Source: a bacterium (lineage in GTDB: Bacteria; Vulcanimicrobiota; Vulcanimicrobiia; Vulcanimicrobiales; Vulcanimicrobiaceae). Taken from it: DNA of 60,945 nucleotides. The notes below the pieces were generated by a model that saw only the letters and a program-made list of their open reading frames with translations, made no database searches and was not told the DNA's origin. The translations under genes were made by a program, and so were the position numbers. Location: NCBI GenBank assembly GCA_021778415.1, contig JAJYCL010000016.1, positions 1-60,945 on the forward strand, in the 5' to 3' direction. Every line of letters starts with the position of its first letter. Positions within the stretch are counted from its first letter, which is position 1. Below, one piece after another: positions 1 through 60,945 of the stretch.

Positions 1-610
1 CATCGCTGCTCAGGGTGACATGGCTTGTGTCATGCTGAGGAGCACGCGAAGCGTGCGTCTCGAAGCAGCAATAAGACGGAGCGCGCGATAGCGCGCAACA
101 TTTCCGCCGCGCCCTTCGAGACGCGATGCTTCGCATCGCTCCTCAGGGTGACATGGCTTCTGTCATGCTGAGGAGCACGCGAAGCGTGCGTCTCGAAGCG
201 CGGCCCTTCGAGACGCGATGCTACGCATCGCTCCTCAGGGTGACATCGCCTCTGTCATGCTGAGGAGCACGCGAAGCGTGCGTCTCGAAGCATGAGGAGC
301 ACGCGAAGCGTGCGTCTCGAAGCACGGCCCTTCGAGACGCGATGCTTCGCATCGCTCCTCAGGGTGACAGAGCTTCTGTTGCGTCTCGAAGCATGGCCCT
401 TCGAGACGCGATGCTTCGCATCGCTCCTCAGGGTGACATCGCCTCTGTCATGCTGAGGAGCACGCGAAGCGTGCGTCTCGAAGCAGCAATAAGACGGAGC
501 GCGCGATAGCGCGCAACATTTCCGCCGCGCCCTTCGAGACGCGATGCTTCGCATCGCTCCTCAGGGTGACATTGCTTCGCATCGCTCCTCAGGGTGACAT
601 TGCTTCGCGT
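1..610. repeat. Cluster of palindromic intergenic repeats
   Basis: No gene is credible here. The stretch is built from alternating orientations of a unit of about 38 bp: one end reads CTGAGGAGC, the other GTCTCGAAG, with a short palindrome between them. Palindromic cores include ACGCGAAGCGT (44-54), GATGCTTCGCATC (125-137) and GATGCTACGCATC (217-229). Units stand head to head and so form longer inverted repeats. Positions 28-154 recur exactly at 446-572 (127 bp), including a spacer with its own palindrome GCGCGCGATAGCGCGC. The same family recurs near 40947-41270. ORFs across the block are only translations of the repeat. No transposase lies nearby. Confidence 0.9.
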
Positions 611-616
611 CACTCG

Positions 617-1171
617 TTAGGGTGATGGCGCTCGGAAGCAGTCGATGAGGTGGTCGTTGACCATGCCGGTGGCTTGCATGAATGCGTACATGATCGTGCT
701 TCCGACAAACGTAAAACCGCGCTTTTTCAGATCGCGCGAGAGTGCATCCGAGAGCGCGGTCGATGCCGGGAGATCAGCTGGTGTTGCCGGGCGACCGATG
801 ATCGGCTGACCGTCAACATATGCCCAGAGATAGGCATCGAACGAACCGAAATCGGATTGCACTGCAAGAAAGGCGCGAGCATTGGTGCGCGCGGCGGCAA
901 TTTTCAAGCGATTGCGCACGATACCGGAATCAAGAAGGAGCGTCGCAATTTTTGCGTCGTCGTAGTCGGCAACGCGATGCGGATCGAAATTATCAAAAGC
1001 CAGGCGATAGGCATCACGCTTTTTGAGAATCGTTTCCCAGGAAAGTCCGGCTTGCGCGCCCTCAAGAATAAGGAATTCGAATAGGCGGTGATCATCATGA
1101 ACGGGCACGCCCCATTCCGTATCGTGATAGGCAATCGAAAGATCGGTCGTCGCCCATGAACAGCGTTTCAT
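617..1171 (-). CDS. tag: DNA-3-methyladenine glycosylase I
   Basis: Base-excision repair enzyme that removes 3-methyladenine from alkylated DNA. The 184-residue length is normal for Tag. The N-terminal CSWA motif with the following YHDTEWG, the central GLSWETILKKR helix and the C-terminal region ending VNDHLIDC are typical; the Cys and His residues at the two ends correspond to the zinc-binding site known in this family. The ATG overlaps the stop of the upstream hydrolase (ATGA), so the two are probably cotranscribed. The gene ends just before the repeat cluster. Confidence 0.93.
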   Translation of the reverse strand: MKRCSWATTDLSIAYHDTEWGVPVHDDHRLFEFLILEGAQAGLSWETILKKRDAYRLAFDNFDPHRVADYDDAKIATLLLDSGIVRNRLKIAAARTNARAFLAVQSDFGSFDAYLWAYVDGQPIIGRPATPADLPASTALSDALSRDLKKRGFTFVGSTIMYAFMQATGMVNDHLIDCFRAPSP

Positions 1172-2001
1172 TCGGTGATGATCTCCATGATTTCATTGAA
1201 TACTCGGCCCGAAAGCGCGGGCTGGGCCAGCGGTTCGATAATATCGTGAGAAAGCGGAAGGCCCGTAAGGAGATGGATTCGCGCATTGCCTCCCCGTGAA
1301 CTCCACGCATCGATAAGGCCTCGCGCGGCACCATTGTGAACTGCGCCTTCGCGCTGATTGAGAACTACGACGATTCGTTTTGCTGCGGGAGCTTCGCGCT
1401 TTGCGCTCTCGCGAAGCAGCGCACCAAGAGCAAACGCGTTGGCGACAGCATGCGTGGCAACACGCGGATACCCGTGCGCCGGCATAAGATTTTCGCGCAG
1501 GCGAACATCCCACCACACATGCCTATTCGCACATGCGAGAACGGCGCGCATCGCTAACGGTTGAAGCGCAATCGGCAGCCACGCCCAGCCGAAAAACGGG
1601 GCGATTGCGATGACGGAATCAAGTGCGTTCTGTTGCGCCAGACGCAACGCGAGCATTCCTCCCACGGAAAAACCGACGACACTGATTCGGTCGCCGAGAT
1701 CACGAACGGCATCCAAAGCTTCATCGCTGCGACATGCGAGTTCGTCACCCGTCAGGCCGGCGAGGGCATCGGTGAGTCGATCGGCATATCCGTGGCGGGG
1801 CAATCGTGTTGCGACGACGTTCCATCCCTGTGCATACAGAGCGTTGGCCACGTCGATCCATTGCGTCGGCGATGCAGTTAATCCATGAAGTAAGAGTGCT
1901 GCGCGTTCGGTTTTATGCCCATGCAAGAGCGTGATCGTCCGCCCGGCCTCGGATATGCGGGCATGGTCCCGCGACAAAAGGCGGTCGAGAGGGAGACTCA
2001 C
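1168..2001 (-). CDS. Alpha/beta hydrolase, carboxylesterase or monoacylglycerol lipase type
   Basis: Serine hydrolase of 277 residues. The nucleophile elbow is GFSVGG, preceded by the oxyanion-side strand motif LLLHGLTASP, and a late His lies in the LSHDII motif, as in bacterial esterases and monoacylglycerol lipases with an HGxTASP motif. The substrate cannot be read from sequence. The start is GTG at 2001, with an AAGGA-like ribosome site a few bases upstream. It overlaps tag by 4 bp, which suggests a two-gene transcript, though no functional link to DNA repair is evident. It is divergent from rocD with about 100 bp between. Confidence 0.8.
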   Translation of the reverse strand: MSLPLDRLLSRDHARISEAGRTITLLHGHKTERAALLLHGLTASPTQWIDVANALYAQGWNVVATRLPRHGYADRLTDALAGLTGDELACRSDEALDAVRDLGDRISVVGFSVGGMLALRLAQQNALDSVIAIAPFFGWAWLPIALQPLAMRAVLACANRHVWWDVRLRENLMPAHGYPRVATHAVANAFALGALLRESAKREAPAAKRIVVVLNQREGAVHNGAARGLIDAWSSRGGNARIHLLTGLPLSHDIIEPLAQPALSGRVFNEIMEIITE

Positions 2002-2104
2002 CCGATGTCCTTAACTCAGGAGCATAAGGGTTCCTCGAACGCGGGCTAGCGCGTGCCCCCGCGGTCCCCATCCGGGTAAACCCACGCGGCGCGAAATGTG
2101 ACGT

Positions 2105-3313
2105 ATGCGAAAATTAACGGATCGCTCTGCCGCCTTCATCGCCGATGAAGAGCGTTTTGGGGCGCACAACTATCATCCGCTCGATCTTGTTATCGAGCAC
2201 GCCGAGGGCGCCTGGCTCACCGATGTCGATGGGAACCGCTATCTCGACTGCATCTCGGCCTATAGTGCCGTCAATCAGGGGCACGGGCATCCGCGCATTC
2301 GCCAAGCCCTCATCGACCAAGCGCAAAAATCAACCTTAACCTCGCGCGCCATGCGCAACGATCAGCTTCCGCGGCTGCTTAAGAAGCTTCACGACGTTAC
2401 CGGATACGGCATGGCGCTTCCGATGAACACGGGCGCCGAGGCCGTCGAAACAGCGATAAAACTTGCCCGGCGTTGGGGATACGAGCGCAAAGGCATCTCC
2501 GAAAACGCGGCAGAGATCATCGTGTTTTCTAACAATTTCCACGGACGCACCACCACGATTATCAGCGCCTCGGCTACGGCGGAATATCGTCGATCATTTG
2601 GTCCGTTCACGCCAGGTTTCGTTTTCGTTCCATTTGGCGATGCCGATGCGTTGGAACTCGCAATTACCCCGAATACCTGCGCTATTTTAATCGAACCGAT
2701 CCAAGGCGAAGGCGGCGTCATCGTCCCGCCGGAGGGTTATCTCAAACGCGCCTGGGCCATGTGCAAAGAGCACGAAGTCCTTTTCATTGCCGACGAAATA
2801 CAAACGGGGTTCTGTCGCACGGGCGAGATGTTCTGCGTCGATCATGATGGTATACGAGCAGATATTATGGTTGTCGGCAAAGCGCTGGGTGGCGGTTTCT
2901 ATCCCGTTTCTGCAGCACTTGCCGACGAATCGTTGATGTCACTCTTCCAGCCCGGCGATCACGGAAGCACGTTCGGCGGGAATCCGCTGGGAAGTGCCGT
3001 CGCGTGCGCCGCACTCGATGTCCTCATCGATGAAAAGCTCGCAGCGAAAGCGCGCTATGCGGGAGCCACCATCATGCAGGCGTTGCGCTCCGTTGCGTCA
3101 CCGCAGATCGTCGACATCCGCGGCCGCGGCTTGCTCATCGGCGTCGAACTCGATCGACCGGCACGCGCGCTGAGTTATGCGCTCCTTGAGCGCGGTGTGG
3201 CGGCCAAGGATACGCATGAGCGCGTCCTTCGCATCGCACCTCCGCTCACCATCAACGATGACGAGATTGCGTACTTCGTGAATGCCTTTCGAGGTGCGAT
3301 CGCGGCAAGCTAG
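2105..3313 (+). CDS. rocD: Ornithine--oxo-acid aminotransferase
   Basis: PLP-dependent class III aminotransferase converting ornithine and 2-oxoglutarate to glutamate semialdehyde and glutamate. Its 402 residues match the RocD length. Seen: the N-terminal motif AHNYHPL typical of ornithine aminotransferases, the PLP-phosphate motif NTGAEAVETA near residue 108, the IADEIQTG strand near 228 with the Asp that contacts the PLP nitrogen, and the Schiff-base Lys near 259 in VVGKALGGG. The start is ATG at 2105; no clear ribosome site is visible. It is monocistronic or leads the DUF2339 gene 45 bp downstream. Fold assignment is certain; ornithine specificity rests on overall similarity to RocD. Confidence 0.92.
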   Translation: MRKLTDRSAAFIADEERFGAHNYHPLDLVIEHAEGAWLTDVDGNRYLDCISAYSAVNQGHGHPRIRQALIDQAQKSTLTSRAMRNDQLPRLLKKLHDVTGYGMALPMNTGAEAVETAIKLARRWGYERKGISENAAEIIVFSNNFHGRTTTIISASATAEYRRSFGPFTPGFVFVPFGDADALELAITPNTCAILIEPIQGEGGVIVPPEGYLKRAWAMCKEHEVLFIADEIQTGFCRTGEMFCVDHDGIRADIMVVGKALGGGFYPVSAALADESLMSLFQPGDHGSTFGGNPLGSAVACAALDVLIDEKLAAKARYAGATIMQALRSVASPQIVDIRGRGLLIGVELDRPARALSYALLERGVAAKDTHERVLRIAPPLTINDDEIAYFVNAFRGAIAAS

Positions 3314-3358
3314 CGTGATCGGCAGGGCGTTATCTCGCCACACGCCAACGGATTTCCA

Positions 3359-5062
3359 ATGGACGATCCGATTGCCCAGGTAACGGCGCGGCTCGACGCT
3401 CTTGAGCGCCGGATGACGATGCTCGAACGTGGGATGGTACAACCCGCACCGGTGATCGCGACGGCGACACAACCGCCGCAGGAACGTCCGCAACAACCCG
3501 AACCGTCACGCAGCGCCGCGGAATCGATCATCGCCGGGAGATGGCTTCTTGGAGCCGGTGCGCTCCTCGTTATCTTAGGCGTTGGATTTTTCTTAAATCT
3601 CGCGTTTACGAACGGCTGGATCGGCCCGTCGATGCGGGTGGCAATGGGAATCATCGCGGGCACGGCGCTCGCCGTTGGTGCGCGACGCTTTCGTTCGTCC
3701 ATGAGCCCGCTTTTCGGCGATGCCATCACCGCACTCGGCGGATGTATCGTCTATCTCTCCGTCTATGCCGCGGGAAATCTCTTTAGCCTCATTCCGCCGA
3801 TTGCTACGCTCATTGCCATGGCCGTCATTACCGCGGGGATTTTCTCGCTTGCCTACCAAGACAATCGCATCACATTAGCGCATTTTGCGTTACTCGGCGG
3901 CATTCTCGCGCCAACTATTTCGAACTTCAATTGGTTGGGACCGATTGGCTTTCTCGTCTATTACGGAACGATCAATATCATCGCAGTCTCCGTCTGCGAA
4001 CTCCGCAATTGGCGATCACCGCAAATTGTCGCCGTAGTTCTCACCTGGCTTTTTGCGCCGTGGTCGGCTGCGATGGAGCAGCATCCCTACCTCATCGATC
4101 TTGTGCCGCTCCTCGGCAGCTACCTTGTCTTCTCCGTTGCGACCGGCATCACGTGGAAAGCAACCGAACGCATCTCGCGCCCCCAAAGCGTCGTCCTTGC
4201 GATCAACGCAGGCGTTTTTCTCCTCGCAACATCGATCATTCTTAGCGAGCATCGCGTCGCGCTCGCTCTTGCCTTTTTAGGAATCGCACTCGCCCATATC
4301 ATCGCTGGACGACTCCTCAACAAGCAGTATCACTTCGCCTTAGCGATCCTCGCCATCACGTTTGCAATACCGCCTACACTGTGGTCGTTTGAAAACGTGC
4401 TTCCGGCGCAGGTGATCCTCGCGCTTATGCATCTCGCATGGATCGCCGAAGGCGTTGTCATTGCGACGCTTGCGGCTCGAACGGCGAATAAAGTGCTTGG
4501 AACGCTCTCGTTGCTTGCTTTTGTAACGGTCATCGGCGATTTGTATATTCGTTACGGTGATCGCTTCGGCCCGACTCCGCACTACGCACTCATCCTCAAT
4601 GAGCGTTTCCTGACGCTAATGGCACTTGGCGCGGCAATCGCCTATGTGCGTCCACGCTATTCGACGATTTTTGCCGGCGCGACAAGCGACGGGTCGCGAT
4701 TTGCTTGGATGCGCATTCCCGTCGATCTCTGTTTCATGCTCGGATTTCTCGCCGAAGCGCACCGTTTCGCCGTAACGTTTTTCCCGGGCAATGTCGATGG
4801 CGCTCAAACCGTCGCGACATCGATCGTGCTCGGCGCCTACGGCGCAGGCCTCACGTGGTATGGATTACGCAGAAGTAACGCCGTCGCACGCTGGGAAGGG
4901 CTGATACTGCTCACAATAACTGCACTAAAAGTGCTCTTTGTCGATCTGATCGGCTTTACCGCCGTCGTTCGCATCATTTCGGCCATGGCGGTCGGCATCG
5001 CACTTCTTGCCGTAGCCTATCTCTATCAACGTCAGAATGCGCGCACCGACGGAGGCTCCTAA
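3359..5062 (+). CDS. DUF2339 polytopic membrane protein
   Basis: 567 residues. A short N-terminal helical segment with coiled-coil character (residues 5-25) and a Pro/Gln-rich linker precede a long series of hydrophobic segments from about residue 60 to the end, roughly 14 or more membrane spans. The first span region, GRWLLGAGALLVILGVGFFL, and the pattern of short loops fit the DUF2339 family, whose function is unknown. The next gene (DUF3999) is the usual neighbour of DUF2339 genes, which supports both calls. Their close spacing implies an inner-membrane complex with an external partner. Confidence 0.82.
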   Translation: MDDPIAQVTARLDALERRMTMLERGMVQPAPVIATATQPPQERPQQPEPSRSAAESIIAGRWLLGAGALLVILGVGFFLNLAFTNGWIGPSMRVAMGIIAGTALAVGARRFRSSMSPLFGDAITALGGCIVYLSVYAAGNLFSLIPPIATLIAMAVITAGIFSLAYQDNRITLAHFALLGGILAPTISNFNWLGPIGFLVYYGTINIIAVSVCELRNWRSPQIVAVVLTWLFAPWSAAMEQHPYLIDLVPLLGSYLVFSVATGITWKATERISRPQSVVLAINAGVFLLATSIILSEHRVALALAFLGIALAHIIAGRLLNKQYHFALAILAITFAIPPTLWSFENVLPAQVILALMHLAWIAEGVVIATLAARTANKVLGTLSLLAFVTVIGDLYIRYGDRFGPTPHYALILNERFLTLMALGAAIAYVRPRYSTIFAGATSDGSRFAWMRIPVDLCFMLGFLAEAHRFAVTFFPGNVDGAQTVATSIVLGAYGAGLTWYGLRRSNAVARWEGLILLTITALKVLFVDLIGFTAVVRIISAMAVGIALLAVAYLYQRQNARTDGGS

Positions 5063-5064
5063 CG

Positions 5065-6210
5065 ATGCCGGCAATCCCAGCACATGTGCTCACGTTTCCT
5101 CCAGCAAAGACGCTGACATATATTCGCGTTGTCTTGCCGCAGCGCATCGATCCGGGGCCTAGCCACGATTATCCCGGAATCCGCATTCTCGATTCCGCGG
5201 ATCAGCTAGTTCCGTACGCCCTCGATGCTGCTCCGAAAACGACATCGAGCGCAACGGCTACGATCGAAGACTACGGATCGGTGGAGAAAAAATACACGCA
5301 GTTTACAGCGGATTTTGGACCCAGCGGCATGCTCCGTGATCAAATCACGATCCACAGCTCGCTACCGACGTATTTTACCCATGTCGACATTTTTGGAAGC
5401 GATGATCGGCGCACATGGACGACCCTTGCAACCAAAGCGCTCTTCTACCGCATATCCGCAAACGCCGATGCCGGAATCGATACCGTCTCGTTTTCTCCGA
5501 CACGATATCGCTTTCTGCGCGTCCGTATCGAGCAACCCGGAAAACTCTTCCCCGTCGACTCGGTGAGTAGCAGCCAGAATGCTCCTCCGCCCAAAGAGCG
5601 CATTATCGCCCAAGGCGCATTTACCACCAAGGGCACAAAAAGCACGCTCTCGCTGCTGTTCGCGCACCCATATACGCACATCTCGCGCATCTATTTTCAA
5701 ACGACGACGCCCTATTTTTCGCGACACACGAGTTTTACCGGAATCGGCGAACAAAGCATCGGCCAAACAGCACAGATTTCACGCTTTCAACATGGTTCTT
5801 CCACCCTCTGGGTTCCGATCGATGCAGATTCCGGCACGCTAACGATCACGGTCGACAACAAAAGCAATCCGCCGCTAGCCGATCTTCGCGCAAGTGTCCT
5901 TGGGCCTGTGCATTGGCTGATCTTCGCAGCACATCCCGGCGATACGTATCGCCTCGTTGATGTGGGATCTTCTGCATCGTCGGCTCCGCAGTACGATTTT
6001 GCAGACCTGCTTGCTCATCAATCATGGACCGTCGGAGCCGAAGCAACGCTTGGCGCCGCATCAATGATCGATAGCGCACGCATCGTTGCACAACCATCGT
6101 TGAGCTCCACCGCGCAGCGCTATCTCCTACCGATTGTTCTCCTTATCGCTCTCCTGGCATTTGGCGCCTTCGCGCTTTCAGGCTTTCGTGGATCGAAAAA
6201 CGCATCATGA
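5065..6210 (+). CDS. DUF3999 family protein
   Basis: 381 residues, probably mostly periplasmic with one C-terminal membrane anchor (about residues 352-372) followed by a short basic tail. Beta-rich composition and the family's N-terminal strand pattern are visible. Unlike many family members it has no obvious N-terminal signal peptide from the chosen ATG, 2 bases after the DUF2339 stop; a GGAGG lies 11 bases upstream, overlapping the preceding gene. DUF2339 and DUF3999 genes are commonly paired, so the products probably act together; the function is not known. It overlaps the next gene by ATGA. Confidence 0.72.
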   Translation: MPAIPAHVLTFPPAKTLTYIRVVLPQRIDPGPSHDYPGIRILDSADQLVPYALDAAPKTTSSATATIEDYGSVEKKYTQFTADFGPSGMLRDQITIHSSLPTYFTHVDIFGSDDRRTWTTLATKALFYRISANADAGIDTVSFSPTRYRFLRVRIEQPGKLFPVDSVSSSQNAPPPKERIIAQGAFTTKGTKSTLSLLFAHPYTHISRIYFQTTTPYFSRHTSFTGIGEQSIGQTAQISRFQHGSSTLWVPIDADSGTLTITVDNKSNPPLADLRASVLGPVHWLIFAAHPGDTYRLVDVGSSASSAPQYDFADLLAHQSWTVGAEATLGAASMIDSARIVAQPSLSSTAQRYLLPIVLLIALLAFGAFALSGFRGSKNAS

Positions 6211-7826
6211 ACGCAAACACGCTCCCATCGTTTGACTGGAACGTCCCGAGTGAATGGAACTTCGCTCGCGATGTTATCGATGCGCTCGCTCACGAAGAGC
6301 GCGACGCCTTGCTCTTTCTTGCGACAGACGGAACGCGCAAGAGATTTCATTTCGCCGATATTGCCGATGCGTCGCAACGCTATGCAGCGGCGCTTGTAGA
6401 TATTGGTATCGGCAAGGGTGACTGCGTCATCGTTGTACTCCCGAAAGTTCCTGAATGGATTTTCATCATGCTTGCGCTGGACCGTCTTGGTGCCGTCGCC
6501 ATTCCGTGCGCCGAACAGCTACGCGCTAAGGATTTGCTTTTTCGCGCTAATCACGCCTCCGCCGTGGCAATCATAGCGCCTCCGGCCTTGCGCGGTGAGA
6601 TTGAACTCTTGCGACCGAACGCAACAACGCTTTCGACCTACGCCCTCGTCGGCGGAGCAAGCGACGGTTGGATCGATTTGCAGCACTTGGCCGAATCGGC
6701 GCAGCCCTTTGCCGGTCATCCGACGCGCAGCGATGATTGGGCGTATATCGTCTACACCAGCGGCACCACAAAAGATCCCAAAGGCGTCATCCATGCCAAA
6801 GCGTATACACATGCAAAACGCATGCAAGCCAATGCTTGGCTGGATTGCAAGCCGGATGATCTGGTGTGGTGTTCTGCAGCAACCGGATGGGCAAAATCTC
6901 TATGGAACGTGCTGCTCGGGCCGTGGTCCTGCGGAAGCACCATCGTGCTGCACGAAGGCGGCTTTGATCCGACCGAACGCATGTCGCTCATTCGCGAACT
7001 CGGCGTCACCGTTCTGTGCCAAGCACCAACGGAATATCGCCTGGAAGCCAAGTTGCCGAACCTCGCCGAGTTCGCTCATGGCTTGAAATTGCGACATTGT
7101 GTGAGTGCCGGAGAACCGCTCAACCCCGAAGTGATCCAACGCTGGCACGACGCATTCGGACTGACGATTCTCGATGGCTACGGACAAACCGAAAACAGCT
7201 TACTCATCGCCAATCTTCCCGGAATGGACGTGCGCCCGGGCTCGATGGGCAAGCCCACGCCCGGGCACGATATTTGCATCGTCGATGAAGATGGCGCAAT
7301 CTGTACAACGGGCGTCACGGGCGACGTCGGTTTACGCGGTCGGCCGCCCACGCTCTTTCTCGGGTATCTTGATAACGAAGAAGAGACGCGCGCATCGTAT
7401 CGAGGAGAATGGTATCTCACCGGCGATCGCGCGTACGTGGATGCGGATGGCTATTTCTGGTTTGTCGGCCGCGCCGACGACGTGATTTCCTCGGGGGCAT
7501 ATCGCATCGGCCCCTTTGAAGTCGAATCCGCACTTCTCGAACACGCGGCCGTCGCCGAATCCGCGGTGGTGGGAAGCCCCGATACAGATCGCGGCAATAT
7601 CGTCAAAGCGTTCGTTGTCTTGCGCGCCGGATTTACGGCATCACCGGAACTTACGCGCGAATTGCAAGAGCACTGCAAGCGCGTCACCGCGCCGTATAAA
7701 TATCCGCGCGAGATCGAATTCGTTACCGAGCTCCCAAAAACGCGTAGCGGCAAAATTCGCCGCGTCGAATTACGCCAGCGCGAACTCTCTCGCAAAGGCG
7801 CAAATCAAGGCAGCGGCTTCGTGTAA
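6207..7826 (+). CDS. Acyl-CoA synthetase (AMP-forming)
   Basis: Activates a carboxylic acid to the acyl-CoA through an acyl-adenylate. 539 residues of the ANL superfamily. Visible: the ATP-binding P-loop-like motif YTSGTTKDPKG near 190, the DGYGQTE motif near 323, the hinge region with the TGDRAYVD motif near 412, and the C-terminal catalytic Lys in PKTRSGKIRR near 522. The C-terminal domain and WCSAATGWAKS motif resemble medium-chain acyl-CoA or acetoacetyl-CoA synthetases (AcsM/AcsA-like). Start overlaps the DUF3999 stop by 4 bp; that pairing may be only operonic. Substrate chain length is not readable. Confidence 0.85.
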   Translation: MNANTLPSFDWNVPSEWNFARDVIDALAHEERDALLFLATDGTRKRFHFADIADASQRYAAALVDIGIGKGDCVIVVLPKVPEWIFIMLALDRLGAVAIPCAEQLRAKDLLFRANHASAVAIIAPPALRGEIELLRPNATTLSTYALVGGASDGWIDLQHLAESAQPFAGHPTRSDDWAYIVYTSGTTKDPKGVIHAKAYTHAKRMQANAWLDCKPDDLVWCSAATGWAKSLWNVLLGPWSCGSTIVLHEGGFDPTERMSLIRELGVTVLCQAPTEYRLEAKLPNLAEFAHGLKLRHCVSAGEPLNPEVIQRWHDAFGLTILDGYGQTENSLLIANLPGMDVRPGSMGKPTPGHDICIVDEDGAICTTGVTGDVGLRGRPPTLFLGYLDNEEETRASYRGEWYLTGDRAYVDADGYFWFVGRADDVISSGAYRIGPFEVESALLEHAAVAESAVVGSPDTDRGNIVKAFVVLRAGFTASPELTRELQEHCKRVTAPYKYPREIEFVTELPKTRSGKIRRVELRQRELSRKGANQGSGFV

Positions 7827-8375
7827 TTATTGTGAACCGGTTGTACGAACATACTCGAATTCGTCAGTGCTCACACCCGCGATAATCTCGGCGTCTTTCT
7901 TCAACGCTGTTTGCACAAAGTTAAGACGTTCTAAGACGCGGATTGATCGGCGATTTTTCGTGTGAACCGTTGCGACCAACTCGGTCACCCCAGCGTCGCG
8001 TTCGAGTGCCCCTATCATCGCAGTCACGGCTTCGCCAGCGTACCCAAAGCCCGATGCTTCCGGAAAGAGGAGATACGCCACAAGCGCCCTGCGATGCTGC
8101 ACCGTCGCTTGAACAAAACCGATGAGTCGCGACGAGTCCTTACGTCGAAGCAACCAATTCAGCCAAAGCTCCGAGCCATCCGGTGAGCGCCCGGCCGCTA
8201 AGCGGGCATATCGGTCGAATAACCAATCCCGGCTTGGCGGCGGCGAACCGCCGATGTACTTATAGAGTTGAGGGTGCTGCAGCCCCTCGAACATCTCGGG
8301 GGCGAGATCAGGGGAAATCGGCAGCAATTCAAGTCGCTCGGTATGCAACCGATCAAATACCACAGCGAAAAACAT
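7827..8375 (-). CDS. GNAT-family N-acetyltransferase
   Basis: Acetyl-CoA-dependent N-acyltransferase of the RimJ/RimL-like branch, about 182 residues from the chosen ATG. The opening RLHTERLEL strand, the central lines around GYAGEAV (acetyl-CoA pyrophosphate loop, here GFGYAG) and the final region NRRSIRVLERLNF are characteristic. The open frame extends upstream to 8435, but that extension does not look like the family N terminus; the internal ATG at 8375 gives a normal start. The stop abuts the acyl-CoA synthetase stop directly (7826/7827). Substrate unknown. Confidence 0.78.
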   Translation of the reverse strand: MFFAVVFDRLHTERLELLPISPDLAPEMFEGLQHPQLYKYIGGSPPPSRDWLFDRYARLAAGRSPDGSELWLNWLLRRKDSSRLIGFVQATVQHRRALVAYLLFPEASGFGYAGEAVTAMIGALERDAGVTELVATVHTKNRRSIRVLERLNFVQTALKKDAEIIAGVSTDEFEYVRTTGSQ

Positions 8376-8450
8376 CCAAGGACCAGTCACATGATCCCTG
8401 CACAAGGACCTCGCCTCAGCACCCGGGCCCGGCATAAAGCACCCTGGTCG

Positions 8451-8481
8451 TTGACAAGAGCCACCCGGGGCGTGGTATGCT
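8451..8481 (+). promoter_or_regulatory. Promoter of infC-rpmI-rplT
   Basis: A perfect -35 hexamer TTGACA (8451-8456) is followed after 19 bases by an extended -10, TGG-TATGCT (TGn at 8473-8475, hexamer 8476-8481). The spacer is slightly long, and the TGn extension would compensate. Transcription would start near 8488 and give a leader of about 140 nt before infC. Read directly from sequence; activity is inferred. Confidence 0.65.
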
Positions 8482-8518
8482 CCTGGGGCCGAAGCAGACG
8501 GCCCGCAAGGGTCGGCTC

Positions 8519-8615
8519 ACCGGATGCCTTCGGGCGATCCGGTCGCATCCGCGAATCCCTCGGCGGGATTCGGTCATCGGAGGCGTCGCTTAGGCGACGT
8601 CATTTTGTTTTTTAG
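8519..8615 (+). promoter_or_regulatory. Structured infC leader with attenuator-like hairpin
   Basis: Three hairpins occupy the leader. Stem 1 pairs 8519-8525 with 8537-8543, stem 2 pairs 8552-8559 with 8565-8572, and stem 3 pairs 8582-8589 with 8594-8601 around a TTAG loop. Stem 3 is followed at once by a T-rich run (8602-8613), so it looks like an intrinsic terminator placed just before the infC ribosome site. In Bacillus the same operon is attenuated by ribosomal protein L20 binding its leader, and rplT is the last gene here. No sequence match to that leader is claimed; the similarity is in layout. Confidence 0.55.
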
Positions 8616-8626
8616 GGAGTAACGCC

Positions 8627-9232
8627 ATAGCACGACCGCTTCGCATCAACGAGCAAATCCGAATTCGTACCGTCCGCGTCATCGACGACGAAGGAGCCCA
8701 GCTCGGCGTTATGCCGACCGAGGAAGCGATGGACCGCGCACGAGCCGCCGGACTTGATCTGATCGAAATTTCTCCGAACGCCCAGCCGCCGGTCTGCAAG
8801 ATCGGTGACTTCGGTCGGATGAAATACGAGTTATCGAAAAAAGAAAAAGATGCTCGTAAGAAGCAAAAAAACTTCGAACTACGCGAAGTGAAGCTTCGTC
8901 CCAAAATCGACGTACACGATTATGAGACGAAGGCGCGCATGGCCGAACGCCTTCTGCTTGACGGTAGCAAGATCAAAGTAACGATCATGTTCCGCGGGCG
9001 CGAAGTGACCTACGCAAACTTTGGGAAGAATCTTCTCGATCGCATGGCGACGGATATGGATCCGCTAGCCATCATCGAGCGAGAAGCAAAACTCGAAGGT
9101 CGCAACATGTTTATGATTCTGGCGCCACGCACGTCGCCACTTGGTCCGGCAAAGTTTCTGACGCAACATGAAGCCGAGAAGGACCATAAGGGACACGTGG
9201 TCGCTAAAACCGAGGAGCCTACCAATGCCTAA
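8627..9232 (+). CDS. infC: Translation initiation factor IF-3, AUA start
   Basis: Binds the 30S subunit and checks start-codon and initiator-tRNA pairing. The first ATG in frame (8711) lies inside the conserved N-terminal domain and would delete the RINEQIR motif. Reading upstream in the same frame, the protein begins at ATA 8627 with RPLRINEQIRIR, giving 201 residues. An AGGGAG ribosome site (8614-8619) sits 7 bases before the ATA. Rare AUU/AUC/AUA starts are typical of infC and underlie IF-3 autoregulation. The C-terminal domain has the usual KIDVHDYETK and FRGRE motifs. The stop overlaps rpmI by 8 bp. Confidence 0.93.
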   Translation: MARPLRINEQIRIRTVRVIDDEGAQLGVMPTEEAMDRARAAGLDLIEISPNAQPPVCKIGDFGRMKYELSKKEKDARKKQKNFELREVKLRPKIDVHDYETKARMAERLLLDGSKIKVTIMFRGREVTYANFGKNLLDRMATDMDPLAIIEREAKLEGRNMFMILAPRTSPLGPAKFLTQHEAEKDHKGHVVAKTEEPTNA

Positions 9233-9431
9233 AATTCGCACGCATCGAGGAACCGCCAAACGCGTCAAGGTGACCGGGACCGGCAAGGTCTTGCATCGTC
9301 ACCAATTCAGCGGTTGCGGCCATATTCTCTCGAAAAAAACGCGCAAGCGTAAACGTAATTTCCGCAAAGATCAACCGACGTTTAAAGGCGATCTCAAGCG
9401 CTTGGCGCCGACGATCCCGTACTTGGTGTAG
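9225..9431 (+). CDS. rpmI: 50S ribosomal protein L35
   Basis: 68 residues, beginning MPKIRTHRGTAKR, with the family's central FSGCGHILSKK and basic KTRKRKRNFRK segment and a C-terminal LAPTIPYL. The start is ATG 9225, overlapping the end of infC, with GAGGAG at 9212-9217 as ribosome site; the open frame runs further upstream but that part is infC read in another frame. The middle of the classical infC-rpmI-rplT operon. Confidence 0.97.
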   Translation: MPKIRTHRGTAKRVKVTGTGKVLHRHQFSGCGHILSKKTRKRKRNFRKDQPTFKGDLKRLAPTIPYLV

Positions 9432-9449
9432 GAGGCTTCGTAACACAAC

Positions 9450-9809
9450 ATGGCACGTATTAAACGAGGCACAAACGGACTCAAGCACCGCCGCAAAGTA
9501 ATGAAGCTCGTCAAGGGCTTCCGCGCCGCGCGTCGCCGCAACTACCGCGTTGCGAACGAAGCGCTGCTCAAATCACTGTCATATGCATTTCGCGATCGTC
9601 GCGTGCGCAAGCGCGATTTCCGCTCACTGTGGATCAGCCGTATCAACGCCGCTGTTCGCGCCGAGGGGATGTCGTACTCGCTCTTCATCAACGGCTTGAA
9701 GAAATCGGGCGTCACGCTCAATCGCAAAGCGCTTGCGGATCTCGCAGTGCACGATAGCAAAGCATTCGGCTCGCTGCTGAATATGGCAAAACAGGCCGTC
9801 GCGAAGTAA
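9450..9809 (+). CDS. rplT: 50S ribosomal protein L20
   Basis: 119 residues, normal for L20, starting [16 protein letters not shown] and containing the conserved [14 protein letters not shown] helix and the [14 protein letters not shown] segment that binds 23S rRNA domain II. It is needed for early 50S assembly. In other bacteria L20 also represses this operon by binding its leader, so the structured leader upstream of infC is a candidate target. Translated from ATG 9450, 18 bases after rpmI, with an AGGAGG just before the gap. A hairpin terminator follows at 9829. Confidence 0.97.
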
Positions 9810-9828
9810 CGCGGCCGAAGGAACCCAT

Positions 9829-9868
9829 GAAAACGAGGGGCGCAGATGCGTCCCTCGTTTTCTCTTTC
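9829..9868 (+). terminator. Intrinsic terminator after rplT
   Basis: An 11-bp perfect stem, GAAAACGAGGG (9829-9839) with CCCTCGTTTTC (9852-9862), around a 12-base loop and followed by a pyrimidine tail (TCTTTC). It ends the ribosomal operon before the sigma factor gene. Confidence 0.8.
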
Positions 9869-9910
9869 TCCCGCGCATGAACGCCACGCAAGCGTGCAGA
9901 AGGGGCGCCC

Positions 9911-10456
9911 ATGGAAGTTCGCAGCGACGATGAACTCGCGCGCGCGTTCGCAGCACATGAGGCGTGGGCGTTCGACGAAGTCTACCACCGTTGGGGAACG
10001 CTGCTCACCTCGGCTGCCTATCACGTGCTCGGCAACACCGAAGACGCCCGCGATTGTCTCCAAGATGCGCTCACGCGGCTTTGGCGTACGCCCGGGGCGT
10101 ATACGCCCGCGCGTGGGCACCTCCGCGCCTTCCTCGCGGTTTGCGTTAGAAACGCCGCCATCTCCCAGCAACGATCGAGCCGTCGCCGCAACTCCCTCAC
10201 CGATCGCGTGGCGCTCGAACCGATAACCCACGACGAAATCTCGATACCCGACTTCGTCGAGAACCACAAGGTTCGGGCGGCGTTGGCAACCTTGCCGGAA
10301 GATCATCGCAATGCCCTCGTTCTGGCGTACTACTATCAAAAGACGCACACAGAAATCGCGGCGATCTTGGCCGCCCCGCTAGGGACGATCAAGAGCCGCA
10401 TCTCGCACGGACTCCGCAAACTCGGCGCAGCAATGCAATCTCAGGCGAACACATGA
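9911..10456 (+). CDS. ECF-type RNA polymerase sigma factor
   Basis: 181 residues with the two ECF domains. Sigma2 covers roughly residues 10-85, with the AFDEVYHRWG helix and DARDCLQDALTRLW, the region 2.2 signature; sigma4 covers roughly 120-175, with the helix-turn-helix HTEIAAILAAPLGTIKSRISHGLRKL. It would redirect core polymerase to a small regulon. The start ATG 9911 has AAGGGG nearby. The stop overlaps the anti-sigma gene by 4 bp, so the two are translationally coupled. The length and paired anti-sigma suggest a SigK-like group; the inducing signal is unknown. Confidence 0.88.
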   Translation: MEVRSDDELARAFAAHEAWAFDEVYHRWGTLLTSAAYHVLGNTEDARDCLQDALTRLWRTPGAYTPARGHLRAFLAVCVRNAAISQQRSSRRRNSLTDRVALEPITHDEISIPDFVENHKVRAALATLPEDHRNALVLAYYYQKTHTEIAAILAAPLGTIKSRISHGLRKLGAAMQSQANT

Positions 10457-11094
10457 CGACACATATAGATGAACTAGCCGAACTCTACGCCCTAGGCGCA
10501 CTCGATGACGACGAGCGCGCGCAAATCGACGCGCATCTTACGCTGTGCGATGCCTGTACGCAACGTATCGGCGAAGCCGAAGCATTGGCGCTTTTGCTCA
10601 TCGAAGCCGAACAACAGATTCCCGCACAACCGGCGCAGCCCGAACCGAGCAACATCATTCCCTTGCGAGCGCGCCGTTTTTCTCTGCGCGAGTTTTCGCT
10701 GGCAACGGCCGCCGCACTGATCATCGGTGTTTTGCCGACATCGTATTTCGGCATGCAAATGACGCACATGTCGGCGGCCATGCAGGCACAAAATCAACTC
10801 GTTACTCGCCTGGCCAGTAATGATTATCGTCGCGTCGCATTTGCCGGTAATGCAAACGCACCGTCAGGGCATGTGATGTATGCCAATGATGGATCGTGGT
10901 ATTACATCGTTGTCGACGATGCATCGCGCCCGCTTCGCGTTGCCTGGCAGCACAATGGTGTCGATCATATGCTTGGCAGCGTCGCCCCGAGCGGAAATCG
11001 CGCCGTCCTGTATTTAGCGCGATCGACAAAAATGGATTCGCTCGCGCTCATGGATGGGAACACGATCGTCGCTAGCGCAAAACTCGCTTTTTAG
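10453..11094 (+). CDS. Zinc-finger anti-sigma factor, membrane-anchored
   Basis: 213 residues. The cytoplasmic N terminus has an acidic helix and a zinc anti-sigma motif, HLTLCDACTQR (His-x3-Cys-x2-Cys, residues about 30-37), preceded by the ALGALDDDER element typical of RskA-type anti-sigma factors. One membrane segment lies at about 79-100. The C-terminal 110 residues are extracytoplasmic and resemble the anti-sigma-K C-terminal domain. It should sequester the sigma factor encoded immediately upstream. Its stop codon interleaves with that of the opposing Nudix gene (TTAG). Confidence 0.82.
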   Translation: MTTHIDELAELYALGALDDDERAQIDAHLTLCDACTQRIGEAEALALLLIEAEQQIPAQPAQPEPSNIIPLRARRFSLREFSLATAAALIIGVLPTSYFGMQMTHMSAAMQAQNQLVTRLASNDYRRVAFAGNANAPSGHVMYANDGSWYYIVVDDASRPLRVAWQHNGVDHMLGSVAPSGNRAVLYLARSTKMDSLALMDGNTIVASAKLAF

Positions 11095-11678
11095 CCGAGC
11101 AACATTAACGCGTAGGCGGTTTTCACATCGGCGATCTCACCGCCGGCGAGCATCGCGTGCGCTTGAGCGAGCGTAAAAACGGCGACATCGAGAAATTCAT
11201 CGTCCTCTGGATCGTTCGCTCCCTGCGTCAGCCCTTCGGCGCGCACAAAATGCATCAGTTCATCGCAAAATCCCGGCGTGCAATACAAAGCAGCCACGGA
11301 GATCAGCCGTTCGGCGGCAAAACCGGTCTCTTCACGCAATTCTCGCGCGGCGGCTATCAGCGGATCTTCTGCGCCGTCAAGTTTTCCCGCCGGAATCTCC
11401 CACAAAGCCCGCGCAATTGCCGGACGATATTGACGCACGAGGACGATGCTCCCCGGCTCCGGCAACGCAATGATCCCGACGGAGCCGGGATGCTCGACGA
11501 TATCGAACTGATGCTCAGTTCCATCGTCAAAGCGCATCCGATCGCTACGAAGGTGAAAAACCCGCCCAGAAAACACACGTTCGGAGGCCACTCGTTGCGG
11601 AGTCGCGTATTGGCGTATCGTGCGTACTCCATCAACCGTCGGCTCCGAACTTGCCTGGCTCTTACTCTTCCTTGTCAT
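11091..11678 (-). CDS. Nudix hydrolase, ADP-ribose pyrophosphatase type
   Basis: Hydrolyses a nucleoside diphosphate linked to another moiety, most likely ADP-ribose. The Nudix box is complete: a Gly, then REL, then EETGF (GKLDGAEDP onwards to REETGF), coordinating Mg2+. The preceding VRQYRPAI and WEIPAGKLD motifs are those of the ADP-ribose pyrophosphatase branch. About 195 residues from ATG 11678, which has a GGTGAAG ribosome-site candidate; ATG 11699 and TTG 11708 are alternatives. The Lys-rich first 20 residues are antisense to a possible small membrane protein. Overlaps the anti-sigma stop by 4 bp. Confidence 0.85.
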   Translation of the reverse strand: MTRKSKSQASSEPTVDGVRTIRQYATPQRVASERVFSGRVFHLRSDRMRFDDGTEHQFDIVEHPGSVGIIALPEPGSIVLVRQYRPAIARALWEIPAGKLDGAEDPLIAAARELREETGFAAERLISVAALYCTPGFCDELMHFVRAEGLTQGANDPEDDEFLDVAVFTLAQAHAMLAGGEIADVKTAYALMLLG

Positions 11679-11823
11679 TTTCTTCACCTTCACCGTCATT
11701 ATGCTCAAGTTCGTTGTGCCGCTTCACTTTAACGACCGCATCGCCATAACGATTGCCGCAATTCTTGCCGGCCTGGTCTTTATCGGCGTTCGAACATGGA
11801 TCACGCGTCGCTCCGGAGGCTAA
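11620..11823 (+). CDS. Possible small two-span membrane protein
   Basis: 67 residues from GTG 11620, or 41 from ATG 11701. Two hydrophobic stretches (residues about 12-32 and 40-57) and a C-terminal basic tail would place it in the membrane. In favour: it ends within the ribosome site of the methyltransferase gene, as tightly coupled genes do. Against: the first hydrophobic stretch is antisense to the Lys-rich N terminus of the Nudix protein, so it may be an artefact of the other strand; the 41-residue form avoids this. No family recognised. Confidence 0.35.
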   Translation: MRTPSTVGSELAWLLLFLVIFFTFTVIMLKFVVPLHFNDRIAITIAAILAGLVFIGVRTWITRRSGG

Positions 11824-11826
11824 GCC

Positions 11827-12612
11827 ATGGCAGAGCACCTCGGTATTCACTCCCCGCGGGTTGGAGAACTTCGCGATCTGCGAACGGCGCGCGGGCGCAA
11901 AGAGCAGGGGCGCTTCGCCTTTGAGGGGCCGACGTTACTGGCCGAAGCTCTGAGAAGCGGCCTAAAAATCGACGAACTCTACGTGAGTGAATCCGCCTAT
12001 GAGCGCCAGCCGGTCCTCGGCGATGTCGAAGCCACCGGGACAGAGACCTGGACGGTCTCCGAGCGGACCATGCGCACGATCTCGGATCTTGAGACGCCGA
12101 CGGGAATCCTGGCCGTCGCGCAACTCCAGTACGCGTCCCTAGCCAGCCTCTTTTCCGAGCCGGGCTTACTTCTCGTTCTGGCGGATCTCGGCGATCCCGG
12201 CAACGTTGGGACCTTGATGCGAGCAGCGGAGGCCTTCGGGGCCCGCGGCGTCGTCGTCGGCTCACTCGGCGTCGACCCGTACCATCCCAAGGTCGTCCGG
12301 TCGGCGATGGGCACGATCTTTCGCACCCCACTCGCCCGGGCGGAGCCCGCTGAGCTCGCCGAAGTGGTGGCCAACGCCCATGCCGAGCTCATCGGCCTCG
12401 ATACGACGGGAGCGGCGCTGGGAGCGCACCACTTTAGTGCCCGCTGCGGCATCGTCGTCGGCCACGAGCGGCAAGGCCTGGGCCGCTGGGCGACTGTCTG
12501 CACCAGTACAACGGCGATCCCGATGGTCGGCCCCACAGAGTCGCTCAATGCCGCCGTGGCCGGCGGAATCGCCCTCTACGCGGCCAGCCAGGCAATGGCG
12601 ATCTCGGCCTAA
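11827..12612 (+). CDS. TrmH/SpoU-family RNA 2'-O-methyltransferase
   Basis: SAM-dependent methylation of a ribose 2'-OH in rRNA or tRNA. 261 residues: an N-terminal substrate-binding domain (about 1-95; EGPTLLAEAL motif as in RlmB/TsnR-like proteins) and a C-terminal trefoil-knot SPOUT domain. SPOUT motifs are DPGNVGTLMRAAEAFG near 122, GHERQGL near 215 and the knot motif IPMVGPTESLNAAVAGGIAL near 230. Ribosome site GGAGG at 11815-11819. It precedes pheST, a frequent neighbour of such methyltransferases. Target nucleotide unknown. Confidence 0.9.
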   Translation: MAEHLGIHSPRVGELRDLRTARGRKEQGRFAFEGPTLLAEALRSGLKIDELYVSESAYERQPVLGDVEATGTETWTVSERTMRTISDLETPTGILAVAQLQYASLASLFSEPGLLLVLADLGDPGNVGTLMRAAEAFGARGVVVGSLGVDPYHPKVVRSAMGTIFRTPLARAEPAELAEVVANAHAELIGLDTTGAALGAHHFSARCGIVVGHERQGLGRWATVCTSTTAIPMVGPTESLNAAVAGGIALYAASQAMAISA

Positions 12613-12762
12613 ACCGGCAAGAACACCCTTCTTGCAAAGGCTGTCAAGAGAGGGTCAGGCGACTGAAAAGTCAAGACTACCGCCGGAAAAAGTCGCATGC
12701 TACAATCCCTACACGGGTCGCGAGCCCGTTTTCGTCGCTAGTTAGGGAGAGCAAGTAGCCAC
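12613..12762 (+). promoter_or_regulatory. Promoter and leader region upstream of YqzL-like ORF and pheST
   Basis: Noncoding 150 bp. A perfect 7-bp hairpin GCAAGAA/TTCTTGC (12617-12635) follows the methyltransferase but has no T tail. An extended -10, TGC-TACAAT (TACAAT at 12701-12706), is visible; no good -35 lies at the right distance. Directly after the predicted start the transcript could form a short GC-rich hairpin (about 12714-12730) followed by TTTT. An AGGGAG (12744-12749) lies 13 bases before the ATG of the next ORF. I see no T-box sequence. Confidence 0.45.
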
Positions 12763-12858
12763 ATGGCAAAACCCGATCTTTTTTGGACGCTCTTTAAATC
12801 AACCGGCTCCATAAAAGCCTACCTCGCTTATCGACAATTACATCAGACGGCTACCTGA
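12763..12858 (+). CDS. YqzL-like microprotein or pheST leader peptide
   Basis: 31 residues, starting at ATG 12763 and ending at TGA 12858. The core LFWTLFKSTGSIKAYLAYRQ resembles the YqzL family of short proteins (aromatic pair, Thr-Gly turn, then a YL-x-Y helix), as I recall it. The ORF stands alone before a strong terminator and pheST. Two readings are possible: a conserved YqzL-like protein, or a leader peptide for attenuation of pheST; it has two Phe and one Trp but no Phe run. The ribosome site is spaced further than usual. Function of YqzL is not known. Confidence 0.55.
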   Translation: MAKPDLFWTLFKSTGSIKAYLAYRQLHQTAT

Positions 12859-12883
12859 AAAGACCAGTAGAGAAGAAAATACC

Positions 12884-12920
12884 GCAAACGCCCGAATGAT
12901 ACTCGGGCGTTTTGCTTTTT
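12884..12920 (+). terminator. Intrinsic terminator upstream of pheS
   Basis: A stem of about 10 bp, AAACGCCCGA with TCGGGCGTTT, loop ATGATAC, followed by TTGCTTTTT. It stands between the YqzL-like ORF and pheS, 35 bases before the pheS ATG. It could simply end the short transcript or act as an attenuator whose read-through controls pheST. Confidence 0.85.
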
Positions 12921-12954
12921 TAACACCCGTTGATTTCCGTATGAACCGAGTTGC

Positions 12955-13989
12955 ATGAACCAGATTTCCCAGACGCTGGATGATCTCGTATCCCGTTTTT
13001 CTGCAGCGGTCTCTGCTGCTAGCGATGAGCGCGAGCTCGATGCTGCTCGCGTCGCTTTTCTTGGCCGCAGCGGCGAGATCACCGTCATCCGCCGCGGCAT
13101 CGGCGCTCTCCCCTCCGCGGAACGCCCGACCGCCGGAAAGATCATCAACGATGTCGTCGCGACCATGGAAGAACAGCTCATCCGAGAGGCGCAACGCATT
13201 CAACTGCGCGCCTTCGATGCGGAATTGGCAACCAGTATCGATGTCACGTTCCCGGCGCCGGCATCACGATTAGGAACGCTGCATCCTATTCGCACGATGA
13301 CGTCGACGATCTGCACCTATTTCGAGCGCCTCGGCTTTGCCGTTGTCCTAGGGCCCGAAATTGAACCCGATTACTACACCTTCGATGCACTCAATATTCC
13401 AGCCGATCATCCGGCGCGCGAAGGTTTTGATTCGTTCTTTATCACCGATTCGTTATTGTTGCGCCCGCATACCTCGCCGATGCAAATTCGCACGATGGAG
13501 CAGCATCAACCGCCGATCGCCATCCTCGCGCCGGGAACGTGCTACCGTCGCGATGCCGTCGATGCGCGCCATCTCTTTCAATTCCACCAAGTTGAAGGTT
13601 TGCTCGTCGCCGAGGGCATTCACATGGGCCATCTCAAGGGTGTCCTCACAGGACTCTGCCGCGAGCTTTTCGGTCCGCAACAAAACGTCCGTTTTCGACC
13701 ATCATTTTTTCCGTTCACGGAACCAAGCGCCGAAGTCGATACGACATGCCCGAAATGCAAGGGCGAAACGACGACGTGCAACATGTGCGGCGGTTCCGGG
13801 TGGATCGAACTCGGCGGGGCCGGTATGGTCCATCCGAATGTCTTGCGCGAAATGAAGTACGATACGGACGTTGTCAGCGGCTGGGCATTCGGCTTCGGTA
13901 TTGAGCGACTGGCACTCACACGGTATGAAATCGACGATATTCGCCGCTTTTATGAAAATGATCCTGATTTTTCCCGGCAACTCCGTTAG
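12955..13989 (+). CDS. pheS: Phenylalanine--tRNA ligase alpha subunit
   Basis: Catalytic subunit of the alpha2-beta2 enzyme that charges tRNA-Phe. 344 residues: N-terminal coiled coil (1-85) that contacts the tRNA, then the class II synthetase core. Class II motif 2 region is PGTCYRRDAVDARHLFQFHQVEG near 185, motif 3 is GFGIERLALTRYEIDDIR near 313. A Cys-rich insertion with CPKC and CNMCGGSGW before the GGAGMVHPNVL segment is normal for the bacterial subunit. The Phe-pocket segment ending SAEVD is intact. Sixteen bases separate it from pheT. Confidence 0.97.
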   Translation: MNQISQTLDDLVSRFSAAVSAASDERELDAARVAFLGRSGEITVIRRGIGALPSAERPTAGKIINDVVATMEEQLIREAQRIQLRAFDAELATSIDVTFPAPASRLGTLHPIRTMTSTICTYFERLGFAVVLGPEIEPDYYTFDALNIPADHPAREGFDSFFITDSLLLRPHTSPMQIRTMEQHQPPIAILAPGTCYRRDAVDARHLFQFHQVEGLLVAEGIHMGHLKGVLTGLCRELFGPQQNVRFRPSFFPFTEPSAEVDTTCPKCKGETTTCNMCGGSGWIELGGAGMVHPNVLREMKYDTDVVSGWAFGFGIERLALTRYEIDDIRRFYENDPDFSRQLR

Positions 13990-14004
13990 AAAGTATCTGT
14001 AGGC

Positions 14005-16362
14005 ATGCGCGCTCCAATCGCGTGGTTACGCGAATTCGTCTCCTTACCCACAGCAACGAACGAGATCGCCGATCGTCTTGCCATGCTGGGCTTTCCGGTC
14101 GATGCTATCGAGCGTCGCCCGCAGATCTCCGGCGTTGTCGTCGGACGCATCGCGACCATTGAAAAGCATCCCAACGCCGATCGCTTACAGGTTTGCCACG
14201 TCGATGTCGGTGCCGAAAAGGCACTGATCATTGCCACGGCCGCAACGAATGTCGCGGTCGGTCAGACCATCCCCGTGGCGACGATTGGTGCCGTCTTGCC
14301 GCATATCACCATCGAACGGCGCAAAATGCGCGGCGTTGAGAGTGAAGGCATGATGTGCTCCGCCGACGAGTTGGCGCTCAATCCCGAATGGTTCGACGAT
14401 GGCATCATGCAACTCGATGATGATCTCCCATTAGGCACGGATGTTGTCGCCCACTTCGGCCTGAGCGATGATGTGCTCGATGTCGAAATCACCTCCAATC
14501 GCGTCGACGCAATGTCGATGATTGGCCTTGCTCGCGAACTCAGCGCAGCGTTCGGTTCTCCTCTTACCACCCCGACATTCGAAAACCCGGGCTCAGGCGA
14601 TAACGATGCTCCCTCCGTGACGTTTGAATCGGGTGACTGCACGCAATTTATCGCGCAGCGCTTTGATCGCGTGACGAATGGCATCGCTCCGGCATGGATG
14701 CGGATACGCCTCGCTCTTGCCGGGCAACGACCGATTGATCGCATTGTCGATATTTCAAACTATGTGATGCTGGAAACCGGTCAGCCGCTTCATTTTTACG
14801 ACGCCCGAGAAGTCCATGGCGGCCACTTTATCGTCCGCAATGCACATGAAGGCGAAGCCCTCACTGCCCTCGACGATGCGGAATACACGCTGACTCCGCA
14901 ATCGCTTGTCATTGCCGACGAACAACACGCGCTCGGACTTGCCGGCCTCAAAGGTGGGAAATCCAGCGCAATTTCGCCGGACAGCACCTCGCTTATCCTG
15001 GAAAGCGCCACCTTTAACGGTGCGCGCATCCGCACGATGTCGCGCGTGCTCGGATTGCGGACCGATGCATCATCACGCCATGAGAAATCGTTGCCTCCAC
15101 TGCTCGCGCAATGGGGTGCTGCGCGAGCGGCGCAACTGCTCATCGCGTCTGGCGCTCATGCATATGCAGCCCATCAGTTTGGAACCGCACCTTCGCCGGC
15201 GCCGGTTATCGAGATCACCGAGCACGCTGTTGAACGCACCCTTGGGATGCACGTCCCACTGGCACGCATTGCAATGCACCTACAGTCACTCGGCTGCGAA
15301 ATCCGCACAGAAACCGCTTCATCGTTAACCGTCGCTCCACCATTGTGGCGGAGAGATCTCGCAATTCCGGTCGATTTGATCGAAGAGGTCGCTCGCATCG
15401 AAGGCTACGACGGCATCCTTGCCGTTTTGCCGAACGTTCCGGTTCACTCCGTGTCCAGCGCCCAATATCGTCTGGAAGAACAGCTTGCACAAACGTTGGT
15501 AGCACTTGGATACGACGAGTTACTCACCTATAGTTTGCACGGAAGCGACGATCTCAAACGGGCGGAAACGGCAGGCATACAAACCAGCCACTCGTCCGTT
15601 GAAGTGCGCAATCCACTCTCCGAAGAGCAACGCTACCTGCGCTATACGCTAGCCCCGGCGATGTTTTTACATCTGGCTCGTCGTACGACGCCCGCGCGAG
15701 TTTTTGAAATCGGACATGTCTTCTATCCGTTCGGCGAGTCGGTCACCGAAAACAATGTTCTCACGTTTGGATTGACCATCGATGCACCGTCGGAACCGGC
15801 CTGGAAAGATCAGGGCTTTCTCATGCTCAAGAGCGATGTTGAAGCCTTGATCCTCGAGGTAACCGGGCGTACCGGAACGACAACCGCCGATCAGCGCAAC
15901 GGCCTGCACCCCGGGAAATCGGCAACGCTTCTCATCGACGGTGCCGAAGTTGCAACGTTTGGCCGCGTCGATCCGCGTTTGCAATTTGCCTACGAACTTG
16001 CGCGTCCAACGTATCTTGCGCATGTGTACCTCGATCGATTACCGGATCGTCGCATACCGCATTATGTTCCACCGTCGAAGTTTCCATCGACCTATCGCGA
16101 TTTGGCGCTTGTGGTTTCACTCGATGCATCCGCAGCCCAAATTGAAGATATCGTTTCGCAAAGTATCGGTGCACTCTGCACGTCGGCCCGCATCTTCGAC
16201 GAGTATCGCGGAGCGCAAGTTGGCGAAGGACGTAAATCGCTCGCCATACGCATCGTCTTGCAAAAAACCGACGCAACGATAACCGATGAGGAAGCCGATG
16301 CCGCGGTGGGCATTGCGACCGAAACCCTCACTCGTGATCTCGGAGCAACGTTGCGTATCTAA
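14005..16362 (+). CDS. pheT: Phenylalanine--tRNA ligase beta subunit
   Basis: 785 residues with the full bacterial domain order: N-terminal part, an EMAP/tRNA-binding-like OB domain (about 40-150), the B3/B4 editing domain (about 205-385; hydrolyses mischarged Tyr-tRNA), B5 DNA-binding-like domain (about 400-470), a catalytically silent synthetase-like fold (480-680) and the C-terminal ferredoxin-fold anticodon-binding domain (about 690-785, opening PPSKFPSTYRDLALVV). It forms the complex with PheS. The stop overlaps cvpA by one base (TAATG), so cvpA is probably part of the operon. Confidence 0.97.
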   Translation: MRAPIAWLREFVSLPTATNEIADRLAMLGFPVDAIERRPQISGVVVGRIATIEKHPNADRLQVCHVDVGAEKALIIATAATNVAVGQTIPVATIGAVLPHITIERRKMRGVESEGMMCSADELALNPEWFDDGIMQLDDDLPLGTDVVAHFGLSDDVLDVEITSNRVDAMSMIGLARELSAAFGSPLTTPTFENPGSGDNDAPSVTFESGDCTQFIAQRFDRVTNGIAPAWMRIRLALAGQRPIDRIVDISNYVMLETGQPLHFYDAREVHGGHFIVRNAHEGEALTALDDAEYTLTPQSLVIADEQHALGLAGLKGGKSSAISPDSTSLILESATFNGARIRTMSRVLGLRTDASSRHEKSLPPLLAQWGAARAAQLLIASGAHAYAAHQFGTAPSPAPVIEITEHAVERTLGMHVPLARIAMHLQSLGCEIRTETASSLTVAPPLWRRDLAIPVDLIEEVARIEGYDGILAVLPNVPVHSVSSAQYRLEEQLAQTLVALGYDELLTYSLHGSDDLKRAETAGIQTSHSSVEVRNPLSEEQRYLRYTLAPAMFLHLARRTTPARVFEIGHVFYPFGESVTENNVLTFGLTIDAPSEPAWKDQGFLMLKSDVEALILEVTGRTGTTTADQRNGLHPGKSATLLIDGAEVATFGRVDPRLQFAYELARPTYLAHVYLDRLPDRRIPHYVPPSKFPSTYRDLALVVSLDASAAQIEDIVSQSIGALCTSARIFDEYRGAQVGEGRKSLAIRIVLQKTDATITDEEADAAVGIATETLTRDLGATLRI

Positions 16363-16892
16363 TGGTTTGGCCTGATCTGCTGATATTGGCGGTCATCGCA
16401 TTGGCCGTCTACAAAGGATTCCGACGCGGCTTCATTGCCGAATTGAGCGGGGCCGTGGCATTTTTTGCGGCCCTCGTCACGCCGTGGTTTTACAATGGCG
16501 CTGCCGATCACACACTACAATCGTTGCTTCACCTGGGTTCGGGATCGGCACATGTCGTCGGCATGTTCCTTACCGGCTTGCTGACCTATCTTGTGGTGTT
16601 AGCACTTGCTGCTATCCTCAACGGCATTGCAAAATTTCCCGGACTCAACATCGGCAACGGCATCCTCGGAGCCTGCGTTGGTTTCATCAAGGGCGCTCTC
16701 TTATGCTGGCTTGTGCTGTATATTGCGCTCTTCTTTCCCCTCACGCGCGATATTCGCAGCGATCTCCATCGTTCGCAATTAGCAACCTATCTGACACAGC
16801 CCGATAAAAGCATCGATCGCACGATGCTCGCTACGGCGCCATGGTTTGTTCGCGCATATCTTACGCCCTTATTTTTGAATCACCATAACTAA
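16362..16892 (+). CDS. CvpA family membrane protein
   Basis: 176 residues with four predicted membrane spans (about 1-25, 27-46, 65-88, 100-125) and a C-terminal tail, matching the CvpA/colicin V production family in size and in the opening DLLILAVIALAVYKGFRRG with conserved Gly-x-x-x-Gly pattern. In Enterobacteria CvpA affects envelope homeostasis; its mechanism is unclear. Translationally coupled to pheT. Its last 32 bp overlap the 3' end of the opposing aminotransferase gene. Confidence 0.82.
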   Translation: MVWPDLLILAVIALAVYKGFRRGFIAELSGAVAFFAALVTPWFYNGAADHTLQSLLHLGSGSAHVVGMFLTGLLTYLVVLALAAILNGIAKFPGLNIGNGILGACVGFIKGALLCWLVLYIALFFPLTRDIRSDLHRSQLATYLTQPDKSIDRTMLATAPWFVRAYLTPLFLNHHN

Positions 16893-17997
16893 GCTGCTTC
16901 ACAACGGTGGCAACTGCCTGAAGCGCACGATCCAACTGATCATCGCTAAAGGCCCCGATCGTCCCGATGCGCACGATTTTGCCGACGAGATCACCTTGTC
17001 CGCCGGAAATAACGACACCGTGCTCCTCTCTGAGAATAGTGACGAGATCGGATGCGGCAATCCCGCTAGGAGGCCGAGCGGCAACAACCGTAACCGAATG
17101 TGCGTCCTCATGCGAGAATATGGTGAACCCTAAGGCTCCTAAGCGCTCGCGCACCAGCGCGGCTCGCTGTACGTGCCGTGCCATGAACGCATCCGGGCCT
17201 TCGTTGACATACCGATCAAGCGACGCATCGAGAGCGTAGACAATGGAAATTGGTGGCGTCCACGGAGTCTGGCCCTTGCGCGAAAACTCCCGTGCCATTC
17301 GCAGATCGAAATAATACCGTGGCGAAGTCGATCGTTCCATCGCCTCCCAAGCGCGTTGACTCACTGCAATCATAGCAACGCCCGGCGGCGCAGCCAGCGC
17401 CTTTTGCGATGCACTCACAACAACATCGAAACCCCATGCATCCATGTGCATTGGACTCGCCGCCAATCCACTGACCGAATCAACGATGGACAACGCACCA
17501 TGTTCGCGTAGCGCCGGTACAAGTGCGGCGAGATCATTTTGCACGCCCGTCGATGTCTCGTTATGCGTGAGCAACACGCCACGAATATTATGTTGACGAT
17601 CATCGGTCAGGCGCTGCGCGAACGCAGTTGGATTCATGCACGCCCCAGGCTCCGTCGGAAGCTCCTCGACGATTGCGCCATAGTGCTGCGCAATCGCGGC
17701 CAAACGCTTTCCAAAAACGCCGACGGGAGCGGCCAGCCACCGTTCGCCTGGCGAAACAAGATTTGCGACTGCGGCTTCCAAGCCGCCGGTCCCCGAAGAA
17801 CCGAGCAATACAACATCGCTCGTCGTCCCAAAAATGGGCGCGAGTCGCGTCGAGCAGCGGTGCAATATCTCGGCAAACGCCGGGCCTCGATGATCGATCA
17901 GCGGCCGATGTTGTGCAGCAAGGACCTCCGGTGCGACCATGACGGGACCGGGGAGGAAAAGCAACGATTCTGCAGTCATGGCGCATCGTTTCGACAT
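16861..17997 (-). CDS. Class V aminotransferase, alanine/serine--glyoxylate type
   Basis: PLP enzyme, about 378 residues. Opening FLPGPVMVAPEVL and HRGPAF motifs are those of the alanine-glyoxylate/serine-pyruvate aminotransferase branch; the PLP Lys lies in VVSASQKALAAPPG near 195, and the Arg/Gly-rich C terminus RIGTIGAF binds substrate carboxylate. ATG 17997 is chosen; ATG 17979 also fits the family and the frame extends to 18051. Divergent from the MFS gene, so the two share an upstream region of about 20 bp. Alternative: a phosphoserine or 2-aminoethylphosphonate transaminase, less likely by motif. Confidence 0.82.
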   Translation of the reverse strand: MSKRCAMTAESLLFLPGPVMVAPEVLAAQHRPLIDHRGPAFAEILHRCSTRLAPIFGTTSDVVLLGSSGTGGLEAAVANLVSPGERWLAAPVGVFGKRLAAIAQHYGAIVEELPTEPGACMNPTAFAQRLTDDRQHNIRGVLLTHNETSTGVQNDLAALVPALREHGALSIVDSVSGLAASPMHMDAWGFDVVVSASQKALAAPPGVAMIAVSQRAWEAMERSTSPRYYFDLRMAREFSRKGQTPWTPPISIVYALDASLDRYVNEGPDAFMARHVQRAALVRERLGALGFTIFSHEDAHSVTVVAARPPSGIAASDLVTILREEHGVVISGGQGDLVGKIVRIGTIGAFSDDQLDRALQAVATVVKQLSYGDSKIRA

Positions 17998-18018
17998 TGT
18001 TGTGCGGTTTCTTAGCGA

Positions 18019-19383
18019 GTGAACGCGATGATAGCAAGCATTCGAGGCCACGCAGACCGGCTACGTTCGTCGGAGCAACATCCGTGGTTTACACTGGGTG
18101 CCGTCATGCTGGGCACGATCATGGGCCCGCTCGATGGTTCGATTGCGAATATCGCGCTTCCCACGATTGCAACGAGTTACCATCAAAGCATCGCCCATAC
18201 CGAATGGGTGTTACTCGCGTACATGCTCGTGATGGCATCGACACTCGTCATCTTCGGTCGGCTCGGCGATATATTCGGGCAGAAGCGCGTCTACCTCGGC
18301 GGATTTGCCATCTTCGCTTTTGGATCGCTGGCCTGCACGATTGCACCGTCACTCTCGACGCTCATTGCTGCGCGCGCCCTCCAAGGCATCGGGGCCGCAA
18401 TGTTGATGTCGTCGTCGCCCGCGATTATTGTCCACACGTTCCCGGTTTCGATTCGTGGGCGCGCCATCGGTCTTAATGGTGCAGCCGTCGCCGTTGGGCT
18501 CCTTGCGGGGCCGCTCCTTGGCGGTTTGATCTTACATGTCGCGAGTTGGCGCTGGATTTTTGCCATCAACCTGCCAATATCGGTTATCGCATTTGCATTT
18601 GCCGCGTTCGTCTTGCATCGCACTCCCGGTCGCAAAGAAGAGATCGATTTTCTCGGTGCGGGCGTGCTTGCAGTTGCGCTTTTTTCCATAGCGCTTGCCT
18701 TTAGCCAGGCCCCACTTTGGGGATGGACTTCACCGCTCACCATCGGAGTTTTTATCGGTGGGATCATTGCGACGAGCATCTTTATCGCAATCGAAGCTCG
18801 TGCCGTTGCACCGACGCTCGATCTTGCGCTCTTTCGAATCCGCCTCTTCGGCATGTCGACGATCGCCGCGACCATGTTCTTTATTGCGTTGTCTGCCGTA
18901 GTCTTTACTATTCCGCTCGACGCGCAACTCGTTAGCGGGTACAGCGGCCTTCAGGCCGCCCTCACCTTGCTCCCGATTTTTCTTTTCAATATCGTGCTCG
19001 CGCCGACGGCCGGTGCGCTCTCCGATAAAATTCCCATTCGCATCCTAGCCACGATTGGAGCGAGTATCTTTGCCATCGGCATCGGCACGTTAGCGTGGAT
19101 CGGCTTCCAGCCACTACACCACGCAACGATTCTCGCGATGGTCTTTGCGGGCATTGGAACGACGATTTTTAGCCAGCCGAACAACAATGCCATCATGAGC
19201 GCGGCACCCGCACACCGACGCGGCGTCGCTGCCGGGACGTTAGCCACGGCGCGCACGGCAGGCCAACTCCTCGGAACGGCACTTGCCGGCGGTCTCTACT
19301 ATGCAGTAGGAGCGCACGGCATTTTTGTTGCCGTTGCGCTCCTGATGGTCATCGTTGCAGTTGTGTCGTTTACGCGCGACTGA
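18019..19383 (+). CDS. MFS drug exporter, DHA2/EmrB-QacA type
   Basis: 454 residues, about 14 membrane spans. Motif C-like and DHA2 hallmarks are visible: LDGSIANIALPTI in span 1, GRLGDIFGQKRVYLGG (motif A, loop 2-3) and GPLLGGLILHVASWRWIFAINLP (span 5 onward). Proton-driven export of drugs or organic compounds is expected; the substrate is unknown. Start is GTG 18019 or ATG 18028 in the same frame. The last 14 bp overlap lon on the other strand. No regulator is adjacent. Confidence 0.85.
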   Translation: MNAMIASIRGHADRLRSSEQHPWFTLGAVMLGTIMGPLDGSIANIALPTIATSYHQSIAHTEWVLLAYMLVMASTLVIFGRLGDIFGQKRVYLGGFAIFAFGSLACTIAPSLSTLIAARALQGIGAAMLMSSSPAIIVHTFPVSIRGRAIGLNGAAVAVGLLAGPLLGGLILHVASWRWIFAINLPISVIAFAFAAFVLHRTPGRKEEIDFLGAGVLAVALFSIALAFSQAPLWGWTSPLTIGVFIGGIIATSIFIAIEARAVAPTLDLALFRIRLFGMSTIAATMFFIALSAVVFTIPLDAQLVSGYSGLQAALTLLPIFLFNIVLAPTAGALSDKIPIRILATIGASIFAIGIGTLAWIGFQPLHHATILAMVFAGIGTTIFSQPNNNAIMSAAPAHRRGVAAGTLATARTAGQLLGTALAGGLYYAVGAHGIFVAVALLMVIVAVVSFTRD

Positions 19384-21823
19384 CGCGTCGGGTTGTTCGC
19401 TTTGCAGCCGGACGCCGTTTGGTTATCGAGACAACGTTCCCCTCACCACGCTTCATCGTGTCGCCCAAAGCAACCGGCGCAATGATCCGCTTTCCGAGCG
19501 CATGATAGAAGACTTGCGAAAGTTCTTCCACCGGAACGAACGTCATCGAGTCGCGAATCTCTTTAGGAATATCGTCGAGATCCATCTCGTTGCGAATCGG
19601 AAAGAGAATCTTACTGATGCCCGCTCGTTTTGCGCCAAGCACTTTTTCCTTGAGCCCACCAATGGGGAGCACTTGCCCCGTTAATGTGATCTCGCCCGTC
19701 ATCGCAAGATTCGGATCGACTTTCATTCCGGTGAGCATTGAGGTAATCGATGTCGCAATCGAAATACCGGCCGACGGCCCGTCTTTCGGCGTTGCCCCAG
19801 CCGGGACATGAATATGCAAATCGTGTTTTGCGAAATAATCGTCGGCTAACCCTAATTCGGCGCTTCGCGAACGAAGAAATGAGACGGCGGCCTGCGCGGA
19901 CTCTTTCATGACATCGCCAAGCTGGCCGGTGAGAACAAGTTTTCCGGTTCCCGGCATCGCCTGCGTTTCGATGAAGAGAATATCGCCACCAACCGGCGTC
20001 CACGCCATGCCTGTCGCTACGCCGACGGATGCCACACGTTTTTTTACTTCATTGAAAAAGCGCGGTTTTTTCAGGTATTCCGCGAGGTTATCGGCCTTGA
20101 TTCTCGCCTTGAGACGCGGATTATCTGCAGCCTGGCGCGCGACTTTACGAAAGACCGTCCCAATTTCACGCTCCAAGTTACGCACACCGGCTTCACGCGT
20201 GTAATCATTGATAATCGCACGCAGCGCGGGATCGGCAATTTGCACGTGCTGCTCTTTTAGCCCGTTGGCAAGGCGCTGTTTTTTCACCAGATAGCGTTTG
20301 GCGATTTGGAGTTTCTCCATCTCGGTGTATCCGGAAAGTTGAATGATTTCCATACGATCGCGCAACGGCGGCGAAATCGTATCGAGCGAGTTTGCGGTAC
20401 ACACGAAGAGAACGCCGGAAAGATCGAAGGGCAGATCGAGATAGTGATCGCGGAACCCCTTATTCTGCTCCGGATCGAGGACTTCAAGTAGAGCCGATTG
20501 CGGATCCCCGCGATAATCGGCGCCGACTTTATCGATCTCATCGATCATCACGACAGGATTACGGGTTCCCGCATCGCGCAGAGCGCGAATGATCGTTCCC
20601 GGCATCGCGCCGATATAGGTGCGCCGATGCCCGCGAATTTCTGCCTCGTCTCGCACGCCGCCAACCGAAAGGCGAACGAATTTCCGACCCATCGCCTTGG
20701 CTATCGATTGCCCAAGCGAGGTTTTGCCAACACCGGGTGGGCCGACAAAGCACAAAATTGGGCCGGTGATTTGTTTCTTGAGCTTGCCGACGGCGAGGTA
20801 TTCGACAATACGATCCTTGATTTTCTCGAGATCGTAATGATCTTCATCGAGGACCTTGCGGGCCACGTTAAGATCGAGATGATCGTCCGTCGTTACCGAC
20901 CAAGGAAGTGTCGTAATCCAATCAAGGTAGGTTCGAATGACCGAATACTCGGGTGACGCCTGCGGCACTTTTGAGAGCCGATCCAATTCCCGATCTGCGG
21001 CTTTTTTTGCATCTTCGGGCAAGTTCGCCGCATCGATTTTCTCGCGCAATTCGTTCATTTCGGATTGCTGAGGATCGATTTCGCCGAGTTCTTCTTGAAT
21101 TGCGCGAAGCTGTTGACGCAGATAAAATTCGCGCTGGTTCTTTTCCATTTCGCGCTGAATATCGGTCTGAATTTTATGCCCGAGCTCGACGACTTCCAAT
21201 TCCTTCGTGAGCAACATCGTCAGCTTGCGCATCCGCTTGGCGGTATTGCGTTCTTCGAGAATGGCTTGCCGCTCGGCCGTTTCCAAGCGCATCGTCTGCG
21301 TGATGAAATAGGTGAGCAAATTCGGATCGGAAATGTTATGCACTTCCATCTCCATCTCACGCGGAGCCGAAGGCATATACGAAATCAGTTTTCCGAACAA
21401 GGTAGAGAGGTTGCGATGCATGGCAAGCAACTGGTCGGATTCAACCGTAATATCCGGCATTTCCGAGTAGGAGGCCATCATATAGGGTTCGCTCTGCACG
21501 AACTCGTCGATGCGGAATACTTCTTGACCGGCAATAATGCAGCGTAAGGTTCCGTCGGGAACTTTGAGCATTTTTTGCACGATGCCGATGGTTCCGACTC
21601 GGACAACGTCGCCCGTGCCGGGATTTTCCGTATCGCGATCCTTGAGCGCGACCAAGCCGATCGGCTTACCTTCACGCAGGGCCTCTTCAACGAGTGCAAT
21701 GCCATTGCGTTTTACAACGGCAAGCGGCATGACCGTATGCGGAAAGAGTACGGCATCTTGCAACGGCAAAATTCCGATGATTCCGGCAGAAGTTGTTTTG
21801 GTTTGTGATTTACGCGCAGCCAT
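19370..21823 (-). CDS. lon: ATP-dependent protease Lon
   Basis: Cytoplasmic hexameric protease that degrades misfolded and regulatory proteins. 817 residues: LAN substrate-binding domain (about 15-210), coiled-coil region, AAA+ module with Walker A GPPGVGKT (361-368) and Walker B VVMIDEID (about 424-431), and the protease domain with the catalytic dyad Ser684 (DGPSAG) and Lys727 (GGLKEK). The C-terminal basic tail is unusual but short. Only 2 bp downstream of hsp20, so it is transcribed from the CIRCE-controlled promoter ahead of hsp20. Confidence 0.97.
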   Translation of the reverse strand: MAARKSQTKTTSAGIIGILPLQDAVLFPHTVMPLAVVKRNGIALVEEALREGKPIGLVALKDRDTENPGTGDVVRVGTIGIVQKMLKVPDGTLRCIIAGQEVFRIDEFVQSEPYMMASYSEMPDITVESDQLLAMHRNLSTLFGKLISYMPSAPREMEMEVHNISDPNLLTYFITQTMRLETAERQAILEERNTAKRMRKLTMLLTKELEVVELGHKIQTDIQREMEKNQREFYLRQQLRAIQEELGEIDPQQSEMNELREKIDAANLPEDAKKAADRELDRLSKVPQASPEYSVIRTYLDWITTLPWSVTTDDHLDLNVARKVLDEDHYDLEKIKDRIVEYLAVGKLKKQITGPILCFVGPPGVGKTSLGQSIAKAMGRKFVRLSVGGVRDEAEIRGHRRTYIGAMPGTIIRALRDAGTRNPVVMIDEIDKVGADYRGDPQSALLEVLDPEQNKGFRDHYLDLPFDLSGVLFVCTANSLDTISPPLRDRMEIIQLSGYTEMEKLQIAKRYLVKKQRLANGLKEQHVQIADPALRAIINDYTREAGVRNLEREIGTVFRKVARQAADNPRLKARIKADNLAEYLKKPRFFNEVKKRVASVGVATGMAWTPVGGDILFIETQAMPGTGKLVLTGQLGDVMKESAQAAVSFLRSRSAELGLADDYFAKHDLHIHVPAGATPKDGPSAGISIATSITSMLTGMKVDPNLAMTGEITLTGQVLPIGGLKEKVLGAKRAGISKILFPIRNEMDLDDIPKEIRDSMTFVPVEELSQVFYHALGKRIIAPVALGDTMKRGEGNVVSITKRRPAAKRTTRRVSRA

Positions 21824-21825
21824 AA

Positions 21826-22215
21826 TTACGGGCGAGTCCTTGTCACGATGATATGAAGTTCAGTGCGAGAAGTCGGAAGGTAATGGATTTCGGCAATCGG
21901 CAACGTGATGACGAGCATGCCATCGCCGTATTCGGCAACGAGATCATCGTAACGGACGGGTGCCGGCAGGGCGACCTCTTTAATGAAGGTTCCAAAGCCG
22001 ATTTCTTTTTGAGCGAAACGAGTGGGCGGAAGCGTGCGACGATCTTGACGTTGGCCGGAGATGACCAGACGATGCCCATCGAGTGAGAGGCGTAACGATT
22101 CGGGTTCGATGGCCGCGAGCTCAACGTACACGAAAACGCGTCGCCCGCCCTCATCGACGAGGACATCGGCGTTCGGCTCAAACTGACCGAGGCGCGAGCG
22201 CAGCACGAAATCCAT
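21826..22215 (-). CDS. Small heat-shock protein (Hsp20/alpha-crystallin)
   Basis: Holdase chaperone that keeps unfolding proteins soluble for refolding or degradation. About 129 residues with an alpha-crystallin domain: the opening PNADVLVDE, VELAAIEPESLRLSLDGHRLVISGQR, and the C-terminal ADGMLVITLP-like segment (YGDGMLVITLPI). ATG 22215 is chosen because a GGAAGGGG ribosome site precedes it; the frame extends 5 codons upstream. A perfect CIRCE lies 25 bp upstream, so HrcA repression is expected. lon follows with a 2-bp gap, coupling holdase and protease. Confidence 0.88.
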   Translation of the reverse strand: MDFVLRSRLGQFEPNADVLVDEGGRRVFVYVELAAIEPESLRLSLDGHRLVISGQRQDRRTLPPTRFAQKEIGFGTFIKEVALPAPVRYDDLVAEYGDGMLVITLPIAEIHYLPTSRTELHIIVTRTRP

Positions 22216-22239
22216 AGTTCCCCTTCCCAACCCGCAAAG

Positions 22240-22266
22240 TTAGCACTCGGTTTCGCCGAGTGCTAA
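22240..22266 (-). promoter_or_regulatory. CIRCE element (HrcA operator), perfect
   Basis: TTAGCACTC (22240-22248), 9-base spacer, GAGTGCTAA (22258-22266): an exact match to the CIRCE consensus on both arms. It lies 25 bp upstream of the hsp20 ATG, and no other gene start is in range, so the hsp20-lon operon is the target. HrcA itself is not in the window. Confidence 0.96.
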
Positions 22267-22274
22267 TGCTTCGC

Positions 22275-22910
22275 CTACTGGCCGGAAGGGTCGGGAAGAT
22301 CGCGTCCGGCGGGCCAAACCACGCACGGCACAAGCCGAACCCGAAGGGGATCAAGCGCGCCGGCCGGGATCGAGACCCGGAAGAACTCCTGATAGTTGGT
22401 CTTCACGCCAAAGCGCTTCACCGGCGGGAACTGGGTGACCGTATCGGCCGGCATATGGGCGACCCCAAGCACCAGATTACTCAGGCGGGCATCGGCGGCG
22501 GACATATAATCTTGGTGGCGCTGGGCCAGCCATGTCGTGCCATCGTGCAGCGTATAGAGAAATCCGATGACATTGCCCTGGATCATCGTGGTTTCGGCGA
22601 CGACTTTATCGATGCGCACGATCTGCATGGCCGATTTTGCCGGGGGTTGCAGCACCTGCGGGACTCCGCGCGATGAATCCAAGCACGGACCGCCATTTAA
22701 CGGCGCTGCATCCACGCTTGCCGAAGGCAAACTTTGCGAGGTGGAATCCAGCGGAATGGGGGTCGTGATCGGAGCTGGCGGCAGCGTCGGCAGCGGAGTC
22801 ACCTGCTGAGCTGCGCTCACGGACGAAACCGACGCAAGCATCGTGAGAACGAAAAATGCCACGAGTTTTCTCATGGGCAGACCGCTTCGCGCACGAAGGA
22901 AGCCATTCAT
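22275..22910 (-). CDS. Secreted or periplasmic protein of unknown function
   Basis: 211 residues from ATG 22910, chosen because a GGAGG stands 6 bases before it. An alternative ATG at 22874 would give a classical signal peptide directly. The hydrophobic stretch VAFFVLTMLASVSSV followed by SAAQQ fits signal peptidase I cleavage. A Pro/Thr-rich linker follows (PLPTLPPAPITTPIPL), then a compact domain of about 130 residues with Cys residues at two places. No family recognised. Its 3' end is just before the CIRCE of hsp20, so it does not share that promoter. Divergent from the dehydrogenase gene. Confidence 0.72.
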   Translation of the reverse strand: MNGFLRARSGLPMRKLVAFFVLTMLASVSSVSAAQQVTPLPTLPPAPITTPIPLDSTSQSLPSASVDAAPLNGGPCLDSSRGVPQVLQPPAKSAMQIVRIDKVVAETTMIQGNVIGFLYTLHDGTTWLAQRHQDYMSAADARLSNLVLGVAHMPADTVTQFPPVKRFGVKTNYQEFFRVSIPAGALDPLRVRLVPCVVWPAGRDLPDPSGQ

Positions 22911-22948
22911 GCAACCTCCGAGCAATCCGAAGCGGTTGCCATGAAGCG

Positions 22949-23989
22949 ATGAAAGCAACCGTCTACCACGGCACGCGCGACGTTCGCGTCGAGACCGTCC
23001 CCGACCCGAGCATTCTCGCTCCAACCGATGCCATCGTACGCGTCACGCGCGCGGCAATTTGCGGCTCCGATTTATGGTTTTATCGCGGTATCACTCCATG
23101 GGAACCGGGAGAGCGGACCGGCCATGAATTCGTCGGCGTGATCGAAGCGATCGGATCCGATGTGCGATCGCTGAAGATCGGCGACGCCGTCATCGCACCA
23201 TTTGCCATCAGCGACGGCACCTGCGAGTTCTGTCATCTCGGCTTGCAAACATCATGCCTGCATGGTGATTTCTGGGGCAGCGAAAAAAATGGCGGACAAG
23301 CGGAGATGGTTCGCGTTCCGTATGCCGACGGGACGCTGGTAAAAATGAGTGACGTCATGGCCCATGACGACGCCATGCTTGCCCATGCTGCGACGTTATC
23401 GGACGTGATGGGGACCGGGCATCACGGTGCGGTCACCGCCGGAACCAAGCGCGGAGGGACCGTCGTTGTCATTGGAGACGGCGCCGTTGGATTATGCGCG
23501 GTTCATTCTGCGGCAAAACTTCTCGATGCAGAACATATCATCGCCGTTGGACATAACGCGCATCGCCTTGAATTGGCGCGAGAATTCGGCGCAACAACAA
23601 TTTTGAACTCGCATGACGATGGCGTTGCCGAGACGATCCTCGAACTCACCAAAGGCGGAAGCCCGAGTGTTGTCGAGGCTGTCGGAAATCAGGAAAGCCT
23701 GGATCTTGCCGTTGCCGTTGCCAGGCCCGGTGGAACGCTCACCTTTGTCGGTGTACCGCATAATGTTGAAAAACCGGATCTGCGTGGCATCTTTTTAAAG
23801 AATGTCTCGCTGCGCGGCGGCTTAGCCCCGGTGCGCGCGTACCTTGAAGATCTTATCGCCGCAACATCGGCCAAACGCATTACGCCGGGACGCGTTTTCG
23901 ATCTCGAACTCGCGATCAATGACACGCCAAAAGGCTATGCCGCAATGGATGAACGACGCGCAATCAAAGTGCTGTTGCGTCCCAATTGA
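22949..23989 (+). CDS. Zinc-dependent alcohol dehydrogenase (MDR family)
   Basis: 346 residues, NAD(P)-dependent oxidoreductase. Catalytic zinc ligands are visible in CGSDLWFYRG and GHEFVG; the Rossmann motif is GDGAVGLCAV near 175. In the structural-zinc lobe the first Cys is Asp (ISDGTCEFC, then TSC), a variant known from threonine-dehydrogenase-like members, so structural zinc may be altered. ATG 22949 gives the family start MKATVYHG. Its stop overlaps the TTG start of the next gene (TTGA), suggesting one pathway of alcohol/aldehyde and ester turnover; substrate unknown. Confidence 0.85.
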   Translation: MKATVYHGTRDVRVETVPDPSILAPTDAIVRVTRAAICGSDLWFYRGITPWEPGERTGHEFVGVIEAIGSDVRSLKIGDAVIAPFAISDGTCEFCHLGLQTSCLHGDFWGSEKNGGQAEMVRVPYADGTLVKMSDVMAHDDAMLAHAATLSDVMGTGHHGAVTAGTKRGGTVVVIGDGAVGLCAVHSAAKLLDAEHIIAVGHNAHRLELAREFGATTILNSHDDGVAETILELTKGGSPSVVEAVGNQESLDLAVAVARPGGTLTFVGVPHNVEKPDLRGIFLKNVSLRGGLAPVRAYLEDLIAATSAKRITPGRVFDLELAINDTPKGYAAMDERRAIKVLLRPN

Positions 23990-24732
23990 CGCCTGCATAT
24001 TTCGAACGTTACGGTGATGCAAACAAGCCGGCGATCGTGTTTCTCCATGGCATTCGCCTCGGTCGCGCGATGTGGGCGGAACAAGCACGTGCTCTCCAAG
24101 ACGCGTTTTGCATCCTTGCCATCGATCTGCCCGGACACGGTGCGGCAACCGAGATTCCGTTCACGCACGATCACCTAATCGCAACCATCGATGCGGCAAT
24201 GGACGCAAGTGGTATCGCCCGAGCAACCGTTGTCGGGTATTCACTCGGCGGCTATGTTGCCATTGATTACGCGCATACCCGACCTGAGCGCGTCAGCGCA
24301 CTTTTTCTCGATGCTTGTGCGCTCGATCCTGAAGGCTGGAAAGCATGGCCGTACCCATTTGCGGCGACAGTAGCCAATGCGTTACCGAGCAGTGCGCTGC
24401 ACGCGCTTGCGCTGCCGATTATCTATGCGACGCTTCCTTTTGCAACGGCACAGATGGTAGCTGGCATTCCGTTTAACGCAAACATGCTGGTGGAACTTGG
24501 GCGCTACATCACCGAACGCCCGCGTTTTAGCGAACTGCTTGCTTCCTATCAAGGCCCGGTTGCCATCGCAAATGCCGCCCTCGATTATGTCTTTCGCATG
24601 GATGAAGAACGTTTTCTGCGGAGTAGCAAACGCTCACGCTACATTCCCATTCCCGGCTTTGATCATGTTGCACCGCTTCGTGAACCGCACGCCTTCGCTA
24701 AGGCAGTCGGGCGCTTCGCCGCTGCCAATTAG
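23986..24732 (+). CDS. Alpha/beta hydrolase
   Basis: 248 residues. HG oxyanion motif in VFLHGIRLG, nucleophile elbow GYSLGG near residue 86, and a C-terminal catalytic His in GFDHVAPL near 228. Start is TTG 23986, overlapping the stop of the dehydrogenase gene by 4 bp, since no ATG lies near; the coupling supports this unusual start. Esterase, lactonase or C-C hydrolase are all possible; no specific substrate can be assigned. It is followed after 36 bp by an amino-acid permease. Confidence 0.78.
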   Translation: MTPAYFERYGDANKPAIVFLHGIRLGRAMWAEQARALQDAFCILAIDLPGHGAATEIPFTHDHLIATIDAAMDASGIARATVVGYSLGGYVAIDYAHTRPERVSALFLDACALDPEGWKAWPYPFAATVANALPSSALHALALPIIYATLPFATAQMVAGIPFNANMLVELGRYITERPRFSELLASYQGPVAIANAALDYVFRMDEERFLRSSKRSRYIPIPGFDHVAPLREPHAFAKAVGRFAAAN

Positions 24733-24768
24733 CAGGGCGCGCGGGTTCTCCACGCTAACGCGCAGTCG

Positions 24769-26106
24769 ATGGCCACGCTCCTTCGCCGCTTAGGGACACG
24801 CGATGCCGCCCTCATTGTAATGGGTGGCATTATCGGTTCTGGAATTTTCCGCAATCCGTCGGTCGTCGCCAAACTCGTCCATACCGGACCGCTGGTGATG
24901 CTGGCTTGGATCCTTGGTGGCATCATTGCGTTACTCGGTGCATTTCTCTTTGCAGAACTTGCGTCACGCCGGCCCGCAGACGGTGGGCTGTACGCCTATA
25001 TGCGCGACGCCTTTCATCCGTCGCTTGCATTCGCTTATGGATGGACGCTTTTACTTGTCTCACAGTCCGGTGGAGCAGCGGCCGCCGCACAAACGTTTGC
25101 CGGGTATTTTGAGCCTCTTACCGGCTTGCATGTGAACAAAAATCTCCTTGCGGCGATAACCGTTGCCGTGTTCGTTGCCGTGAATTGTCTTGGCGTCAAG
25201 GCCGGATCACGAACACAAAATGCGTTCATGGTAGCAAAGATTCTCGCTATTGTCGGTTTCATCGGCATCGGCTTGTTTGCACCGATGCATGCAAGTGCCT
25301 CAACGCTCATGCACGCCGCACCGCCACCGAACGCGCTTGCAGCAATGGGACTCGCACTTGTTCCGGTTCTCTTTGCCTATAGCGGCTGGCAAACGTCGTC
25401 GTTCATGACTGGGGAATTGCGCGATCCGCAACGCACACTACCGCGTGGAATGATCATCGGTGTCGGTATTGTGATCGGCTTGTATCTTGCGGTCAATGCG
25501 GTTAGCCTTTGGGTGCTGGGACCGAGCGGACTTGCAGCTACCGACACACCGGCTTCGGATATCGCTCGCGCAGTTCTCGGCCCCGTCGGGCAGCGCGCGA
25601 TGGCGATCGTCGTTGCACTTTCCACCCTCGGTTTTCTCGGCAATCAAATACTCACATCGCCACGCGTCTATTTTCAGATGGCGGCCGACGGCGTCTTCTT
25701 TAAGCAACTTGCCTGGATTCACCCAACCACGCGCGTGCCGGTCGTTGCCATCGCCGTGCAAGGCATTGCCGCTCTGCTCATCGCCTTGCTACCCAATTAC
25801 GAACAGATTCTCAACTATGTGACATCGGTTGATTACGTCTTTTTTGGACTTGCTGCCATCGCCTTAATTGTCTTTCGCGTTCGTGACGCGCGCAGCGGCA
25901 ACTCTCCCGGTGGAATAAAAATGCCATTGCATCCCTATTCAACAATTCTCTTCGGAGCCGTTGCTTGGGCAATCGTCGCCGACGTTGCGCTAAAATCGCC
26001 GGGTGATTCCCTTGCCGGGTTAGGAATACTCCTCTCGGCTCTTCCCGTGTATTGGCTGTTCGTTCGCTTCCGCCGTGCGAACGATGTTGCCTCTACGGAA
26101 TCCTGA
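24769..26106 (+). CDS. APC-family amino acid permease
   Basis: 445 residues, about 12 membrane spans. The first span carries the unwound substrate-binding motif GGIIGSGIF, typical of APC transporters, followed by LGGIIALLGAFLFAELASRRPADGG. Likely imports amino acids by proton or exchange coupling; the specificity (LAT-like or ethanolamine/serine-like) cannot be read. Its 3' end overlaps the opposing outer-membrane protein gene by 14 bp. Not obviously tied to the dehydrogenase genes upstream, though transcription could continue from them. Confidence 0.85.
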   Translation: MATLLRRLGTRDAALIVMGGIIGSGIFRNPSVVAKLVHTGPLVMLAWILGGIIALLGAFLFAELASRRPADGGLYAYMRDAFHPSLAFAYGWTLLLVSQSGGAAAAAQTFAGYFEPLTGLHVNKNLLAAITVAVFVAVNCLGVKAGSRTQNAFMVAKILAIVGFIGIGLFAPMHASASTLMHAAPPPNALAAMGLALVPVLFAYSGWQTSSFMTGELRDPQRTLPRGMIIGVGIVIGLYLAVNAVSLWVLGPSGLAATDTPASDIARAVLGPVGQRAMAIVVALSTLGFLGNQILTSPRVYFQMAADGVFFKQLAWIHPTTRVPVVAIAVQGIAALLIALLPNYEQILNYVTSVDYVFFGLAAIALIVFRVRDARSGNSPGGIKMPLHPYSTILFGAVAWAIVADVALKSPGDSLAGLGILLSALPVYWLFVRFRRANDVASTES

Positions 26107-26962
26107 CGCCGAATCCGAGGCCAACGTAGTGAAACTGCTTGCTCGGATCGCCGATGAGCGTATTCCCGAGTTCAGCATCAATTTCGAATCGCGTTCCAAG
26201 TTGTTTTTGAATGCCGTAATCGATAAACGCACGTCCGCCCTGATCGGGCGCAAGTTTCGATGTATAGACGTACTCAGCATACAGTTGCGCATTTCCACGA
26301 AGCGCCGAAGTCACGACGAACGATGGCATCAAGACAGAATATCGTGAACGCATATTGTGTGCATCATAGCCACTTGTCGAGCTGTAAGCGATCGTCGTGG
26401 AAAGCCCGATGGTCGGTGTGACCGAATAGGCCACATCGAGGTTCATCGTCTCCGTCGCACCGCCGGCGGAAAAGCCATTTGTTCCGTTCGGACTCGTATA
26501 GAGGGCATCGAGCGCATAAATAAACTGACCTCGCGGCGTATATTCGAATTTCATGCCAAGGCCGCCATCTTGATAGCCTTGATTCGACGACAGCGCACCG
26601 AGGCCATCGGCGGCAAGCGTCTTGTTGTAATACGGGCCGATGAGATCGAGCTCAAACCGCTTGCTCACTCCGTAACGCACAAAACTTTGCGGATAGGAAA
26701 TCGTGCGTGACCATCGCGTCGTGTTCGCTGCGTTTTCTTGAACCTGGTAGCCCTCTTCAACAACGACTGTTTTCGGAGCAACCGCGCAGGCACTATAGCC
26801 GATTGTTGGGCGGTTCAGAGTGGCAAGCAAACTGCCATCGCCTGCGCACGGGTCCGGTGCAGGCGTCGGCGTTGCTGCCGATGACTTCGGTGCCGGCGAT
26901 GCTAACGCCGGAGTAGCAAAAATGAGCGCGCAGAGGACTAGGAGCAACTGATAGAATTTCAT
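26093..26962 (-). CDS. Outer-membrane beta-barrel protein under M-box control
   Basis: 289 residues from ATG 26962, with a clear signal peptide (YQLLLVLCALIFATPA then LASP). After a Pro/Thr-rich linker the mature part consists of alternating amphipathic strands; the SFVRYGVSKRFELDL segment resembles the MetA/phenol-degradation-type outer-membrane transporter family. Two Cys lie shortly before the first strand. An earlier in-frame ATG (27067) follows a strong AGGAGGTG ribosome site and would add 35 residues before the signal sequence; which start is used is unclear. The gene lies directly behind an M-box riboswitch, so it should be expressed when Mg2+ is low. Substrate, perhaps Mg2+, is inference. 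Confidence 0.75.
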   Translation of the reverse strand: MKFYQLLLVLCALIFATPALASPAPKSSAATPTPAPDPCAGDGSLLATLNRPTIGYSACAVAPKTVVVEEGYQVQENAANTTRWSRTISYPQSFVRYGVSKRFELDLIGPYYNKTLAADGLGALSSNQGYQDGGLGMKFEYTPRGQFIYALDALYTSPNGTNGFSAGGATETMNLDVAYSVTPTIGLSTTIAYSSTSGYDAHNMRSRYSVLMPSFVVTSALRGNAQLYAEYVYTSKLAPDQGGRAFIDYGIQKQLGTRFEIDAELGNTLIGDPSKQFHYVGLGFGVRIP

Positions 26963-27101
26963 GTTCTTCTCACAGAATTTGGGCGAGTAAATGCGACGGA
27001 ACACTCCGATAGAGACATTTTTATGTTTCGTCGTCGGCGACTGATTCGTACTTGGTCCATCGTCCATAGCTCTTTTCCACCTCCTCTCGTGTGACGAAAA
27101 C

Positions 27102-27130
27102 AAAAAACTGTCACGGCATTCCCGCGACAG
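27102..27130 (-). terminator. M-box expression-platform terminator
   Basis: On the minus strand, CTGTCGCGG (27130-27122) pairs with CCGTGACAG (27116-27108), one mismatch, and is followed by six T (27107-27102). It lies 8 bases after the aptamer, as expected for a transcription-terminating riboswitch. Confidence 0.88.
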
Positions 27131-27138
27131 TCAAAGAA

Positions 27139-27235
27139 CCTCGATCTTGATTCGGCGGTGCCTGGTAACCCATTGGGGTCTCTCGACCTTTCTGGGCAGC
27201 GGCGTATCATCGCACGGACGCCTCGCCTAACGAGG
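27139..27235 (-). promoter_or_regulatory. M-box (ykoK) magnesium riboswitch aptamer
   Basis: Reading the minus strand, the P1 arm CCTCG (27235-27231) pairs with CGAGG ending at 27139. Between them the conserved M-box core is present almost letter for letter: GTTAGGCGAGGC, ATACGCCGCTGCCCAGAAA, GGTCGAGAGACC and CCAATGGGT. I compared these from memory with the B. subtilis ykoK leader. Mg2+ binding stabilises P1 and lets the downstream terminator form, lowering expression. The aptamer is on the short side, with a reduced 3' arm. A TTGACA -35 candidate lies upstream, but no convincing -10 was found. Confidence 0.93.
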
Positions 27236-27331
27236 AATCCAAAGTCATCATACCTTTGCCTGTCAAGCGTAAGAACACCCTCGAAACACTCACGTTTGCG
27301 GCTTCTGGAGCCGATGGTATAGAGCGTGAGC

Positions 27332-27508
27332 ATGCAAGGCCTCTCCGTTACCGCCGCATGGGCTGTCGCCCGATATCGTCAAACGGTCGCGACGCTCGCC
27401 ACGCGCGTCCAAAGTGTCGCGCAGGTCTTGCGTCCGCGTGAATCGCCCGAAGCGACCAATTACTTTCGTGCCATCGGTATCGGACGCAATATCGACGTGT
27501 TCGCGTAA
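27332..27508 (+). CDS. Possible leaderless small ORF
   Basis: 58 residues from ATG 27332 (or 60 from GTG 27326). A promoter-like TTGCGG (27296-27301), 16-base spacer and extended -10 TGG-TATAGA (27318-27323) would start transcription at about 27329-27331, directly at the ATG, so translation would be leaderless. The peptide has an Ala/Val-rich helical N terminus, then a basic, polar C terminus; no family recognised. It ends 28 bp before the open frame of amtB. Alternatively this is just the amtB promoter and 5' UTR. Confidence 0.3.
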   Translation: MQGLSVTAAWAVARYRQTVATLATRVQSVAQVLRPRESPEATNYFRAIGIGRNIDVFA

Positions 27509-27607
27509 CTCTGAGCGCGTCGCGCTCGACATTTGATGAACCAAAGACCCGATCGTTTCACCGACGGGCGGATGCGCGAACCGGTACCTCTCGAGTATCG
27601 TCCCACC

Positions 27608-28834
27608 ATGGAGAAGATCTCAGCCGGAAATACTGCGTGGGTACTGGCAAGTGCTGCGCTCGTCATGCTCATGACCCCAGGGCTCGGATTCTTTTATGCG
27701 GGGCTCGTGCAGCGCAAAAATGTGCTCTCGACGCTCATGCACAGTTTCTTCGCGCTTTGCCTCATCGGGGTGCAATGGGTTCTGTGGGGCTACACGCTTT
27801 CGTTCGGTCCGGATTTTCATGGAATCATCGGAGGCCTGCAATGGTTTGGATTGCAAGGCGTCGGCATAGCACCAAACGCTGAGTATGCCGCGACGATACC
27901 GCATATCGCCTATGCGCTGTTCCAAATGATGTTCGCGGCGATTACACCGGCGCTGATCACGGGCGCGTTCGCCGAGCGTAAACGTTTCTCCGCATTTATT
28001 GTTTTCGCGTTGCTCTGGTCAACGTTCGTCTACGATCCGATCGCGCATTGGATCTGGGGCAGCGGCGGCTGGCTGGGAAAACTCGGTGCGCTCGATTTTG
28101 CAGGCGGAACGGTCGTCCATATTTCATCGGGTGTTTCCGCGCTTGTTGCCGCATGGATGCTCGGGCCGCGTTTGCGCGTGAGGCAAGCGCGCGAACCGCA
28201 TGATCGTACCATGATGCTCCTTGGTTGTGCCCTTTGTTGGTTCGGATGGTTCGGCTTTAATGCCGGAAGCGCACTAGCCGCCAACGGGATTGCGGCCTTT
28301 GCGTTTATGAATACGAACGCGGCCGCGGCCGCCGGAGCGCTGATCTGGATGGCTTTGGCCTGGCGGCGCGACGGCGCACCGACAACGAGCAGCGTTGCAG
28401 CCGGCGCGCTTGCCGGGCTCGTCGCAATTACCCCGGCGGCAGGCTACGTCACCCCGCTGGCATCGCTCGCGATCGGTGCGCTCGCTGCGTGTGCATGCTA
28501 TGCGGCCGTAAAACTCCGTGAGCGGACGCATGTCGACGACGCTCTTGATGTCTTTCCCGTTCATGGAATCGGCGGCGCCGTCGGAGCGTTGCTTACCGGC
28601 GTCTTTGCTACCGTTGCCGTGAACAGCGGAGGGGCAAACGGCGTGCTGGCCGGGAATCCGCGGCAGTTCCTCGTGCAGTGCCTCGCAGTCGCCGTCGTCT
28701 GGATCTATTCCGCAGTGATGACGTTTGCGGTTCTCAAAGTCGTGACGTGGATTGTGCCGCTACGGGTTTCTGCCCGCGATGAGGCCATCGGGCTCGATGC
28801 GTCGCAGCACGCGGAACGAGCGTACGTCGCCTAA
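27608..28834 (+). CDS. amtB: Ammonium transporter
   Basis: Trimeric inner-membrane ammonium channel. 408 residues from ATG 27608, giving the usual start before NTAWVLASAALVMLMTPGL; the open frame runs upstream to 27533 but those residues are not family-like. About 11 spans. The twin pore His are present: YDPIAHWIWG and DVFPVHGIGGAVG; the Phe gate lies in the RKNVLSTLMHSFFA to QMMFAA region. No glnK (PII) gene is adjacent, which is unusual for amtB. A cluster-specific promoter may lie at 27296-27323. Confidence 0.93.
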   Translation: MEKISAGNTAWVLASAALVMLMTPGLGFFYAGLVQRKNVLSTLMHSFFALCLIGVQWVLWGYTLSFGPDFHGIIGGLQWFGLQGVGIAPNAEYAATIPHIAYALFQMMFAAITPALITGAFAERKRFSAFIVFALLWSTFVYDPIAHWIWGSGGWLGKLGALDFAGGTVVHISSGVSALVAAWMLGPRLRVRQAREPHDRTMMLLGCALCWFGWFGFNAGSALAANGIAAFAFMNTNAAAAAGALIWMALAWRRDGAPTTSSVAAGALAGLVAITPAAGYVTPLASLAIGALAACACYAAVKLRERTHVDDALDVFPVHGIGGAVGALLTGVFATVAVNSGGANGVLAGNPRQFLVQCLAVAVVWIYSAVMTFAVLKVVTWIVPLRVSARDEAIGLDASQHAERAYVA

Positions 28835-28907
28835 GAGGGTAACCCTGGTGCATCGACCAACAAAGCCACGAACCCTAGTCACTGTGCTTATGTGGAGGAT
28901 TCCCGGA

Positions 28908-29249
28908 ATGCAACAACCCCAAATGGGCGCTTCGCAAGAAGACCGAACTCTCGCAATGATCACGCACCTCAGCGGAATACTTTTCGGCTTTATCGTGCCT
29001 TTGATCATTTGGCTCACGCAAAAAGACACGAAACCCTGGGTTGCCGACGAAGCCAAAGAGGCCTTAAATTTTCAGATCACGCTGATAATCGCCTATGTCA
29101 TCGGTGGCGCGCTCACGCTCCTCCTCGTTGGAATATTCGTCATTTTTGCCGCATTGATTGCAAATGTGATTCTTTGCATCATCGCCGGAATGAAAGCGAA
29201 TGCGGGGGAAAGCTATCGCTACCCGTTAACCATCCGTCTCATTAAGTAG
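28908..29249 (+). CDS. DUF4870 membrane protein
   Basis: 113 residues from ATG 28908, with GGAGG at 28894-28898. DUF4870 features: an N-terminal motif EDRTLAMITHLSG, a first span (ILFGFIVPLIIWLTQ), the WVADEAKEALNFQIT helix and two further spans. Family members are small membrane proteins of unknown role. The last 8 bp overlap korB on the other strand. Open frame upstream of 28908 reads into amtB and is not part of it. Confidence 0.88.
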   Translation: MQQPQMGASQEDRTLAMITHLSGILFGFIVPLIIWLTQKDTKPWVADEAKEALNFQITLIIAYVIGGALTLLLVGIFVIFAALIANVILCIIAGMKANAGESYRYPLTIRLIK

Positions 29250-30264
29250 TCGCCATAAGGCGATCCCAATCTTCGCGCGAGATGCGCGTTTCGGCCTCGG
29301 TTAATGATGCGAGCGGCTTCTTCGGAAGCCGCTCTTTTTCACAAAGATCGGCCGTGTGCGATTCGATATATAACAATCCTGTGACAAACTCACCGCGGGC
29401 CCGCGTTTCATGCACGAGCGAAACAGCGGCCATGCGATCACGCGCGTCATAATCACGATCGATCTTGCGCAACAACACGTGCGATCCGTCATCGAGTTCA
29501 ACATCTTGAACCGAACCGGGTTCGTAGTCGACCGTCACTTCCCGACCGGGCAAAATATAATCCGGAACGTTGAGCAGAACATCGTGATCTTTCACATGCG
29601 CATAGGATTTCGTCGAGCCTTCGTGATCGTTAAACGTCACGCACGGGCTAATAATATCGAGAATCGCCGTGCCCTTGTGCGAAAACGCTGCCTGCAATAA
29701 CGGTACGAGTTGCTTGCCATCGCCGGAGAACGAACGAGCTACGAACGTTGCGCCAAGCTCGAGGGCAAGACCGCAGATATCGATCATCTCGAATTCATTG
29801 GCTTTTCCGCCTTTGAGCGTCGATCCCAGATCTGCGGTGGCCGAGAATTGGCCTTTTGTCAGGCCATACACGCCGTTGTTTTCCACGAGATACGTGCAAT
29901 CGAGATTCCGACGAATCATATGAGAGAATTGGCCTAAGCCGATTGATGCGGTATCACCGTCACCGCTGATCCCGAGAACAAGCAATTGACGATTGGCGAG
30001 CTTCGCCCCGGTCGCAGCCGATGGCATGCGCCCGTGCAAACTATTGAATCCGTGCGCTTGATCGACAAAATACGCCGGTGTTTTAGAAGAACATCCGATG
30101 CCGCTCATTTTCGCTAGAAGATGCGGCTCTACGCCGTGCTCATACAGCGCTTTAATGAGATGATTCGTGATTGAGTTATGCCCACATCCGGCGCATAACG
30201 TCGTCGGCAAACCTTTGTAGATATCGCGACTAAGGCCGATAATATTGACGGTTGCTTCTGCCAT
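29242..30264 (-). CDS. korB: 2-oxoacid:ferredoxin oxidoreductase, beta subunit
   Basis: TPP-binding subunit of a CoA-dependent 2-oxoacid oxidoreductase. 340 residues; motifs CAGCGHN near residue 22, GDGDTASIG (TPP/Mg2+) near 100, and ENNGVYGLTKGQ near 128 that positions the cofactor. The gene is 16 bp downstream of korA, so both are cotranscribed. Similar heterodimers act as 2-oxoglutarate:ferredoxin oxidoreductases in aerobes such as mycobacteria, replacing or backing up 2-oxoglutarate dehydrogenase. Citrate synthase and acyl-CoA genes elsewhere in the window fit. The substrate is inferred. Confidence 0.9.
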   Translation of the reverse strand: MAEATVNIIGLSRDIYKGLPTTLCAGCGHNSITNHLIKALYEHGVEPHLLAKMSGIGCSSKTPAYFVDQAHGFNSLHGRMPSAATGAKLANRQLLVLGISGDGDTASIGLGQFSHMIRRNLDCTYLVENNGVYGLTKGQFSATADLGSTLKGGKANEFEMIDICGLALELGATFVARSFSGDGKQLVPLLQAAFSHKGTAILDIISPCVTFNDHEGSTKSYAHVKDHDVLLNVPDYILPGREVTVDYEPGSVQDVELDDGSHVLLRKIDRDYDARDRMAAVSLVHETRARGEFVTGLLYIESHTADLCEKERLPKKPLASLTEAETRISREDWDRLMATT

Positions 30265-30280
30265 GGTATGTTCCTCGCTC

Positions 30281-32095
30281 TTAATCCGCGACCACGACGG
30301 GTGCGCGCTCTACTGCAACAAGAGGTTCGGTGATGGCGCGTGCATCGATCGGCACGCCGTTATAGTGGCGAATCGAGGTGATGCGCGAGACAAGATGCGC
30401 CGGCAATTCGGTCCGCAAGATGGAAAAGAGTTGCCCATCGCGATTTTGTTCGACCACATAGACCCGATCGTGACGATGAATAAAATCGGCTATCGCACTG
30501 GCCAACGGTAACGCTCGAACGCGCAAGTAATCCGTAGCGATTCCATCCGCTGCGAGCATGTCGCGAGCCTCAACGACGGCGTGATGCGTCGTGCCATAGG
30601 CGATGATGCCGACAGTATTTCCCGTTTCTTCGATGGCGGGAGCGGTGACGAGGCCGCGAGCCGTCTCGTGTTTGCGCGTCAAGCGATCGAGATTTCGCTC
30701 CCACACCTCAGGCTTTTCCGAATAGCGAGCGAATTCGTCGTGCCCGGTTCCCCGCGTGAAATATCCGGCATTCGGATGATTGGTTCCCGGCAGCGTGCGA
30801 TAGGGAATCCCGTCGCCATCGACATCGAGATAGCGGCCCCACGATTCAAGTTTTGTCAGATCCTCTGCGCTGAGCACCTTTCCGCGATCGAACGGTTCGG
30901 TTGGATAGGGAAATGGCTCGGTCATCCAGGTGTTCATCCCGAGATCGAGATCGAGCAGCACAAAGACGGGTGTTTGCAAACGCTCTGCAAGATCAAATGC
31001 TCGCATCGCGTCTTCGTATGCCTCACGCACGGTGCCGGGTAGCAGGACGATGTGTTTTGTATCGCCATGTGAGAGCGTATAGGCAAAGCCGACATCGCCT
31101 TGCAAGGTTCGCGTCGGCAATCCCGTTGACGGGCCGACACGTTGCACATCAAAGATCACGCCCGGAATCTCTGCAAAATACGCGTATCCGGCGTATTCCG
31201 CCATGAGCGAAAGACCGGGTCCCGATGTTGCCGTCATCGCCCGCGCCCCGGCCCATCCGGCACCAAAAACAATACCCGCCGCAGCGAGTTCGTCTTCAGC
31301 TTGGACGATGCCAACATTGCGCATGCCGGTGTCCGCGTCGCTACGATAGCGTTCTGTGAGTGCGATGAAATTTTCGCACAGCGATGACGACGGCGTAATC
31401 GGATACCATGCGCAGACGCTACAGCCGCCCTGCACGCTGCCTAATGCGGCGGCCCGATTTCCATCCATCATCAAGAAATTTTTATTTCGTCCGGGAATCG
31501 CTTCGACGCTGAAGGGATCGTTCTTTAGGAGATTCGCTTTAGCAAAATCAACGCCGATGGTGAGCGCGGCAAGATTCGATTCCATGGCCTTAGGTTTTGC
31601 CGAAAATTGCGCTTCAAGCGACGCACGAACCGCCACTGCATCGATGCCTAATAGTTCGGCGAGTATGCCGACGTAGATCATGTTCAGCAAATACTTACGC
31701 AGATTCGCGTTGGGGAAATGCTCTTTTGCTAAGGCAGCAAAAGGTACGGCATAATACGTGATATCAGAACGCTGCGTTTGCTCGGTAATCGGATACGTCG
31801 CTTCGTGCACGATGACGCCGCCGGGTTTTACGCTGGCAACATCGTCGCGCCAAGTCGCGGCATTCAGCGCGACGAGAACATCGATATCTCGCGTTCGGCA
31901 CGCATATCCGCGCGAAGTTACGCGCATGTCGTACCACGTTGGTAACCCCTCGATATTAGAGGGGAAAACATTTTTGGGCGCGACCGGGATTCCCATTCGA
32001 AAGAGTGCGCCGGTGAGAACCAAATTCGAGGATTGACTCCCCGAGCCGTTCACCGTCGCAACCCGGATCGTAAAATCGTTCACGATGCGTTGCAT
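30281..32095 (-). CDS. korA: 2-oxoacid:ferredoxin oxidoreductase, alpha subunit (gamma-alpha fusion)
   Basis: 604 residues. The N-terminal gamma domain (about 1-185, opening VNGSGSQSSNLV) binds CoA; the alpha portion from about 205 contains the family motif YPITPSS and the TSGPGLSLMAE segment with the dimer-facing pyrophosphate loop. No ferredoxin domain is fused, so a separate ferredoxin must be used. The gamma-alpha order and length are those of KorA. Together with korB it forms a two-subunit enzyme. Start ATG 32095; the gap to groEL holds the groEL terminator on the same strand. Confidence 0.92.
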   Translation of the reverse strand: MQRIVNDFTIRVATVNGSGSQSSNLVLTGALFRMGIPVAPKNVFPSNIEGLPTWYDMRVTSRGYACRTRDIDVLVALNAATWRDDVASVKPGGVIVHEATYPITEQTQRSDITYYAVPFAALAKEHFPNANLRKYLLNMIYVGILAELLGIDAVAVRASLEAQFSAKPKAMESNLAALTIGVDFAKANLLKNDPFSVEAIPGRNKNFLMMDGNRAAALGSVQGGCSVCAWYPITPSSSLCENFIALTERYRSDADTGMRNVGIVQAEDELAAAGIVFGAGWAGARAMTATSGPGLSLMAEYAGYAYFAEIPGVIFDVQRVGPSTGLPTRTLQGDVGFAYTLSHGDTKHIVLLPGTVREAYEDAMRAFDLAERLQTPVFVLLDLDLGMNTWMTEPFPYPTEPFDRGKVLSAEDLTKLESWGRYLDVDGDGIPYRTLPGTNHPNAGYFTRGTGHDEFARYSEKPEVWERNLDRLTRKHETARGLVTAPAIEETGNTVGIIAYGTTHHAVVEARDMLAADGIATDYLRVRALPLASAIADFIHRHDRVYVVEQNRDGQLFSILRTELPAHLVSRITSIRHYNGVPIDARAITEPLVAVERAPVVVAD

Positions 32096-32149
32096 ATGCT
32101 TACCTTAGGGGACGCATCGACGAGCCCTCCCTACAAAAAGCAGGCCGCA

Positions 32150-32190
32150 GAAAAAGAAAACGGCCCTTGCATCGCTGCAAGAGCCGTTCG
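32150..32190 (-). terminator. Intrinsic terminator after groEL
   Basis: On the minus strand AACGGCTCTTGCA pairs with TGCAAGGGCCGTT around a GCGA tetraloop (one G-U pair), followed by a T-rich run (TTCTTTTT). It separates groESL from korAB. Confidence 0.85.
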
Positions 32191-32207
32191 TCCCTTGTTA
32201 GGGGCAA

Positions 32208-33875
<1,668 letters not shown>

Positions 33876-33882
33876 CTACTCC

Positions 33883-34188
33883 TTAAACGCTAGCGGCGAC
33901 TTTGTCGACAATCGCCAACACGTCTTTTTCAGAAACAATGAGATAATCTTTACCGTCGATTTTGACTTCGCTACCCGAATATTTCGAATAGATCACATGG
34001 TCGCCGGCCTTCACGCTCATCGCAAGGGTCGTACCATTGTCGAGCACGCGGCCCGTACCGACAGCCGCAACGCGGCCCTCTTGGGGCTTCTCTTTTGCGG
34101 TATCAGGAAGAAATATGCCGCCGACAGTCTTATCCGACTGCTCGACGTGCTCGATGACCACGCGGTCGGCCAAAGGCTTGAGATTCAC
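33883..34188 (-). CDS. groES: Co-chaperonin GroES, GTG start
   Basis: 101 residues. The family start ([13 protein letters not shown]) is reached from GTG 34188, which has GGAGG 5 bases upstream; the frame continues upstream to a CTG/TTG-like position, but those residues are not GroES. The mobile loop with GGIFLP and the base strand [11 protein letters not shown] are intact. Caps the GroEL ring. CIRCE and a good promoter lie directly upstream. Confidence 0.96.
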
Positions 34189-34226
34189 TGGAATCCTCCG
34201 AACATTGTGTTGCGTAGGGTGGTAAT

Positions 34227-34285
34227 TTAGCACTCTTAGCGAACGAGTGCCAGCGAATCTTAGCAGACTAACTCAGAGACTGCAA
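34227..34285 (-). promoter_or_regulatory. groESL promoter with CIRCE operator
   Basis: On the minus strand TTGCAG (34285-34280), 17-base spacer, TAAGAT (34262-34257) form a sigma-70-type promoter. Immediately downstream lies CIRCE, 34227-34253: one arm is perfect (TTAGCACTC on plus), the other has two mismatches (GAGTGCCAG instead of GAGTGCTAA). The operator would cover the start point, so HrcA can block initiation. Confidence 0.9.
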
Positions 34286-34292
34286 GCGGCTC

Positions 34293-35894
34293 TTAGGCTC
34301 CGCTTGGGGTGCCGAAGCGAGCGAGGTACCGGGAATTCGGCACGAGATAGACCTTTAGGTGCGGATAATCGAGGTACACATCGAAGAAACGCAGGATATC
34401 TTGGCCGATCAGCCCGTCAAAATCCTCATGCTCGAAGCCGGGCGCGTGCACCGGGACGAGGAAAAGCCAGGGCGGTAGGCTGAAGCCGGCTATTCCAAGA
34501 GACGAAACCTGGCGCTCCCCGACGCTAACGAGTCCCCCGACCCCGCCGATCGATTCCGAAGCCGGCCAAGCCATCTGAATAATGCGTCCAAGACCATGAT
34601 CTTTGAGGACGGCGCTGTGCGCCCGGACAAAGGCTCTGAAAAGCATGCTTCGATCCGCGCCCGTATCCATGATGAATGTGGTGCCTAGAGCTCCTGCGAC
34701 ATCGGCCTGCATCATCGGCACCTCATCGCCGTCGGCGATCGAGAGGACTCGCGCATTTGCCGGCGGCGAAAAGACTCCGGCATCCAAAAGATCGACTCGA
34801 TGCTTGACGTAGTCGATGTGGATGACGCCGTTCGCGAGCGCGTCAAAGCCAAGCAGACCGGCTATCGGCGAACCATCCGCCCGAACTTCTTCAAATGGCG
34901 CAGTTTGAACAACGAGATTACGGAGAACCACCGACCCGAGCGTAAGCTTCGGAAGCGTCGCATAACCGGCGGAAAACCGACCGCCGGCGGTTTCACTCAT
35001 ACTGCCAACTATTTTGAGGCCTACTGCACGAGCGACATCCGAATTCAGCAGAACGGTGGACGATCCCGAATCGAGAAGAAAATTCACCGGGTGATGAGCC
35101 AGCGTCGCGTGCACGATAATGCGATCCGAATCAAATGAGGTAGGAATCTCAGCCGACGAAGAACCTAACACGAGATGATTCGACGCCGGCGCGGGAATCG
35201 CCAGCATCGCTGGAGTTACTGCGATTCCATTCGTTACCGAAACAACGTGGAAATCCGAAATATTTCTTTGCTTGGAATCGTGCAAGCGAATATGCCAAGC
35301 GCGCTCCTGTCCGTTGGTTAGGCGAAAATCGCTGAAGCTTGTATCGATCTCCTGGCCTTCAACCATGCGCTCAGTTCGAACGAGATAGAACGATGTCGTA
35401 TCGTAAAATAAGTATTCTTTTCTCCCGCCGGGTGGATCGATCCGAACGACATACGCGGACACCGGATCCGAAACCGTACCGAGTAACGTTGCACCAGCGA
35501 GATCTCCTCGATCGAGCCTCGCTCTGGCTTGAGCGTTGATCGCATCCTCATTGTGGATTTTACTTGCCAGAATGACGAAACCATTGGTATTTTGTCGCCA
35601 AGCGACTCCGCCAATCGTGCCGCGAGCGGTATGCAAATCGCCTCGCGTATGATCCGAACGATAATCAGTTCCGGATTCAACGGTGCGAATCGAGCCCGTT
35701 AGACCTTCCTCGACCGTCGAAGTTACGGTTAGCGATGTCCGGATTGTACGTAGTGGCACTCCTACAGCGCGAACATGTTTTTGAAGAATCTGCGCAAGCG
35801 ACAACGTCGAAGGCTGCAGGTTTACCGGGGTAGCGCCCGCCGGCACCGCGGCCAGCGCAAAAAGAATGCCGATCGCAAAAATCGATTTTTTCAT
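34293..35894 (-). CDS. Secreted retropepsin-like aspartyl protease, catalytic motifs intact
   Basis: 533 residues from ATG 35894, overlapping the upstream paralog stop by 4 bp (ATGA). A signal peptide (SIFAIGILFALAAVPAGA) directs export. The N-terminal half (about 30-240) is a beta-rich domain similar to outer-membrane lipoprotein-sorting-like folds; the C-terminal half has two retropepsin-like lobes. Both active-site motifs are present: LLDSGSS with Asp near 275 and IMDTGAD with Asp near 410. It may thus be an active two-lobe aspartyl protease outside the cytoplasm. A tandem paralog precedes it. Substrate unknown. Confidence 0.78.
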   Translation of the reverse strand: MKKSIFAIGILFALAAVPAGATPVNLQPSTLSLAQILQKHVRAVGVPLRTIRTSLTVTSTVEEGLTGSIRTVESGTDYRSDHTRGDLHTARGTIGGVAWRQNTNGFVILASKIHNEDAINAQARARLDRGDLAGATLLGTVSDPVSAYVVRIDPPGGRKEYLFYDTTSFYLVRTERMVEGQEIDTSFSDFRLTNGQERAWHIRLHDSKQRNISDFHVVSVTNGIAVTPAMLAIPAPASNHLVLGSSSAEIPTSFDSDRIIVHATLAHHPVNFLLDSGSSTVLLNSDVARAVGLKIVGSMSETAGGRFSAGYATLPKLTLGSVVLRNLVVQTAPFEEVRADGSPIAGLLGFDALANGVIHIDYVKHRVDLLDAGVFSPPANARVLSIADGDEVPMMQADVAGALGTTFIMDTGADRSMLFRAFVRAHSAVLKDHGLGRIIQMAWPASESIGGVGGLVSVGERQVSSLGIAGFSLPPWLFLVPVHAPGFEHEDFDGLIGQDILRFFDVYLDYPHLKVYLVPNSRYLARFGTPSGA

Positions 35895-37510
35895 GGGCCG
35901 GACCGGAAGATGCGCGCAAACCATTTATTGGGCTTGAGGAATAGCCGCGATTTTTGATAATCGAGATACACGTCGAATAGATGCAAAAAATCGGATCCTA
36001 CGACCACATCGGGAGTATATCCCGATGTGTGAAAATTTGAATCGGTTGCAATCATTCGATAGTTCTTAAAGTGCACCGGACCGATGAGGATATCGGAAAT
36101 ATTCGCCATCCAAATATCCACGTCGCGACCATACGCTTTCTTGTTTGCGAAAGGGACGCTTACATTTGCATGCTTGTGTCCGTGAAGATCGGGCACGGCC
36201 GAAGGGAAATTTCGCGTAATTGCCCCGGTGACAATTGAAAAGTAATAGCCGTTGTCGAGAAGCATGTGGTTGGCAATATGATCGGCAATGCTTCCCTCGA
36301 TATACGGTTGCCCATCGTCGAACGTAATCGGAATTGAAGGATAACCGGCTACGGCAATCGCCGGATGAAATGCACTTTCAGGATCCAAGGCTATAAGGCC
36401 GTTCACATAATCGATGTGGACCTCACCTGATGACAGAAAGTCGGCTCCGAGCAAGCCAACGACTTTAACGTCTTCCCGCGCATGATAATGGAATGGCAAT
36501 GCTCGCACGGCGAAGTTATGTAATTGGAGATCGCCAATCGATGCCGATTGAAGCACCGTATCATAACTGACATCATGACCGGCTATTCTGCGGACGTGTC
36601 CAAACGTAGGAAGGCCAAGTTCTCGAGCGACCTCGCTATCGATAATGGATTGGCTCATTCCACTTGAAATTTTAAAATCCAAACCCCGCCCATTAACGAC
36701 CAAGCGCACGATGATATCTCCGTCGATAAAATGAGCTGGAAGCTCATAATGTTTATCGACCGTCGCAAAGGCTACGCTCGACGGCGGGACACCAAATTGA
36801 CCCGGGTCGACCGGAGTATAGCTCAGCGCAGTCTGACGATAATCAACATCGTAGGCGACATCGCCGCTCGAATCATGAACGTGCCACGGCTGCTCCACAC
36901 CGTCCGTCAGGCGATAATCGTCGTACGTCGATATAATGCGTTCTCCATCTTCGATTCTTTCCGTTCGCGAGACAAGAAAACTCTTCGCATCGTAGTACAC
37001 CCATTCCGGATGCTTCCATGAACTGTTTTTCACTTCGACGACGTAGGCATTCCCAATTTTTCCTGCGACTTTAACGTCGTTCTTAGGATCTTCGGCATCG
37101 GCTAAAACCCGATACATTGCAAAACTTCCATCATCAACAGTCGACGTCGGGAAAACGATACCGTTAGCATCCCTATGCCAAGCATGCCCTAAGAACTGCC
37201 CGTAGGTGTTGCTGATGCTCCCTTTGGTTATTGTCGAAACGTAATCAGCCCCATTACGAACCAGCTTCTCGGCAGAAGCAACTCCCTCTCGAAGAATTGT
37301 CCACTGAGCAGTTACCGAACGAGGAACGCGTTTACCGATTGCTTTCGCATGGCTTGCCATGAGCGCGGGGAACGTCTCCGTGGTTTCCGACATACCGGCG
37401 GGCGCTTTATTTAGCGCTGCATCGGTTTGCGACGTTGCTGCATAGCCTTGGCTACTTAACAGAAAAAAAAATACGGCTGCGCTACATAGCACGCGTAAAA
37501 GAACGAACAT
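35891..37510 (-). CDS. Secreted retropepsin-like paralog, active site degenerate
   Basis: 539 residues from ATG 37510 (GGAG ribosome site 6 bases upstream), with a signal peptide ending near GYAATS. It matches the downstream gene in domain order throughout: N-terminal beta domain, then two retropepsin lobes ending with the shared FDVYLDYQ motif. The first lobe has ISSG where DSG is expected (about residue 282), and the second has DNG in place of DTG (near 419), so one catalytic Asp is missing. Either a non-catalytic regulator or binding partner of its paralog, or a diverging duplicate. Coupled to it by ATGA. Confidence 0.75.
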   Translation of the reverse strand: MFVLLRVLCSAAVFFFLLSSQGYAATSQTDAALNKAPAGMSETTETFPALMASHAKAIGKRVPRSVTAQWTILREGVASAEKLVRNGADYVSTITKGSISNTYGQFLGHAWHRDANGIVFPTSTVDDGSFAMYRVLADAEDPKNDVKVAGKIGNAYVVEVKNSSWKHPEWVYYDAKSFLVSRTERIEDGERIISTYDDYRLTDGVEQPWHVHDSSGDVAYDVDYRQTALSYTPVDPGQFGVPPSSVAFATVDKHYELPAHFIDGDIIVRLVVNGRGLDFKISSGMSQSIIDSEVARELGLPTFGHVRRIAGHDVSYDTVLQSASIGDLQLHNFAVRALPFHYHAREDVKVVGLLGADFLSSGEVHIDYVNGLIALDPESAFHPAIAVAGYPSIPITFDDGQPYIEGSIADHIANHMLLDNGYYFSIVTGAITRNFPSAVPDLHGHKHANVSVPFANKKAYGRDVDIWMANISDILIGPVHFKNYRMIATDSNFHTSGYTPDVVVGSDFLHLFDVYLDYQKSRLFLKPNKWFARIFRSGP

Positions 37511-37604
37511 TCTCGACTCCAAAATAACGTTACCGTTCGGCCCGGCGCCGCTCGATTGTCATCCTAAAGGGTGATCTCCTTGTGACATATGGAGTTTTCT
37601 CTCG

Positions 37605-37871
37605 CTAGAGCACCCACGCCGGGGAATGCCAAAAGAGAAAATAGGCTTGCACGAGGACCACGATCGCGAAGAAAATGACCACCCACGGGGGCTTCGCCCA
37701 GCATCGCCAGGTCCGTACCCCGAGCCCATAGGCCGAGATATAGAGAACCATAGCCGCTAGGGAAAGCACCAAAACGGCGTACTTGCCAAACAGAAGCGAT
37801 AGAAAGGCCGCCTTGCAAAACGTGAAGGCCCACCCTTCGACGGTTGCGCCTCGCTCATCCGATGGCTCCAC
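37605..37871 (-). CDS. Small two-span membrane protein
   Basis: 88 residues from GTG 37871, overlapping the 3' end of the radical SAM gene by 17 bp. The frame extends further up to 37970 but only inside that gene. Two strong hydrophobic segments (about 17-42 and 56-80) separated by a basic loop; ends PAWVL. No family recognised. The overlap and same strand suggest it is the last gene of the radical SAM operon. GTG is inferred, as the only start in a sensible place. Confidence 0.5.
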   Translation of the reverse strand: MEPSDERGATVEGWAFTFCKAAFLSLLFGKYAVLVLSLAAMVLYISAYGLGVRTWRCWAKPPWVVIFFAIVVLVQAYFLFWHSPAWVL

Positions 37872-39369
37872 GAGGCACCATCCCTTCTCGTGCTCTCGCA
37901 CGGACTTTTGGAAACAGCCGAGCTGCACAGAACGGCATCCGGACCGGGTCGTTCCCCGCTCCGCCAACATGGACGCAACACTGCTCTAAGCGTTCCGTGA
38001 TCAGCGTATTGGCATCCATAAAATGCTTGATCGTCACCCGCTTCACGCGATCGGCGACAAACTTCGCCGTTGCACCCTTGCCGAATGCCAAGCGCAAAAG
38101 ATCCGGAATACCGCCGATGTCGCAGGCACTGCACAGCGTGCGCAAGTGCGTTGCCAATTCCGGCCGAGAGAGCGTCATCGTCTCCGACATCACTCCCATA
38201 AGTGCGTTGCGCACTTCACCGAGGCCGTCGCTAAAGGCGATCTGATTGCCGAAGATACTTAAATTTCCGCGCAGAGCATCCTCGCCAAGAATCGTTGCCA
38301 AGCCGGTGAAATCGCCATCCTTTGCTTTGAGGAAATAGCCGATGGAACAACAATCCGGATGGCTGCATGGAAGCGCGATAAGATCGCGCGCGCGTAGTCG
38401 ATGTTTCGCCTGATCCTCGATGCGTTGCAAGACTCCGGTGGTGGTAATGCGCTTCATGGGATCCAATTGCGGCGCACGACCAGAGGCAAAGAGCGGCTGA
38501 AACATCACACCACCGATGTACGGCGTCTCAAACGCGGTTCCAAGAACGTCTCCAATGAGATGGGCATTATTCACGTCGACGGTCATCACGAGCGTCGTGA
38601 ACACGTGCGCCTTGCTAAGTCTCTCGACGGCGCGAGCCTTGGTGGCAACGAGATCCGCGGCACGCATCCGCAGTTGCGTTTCCGCTTGCTGCCCATCATA
38701 TTGCAAATAGATTTCAACGCGGTCTTTTAAGGACGCAAGCGTTGCAAGAAGCGCATCTTCGTTGGCGAGGCGAATTCCGTTGGTATTGACAAGCACGCGC
38801 GATACGGGAAGGTCTTTGAGAGCTTGGAGAATTTCGACGAATTGCGGATGGACGGTCGGTTCGCCGCCGGAGAGCATGACGACGTCGAGTCGTCCACCTT
38901 CGCGTGAAATGGCGGTTTCTACCGACCGAATGATTTCGTCAAAAGGAAGATAGTGCGAAAGCGATGGGCTTGAGCTGGCGTAGCACGCCGGGCACTCAAG
39001 ATTACATTGCGTGGTAATGTCGAGCAAAAAAATGCATGAATGTTGGAGATGCGTGGGCCCAAGACCGTATTCGTAACCCATCGGCAATGGGTAAATATCT
39101 TGCGTATCGGGGTGAATCGTCTTCGTTGGAACCCGCCATTGCTGCAAGTACCGCCACAATTCGGCATGTTCTTCATAGAGCGACCACACCTCGCCATGCC
39201 CTCGGCGACAGTAGCGCCGCAAAAACACCTGGCCTTCGCGTTCGACTAAGTGGGCATCGCAAATATCGGTGGGGTATTCGGGATCGAAATGCTCATCCTC
39301 GGAAAAGCATGTTGGACAAACTGCTCGCACGCTCTTGAGCAGCGTATAATCACGAAGCTGTAAGGTCAT
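37855..39369 (-). CDS. Radical SAM protein resembling tetraether/membrane-spanning lipid synthase (Tes, MJ0619-like)
   Basis: 504 residues. N terminus has CPTC (Cys 18, 21), then Cys 37 and Cys 54 in RYCRRGHGEVW, like the rubredoxin-type iron site of the archaeal enzyme. The radical SAM motif is CNLECPACYA (Cys 122, 126, 129), followed by SGGEPTVHP, the SAM-binding element. The later motif CSHPDCCS and more Cys in the C-terminal third suggest extra 4Fe-4S clusters, as known for Tes. In archaea the enzyme joins lipid alkyl tails head to head. Here an Lgt-like membrane gene and zinc-ribbon protein lie in the same operon. Other MJ0619-like radical SAM functions remain possible. Confidence 0.7.
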   Translation of the reverse strand: MTLQLRDYTLLKSVRAVCPTCFSEDEHFDPEYPTDICDAHLVEREGQVFLRRYCRRGHGEVWSLYEEHAELWRYLQQWRVPTKTIHPDTQDIYPLPMGYEYGLGPTHLQHSCIFLLDITTQCNLECPACYASSSPSLSHYLPFDEIIRSVETAISREGGRLDVVMLSGGEPTVHPQFVEILQALKDLPVSRVLVNTNGIRLANEDALLATLASLKDRVEIYLQYDGQQAETQLRMRAADLVATKARAVERLSKAHVFTTLVMTVDVNNAHLIGDVLGTAFETPYIGGVMFQPLFASGRAPQLDPMKRITTTGVLQRIEDQAKHRLRARDLIALPCSHPDCCSIGYFLKAKDGDFTGLATILGEDALRGNLSIFGNQIAFSDGLGEVRNALMGVMSETMTLSRPELATHLRTLCSACDIGGIPDLLRLAFGKGATAKFVADRVKRVTIKHFMDANTLITERLEQCCVHVGGAGNDPVRMPFCAARLFPKVRARAREGMVPRGAIG

Positions 39370-39382
39370 CAAAATATCTCGG

Positions 39383-39775
39383 TCAGTGATTCATCAGCAT
39401 TGAAAACGTCATCAGGTCGCACAAGGTTAGGCCCCCTAAGAACACCACGGAGAACGCAATAATGAACTCACGTTCAAATCTCGACATCGGCCCGCGACGA
39501 AATTTCCAAAAAAGAAATGCCACCATTGCCATCGTTATGGAGAAATAGGTGCCAAAAAACAGTTGCTGCTTGCCAAAAAACGCCAAAGACAAAAATCCCG
39601 TGCACGCAAATCCTAGAATTCCGGCAAGTAGACCGAATACCGGTGCGAGACCTTTGGTTGCCAGACGTGCTAGAAAACCGCTTTCCCCTGGAAGTGCTTG
39701 CGTGAACGATTCGCCGCAGTGCTCGCAATACTCGGCATCGGAGCTGTTCGCCGCATCGCAATTTTTGCAGGTCAT
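39383..39775 (-). CDS. Zinc-ribbon membrane protein
   Basis: 130 residues. A zinc ribbon at the N terminus (CKNC, then CEHCG, residues about 4-22) is followed by four hydrophobic segments up to the C terminus. Start ATG 39775 is 7 bases after the Lgt-like stop; a TTG is one codon earlier. The gene sits between the Lgt-like gene and the Tes-like gene on the same strand, so it probably helps the same process. Family not identified beyond zinc-ribbon plus membrane domain. Confidence 0.65.
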   Translation of the reverse strand: MTCKNCDAANSSDAEYCEHCGESFTQALPGESGFLARLATKGLAPVFGLLAGILGFACTGFLSLAFFGKQQLFFGTYFSITMAMVAFLFWKFRRGPMSRFEREFIIAFSVVFLGGLTLCDLMTFSMLMNH

Positions 39776-39782
39776 CAAGGAA

Positions 39783-40487
39783 TTACGCGGTCACCAAGTG
39801 TGCGTTTTGACGCAGTCCCATTCGTATGGCCATCGCTCCGAATATGATGAGTCCGAGCATTGCGCCATATTGAGCACTTGTTAAACCGAATGCAAAGGCT
39901 GGAACGTCGCGGAAATTCTCGATAACAAAACGACCAATGCAGAACAGCATTCCTTGCACAATGAAAATGCCGTTTTCCGGCAACACACGTCGACGATCGA
40001 GATACGAGAGCGCGCCGAACGTTAGCCCCGCCCACAATGCAAGATACAGTTGGGTCGGATGGCGCCAAGCACCATGATCGTAGACCGACCACGCAACGCT
40101 TGTCATTTTTCCGTAGCAACACCCACCGATGAAACAGGCGATTCTTCCGACGGCCTCACCGGCAGCGATGGCAAGCGCAAAGAGATCACCCGTCGGGCGA
40201 ATGATTCTCAGGTGCCGTTTCACGAGGATCACCGCCAGCCAACCGCCGAGAATGCCACCTTCGATCGTTTTGCCGGGTGCGCCGCCAAGAATATCCTGCA
40301 GTAGATTGGCGCCGATAAGACCACCGACCAAACCGGCAACCATGATCATCCCGATGCCATCGGTGGCAAGCCCTCGGCGCTTCGCAGCACACCAAAACAC
40401 CCACGCAGCGAGCGCGTAGGCGACGGCGTAAACGCCTGAGGCTACGGCAATACGCAGATGCTCGTCAATGCCATGAAAAGAAAACAT
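39783..40487 (-). CDS. Lgt-like prolipoprotein diacylglyceryl transferase family protein
   Basis: 234 residues, about 7 spans. Matches Lgt in layout: GGILGGWLAVILVKRH, then GRIACFIGGCCYG, HPTQLYLALWAG and RFVIENFRDVP. In true Lgt the central signature has GRxGN with Asn; here it is Cys-Phe and GCCYG, a divergent subgroup, so it may act on a different lipid or acceptor. ATG 40487 with GAGGAT before it. Located directly upstream of the zinc-ribbon and Tes-like genes, which points to a lipid-modifying role. It is unlikely to be the only lgt of the organism. Confidence 0.72.
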   Translation of the reverse strand: MFSFHGIDEHLRIAVASGVYAVAYALAAWVFWCAAKRRGLATDGIGMIMVAGLVGGLIGANLLQDILGGAPGKTIEGGILGGWLAVILVKRHLRIIRPTGDLFALAIAAGEAVGRIACFIGGCCYGKMTSVAWSVYDHGAWRHPTQLYLALWAGLTFGALSYLDRRRVLPENGIFIVQGMLFCIGRFVIENFRDVPAFAFGLTSAQYGAMLGLIIFGAMAIRMGLRQNAHLVTA

Positions 40488-40597
40488 GGTTCGATCCTCG
40501 CGTCCCAAACAAAATACGCCGCGGAACGACGCCGCGGTTCGGATGGCGATTCGATGCAATCATCAAGCGCCCTCCGCTTTCGAATGCGGGAAGGAAG

Positions 40598-40888
40598 CTA
40601 GTGAAAAATGCCGCTCCCGAACGCGAGCGCGAACGCGAGAAAGCCGATGTAGGCGAACCCCATGAGCATCATGGGTGCCTTGCGCCAGGGAATCAGCGCT
40701 AAGATCATGACGGTTAACGCAATCGGCGCCCCAGCAGTAACAAGCGGTTGCAGGTGATCGGGCTGGGCCAATCGGCTCCAAACGAGGTAGGCCGAACCAA
40801 TACCGAGCGTCGCGCTCAGCAAGCCGCCCGCCAGGGCGATTATCACATCCCCGAGCCGCCGCTCGACCATGTCCTCTCGCATCATCAT
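40598..40888 (-). CDS. Small three-span membrane protein
   Basis: About 96 residues, from ATG 40888 (a run of three ATG); ATG 40870, preceded by GAGAGGAC, is an equally good start. Three hydrophobic segments at about residues 14-33, 45-62 and 68-90. No family recognised. It lies 110 bp upstream of the Lgt-like gene on the same strand and may start the same operon. A longer ORF in another frame here is a shadow. Confidence 0.5.
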   Translation of the reverse strand: MMMREDMVERRLGDVIIALAGGLLSATLGIGSAYLVWSRLAQPDHLQPLVTAGAPIALTVMILALIPWRKAPMMLMGFAYIGFLAFALAFGSGIFH

Positions 40889-40946
40889 GCCGCCAAGCGT
40901 ACAAAACTCGCCTGGTGCGTACCTGAAAATACCGTGAGATTCCAAC

Positions 40947-41270
40947 GTGTCACCCTGAGCCCGTCACCCTGAGGAGCGCCCGAAGGGCGCGTCTCGAAGG
41001 GCCCCGTGCTTCGAGACGCTCGCTACGCTCGCTCCTCAGCATGACAGGAATGCGCTCGCTCCTCATGCTTCGAGACGCTCGCTACGCTCGCTCCTCAGCA
41101 TGACAGGATTGCGTTCGCTCATCGGCATGACAGCATTCTGTCACCCTGAGGAGCGCCCAAAGGGCGCGTCTCGAAGGGCCCCGTGCTTCGAGACGCTCGC
41201 TACGCTCGCTCATCGGCATGACAGGATTGCGCTCGCTCCTCATGCTTCGAGACGCGAAGGGGGGCTCTGT
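40947..41270. repeat. Second cluster of palindromic repeats
   Basis: Same family as the repeats at 1-610, with different hairpin cores: GCCCGAAGGGC (40978-40988), GCCCAAAGGGC (41155-41165) and units with a CTCGCTACGCTCG core, which is a direct repeat rather than a full palindrome. Several units alternate orientation and share the ends CTGAGGAGC/GTCTCGAAG. The cluster lies in the 406-bp gap between two divergent membrane-protein genes. ORFs in it are repeat translations. Confidence 0.88.
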
Positions 41271-41294
41271 GCTTTGGTGCGAACGATTCGCGAT

Positions 41295-41774
41295 ATGGAT
41301 CAAACGAAGCCACCAATGAACCTTCGCGTTCTCGCTGTCGATACGATTATCGCCGGGGTCATCGCAGGAATACTGCTTGAAGCGTATCTCTACGTCGCCG
41401 TCTTGCTCCCGGCACATATGAGCCTTGGGGCGAGTTGGGCGTGGGTAGCTTCCACCGTCTTGGGCAAGGCGATGCTCGCGAATTCGAGCGCACCGATGCT
41501 TGGTCTTGCGATCCATTTGTTGGTGTCGTTGGGGTGGGCCGGCGGCTATGCGTATCTGGCGCAAGGAAACGCCGTCATGCGCGATCGCTTTGTAACCAGT
41601 GGAATCGTGTATGGCATTTGCGTCATGGTCGGCATGCAACTCATTTTGCTCGCCGATGGAAACTTTCTCTGGAACGGATGGGCGAACTATGGCATCAACG
41701 CCTTTGGACATGCCGTATTCTTTGGGATTCCGCTCGCCTATACCGTACGCACATTAGCGTTACGTCGAGCGTGA
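41295..41774 (+). CDS. Four-span membrane protein of unknown function
   Basis: 159 residues from ATG 41295; upstream frame translates repeats and is excluded. Four hydrophobic segments at about 11-36, 45-75, 93-110 and 130-150. Gly/Ala-rich spans suggest tight packing. No family recognised. The stop overlaps the GTG of alr (GTGA), so it is probably cotranscribed with alanine racemase. Confidence 0.62.
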   Translation: MDQTKPPMNLRVLAVDTIIAGVIAGILLEAYLYVAVLLPAHMSLGASWAWVASTVLGKAMLANSSAPMLGLAIHLLVSLGWAGGYAYLAQGNAVMRDRFVTSGIVYGICVMVGMQLILLADGNFLWNGWANYGINAFGHAVFFGIPLAYTVRTLALRRA

Positions 41775-42910
41775 GCGAACTCGGCGAAATCACCGTTTCC
41801 ATCGGAGCCTTGCGCGGAAACGCCGAGGCGCTTCGCGCTCTTGTCGCACCGTCGCGCGCGGCATTCGTCGTAAAATCAAACGCCTACGGGCACGGATTAA
41901 GCGATGTCGCGCTTGCCATTGAACCAATAGCCGCGATGATCTGCGTCTACGCCATTGAAGAAGCGCTCACCCTACGTGACGACGGCATTACCAAACCGAT
42001 TCTCATTCTCGGCCCCGTGCCGCAAGATGCCATCTCCGATGCGCTCGCGGCAAAATTCCATCTCACACTTTGGGATACGCATGCCTATCTACAAGCCATT
42101 ACATCAGCGGCGCACAAGCTTCATGCAACGGCAAACGTCCATATCAAACTCAACACCGGTGTCAATCGCTACGGCTTAGAACCGAGCGATCTTCCTGACG
42201 CGCTTGAAACTTTCTGTAAAAAACCGGAATTGCATATCGCCGGGATTTTTTCGCACCTTGCATCGGCCGAAGAGATCGATTCACCCTACACCGAGTTTCA
42301 GCGCGCGCAATTTGTGCGTGCGCTCGATGCGTCGCATGCGCTCCTGGATGCGTCGGGCATACAACCAACTCGACACCTTGCCGCATCAGCCGCAGCCATG
42401 CTCTATCCGCAAACGCGCTTTGATATGGTTCGCTTCGGCATTGCGCTCTACGGATTATGGCCGTCGTCGGCCGTGCGAGCGGCGATGACCGATGCCGGCC
42501 TGCGCCTCCAACCGGCACTGGCATATACCTCATCGCTAGCCGCCGTTCGCGACGTTGTCGCCGGATCGGCGATCGGCTATGGCGGAACCTATCATGCGCC
42601 GCGCTCGATGCGTATCGGCGTCGTCCCGCTCGGGTATGCAGACGGCATTCCGCGCTTACTCTCCAACATCGGGGCGTTTCTCGTCGATGGCAGACCATGC
42701 CCCGTTGTCGGCCGCGTTGCCATGAATGCGACGCTTCTGGATCTGAGCAACGCTCCACAGGCGCATCCGGGTTCTCCCGTAACGCTCATTGGCCAGGATG
42801 GAGATAACGAAGTGACCGCCGACGATTGGGCAACCTGGTCGCAAAGCATCAACTATGAGGTCGTCGCACGATTGCCCGAACGACTTTCCCGCAGATTTCT
42901 GCAAGCGTAA
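41771..42910 (+). CDS. alr: Alanine racemase, GTG start
   Basis: PLP enzyme making D-alanine for peptidoglycan; its product feeds the ddl gene at 57311. 379 residues from GTG 41771, whose bases overlap the preceding stop. PLP Lys in FVVKSNAYGHG near residue 35; C-terminal beta domain has IGVVPLGYADGIPR and INYEVVARLPERL. The motif usually read VGRVSMD is VGRVAMNATLLDL here, so the residue contacting the active site differs slightly; the catalytic Tyr region GYGGTYHA is intact. A longer open frame upstream, reaching 41435, is a shadow. Confidence 0.92.
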   Translation: MSELGEITVSIGALRGNAEALRALVAPSRAAFVVKSNAYGHGLSDVALAIEPIAAMICVYAIEEALTLRDDGITKPILILGPVPQDAISDALAAKFHLTLWDTHAYLQAITSAAHKLHATANVHIKLNTGVNRYGLEPSDLPDALETFCKKPELHIAGIFSHLASAEEIDSPYTEFQRAQFVRALDASHALLDASGIQPTRHLAASAAAMLYPQTRFDMVRFGIALYGLWPSSAVRAAMTDAGLRLQPALAYTSSLAAVRDVVAGSAIGYGGTYHAPRSMRIGVVPLGYADGIPRLLSNIGAFLVDGRPCPVVGRVAMNATLLDLSNAPQAHPGSPVTLIGQDGDNEVTADDWATWSQSINYEVVARLPERLSRRFLQA

Positions 42911-42946
42911 GGAACAAGCGGCCAGTTCAAGAACGTTGCTACGATT

Positions 42947-44398
42947 ATGAAGCGCCTCCTCCTCATACCACTTGCCGTACTCTTCTTTGCAGCTAGCCCG
43001 GCGTTGCAGATTGTCGTCAATTCATCAACGCTTCCGGTGCCCGCGATGGAGCAACACAGTCGCGTTTTAGTGCCCATGCGAGCGTTATTTGAAGCGCTGG
43101 GCGCGGGTGTCGTCTATTCGCCGGCAACACGGACGATCGTCGCCAAAGGGCATGATCGCCGTATCGAGTTGCTCATCAACTCGCCACGAGCAGATGTCGA
43201 TGGCGCTTCCATTCTGCTTGACGCAGCTCCAACCATCATTGGTGCGCGAACGTTCGTTCCACTTCGCTTCGTTGCGCAAACACTTGGGGCGAACGTCTCC
43301 TACGATAACACCTTACGCATCGTGACCGTCTCTTTGCAGCGGCAACGTGCAGCAACAACGCAGGCGATTTCAATCGTATCGATGCAGCCAAGCGACGGAT
43401 CGAATTTGGCGAACGGCTACCCCACGATTCGCGCGGAAATTCTCAACGCGCCGGCCAATCGACGCCCCGAAATTGCGCTCTACGTCGACAACAACGATGT
43501 AACGAGTCTTGCATCGTTCGACGGCCGCATCATCACCTATGTTCCGCGTTCGAGCCTCTCCAGTGGGCGTCACACCGTTACATTTTCCGGCGACTATGAT
43601 GGAAGCTACCCATTCATTCGTACGTGGAGTTTTACCAACTCGCTGTCGTACCAGAACACGGCAAACTGGCCATCGATGTATAATCAATTCGGTTTTCGCC
43701 TGCTCGGTTCGCCCTTCGTTGCCGCCGGACAATATTTGCAATTTCTCCTCACCGGCCCAGCCTATGGATCAGCCTACCTACAACCATGTTATGGGAATCA
43801 GCTCATACCGTTTACCAGCTCGTCGAACGGCTATTACTACGCAAATTTACAAGCACCGTACGTTGATTCGTACTACCGCTGCCCGGTGACGGCCATCTTC
43901 TACGATCAATTCGGGAACGCAACGTATCTTCCATACCCGGCATACTTTAACGTCAATCGCAATTATAATCCGCAACCGACGCCTCGGCCGTACGTAACGT
44001 TACCGCCGCAAACACCGACGCCGCAGCCGACTCCTTCGCCAACACCGGCAACGCGCCACATTCTCCCCATCGGGCAGCCGACGGCGCAACCGACCAGCCT
44101 TCCCACGAAGCACCCAATAACGACTCCCGTACCGAAGCGCATCATACTGCCCATCCACCGCGGGCCGACGCTCTACCCGCATCCGGTTCGGCCGAAGGCG
44201 ACCGTTCGGCCGAAGGCGACCGTTCAGCCGAAGGCGACCGTTCAGCCGAAGGCGACCGTTCAGCCGAAGGCGACCGTTCAGCCGAAGCCTGCTGTCAAAG
44301 TGACGCCGCCGCCGCATGTCGCGCCGAAATCAACCGTCGCGCCGAAGTCAAAGCCGAAACCGAAAGGCAAGCCGAAACCCAAGGCGACGCCGCATTAG
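42947..44398 (+). CDS. Secreted stalk-domain protein (copper-amine-oxidase N-like) with Pro/Lys-rich repeat tail
   Basis: 483 residues with a signal peptide (residues 1-17). Residues about 20-120 form a copper amine oxidase N-terminal-like (stalk) domain: VPMRALFEALGAGVVYSPATRTI and FVPLRFVAQTLGANV, two copies. A middle domain of about 200 residues is Tyr/Asn-rich and ends at about 340. The tail (350-483) is a Thr/Pro/Lys-rich linker with PKATVQ hexapeptide repeats and a basic PKPKGKPKPKATP end. Probably a cell-envelope surface protein binding wall polymers or polyanions. The stop interleaves with that of hisA. Confidence 0.72.
   Translation: MKRLLLIPLAVLFFAASPALQIVVNSSTLPVPAMEQHSRVLVPMRALFEALGAGVVYSPATRTIVAKGHDRRIELLINSPRADVDGASILLDAAPTIIGARTFVPLRFVAQTLGANVSYDNTLRIVTVSLQRQRAATTQAISIVSMQPSDGSNLANGYPTIRAEILNAPANRRPEIALYVDNNDVTSLASFDGRIITYVPRSSLSSGRHTVTFSGDYDGSYPFIRTWSFTNSLSYQNTANWPSMYNQFGFRLLGSPFVAAGQYLQFLLTGPAYGSAYLQPCYGNQLIPFTSSSNGYYYANLQAPYVDSYYRCPVTAIFYDQFGNATYLPYPAYFNVNRNYNPQPTPRPYVTLPPQTPTPQPTPSPTPATRHILPIGQPTAQPTSLPTKHPITTPVPKRIILPIHRGPTLYPHPVRPKATVRPKATVQPKATVQPKATVQPKATVQPKPAVKVTPPPHVAPKSTVAPKSKPKPKGKPKPKATPH
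44192..44281 (+). repeat. Five copies of an 18-bp tandem repeat
   Basis: Unit CCGAAGGCGACCGTTCAG, five copies with only C/A-type changes, coding for PKATV(R/Q) in the tail of the stalk-domain protein. A diverged sixth copy follows. The near identity at DNA level points to recent slippage. Confidence 0.95.
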
Positions 44399-45114
44399 CC
44401 CAGCGCAGCAAGCGCCTCGGGAAGATTGATCGTCCCTTCATACAGTGCGCTGCCAACAATACACGCATCAACATTTTTTGGCGCGTGATCCCGAAGCGCA
44501 CGCAAATCATCGATCGTATGCGCGCCTCCGCTCGCGATGACGCTTCCGCCAAAAATTCCGGCAACCGTTGCGAGTGCGTCGTGATCGTACCCTTCACCCA
44601 TCCCATCGCGCAGAATTTCCGTGAAAATTAACCGCGTTGCGCCCCAACCTGCAACGCGCTTCACCAACGCATCACGATCCACCGGCGTTGATTCCGCCCA
44701 TCCGCGAACGGCGACAAACCTTGCGCGTGCATCAATCCCGGCGATGACCTTATCCCCGAGAATGCGAAGTATATTACGAGTCATCCGTTCGTCTTCTACT
44801 AAAATGGTGCCGATGATGACGTGGGCCGCGCCGGCAGCCAATCGTGCCTGTGCTTGATCCAGCGTGCGGATTCCACCACCCGTTTGCACGGGCACATCGA
44901 CAGCCTTACAGATGCGAGCGATCGCTGCGTGATTTTCGCCCGACCCAAACGCAGAGTCGAGATCAACGACGTGCAAGCGCTTTGCTCCCGCAGCAACGAA
45001 CGCTTTTGCGCGAGCGACCGGATCATCGTCATAAACCGTTTCGCGAGCCACCTCGCCTTGCTTTAAGCGAACGCATTTTCCATTACGCAGATCGATTGCT
45101 GGAATGAGTTGCAT
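44395..45114 (-). CDS. hisA: HisA, ProFAR isomerase
   Basis: 1-(5-phosphoribosyl)-5-[(5-phosphoribosylamino)methylideneamino]imidazole-4-carboxamide isomerase, TIM barrel of 239 residues from ATG 45114 (MQLIPAIDLRNGKCVRLKQG). Phosphate-binding loops GGGIRTL and SGGAH near 80 and 177 and catalytic Asp in PAIDLRNG are intact. Follows hisH with a 10-bp gap. The operon stops here; hisF, the usual next gene, is not in the window. The stop interleaves with that of the opposing gene. Confidence 0.95.
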   Translation of the reverse strand: MQLIPAIDLRNGKCVRLKQGEVARETVYDDDPVARAKAFVAAGAKRLHVVDLDSAFGSGENHAAIARICKAVDVPVQTGGGIRTLDQAQARLAAGAAHVIIGTILVEDERMTRNILRILGDKVIAGIDARARFVAVRGWAESTPVDRDALVKRVAGWGATRLIFTEILRDGMGEGYDHDALATVAGIFGGSVIASGGAHTIDDLRALRDHAPKNVDACIVGSALYEGTINLPEALAALG

Positions 45115-45124
45115 TGGGAACCCC

Positions 45125-45730
45125 CTAGGCTGCACGAGCGATGTGAAGAAACTGCCCCAAGAGAGCGGCGCCGGTCGCCTGACTCTTTTCGGGATGAAAT
45201 TGCATTCCCATTATGCGGTCTTGAGCAACGACGGAAGAAAATGTTTGACCGTGCGTTGTTGTCGCAACCGTAACCTTGCCTACCGGAGCGCAATAGGAAT
45301 GCAAAAAGTACGCATAGTCGTCCCTGCCGAGGACGTTCACTAGCGGATGATCCGCAGTTTTTTGCAACGTATTCCAGCCCATATGCGGTATCCGCGGAGC
45401 ATCGGCAATTTTCATAATCGCCCCGGGGAAAATCTCTAATCCGCGAGTGCCTGCAAATTCATCGCTTGACTCAAACAAAATTTGCATGCCGACACAAATA
45501 CCGAGATACGCACCCCCACGCGCAATGAGTGTCCGAATGGCGCTATCGAGATGGCGTTCGCGCAACGCATTCATGGTTGCCGGAAACGCCCCATCACCCG
45601 GGAAAATTGCTGCATCGGCTTGAGCAATCAGTTGTGGATCGCCCGTCACTTCGAAAGCGGCATCGTGGCGGGTGAGCGCGCCGATCAGCGATCCCAAATT
45701 TCCCGATCCATAATCGATGACGGCGATCAT
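45125..45730 (-). CDS. hisH: Imidazole glycerol phosphate synthase subunit HisH
   Basis: Class I glutaminase of 201 residues that passes ammonia to HisF. Start ATG 45730 gives MIAVIDYGSGNLGS. The nucleophile Cys is in LGICVGMQILFE near residue 80, and the His-Glu pair is in GMQFHPEKS near 181. Its partner HisF is missing from this operon. Only 4 bp separate it from hisB. Confidence 0.95.
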   Translation of the reverse strand: MIAVIDYGSGNLGSLIGALTRHDAAFEVTGDPQLIAQADAAIFPGDGAFPATMNALRERHLDSAIRTLIARGGAYLGICVGMQILFESSDEFAGTRGLEIFPGAIMKIADAPRIPHMGWNTLQKTADHPLVNVLGRDDYAYFLHSYCAPVGKVTVATTTHGQTFSSVVAQDRIMGMQFHPEKSQATGAALLGQFLHIARAA

Positions 45731-45734
45731 AGCA

Positions 45735-46322
45735 CTATTCGAGAACGCCCTTCGTTGAAGGCACATCACCACCAACGATTGCTATGGCTTTGCCAAACGC
45801 CCGAGCACATGCCTTAAACGTCGCCTCGCAAACGTGATGCGCGACGTGTCCGTGCAACTGCTGCAGATGAACGGTCAGCTTGGCATTATCGGCCAACGCA
45901 CGGAAAAATTCGGGCACCATCTCGGTTGGCATCGCACCGAGGTTTTCACGCAACAACGTGATCTGAACGTTCGTGTATGCACGACCTGCAAGATCGATGG
46001 ACGCCAGAATAAGTGCGTCATCGAGAGGGACGATGGCATCGCCGAATCGTGCAACTCCACGCTTGTCACCTAGGGCATCGTGAATGGCCTTACCAAGAGC
46101 GATCCCCACATCCTCGATGACATGGTGGTTATCCATACCATCGCCCTTTGCCGAGATCGTCAGGCCGATGCCACTATGCTTTGCAAATGCGGTAAGCATA
46201 TGATCGAAAAAATCCACGCCTGTAGCAATCTCGATAGTTCCACCATCGAGATTCACGTGGAGTTCGATACGCGTTTCATTCGTGACGCGGGAAACGCTAC
46301 TTGTTCGTTTCGCGCCGCTCAC
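45735..46322 (-). CDS. hisB: Imidazoleglycerol-phosphate dehydratase
   Basis: 195 residues from GTG 46322, one base after the gltA stop; the longer frame up to 46391 lies inside gltA. Manganese-binding His clusters GVDFFDHMLTAFAKHSG, DNHHVIEDVGIALG and HVAHHVCEATFKACARA are present, and the family start RVTNETRIELHVNLDG. Monofunctional: it lacks the histidinol-phosphatase domain fused to HisB in enterobacteria. Coupled to gltA. Confidence 0.95.
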   Translation of the reverse strand: MSGAKRTSSVSRVTNETRIELHVNLDGGTIEIATGVDFFDHMLTAFAKHSGIGLTISAKGDGMDNHHVIEDVGIALGKAIHDALGDKRGVARFGDAIVPLDDALILASIDLAGRAYTNVQITLLRENLGAMPTEMVPEFFRALADNAKLTVHLQQLHGHVAHHVCEATFKACARAFGKAIAIVGGDVPSTKGVLE

Positions 46323-46323
46323 G

Positions 46324-47499
46324 TCAAGCTCCGATAGCTTGGGCGCGACGATCGGAGATCGGAACGAACGGACCTGGTGCCGGCCCGACATAGGTGGCCT
46401 GCGGTCGAATTAGGCGATTGTCACTGAGTTGTTCGAGAACGTGGGCCGTCCAGCCAGCCGTACGCGCACAAGCAAATAGGCACGTAAACTCATCACCCGC
46501 AATGGCAAGATCGGCAAGGACCGGGGCGGTATAAAAATCGACGTTTGCGTAGATTTTTTTCCCGGGCTTCTCTTCTTGCAGCACTTTGTTCGATGCGTCT
46601 TCAAGAGAACGAGCGATATCGTACCAACGGGAATCGCCGCGATAGGCGCTGAGTTGCTTTGCCATCGCTTCGAGATGCCGAGCCCGCGGATCGCGAACTT
46701 TATATTCGCGGTGTCCCATGCCCATGATGCGTTCGCCGCGAGCGAGGACTTCTCGCACGTACGTTTCTGCGCGATCTTTGGTTCCGACTTCGAGCAGTGT
46801 ATTAAACGCCGCACTCGCGGCGCCGCCGTGCAGATCGCCTTCGAGCGTAGCCAAGGCCGCGGTGATCGCCGCATAAATATCTGAGCGCGTCGACGCAGTG
46901 ACGCGGGCACTAAACGTCGATGCGTTATACGAATGATCGGCGAGCAAGACGAAATACGTATCGAGTGCGTCTTCCTCGATATCCGATGGTACTTTTCCGG
47001 TCCGCATGTACAGAAAATTCGCCGCATGCGAAAGATCGGTCCGTGGTTCAATCGGTTCCAGCCCACGACGAATGCGATCCCACGCAGCAAGAATGGTCGG
47101 CATTTTTGCAATAAGTTCAATTGCGCTGTGAACATCACTCACGTGTTCGCCGCGCTGATTCACCGGCGAAAAGAGTGCAAGTCCGCTCGTTACCGTACGC
47201 AGAACATCCATCGGCCATGCGGTCTTGGGTACGCGCTGCATCGAGTTGATCAGCGGCTCGGGAATCATGCGACGGGCGCCGATCTCCCGCTTGAGCGACT
47301 CGAGTTCTTCGGCCGTCGGGAGATGTCCGTAAAGCAGAAGGTGCGTGACCTCTTCAAAGGTCGCGTTCGGCGCAAGATCATCGATATCGTATCCGCGATA
47401 GGTCAATCGCCCGATCTGGCCCTCGACGTTACTGAGTAAGGTCGAGCCTACGACGACGCCCTCTAGGCCGCGATCAACGACAAGTCCGGTGGTAGCCAC
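46324..47499 (-). CDS. gltA: Citrate synthase
   Basis: Condenses acetyl-CoA and oxaloacetate. 391 residues from GTG 47499, with GGAGG upstream. Catalytic residues: His in LADHSYNAST near 186, His in GMGHREYKVRDPRA near 239, Asp in YANVDFYTAPVL near 297. Length is that of the short dimeric (Gram-positive/2-methylcitrate-like) type. First gene of gltA-hisB-hisH-hisA; a GC-rich hairpin (GGGTCG/CGACCC, 47520-47539) lies in its 5' untranslated stretch. It would accept acetyl-CoA from the pyrimidine operon next door. Confidence 0.93.
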   Translation of the reverse strand: MATTGLVVDRGLEGVVVGSTLLSNVEGQIGRLTYRGYDIDDLAPNATFEEVTHLLLYGHLPTAEELESLKREIGARRMIPEPLINSMQRVPKTAWPMDVLRTVTSGLALFSPVNQRGEHVSDVHSAIELIAKMPTILAAWDRIRRGLEPIEPRTDLSHAANFLYMRTGKVPSDIEEDALDTYFVLLADHSYNASTFSARVTASTRSDIYAAITAALATLEGDLHGGAASAAFNTLLEVGTKDRAETYVREVLARGERIMGMGHREYKVRDPRARHLEAMAKQLSAYRGDSRWYDIARSLEDASNKVLQEEKPGKKIYANVDFYTAPVLADLAIAGDEFTCLFACARTAGWTAHVLEQLSDNRLIRPQATYVGPAPGPFVPISDRRAQAIGA

Positions 47500-47648
47500 G
47501 AACGCCTCCTGCTTTTAGTGGGTCGACAGCTGCCGACCCGTAATAAACCATGCGCATGCTTCGTCAGTCTCGCGGACAACCCCCCGTGCGCAGCCAGATT
47601 GGTGCGCCAGCGTGTGCCCGCTTCCTGCCGAGGAGCGCTCGAGGGGGG

Positions 47649-48947
47649 CTAGAGCACCCGGAGCGATTCGCTAAAGGCGGCCAAGAAGACCCTCACGTCA
47701 TCCTCGCTGAAAATCAGCGGGGGCTGAATGCGCAGGACGTTGCCAAACCGCCCACCCTTGCCAAGCAAAACGCCGCGTTTGCGCATCTCCTCAAGAATCC
47801 GGTTGGCCGCCTCGGGAGCATGAGCTTTGGTGATGGGATCCTTGACGAGCTCGACACCGATCATCAAACCTCGGCCGCGAACATCTCCCATGATCGCGTA
47901 TTGCTTCTGCAAATCGCGCAAGCCGGCCAACAAAGCCTCGCCCTGCCGCTTGGCATTGGCGATAAGATGCTTCTTTTCGATCATTTCAATGGTGACGCGG
48001 GCCGCCCGGGTGGAGAGCGGATTGCCCCCAAACGTATTGATATGCGGGCCCTTAAAGGCATCGGCAAGCTCCGGCCGGGTAATCGTGATGCCGATCGGCA
48101 TACCGCTTCCCAAACCTTTTGCCGAGGTGATGATATCGGGAACCACACCGTAGGTAGACACCATGCCGAACATCCCGTCGCCGAGGCGTCCCCAACCCGT
48201 TTGCACTTCGTCGGCAATGAGAAGTGTTCCAAACGGTTTGAGCGTTTCGCGTAAGACTGAAAAATATTCCGGCGGCGGGGCGATCATACCGGCAACACCG
48301 GAGATCGTTTCTGCAATCATCGCTGCGGGCGCCCCATTTGTTTGCGTTTCAATCACGCGTTTCGCTGATTTCGCGCAGGCCATCTCGCACGACGGATATG
48401 AAAGCTGGAGGGGGCAACGATAGCAATACGGATTCGGAACGAAGGCAACGTGCGGCATATCCGGCCCGAAATTGCGCCAATTGCTCAGCCCTGCCATGGC
48501 CACTGTGTAGACCGTTCGACCATGATAGGCATGTTCCAAAGCCATGAAATCCGCGGAATTTTTTGCGGTGCGCGCAATGAGAGCGGCCGTTTCGTTCGCT
48601 TCGGATCCGGAGTTGCTCACAAACGACTTACTCATGCCGTCCGGCGCAATTCGAGCGACGGTTTCTGCAAAATCCAGTTGCTCGTCGGTGAGATAGAGCG
48701 TGGAGACGTGCATGAGTTTGCTAGCCTGCTCGGCAATAGCTTGGGCGACTTCCGTGTTGCCGTACCCAAGCGTATTCGTTGCAATTCCACCAAAGGCATC
48801 GAGGTAGTCGTTGCCATCGGCATCTCGCACGTGAGTGCCTTCGCCGCTCACCAGCGTTATCGCATCTTCGTAATACGTCGCTTGCGCGGCAAAGAGATGT
48901 TTCTTCGCCCGAGCTGCGTTTTTCGTGGATCGTGAGACGGTATCCAT
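47649..48947 (-). CDS. Class III aminotransferase, probable beta-alanine:pyruvate/glyoxylate transaminase
   Basis: 432 residues, PLP-dependent. PLP Lys in TSAKGLGSGMPIG near 277, PLP-phosphate motif NSGSEANETA near 113, and IADEVQTGWGR near 244. Most similar in motifs to AGXT2/4-aminobutyrate-type enzymes. Its place at the end of the pyrimidine operon and next to a CoA-acylating malonate-semialdehyde dehydrogenase points to beta-alanine as donor, forming malonate semialdehyde. A Cys-rich insertion (PYCYRCPLQ, then CEMACAK) is unusual and may bind a metal. Follows NCS1 by 21 bp. Confidence 0.85.
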   Translation of the reverse strand: MDTVSRSTKNAARAKKHLFAAQATYYEDAITLVSGEGTHVRDADGNDYLDAFGGIATNTLGYGNTEVAQAIAEQASKLMHVSTLYLTDEQLDFAETVARIAPDGMSKSFVSNSGSEANETAALIARTAKNSADFMALEHAYHGRTVYTVAMAGLSNWRNFGPDMPHVAFVPNPYCYRCPLQLSYPSCEMACAKSAKRVIETQTNGAPAAMIAETISGVAGMIAPPPEYFSVLRETLKPFGTLLIADEVQTGWGRLGDGMFGMVSTYGVVPDIITSAKGLGSGMPIGITITRPELADAFKGPHINTFGGNPLSTRAARVTIEMIEKKHLIANAKRQGEALLAGLRDLQKQYAIMGDVRGRGLMIGVELVKDPITKAHAPEAANRILEEMRKRGVLLGKGGRFGNVLRIQPPLIFSEDDVRVFLAAFSESLRVL

Positions 48948-48968
48948 ATGAACTCTCCAATGAGACGG

Positions 48969-50450
48969 CTATGCGTTTTCCGTGATCGCTTCGAACTGTT
49001 CTTCGGTAATAACGGAACGACTCTTGCGCATGAGCAACCAATACGAGACGAAGCCTCCGAGCAAACTAAAAAGCCACCCACCGCTCCACAGAATATGCAA
49101 CGCCGGCACGGCCAGACCCAGCAATGCAACTCCCCAACCGATGACGAGCGCCACAATCGCACGCCCGTTAAAGCCCTTCAAATAGCTATACACACCGTCC
49201 GACGTATATAACTGAGCGAGATCGAGGCGTCGTTTGCGAACCAACCAATAATCGGCAATGGCAATGCCGTCGAACGATCCGAGCATCGCGCCATACGTCC
49301 CGAGCCAGGTAAAGATGTAGGCCGAAAAAGTCGCAAGAACATACCACGGTTGCATCGCAAGCGAAAGAAGGCCCGTCATGATCGCGCCGATTGCAAAGGT
49401 AATGCGACTCGGCCAAAGATTTTCGAACGCACGGGCCGGCGCCATAACATTTGCGCCAACATTGATCGTGACCGATGAAAGCACGACAATACTTCCAGCA
49501 AGGATCACAACGGGTGCCGGAAATTTCACGATCAAATCGACGGGGTCCCACAAAGCTTTTCCAAACAGAACAACCGTCGCCGAAGTGACCGCAATTCCGA
49601 CAAAAGCAAATGCCGCCATCGTCAGTGGCATTGCAGCAACTTGGCCGAGCGTTTGCGCACGTTGCGAGCTCGCGTAGCGCGTGTAATCCGGAATGTTTAG
49701 CGCCATCGTCGCCCAGAACGATATGACCCCAATGACCGAGGGAAAGAACGCGGTCCAGAAAACGTTTCCGTGAATGGACGCGGGCGCCGCCAACATCGCT
49801 CCAAATCCGCCCGCGCTTTTGGCCGCCCATAGCAGGAGTGCGATTGCGCCGATTGCGAGCGTTGGCGCGGATATTTGCGCGAGGCGACCGATCGCTTGCG
49901 GGCCTCGCATCGCAATGACAACATTTATGGCCCAAAAGATCGCAAACGCCAGCGTCAGATGCAAAGGTGTTCCGCTCCAAAATGAAAGGACGCGCGAAAG
50001 TATTGCATCGAGTGCCTGTCCGCCAAACCATGAGTTAATGCCGAACCAGCCTGCCGCAATAAAGGCGCGCGCTAATGCCGGGATATGCGCACCTTTGGTT
50101 CCGAACCACAGCCGCGCAAACACAGGATATGGAATGCCGAATTTTGTTCCCGCGTGCGAAACGAGCAAAATTGCGCCCATCACCACCAAAGAACCGACGA
50201 ATACGGTGAGTACCGACTCCCACCAATTCATCCCCAGCGCGATCATGCCGCTGGCCAACGAATACGTCGGCAGACACAAGCACATCCCAATCCACAACGA
50301 TGCAAAGCGCATCCCGGACCACGAATGTTCCGTAAGCGTACACGGACGAAGATCCTCGTTCCACATCGATGTATTTGTTGCAAGCTTGGCCTGCGATGCA
50401 TCCGTCAGCACGACGACATCTCCAACGCGCTTTTGCGTTGCCGCGATCAC
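48969..50450 (-). CDS. NCS1-family nucleobase permease
   Basis: 493 residues, about 12 spans. Motifs of NCS1 transporters for uracil, allantoin, hydantoin or cytosine: NEDLRPCTLTEHSWSG just before span 1 (family signature), AGWFGINSWFGGQAL in span 3, and IPDYTRYA. The pyrimidine operon context makes uracil or thymine the most likely substrate. Starts at GTG 50450, one base overlapping the ureidopropionase stop. Confidence 0.88.
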   Translation of the reverse strand: MIAATQKRVGDVVVLTDASQAKLATNTSMWNEDLRPCTLTEHSWSGMRFASLWIGMCLCLPTYSLASGMIALGMNWWESVLTVFVGSLVVMGAILLVSHAGTKFGIPYPVFARLWFGTKGAHIPALARAFIAAGWFGINSWFGGQALDAILSRVLSFWSGTPLHLTLAFAIFWAINVVIAMRGPQAIGRLAQISAPTLAIGAIALLLWAAKSAGGFGAMLAAPASIHGNVFWTAFFPSVIGVISFWATMALNIPDYTRYASSQRAQTLGQVAAMPLTMAAFAFVGIAVTSATVVLFGKALWDPVDLIVKFPAPVVILAGSIVVLSSVTINVGANVMAPARAFENLWPSRITFAIGAIMTGLLSLAMQPWYVLATFSAYIFTWLGTYGAMLGSFDGIAIADYWLVRKRRLDLAQLYTSDGVYSYLKGFNGRAIVALVIGWGVALLGLAVPALHILWSGGWLFSLLGGFVSYWLLMRKSRSVITEEQFEAITENA

Positions 50451-51334
50451 TATTGCGCCACCAAATCACCATAGCTATCAGGTCGTCGATCACGGAAGAA
50501 CTGCCACGTGTTGCGAACTTCGCGAATGACATCGCGATCCATCACGCCGATGACGATTTCATCTTGGTCTCGGCTCCCCATCGCAACAAATTCACCGCGC
50601 GGATTGACGAGATACGATTGCCCGTAAAATTCACCCATATTCCATGGTGCCTCTCGCCCAACGCGATTGATCGCGCCAACATAATACCCATTGGCCACCG
50701 CATGCGCCGGCTGCTCGAGCTTCCAAAGATGTTCGGAAAGACCGGCAACCGTTGCCGATGGATTCAACACAATCTCGGCACCATGCAAGCCGAGTGCTCG
50801 CGCGCCTTCGGGGAAATGACGGTCATAGCAGATATAGACGCCGACTTTGGCAAAGGCCGTATCGAAAACGGGATACCCGAGATTCCCCGGTCGAAAATAA
50901 TACTTCTCCCAAAAGCCGCAGCCTGCCGGGCCCGCTTGCACCTGCGGAATATGGTGTTTGCGATATTTTCCAAGGTAACGGCCATCGGCGTCGATGACCG
51001 CTGCCGTGTTGTAATAGATTCCGGCAAATTCTTGCTCATACATCGGAACGACGAGGACTATGCCCAACTCCTTGGCAAGATCTTGCATGATTCTCGTTGT
51101 CGGGCCGCTTGGAATCTCTTCAACTGCGTCATACCATTTGGCGGTCTGTTCCGTACAAAAATACGGACCGTAAAAAATTTCTTGTAGGCAAACGATCTGC
51201 GCTCCGCGTTTCTTCGCTTCGCGGATCATGGAGATGTGCTTAGCGATTGCGGCCGCCTTATGCTCTTCGACCGGCCGATCGCCATTGGTATCGTGATGAG
51301 CCTGGATAAGACCGATTGTCACTTTTGAATCCAC
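50450..51334 (-). CDS. Beta-ureidopropionase (N-carbamoyl-beta-alanine amidohydrolase)
   Basis: Nitrilase-family hydrolase of 294 residues; releases CO2 and ammonia from N-carbamoyl-beta-alanine, giving beta-alanine. Catalytic triad visible: Glu52 (LQEIFYGPYFC), Lys126 (KYRKHHIP), Cys169 (VYICYDRHFPEG). The IFYGPYF and VAGLSEHLWKLEQPAHA segments are those of carbamoyl-beta-alanine amidases. Start GTG 51334. It lies 12 bp after hydA. Alternative: N-carbamoylputrescine amidase, which has similar motifs but does not fit this operon. Confidence 0.9.
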   Translation of the reverse strand: MDSKVTIGLIQAHHDTNGDRPVEEHKAAAIAKHISMIREAKKRGAQIVCLQEIFYGPYFCTEQTAKWYDAVEEIPSGPTTRIMQDLAKELGIVLVVPMYEQEFAGIYYNTAAVIDADGRYLGKYRKHHIPQVQAGPAGCGFWEKYYFRPGNLGYPVFDTAFAKVGVYICYDRHFPEGARALGLHGAEIVLNPSATVAGLSEHLWKLEQPAHAVANGYYVGAINRVGREAPWNMGEFYGQSYLVNPRGEFVAMGSRDQDEIVIGVMDRDVIREVRNTWQFFRDRRPDSYGDLVAQ

Positions 51335-51346
51335 GAGAAGTGCTCC

Positions 51347-52738
51347 TTACAGCGCTACCGGAAAAAATTTCTCACTCTTTTGGAATCGCCCATGGCCTTT
51401 CGTCCCCGTAAAAACATCTCCATCGACAACTTTTACGCCGCGTGAAAAGACATAGCGAGGCCGGCCCTTCACGCGCATTCCCTCGAACACGCTATTATCG
51501 ACATTCATATGATGCGTCGTTGCCGAAATCGTCCGTTCCGAATTCGGATCCCATATGAGCAGATCGGCATCGCTTCCAACAGCTATCGTTCCCTTGCGCG
51601 GGAAAAGACCGAAAATTTTCGCGGCATTCGTCGAGGAAAGCGCGACAAACTGATTTAAGCCGAGAGCCCCGCTATTGACGCCGACATGATAGAGAATAGC
51701 CAATCGATCTTCAATCGTCGGAGCACCGTTCGGAATTTTTGAAAAATCGTGCCGACCCAGTTCCTTTTGCCCGCACAGGTTAAAGCTGCAGTGATCTGAA
51801 CCAAACGTATGAAGTTCGAGATTTTTCAATTTTGCGAGCAAGACTGCTTGATTCCACTTATCGCGAATTGGTGGAGAAAGCACATATTTTGCGCCCTCAA
51901 AATCGGGACGAGAATAATCTTCCGTATCGCACACCAGATATTGAGGGCAGGTCTCACCATAAATAGGCAATCCGCGTTTACGTCCATCGCTAATCATATC
52001 GGCGGCCATCGCACTACTCACGTGAACCACATAGAGCGGCGCCTTTGCGATTTCCGCTAAGCGAATTGCACGGTGCGTCGCTTCGCCTTCACATTCGACT
52101 GGGCGCGTCAATGCATGCCAGATTGGATCGGTCTTCCCATCATCAAGAGCTTGCTTCGTGGTGACTTCGATAACATCGCCGTTTTCTGCATGCACTTGGA
52201 CGATGCCGCCGGCATCGCGGCAGGCGAGTAACGATTTAAAGATTGTTTCATCATCGACATACAGCACATGTTTATAGGCCATAAAAACCTTAAATGAATT
52301 CACTCCTTCCTCACGGATAATGCGAGGAATCTCGGCCATAGTTTCATCGCGACCATCGGCGATTGTCAAATGAAAGGCATAATCGATACAGGCCTTTCCC
52401 TCGGCTTTCGCGTGCCATGTGCGTAATGCGTTATGCAAGGAATCACCCTTGGTATGCAGCGCAAAATCAATAATTGTTGTCGTGCCGCCCAGCGCGGCCG
52501 CACGCGTACCGGTTTCAAAATCATCCGCAGTCACCGTCCCACCGAACGGCATATCGAGATGCGTATGCGGATCGATGCCGCCGGGAAAAACATAGTGACC
52601 CGTCGCGTCGACGACGTCATGGCCGCGCTCGTCGATTTTCTCGGCAAGCATCGAAATGGTCTGACCTTCGATAAGGATATCTGCTCGGCTCTGATCGGTC
52701 GCCGTGACAACCAATCCGCCGCGAATGAGGGTTCCCAA
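51347..52738 (-). CDS. hydA: Dihydropyrimidinase (D-hydantoinase)
   Basis: Opens dihydrouracil to N-carbamoyl-beta-alanine. 463 residues, amidohydrolase fold with two metals. His58/His60 in GGIDPHTHLD, carbamylated Lys150 in NSFKVFMAYK, His near 183 (QVHAENGD), His near 239 (VVHVSSA) and Asp near 316 (GSDHCSF). The stop is directly before preA and the start follows it by one base. The substrate is set by neighbours (PreTA upstream, ureidopropionase downstream). Confidence 0.93.
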   Translation of the reverse strand: MGTLIRGGLVVTATDQSRADILIEGQTISMLAEKIDERGHDVVDATGHYVFPGGIDPHTHLDMPFGGTVTADDFETGTRAAALGGTTTIIDFALHTKGDSLHNALRTWHAKAEGKACIDYAFHLTIADGRDETMAEIPRIIREEGVNSFKVFMAYKHVLYVDDETIFKSLLACRDAGGIVQVHAENGDVIEVTTKQALDDGKTDPIWHALTRPVECEGEATHRAIRLAEIAKAPLYVVHVSSAMAADMISDGRKRGLPIYGETCPQYLVCDTEDYSRPDFEGAKYVLSPPIRDKWNQAVLLAKLKNLELHTFGSDHCSFNLCGQKELGRHDFSKIPNGAPTIEDRLAILYHVGVNSGALGLNQFVALSSTNAAKIFGLFPRKGTIAVGSDADLLIWDPNSERTISATTHHMNVDNSVFEGMRVKGRPRYVFSRGVKVVDGDVFTGTKGHGRFQKSEKFFPVAL

Positions 52739-53989
52739 CTATGTATTCCTTTCTACGCGTTGCTTCCAGGATTCTGCGGGCAATCCATTATCGACGGCCA
52801 GCATCTCAATGCAGTTGTCGACGGGACAGACCATCATGCAGAGGTTGCATCCGACACAATGATCTTGATCGATGCGCAACATCGCTACGCCATCGACGAT
52901 CGTGCGGTCGATACACTGATGCGCAGCGTCTTCACAGGCGATGTAGCACTTACTACAATGAATGCACGTCTCTTGATCGATCTGCGCGACGATGGCGTAA
53001 TTCAGATTGAGGTTTTCCCAAGTCGTTACTTTCGATGACGCCGCACCGATGATTCCGGTAACCGATGCGATGCCACGCTCATCGAGGTAGCCATTTAGAC
53101 CACTGATAAGCTGATCGATAATTCGAAATCCATGATGCATGACGGCCGTACAGACTTGGACATTCGTTGCCCCCAGGACGAGAAATTCGACGGCATCTTG
53201 CCACGTTTCGACGCCGCCGATGCCTGAAATCGGTAGGTTAACGCCGGAATCGCGGGCGCAACAATTGACCATATTGAGTGCGATGGGCTTGACTGCCGGG
53301 CCGCAGTATCCGCCGTGCGAGCTCATGCCATCGACATTTGGAATCGGATTCCACGTTCCCAGATCCACGCCCATCAAACTATTGATCGTATTGATCATGC
53401 TGACGGCATCGGCTCCCCCGAGTCGTGCAGCCCGCGCCGGTTCGCGGATATCGGTGATATTGGGTGTAAGTTTCACGATCACGGGAACGCGCGCGACTTC
53501 CTTGACCCATTCAGTCACTTGCGCAATGAGATCGGGGTGTTGACCGACGGCCGCACCCATTCCACGTTCGCTCATGCCGTGCGGACAACCGAAATTCAGC
53601 TCAAAACCGTCGATGGCTTCTTCTTGCACACGTTTGACTAATTCGTGCCAGGCTTTTTGTTCGCACACTTCCATAAGCGACGCGACGATGGCTCGATCCG
53701 GAAACGCTTTCTTACACGCGCGAATTTCGAGAAGATTGTCTTGCAGAGGGCGATCGGTGATCAATTCGATATTATTCATACCGACCATACGATGTTGCTT
53801 ATAGTCGAAGCCGGCGAATCGCGAACTGACATTCGTGATTGGCGTCCCCAACGTTTTCCATACGACACCGCCCCAGCCGGCCTCAAAGGCGCGAAGCACT
53901 TGATATCCGCTATTCGTCGGAGGAGCAGATGCCAGCCAAAAGGGATTGGGGCTGGTGATTCCGGCAAGTGAACTTGCGAGATTAGCCAT
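52739..53989 (-). CDS. preA: NAD-dependent dihydropyrimidine dehydrogenase subunit PreA
   Basis: 416 residues: FMN-binding TIM barrel (1-320) like dihydroorotate dehydrogenase, with the active-site Cys region FELNFGCPHGMSERGMGAAVGQ near 128, then two 4Fe-4S motifs, CIHCSKCYIAC near 342 and CVGCNLCMMVCPVDNC near 377. Forms a complex with PreT and reduces uracil/thymine to the dihydro form. Overlaps preT by 8 bp and abuts hydA. Confidence 0.95.
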   Translation of the reverse strand: MANLASSLAGITSPNPFWLASAPPTNSGYQVLRAFEAGWGGVVWKTLGTPITNVSSRFAGFDYKQHRMVGMNNIELITDRPLQDNLLEIRACKKAFPDRAIVASLMEVCEQKAWHELVKRVQEEAIDGFELNFGCPHGMSERGMGAAVGQHPDLIAQVTEWVKEVARVPVIVKLTPNITDIREPARAARLGGADAVSMINTINSLMGVDLGTWNPIPNVDGMSSHGGYCGPAVKPIALNMVNCCARDSGVNLPISGIGGVETWQDAVEFLVLGATNVQVCTAVMHHGFRIIDQLISGLNGYLDERGIASVTGIIGAASSKVTTWENLNLNYAIVAQIDQETCIHCSKCYIACEDAAHQCIDRTIVDGVAMLRIDQDHCVGCNLCMMVCPVDNCIEMLAVDNGLPAESWKQRVERNT

Positions 53990-55283
53990 GCGCAGCTCCC
54001 GTTAAGAGATGCGTATGAACGCTCTGTGCAACGGTTTTTCCTTGCTGTGCCGCCTCGACAACCATCGCTTCGCGAGAACCTTTCTCATAGATGCAATCGC
54101 CAGCTGCAAAAACTCCAGGACGCGTTGTTTGTAATGCGTCATCGACACGCACTACGCCACCGTCGGAGTCAATGCCAAAGGCTTGCAGTGTTTGCACCAA
54201 GCGCGATTGCCCGATTGCTCGAATGACCGCCGAAACGGGTTCGCGAAATTCGCTCCCGGCAATGCGCATGACGCTGCCGTCACGGACCTCCGTCCGCACA
54301 AATTCCGCTTCCCGAACGTGATTGTTGGTCCCATGAAAGCCTACTGGGAGGCAAAAAAAGCGAAACTCAATGCCTTCTTGCTTAGCGAATGTGTATTCAA
54401 ACTCATAGGCCGTCATCTCGGATTCCCCGCGCCGATAATACATGGTCACGTGATCTGATCCCATTCGCTTTGCACACGTAAGCGCATCGATTGCCGTATT
54501 GCCAGCCCCAATGACGGCCACGTGATTGCCGAGATCGGGAATTTCACCGCCGGTCTTCGCACGTTCGATGAAATCTAAGGCATCCCAGACCCCAGCTAAT
54601 TCTTCGCCGGGTAGACCTAATGGCGGAACGCCTCCCATGCCGCACGCCAACACGAGGGCATCATACTCGCTCAGGAGCGACGCGACACTCAAGTCTTCAC
54701 CAATGCGCACGCCCGTACGCACGTCGACGCCAAGATCGACCACTTGCTGTGCCTCCCAAAGCGCGACCTCCGTTGATAAACGGAATGGAACGATCCCATA
54801 GGTGTTCAGGCCGCCGAGTTGCGTATGCGCTTCAAAAATAGTCACAGCGTGACCAAGCAATCGCAAATCGCGAGCCGCAGACAATCCGGCCGGCCCACCG
54901 CCAACGATGGCAACGGATTTACCGGTTGGCTTACCTGCCGTAAAAAGTTTCGTCCCCGTGCGCATGACCCAATCGATGGAATAGCGCTGCAGATCGCCGA
55001 TGCGAATGGGCGTGTCGTCCGCATGATAGACGCATGCGCCCTCACAAAGCTCATCCGTCGGACACACGCGCGCGCAACTCGCGCCCATCGGATTTGCGAG
55101 GAGAATGTCGTGCGCGCTCCCTTTCATGTTCCCCGTTGCAATGTTATTGATAAAGGACGCAACATCGATGTGCGTCGGGCACGCCGCCATGCAGGGCGCA
55201 TCATAACAGTACAGACAGCGGTTTGCTTCGATGCTGACTTCCATATCGCTCAACGGCTTATGAATCGAATCTCCCAACGTCAT
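53982..55283 (-). CDS. preT: NAD-dependent dihydropyrimidine dehydrogenase subunit PreT
   Basis: 433 residues from ATG 55283, 7 bases after the mmsA stop (the frame runs upstream to 55472 but inside mmsA). N-terminal Fe-S region: CLYCYDAPCMAACPTHID and CARVCPTDELCEGAC; FAD-binding GGGPAGLSAARDLRLLG near 132; NAD-binding GAGNTAIDALTCAKR near 268. Transfers electrons from NADH to PreA. Homologous to glutamate synthase small subunit, but the PreA partner confirms the role. Confidence 0.95.
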   Translation of the reverse strand: MTLGDSIHKPLSDMEVSIEANRCLYCYDAPCMAACPTHIDVASFINNIATGNMKGSAHDILLANPMGASCARVCPTDELCEGACVYHADDTPIRIGDLQRYSIDWVMRTGTKLFTAGKPTGKSVAIVGGGPAGLSAARDLRLLGHAVTIFEAHTQLGGLNTYGIVPFRLSTEVALWEAQQVVDLGVDVRTGVRIGEDLSVASLLSEYDALVLACGMGGVPPLGLPGEELAGVWDALDFIERAKTGGEIPDLGNHVAVIGAGNTAIDALTCAKRMGSDHVTMYYRRGESEMTAYEFEYTFAKQEGIEFRFFCLPVGFHGTNNHVREAEFVRTEVRDGSVMRIAGSEFREPVSAVIRAIGQSRLVQTLQAFGIDSDGGVVRVDDALQTTRPGVFAAGDCIYEKGSREAMVVEAAQQGKTVAQSVHTHLLTGAAHG

Positions 55284-55290
55284 GATGCTC

Positions 55291-56799
55291 TCACTTGTGA
55301 ACGGGGAAGCCAAGATTGATGCCCGCATTTTGCTCATCCCATCGCGACGTAATAACTTTGCCGCGCGTATAAAAGCGGAATCCGTCTTCGCCATAGATGT
55401 GTAAATCGCCAAAAAGCGACGCCTTCCAACCACCAAAACTGTAAAATCCAACAGGAACCGGAATCGGCACATTCACGCCGACCATGCCGACTTGCACGTC
55501 ACGCTGAAATCTACGCGCAGCGGCACCGCTCCGAGTGAAAATTGCGGTTCCGTTCCCGTATGGGTTGGCATTGATCAACGCCAACGCCTCATCAAGCGAC
55601 TGGGCGCGAAGATTTACGAGCACCGGGCCAAAAATTTCGTCGGTATAGATCGACATCTTCGGCGTTACCTGATCGAACAGCGTCGGACCGACGAAAAAAC
55701 CGCCTTCGTAGCCCGGGACGCGGCATGTTCGACCATCGATGACCAGCGCTGCACCGGAGGTAACTCCGGCATCGATATACGAAACGACCCGATCGCGGGC
55801 GGTAGCACACACCACCGGCCCCATATCGGTTTTTGCATCGGAGCCGGGACCGACCCGTAGGGCTTTGACTCGTTGTGCAATTGCATCCATGAGCGGTTCG
55901 GCAACGTCGCCCACCGAGACACTTGCCGAGATTGCCATACACCGTTGACCGGCAGAGCCAAAGGCCGCCGAGACGAGCGCATCTGCGGCAGCATCGAGAT
56001 CGGCATCGGGCATGACGACGAGATGATTTTTTGCTCCGCCCAACGCCTGTACGCGCTTTCCTGTTTTGGCTGCCGTTTCATACACATACCGTGCAATCGG
56101 GGTACTTCCGACGAAACTTATCGCTGCAACATCGGGGTGATGCAACAAAGCATCGACGGCAATTTTATCTCCATGGACGATATTAAAAACGCCATCTGGT
56201 AAGCCGGCCTTACTCCACAACTCAGCCATCAGCATCGACACCGACGGATCGCGCTCGGACGGTTTGAGAACGAATGTGTTGCCGGTGGCAATCGCGATTG
56301 CGTACATCCATACCGGAACCATCAGCGGAAAATTAAAGGGGGTAATGCCGGCGCAGACCCCAAGCGGTTGACGGACTGAAAACGTATCGATACTGCGAGA
56401 AACGCCTTCGCTATATTCGCCCTTCATAAAATGCGGAAGCGAACAGGCAAAATCGATGACCTCAAGGGCACGTGTTACTTCTCCACCCGCATCGCTAACG
56501 ACCTTACCGTGTTCAGACGAGACGAGTTCGGCAAGCCGTGTCGCGTTCGCACGCACGAGTTCGCGAAAGGAAAAAAGAACCTCGGCCCGAGCTCCGAGCG
56601 GCGTTTGCTGCCACGCCGGATATGCGCGAAGCGCCGCCTGAACGGCCTGGTCGACCGTCGCTTCATCTGCAAGTGGAAGCCGGGCTTGCACCGTGCCGTG
56701 AGCGGGATCGTAAATGTCGGCAGTTCGGCCATTTCGGGCCTCAAGAAATTCCCCGCCGATAAAATGCGAAACGAACCGTGTTACAGTTGAGGTCTCCAT
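55291..56799 (-). CDS. mmsA: CoA-acylating (methyl)malonate-semialdehyde dehydrogenase
   Basis: 502 residues of the aldehyde dehydrogenase superfamily. Catalytic Cys287 in GSAGQRCMAISA, NAD-binding FVGSTPIARYVY near 229, and the CoA-type family segment FNFPLMVPVWMYAIAIATGN; Glu at the usual general-base position is replaced as in CoA-dependent members (ALGGAKNH). Converts malonate semialdehyde plus CoA to acetyl-CoA and CO2. First gene of the seven-gene operon. Likely regulation is from the 102-bp gap shared with DUF5069; no clear operator seen. Confidence 0.9.
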   Translation of the reverse strand: METSTVTRFVSHFIGGEFLEARNGRTADIYDPAHGTVQARLPLADEATVDQAVQAALRAYPAWQQTPLGARAEVLFSFRELVRANATRLAELVSSEHGKVVSDAGGEVTRALEVIDFACSLPHFMKGEYSEGVSRSIDTFSVRQPLGVCAGITPFNFPLMVPVWMYAIAIATGNTFVLKPSERDPSVSMLMAELWSKAGLPDGVFNIVHGDKIAVDALLHHPDVAAISFVGSTPIARYVYETAAKTGKRVQALGGAKNHLVVMPDADLDAAADALVSAAFGSAGQRCMAISASVSVGDVAEPLMDAIAQRVKALRVGPGSDAKTDMGPVVCATARDRVVSYIDAGVTSGAALVIDGRTCRVPGYEGGFFVGPTLFDQVTPKMSIYTDEIFGPVLVNLRAQSLDEALALINANPYGNGTAIFTRSGAAARRFQRDVQVGMVGVNVPIPVPVGFYSFGGWKASLFGDLHIYGEDGFRFYTRGKVITSRWDEQNAGINLGFPVHK

Positions 56800-56901
56800 C
56801 GTCTCCGCTTTATTAGCGCCTTCGGCAATATCCCGCTTGGCAGGCCATCGGTCTGCTAACAGGTAACGAGCGAACAGCGAAAGTTCGAAACGGGGAGAGA
56901 G

Positions 56902-57339
56902 ATGGAGCCGCTCGATTTACTGGTCACTCGGCTGCGAAGCCCACACGCGCGCTTTCCAGGTATAGATCTCGTGATGCTTGCGCGCACCGTTGATAAAATG
57001 CGCGCGCTCCTTCCCGGAGGGAACATCGCCGGGTATCAGATCAAAGGCTTTTCGGCTCGCTTATTTGCCGAACTCAGTATTGACGAGAACATCGTGCAGC
57101 AAGTCATCGCCGAAGCGCAGGATGAAGAAGAATTTATCGCGTGGTTTGCCGCCCATACGGATCCCGATGCATATCCGGCGATCAATGTGTTATTAGCAAG
57201 TGTCACGATCGGTCAACGCGACCGTGCTGGCCTTGAAGAGCGTTATCCGTGCGTTCGCGATATGGCGGATGACGATACGCTATTCGACATGTTGGACCGC
57301 GATGACGATATCACGTATGCGTCGTTACAGGCGCCGTAG
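56902..57339 (+). CDS. DUF5069 family protein
   Basis: 145 residues. The opening DLLVTRLRSPHARFPGIDLVMLARTVDKMRALLPG matches the DUF5069 family N terminus. GGGGAGAGAG upstream gives a good ribosome site. Cytoplasmic, helical and acidic; function unknown. Its last 29 bp overlap ddl on the opposite strand. Confidence 0.85.
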   Translation: MEPLDLLVTRLRSPHARFPGIDLVMLARTVDKMRALLPGGNIAGYQIKGFSARLFAELSIDENIVQQVIAEAQDEEEFIAWFAAHTDPDAYPAINVLLASVTIGQRDRAGLEERYPCVRDMADDDTLFDMLDRDDDITYASLQAP

Positions 57340-58252
57340 CCCGCGTTAACGCAAACATCGTCAAGCGATCGATCAACGCGTCGTAGGACATTCCCATTGC
57401 CAGTGCCGCATCGGGAAGTAAGCTTGTGGGCGTTAATCCCGGCAAGCTATTCACTTCGAGAATATGTGGTCGTCCTTCTTTGCTTACAATAAAATCCGTG
57501 CGCGAATAATCGCGCAAGCCGAGTAGGCGATGGGTGGAAAGAGCCAAGACTTTCAAGCGCGCCGCAAGCGCATCATCGATTTTTGCCGGGACAACGTGGG
57601 TTGAACCGCCCTGCGAATATTTTGCTTCGTAGCTATAGAAACTATCGACATTGGCGATAATTTCGATCACCGGCAACATTTGATCATCAAGCACGGCTAC
57701 CGTAAACTCGCGGCCTGCAATGAACTCTTCAGCCATACATTCACCGTAATGATGCGAGGCCTCGAGCATCGCCTTGGCCCATTCGTCGTGCGTATGCACG
57801 ATATGGACACCAGTCGACGATCCTTCGTTACGCGGTTTCAAAACAAGTGGAAGATCTAATGCTCCCGGTAGGAGCGGCAACACACCTTTTGAAAGATCGA
57901 AGCACTCCCAGGACGCCGTCGGGAGCCCTTCGGCTGCAAGTAATTTTTTCGTGAGATGCTTGTCCATCGCAAGCGCGCTTGCTGCGGCGCCGCTCCCCGT
58001 ATAGGGGATGCCCAGATAATCCAAGAGTGCTTGAATTTGTCCGTCTTCGCCGCCGGTTCCATGCAAAGCGATAAAGACGGCATCGGGTGCGAGCGTTCGT
58101 ATCGCATCGATAAAATTCGCATCGTAATCAAGCGAGGTGGCTCGATAGCCGAGTCGCGTTAACGCCGCCATGACCTGCGAACCCGATGAAATGGAAACTT
58201 CGCGCTCCGAACTCGGGCCACCCATAACGACAGCGATGTGTTGCGTTTTCAT
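57311..58252 (-). CDS. ddl: D-alanine--D-alanine ligase
   Basis: ATP-grasp enzyme joining two D-alanines for the UDP-muramyl pentapeptide. 313 residues. N-terminal GGPSSEREVSISSG, ATP site LVLKPRNEGSSTGVHIV near 135, EEFIAGREFTVAVLD near 175 and ILEVNSLPGLTPTSLLP near 270. Last of the murG-murC-murB-ddl series; starts at an ATGA overlap with murB. Partner of alr at 41771. Confidence 0.95.
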   Translation of the reverse strand: MKTQHIAVVMGGPSSEREVSISSGSQVMAALTRLGYRATSLDYDANFIDAIRTLAPDAVFIALHGTGGEDGQIQALLDYLGIPYTGSGAAASALAMDKHLTKKLLAAEGLPTASWECFDLSKGVLPLLPGALDLPLVLKPRNEGSSTGVHIVHTHDEWAKAMLEASHHYGECMAEEFIAGREFTVAVLDDQMLPVIEIIANVDSFYSYEAKYSQGGSTHVVPAKIDDALAARLKVLALSTHRLLGLRDYSRTDFIVSKEGRPHILEVNSLPGLTPTSLLPDAALAMGMSYDALIDRLTMFALTRATAPVTTHT

Positions 58253-59199
58253 GCGTCGATAAAGACCCCGACGAGGTGTACTTCCGGTTGCAGTTTCACG
58301 CCGAAACGTTCATAGACGGCGCGACGAGCACGAGCCAAGAGCGTCGCGACATCGCGGGCAGACGCTTGGCCACAATTATTGATAAAATTTGCATGCAACT
58401 CCGAAATCTGAGCATCACCCTCGCGCCAACCTTTCGCCCCCACCGCTTCGATAAGGCGAGCGGCTTTCTCTCCCTCCGGATTACGAAAGCACGAACCCGC
58501 GTTCGGCATCGCAATCGGCTGCGTATTTTTGCGCCGAATGAGCCGCGCTTGCATCTCTTGGCGAACGTCATTTGCATTCGCTTGTTCAAACGAAAACTCG
58601 ACGGAGACAACGACGGCATCGCGAGCCAACGAAGTATGGCGATAAAAATAGCGCACATCGACTGCATGCGGCTCGGCCCGCCTCGGCGACTGAATACGCA
58701 CGCTTCGGACAAAATCTCCGACTTCTCGATCCGTTCCCGCGTTCATTCGCAACGATCCCCCGACGCTTCCGGGAATTCCGGCTAACGACGATATGGAATA
58801 TGCTCCGGCCGTCGCGGCACGAGCCGTCATTGCAGCCATGCCGGCGGAGGCCCCTGCACGCACAATGACGCGATTATCCTCGGTGAGCACATCGATAGTG
58901 GAAAACTCGCCGGCTAAGCGAAAGACGATACCGCGCATTCCACCGTCACCGACAAGAAGATTACTTCCACTACCAAGAACAAACCAGGGAATGCTCCGGC
59001 GGTCGCAATACCGCAACGTTTGGGCTAATTCGTGTTCGGTATGAATCGTCGCAAATGCGTCGGCCGGACCTCCGATTTTCCACGACGTATAGTCGGCAAG
59101 CGGATGATCAAAACACACCCTTTCACCGAGCACTCGCGTGAGCTCATCGCAGTCCTGGGGCTCGAGAACACTCTTAAGCTGTGCCGACGATGCACTCAT
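58249..59199 (-). CDS. murB: UDP-N-acetylenolpyruvoylglucosamine reductase
   Basis: FAD enzyme making UDP-MurNAc. 316 residues. FAD-binding YTSWKIGGPADAF and LGSGSNLLVGDGG near 75, catalytic Arg region and NAGSCFRNPEG (Ser) near 234, GWREGDAQISELHANFINN near 262. Type IIb MurB by its short size. Coupled to murC and ddl by 4-bp overlaps. Confidence 0.95.
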   Translation of the reverse strand: MSASSAQLKSVLEPQDCDELTRVLGERVCFDHPLADYTSWKIGGPADAFATIHTEHELAQTLRYCDRRSIPWFVLGSGSNLLVGDGGMRGIVFRLAGEFSTIDVLTEDNRVIVRAGASAGMAAMTARAATAGAYSISSLAGIPGSVGGSLRMNAGTDREVGDFVRSVRIQSPRRAEPHAVDVRYFYRHTSLARDAVVVSVEFSFEQANANDVRQEMQARLIRRKNTQPIAMPNAGSCFRNPEGEKAARLIEAVGAKGWREGDAQISELHANFINNCGQASARDVATLLARARRAVYERFGVKLQPEVHLVGVFIDA

Positions 59200-60575
59200 G
59201 CAAACGTATCCTGGGCAGCTAGACTGGTTGCGAGATGCGCTGCAGCGTCGGTAATATTCCCAGCACCAAGCATAAGGATGAGGGAGCCGTGCGGTGCTTC
59301 GTGAGCAAGAAGATCCGGCAACGCACGAACGTCATCAACATAGCGCACGTCACGTCCTTCGTGCAGAAGGGGATCGCCGATTGTCCGCACGCTAATGCCC
59401 TCGATCGGCTCTTCCGATGCGGCATAAATCGGCGCGAGATAGAGCGTATCTGCATCGCGCAATGATTCGGTGAACTCTTTTGCCAAATAGGATGTTCTCG
59501 AATATCGATGCGGTTGGAAGGCGACGACGATTGGGCCCTGATGATAGGTCCGTGCGGCGGCGATCGTTTCGCGAATCGCTGTAGGATGATGGGCGTAATC
59601 ATCGACGACAATTGCACGCGCAGAAGCAACGAGCACATCGAATCGTCGACGAACTCCCGTGAACGTCGCTAATCCGGCAGCGATGTGATCAAATGGAACG
59701 CCGACGGAATGCGCGACAGCAATGGCCGCAAGAGCGTTTTCAATATTGATGCGACCCGGCACGCGCAAATGTACGCGCCCCTGGCTCTTGCCCCGGAGTT
59801 CCATATCGAACGATGATCCTAATCCGGCACATTCGATCTGTGTAGCGCGCAAATCAGCTGATTCGGAAAAGCCGAACGTTATCGTCGAAGCTCGACGGGA
59901 AAGACGAGCGATCTCGGCGCTTCGCGCATTATCAACGCCGATGACCGCGTGCCCATCGTCCGGAAGCAAGGAAAAGAACGTCCTGAATGACGCGACCAGT
60001 CGCTCCATTTCGCCGGCATCGCTTACATGATCTTCTTCAAGATTGGTCAGGACGGCAATCTTTGGATGTAACAGGGCAAACGATCCGTCTGATTCATCGG
60101 CTTCCGTTACAAACAACGCAGAGGAACCGACCACGGCATTCGTCTTAAGCGCGACATCGATTCCGCCAAGAGCCAAGCCTGCATCGATATTTCCGCCGCG
60201 AAGCGCGGCGTGTGTCATCGCCGTTGTCGTCGTTTTCCCGTGAGTTCCGCAAATCGCAATACCTTGACGAGCATCGACAAAACGGGCAAGCAACGCACCT
60301 CGCGACGTCACGGGAATACCGGCATCTCGGGCGCTGACGACTTCTTCGGATTTCACGTCGACCGCCGATGTGACCACGATTTCGCGGGCAAACGCAACGT
60401 GCTCGCCGGAATGGCCGATGAACACCCGCGCACCTTCGTTGCGAAGAGCACGTAACAGCGGTGAATCTTTCACATCGCAACCGCTAACGGTCGATCCGTT
60501 TGCCAACGCGAGGCGCGCAAGCGCACTCATACCGATGCCACCCATACCGACAAAATGGAAATCCGCACTGCTCAT
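59196..60575 (-). CDS. murC: UDP-N-acetylmuramate--L-alanine ligase
   Basis: 459 residues, three-domain Mur ligase. UDP-binding GMGGIGMSALARLA near 11, ATP P-loop GTHGKTTTTAM (110-120), TNLEEDHVSDAG near 182 and the C-terminal domain ligand motif DDYAHHPTAIRE near 328, carrying the MurC-type HHPT. Adds L-Ala to UDP-MurNAc. Overlaps murG and murB by 4 bp each. Confidence 0.96.
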   Translation of the reverse strand: MSSADFHFVGMGGIGMSALARLALANGSTVSGCDVKDSPLLRALRNEGARVFIGHSGEHVAFAREIVVTSAVDVKSEEVVSARDAGIPVTSRGALLARFVDARQGIAICGTHGKTTTTAMTHAALRGGNIDAGLALGGIDVALKTNAVVGSSALFVTEADESDGSFALLHPKIAVLTNLEEDHVSDAGEMERLVASFRTFFSLLPDDGHAVIGVDNARSAEIARLSRRASTITFGFSESADLRATQIECAGLGSSFDMELRGKSQGRVHLRVPGRINIENALAAIAVAHSVGVPFDHIAAGLATFTGVRRRFDVLVASARAIVVDDYAHHPTAIRETIAAARTYHQGPIVVAFQPHRYSRTSYLAKEFTESLRDADTLYLAPIYAASEEPIEGISVRTIGDPLLHEGRDVRYVDDVRALPDLLAHEAPHGSLILMLGAGNITDAAAHLATSLAAQDTFA

Positions 60576-60945
60576 CTCGACGCGCCTGTTCGCCCACAGA
60601 GGGCATCTATCCGTGCGAGTATCGCCCCCAACGGATCGGCGGGGGCGCTCCGGCGAGCAGCCGTTTGCATCTTGGCAAATTCACCTTCGAAGAGGAGTCG
60701 CTCGAGAACGGCTCCCAAGCCTTGAGGCGTACAGTCCGCATCGGAAAGGACGACGGCCGCTCCGGATGCCGCAAACGCGACGGCGTTCGCCGTTTGATGA
60801 TCGTCTGCGGCATGGGGATAGGGAACAAGAATCGCAGGCAACGCGGCCATCGCTAATTCTGCAAGCGTCGAGGCACCCGATCGCGCTACGACGAGATCGG
60901 GGGCGGCATAGGCGCCGCCAATATCGGCGAGATACGTAACGCCAC
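60572..60945 (-). CDS. murG: MurG glycosyltransferase, 3' part
   Basis: The reading frame enters from beyond the window end; only the C-terminal 120 or so residues are present. The segment RSGASTLAELA followed by PAILVPYPHAADDHQ is the UDP-GlcNAc-binding signature of MurG. Makes lipid II at the inner membrane. Its stop overlaps the murC start by 4 bp. The 5' part is outside the window; this is not a truncation in the genome. Confidence 0.95.
   Translation of the reverse strand, partial: GVTYLADIGGAYAAPDLVVARSGASTLAELAMAALPAILVPYPHAADDHQTANAVAFAASGAAVVLSDADCTPQGLGAVLERLLFEGEFAKMQTAARRSAPADPLGAILARIDALCGRTGASR

Follow-up and report, generated by a model that had tools for sequence, protein, structure and literature searches.

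The M-box (the ykoK leader, RF00380) is known to precede mgtE, corA, mgtA and NRAMP-related genes, mgtE-nramp operons among them (PMC4072509), and an NRMT protein transports Mg2+ (PMC8806188). The pe20 operon of Mycobacterium tuberculosis, which is linked to Mg2+ uptake, is under the control of an M-box, as is a small upstream ORF (PMC12810186). A literature search, with most subscription journals outside it, gave no report of M-boxes before porins or of an M-box regulon that serves the outer membrane of a diderm, nor of riboswitches in Eremiobacterota; M-box, riboswitch, porin and magnesium were found together only in a general review. Mg2+ is usually assumed to pass the diderm outer membrane by general porins, without a control of its own.

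The subject here is a minus-strand leader within a 60,945-nt stretch (the window) from an uncultured Eremiobacterota bacterium (Table 1). Like the known M-boxes (PMC4072509), it has the 5′ two thirds of the aptamer with an intrinsic terminator downstream; unlike them, it has neither the 3′ third nor the antiterminator, and its target is an outer-membrane barrel. We read it, with a probability of about 0.72, as an M-box leader that has decayed in front of the gene for an outer-membrane channel; most likely, the switch has broken down and what remains before the barrel gene is a fixed attenuator.

Table 1. Features of the leader and barrel gene in the window.
Feature	Position	Strand	Evidence
Promoter-like block: TTGACA (27266-27261) and TATGAT (27252-27247), 8 nt apart	27247-27266	-	sequence; alignment
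5′ part of M-box aptamer (model positions 1 to ~97)	27146-27241	-	RF00380 scores; identity to intact M-boxes up to 93%
Deletion junction ATCGAGGTTCTTT	27133-27145	-	alignment with G095, G029, G010 and the genome's own NRAMP-type leader
Intrinsic terminator: 11-bp stem (27132-27106) and U run TTTTTTGTTTT	27102-27132	-	sequence; folding
Shine-Dalgarno-like GAGGAGG of small upstream ORF	27080-27086	-	sequence; conserved in relatives
Start of conserved small upstream ORF (MDDGPS...)	26963-27067	-	translation; alignment with relatives
Outer-membrane barrel gene, 289 aa	26093-26962	-	homologues; AF2 model; PDB matches
Signal peptide of barrel gene	about 26962-26900	-	homologues; protein start MKFYQLLLVLCALIFATPALA

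A first-pass annotation of this DNA had placed an M-box core at 27235-27139(-), followed by a terminator at 27130-27102(-), and proposed a search with RF00380. That search matched 27241-27048(-) to the full-length model at 40.0 bits, with E values of 2.6e-7 over the 551 bases searched and 2.9e-7 over the whole genome. The claim of M-box homology thus stands, while that of a complete M-box does not: the score lies under the gathering cut-off of 44 bits, leaving the M-box absent from the list of a whole-window Rfam scan at that threshold, and the 3′ third is missing. When the sequence was cut after the core and a 3′-truncated match was allowed, the element scored 56.2 bits (E 4.9e-12, model positions 1-109), so that its 3′ third costs it about 16 bits. 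By DNA search, the 5′ 95 nt of the aptamer are 79-93% identical to M-boxes in 63 of the 99 family genomes; most of these matches end exactly at 27146, just after CGAATCAAG, and none among the 99 genomes runs past it. The consensus of the P1 3′ strand does not occur anywhere in the window with up to three mismatches allowed. The full-length cmscan alignment puts that strand past the terminator, a placement that was rejected because the alignment there is weak and lowers the score.

An ordinary attenuator before a barrel gene, resembling an M-box by chance and with no M-box ancestry, would explain a full-length score under the Rfam cut-off, but neither the genome-wide and 3′-truncated E values, nor identity of up to 93% over 95 nt to true M-boxes, nor a promoter, terminator and upstream ORF in common with them. 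The DNA matches to relatives' M-boxes exclude chance similarity, and we give this explanation practically no weight.

Aligned to intact leaders, the window retains the TTGACA/TATGAT block, the 5′ 95 nt of the aptamer, the terminator, GAGGAGG and the upstream-ORF start ATGGACGATGG, while about 125 nt (the aptamer 3′ third and a spacer) are absent between CAAG and TTCTTTGACTG. The 5′ core with its P4/P5 hairpin domain (GAGAGAC..CCAA..GGG) is retained, as seen from the 3′-truncated match and the invariant blocks of the alignment; the P1-closing 3′ strand, the P2 3′ strand and P6 are absent from the element by model alignment, consensus search and leader alignment. These comparisons identify the promoter block, 5′ 95 nt, terminator and upstream-ORF start as homologous to the intact M-box leaders of related Eremiobacterota and, judged by sequence, the window element as an incomplete M-box whose sensor lacks the 3′ third. 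The same genome has two intact M-boxes, of 138.7 bits before an NRAMP gene and 123 bits before an MgtE gene. A chimera with the genome's own NRAMP-type M-box was considered and rejected, since the two copies differ all through the aptamer and terminator.

The promoter-like block is common to the M-box leaders of relatives, and in five genomes (G033, G087, G083, G023, G095) the DNA matches begin there. TTGACA lies only 7-8 nt upstream of a TATGAT-like hexamer in many M-box promoters, including those of the window (27266-27247(-)), L061, L115, L118 and L002, and 16 nt upstream of it in those of L001 and L044. A distance of 7-8 nt between hexamers is not the usual sigma-70 spacing.

Past the terminator, most relatives' leaders that do not precede mgtE carry the MDDGPS... 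reading frame as a separate small ORF of about 20-35 codons. The window copy lacks a stop codon and reads on in frame, over 35 codons, into the barrel gene. The shared ATGGACGATGG had raised the idea of an NRAMP N-terminus fused to the barrel, which was dropped given the separate small ORF of the relatives. Conservation of this ORF is confined to its first residues, and for that reason the segment might be an RNA element as well. There is a likeness here to the M. tuberculosis pe20 M-box (PMC12810186), which also has genes for outer-membrane passage and a conserved small upstream ORF past the aptamer, the likeness of the ORFs being one of position; pe20 is under translational control and Rho and serves PE/PPE proteins, whereas here, in an unrelated phylum, the leader has an intrinsic terminator and the genes encode beta-barrels. 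The MDDGPS... ORF has a strong Shine-Dalgarno sequence and lies about 230-310 nt past the M-box core in L161, L134, L144, L115 and others.

In many relatives' leaders, a GCGAGGA segment of the terminator is complementary to UCCUCG of the 5′ P1 strand, a strand that hardly varies among leaders. In a fold test, the terminator hairpin was forbidden, and the terminator nucleotides paired with the first 26 nt of the leader were counted together with the energy cost. At least nine such contacts formed in 42 of 51 relatives' leaders (21 genera), versus 32% for shuffled terminators, and the median antiterminator cost for relatives' leaders was 0.5 kcal/mol in this thermodynamic folding, which leaves out Mg2+, tertiary contacts and kinetics. 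The two predicted states of intact leaders would then be nearly balanced, as expected of a switch. At high Mg2+, the aptamer would fold, P1 would form and the terminator would stop transcription; at low Mg2+, the UCCUCG of the 5′ P1 strand would instead pair with the GCGAGGA of the terminator and the operon would be transcribed, which would raise Mg2+ entry.

The terminator of the first-pass annotation was found in the window as a strong one, a stem with a U run, missing the GCGAGGA segment that is present in most relatives' terminators. The window leader made 0 antiterminator contacts at a cost of 9.7 kcal/mol, a cost exceeded in one of the 51 relatives' leaders, so that by this test it has no P1-dependent antiterminator/terminator platform, versus 42 of 51 relatives. 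Mg2+ control at the window is therefore doubtful, since both the 3′ third of the sensor and the antiterminator are lost. Under the preferred reading, of a decayed switch, the terminator would form at any Mg2+ level, and read-through, or a promoter that escaped notice, would supply the barrel at a low constant level. With the upstream-ORF start and terminator still recognisable, the leader may keep some function.

Two explanations would leave the window with a working sensor. The deletion could be an assembly fault that hides a complete, working M-box, so that the arrangement first pictured would be right, as it is in G095, whose M-box-barrel arrangement is intact. The genome is a draft of 61 contigs, and the window's terminator and upstream ORF are retained. 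However, the junction shows no repeat, one deletion does not explain the loss of GCGAGGA, and decayed or cut M-boxes are found elsewhere in the lineage, so that we consider this unlikely; in particular, the GCGAGGA segment was lost from the terminator in a further change of its own, which argues that the decay is real. Alternatively, the shortened RNA might still sense Mg2+ or something else, as a mini-aptamer in which a CCUCG/CGAGG P1 stub and the intact P4-P5 domain tune the terminator in a new way. CCUCG (27235-27231) can indeed pair with CGAGG (27143-27139) at the junction, and the 5′ two thirds are well conserved, but P2, P6 and most of P1 are absent, the terminator has no competitor in the fold and the form is seen in no second genome; this appears more improbable still than an assembly fault. 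Decay of the switch to a fixed attenuator remains the reading that we prefer.

The barrel gene probably starts at the ATG at 26962 rather than at the upstream TTG at 27103, because its homologues begin at the signal peptide. These homologues occur in 34 of 60 related genomes. Structure prediction, as the annotation had proposed, supports its claim of a downstream barrel protein: the AlphaFold2 model (28 sequences) has a pLDDT of 87 and a pTM of 0.79 and is a predicted 12-strand barrel, with FapF (Z 24.1), the COG4313 channel 4rl8 (Z 23.8) and KdgM (Z 20.5) as the best solved-structure matches. The predicted fold is like that of the COG4313, FapF and KdgM-type 12-strand barrels (Z 24.1 to 20.3), while the protein is only about 10-13% identical to them and has no Pfam match over its 289 aa. 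With a signal peptide and, in the model, a closed antiparallel barrel, it is very probably an outer-membrane channel. The next gene, at 24769-26106(+), is an amino-acid permease convergent with the barrel gene, and the gene order at the locus places no Mg2+ transporter gene 3′ of the leader.

The gene neighbourhoods of about 100 M-boxes in related genomes were surveyed, with genes labelled by similarity. Relatives carry full M-boxes before mgtE-nramp and nramp genes like those described (PMC4072509); unlike those, many M-boxes in Eremiobacterota head operons with outer-membrane barrels. The first recognised gene at the 102 Eremiobacterota loci counted, which are not independent since several genera were sampled many times, was MgtE (31), NRAMP1 (33), NRAMP2 (13), a ~620-aa exported protein (16), an OprB porin (2), the window barrel family (1) or none (6). 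An outer-membrane barrel was thus the first recognised gene at 19 of the 102 and occurred in the gene run headed by the M-box at 32, in 14 genera. Three barrel families are involved: the OprB type (identified by PF04966, E 5e-28), the 12-strand family and a large family without a Pfam match. The last, the ~620-aa exported family, is predicted to be a large outer-membrane barrel, as its model (pLDDT 79, pTM 0.80) resembles Occ porins and TonB-dependent receptors (Z ~13-16). Its gene is present in 41 of the 99 family genomes and has a copy directly 3′ of an M-box in 23 of these 41; by a crude estimate, chance would give 0.04 for all copies. Examples are L143:2754-4652(-), L171:634-2676(+) and L183:683-2563(+), often in M-box operons with NRAMP genes.

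An NRAMP-type transporter gene is also present in 23 of the 32 runs with a barrel, so the annotation's phrase 'not a Mg2+ transporter' suits the window locus and not these relatives. The assignment of NRMT (PMC8806188) requires DxxG in helix 1 and TxxA/T in helix 6, not DxxN and A/CxxM. In the relatives' M-box operons, NRAMP1 has DNDVGG in most copies and the helix 6 motif in few by the pattern used, and NRAMP2 has DNDAGA with TTVAPWQ or TTIAPWQ. This second subgroup (helix 1 DNDAGA, helix 6 TTVAPWQ) is found at L105:534-2264(+), L161, L162 and L118, and an outer-membrane barrel gene often follows it in M-box operons.

Searching relatives for the pairing seen in the window gave two cases in which the barrel family follows an intact M-box on the same strand, with full-length RF00380 matches over the cut-off: G095 (135.2 bits, the barrel alone) and G010 (122 bits, in the order NRAMP2-barrel). 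There was no M-box at 18 other homologue loci, and only 2 of 15 named loci had one, so the M-box was rejected as a general partner of this family. M-box control of an outer-membrane barrel, as first proposed for the window, is well supported in the lineage and doubtful at the window locus itself.

The recurrent link of an M-box with an inner-membrane NRAMP-type transporter and an outer-membrane barrel suggests that the lineage tunes Mg2+ entry at its outer membrane, and would open regulated Mg2+ entry across the outer membrane to direct test; passage of Mg2+ through the barrels would be part of this picture. More broadly, we put at even odds the proposal that a single RNA sensor governs Mg2+ entry across both membranes in Eremiobacterota, with M-box operons pairing the three barrel families with NRAMP-type Mg2+ transporters, so that outer-membrane Mg2+ permeability in a diderm would be riboswitch-regulated, with the link decaying in the window. 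This would be a counterpart, built on beta-barrels, of the PE/PPE case in mycobacteria, and the window copy would illustrate how such a switch breaks, losing part of its sensor and its antiterminator while keeping the terminator.

We also note some peculiar M-boxes elsewhere in the lineage: (i) An orphan 5′ fragment at L065:5660-5740 (G026:C5) is intergenic, with no transporter after it on its strand, and looks like a relic. (ii) A cut M-box (L124/L098, G068:C65:3795-3958) has an aptamer that stops at CGAATCA, joined to the 3′ arm of a terminator; it precedes genes for a ~620-aa barrel and an NRAMP protein, with a contig end close by. (iii) Degenerate M-boxes of 33-45 bits occur in three species of one genus, at L066:5271-5397 (G019:C11), G090:C89:5764-5883 and G091:C84:12279-12395, of which that in G019 precedes MgtE.
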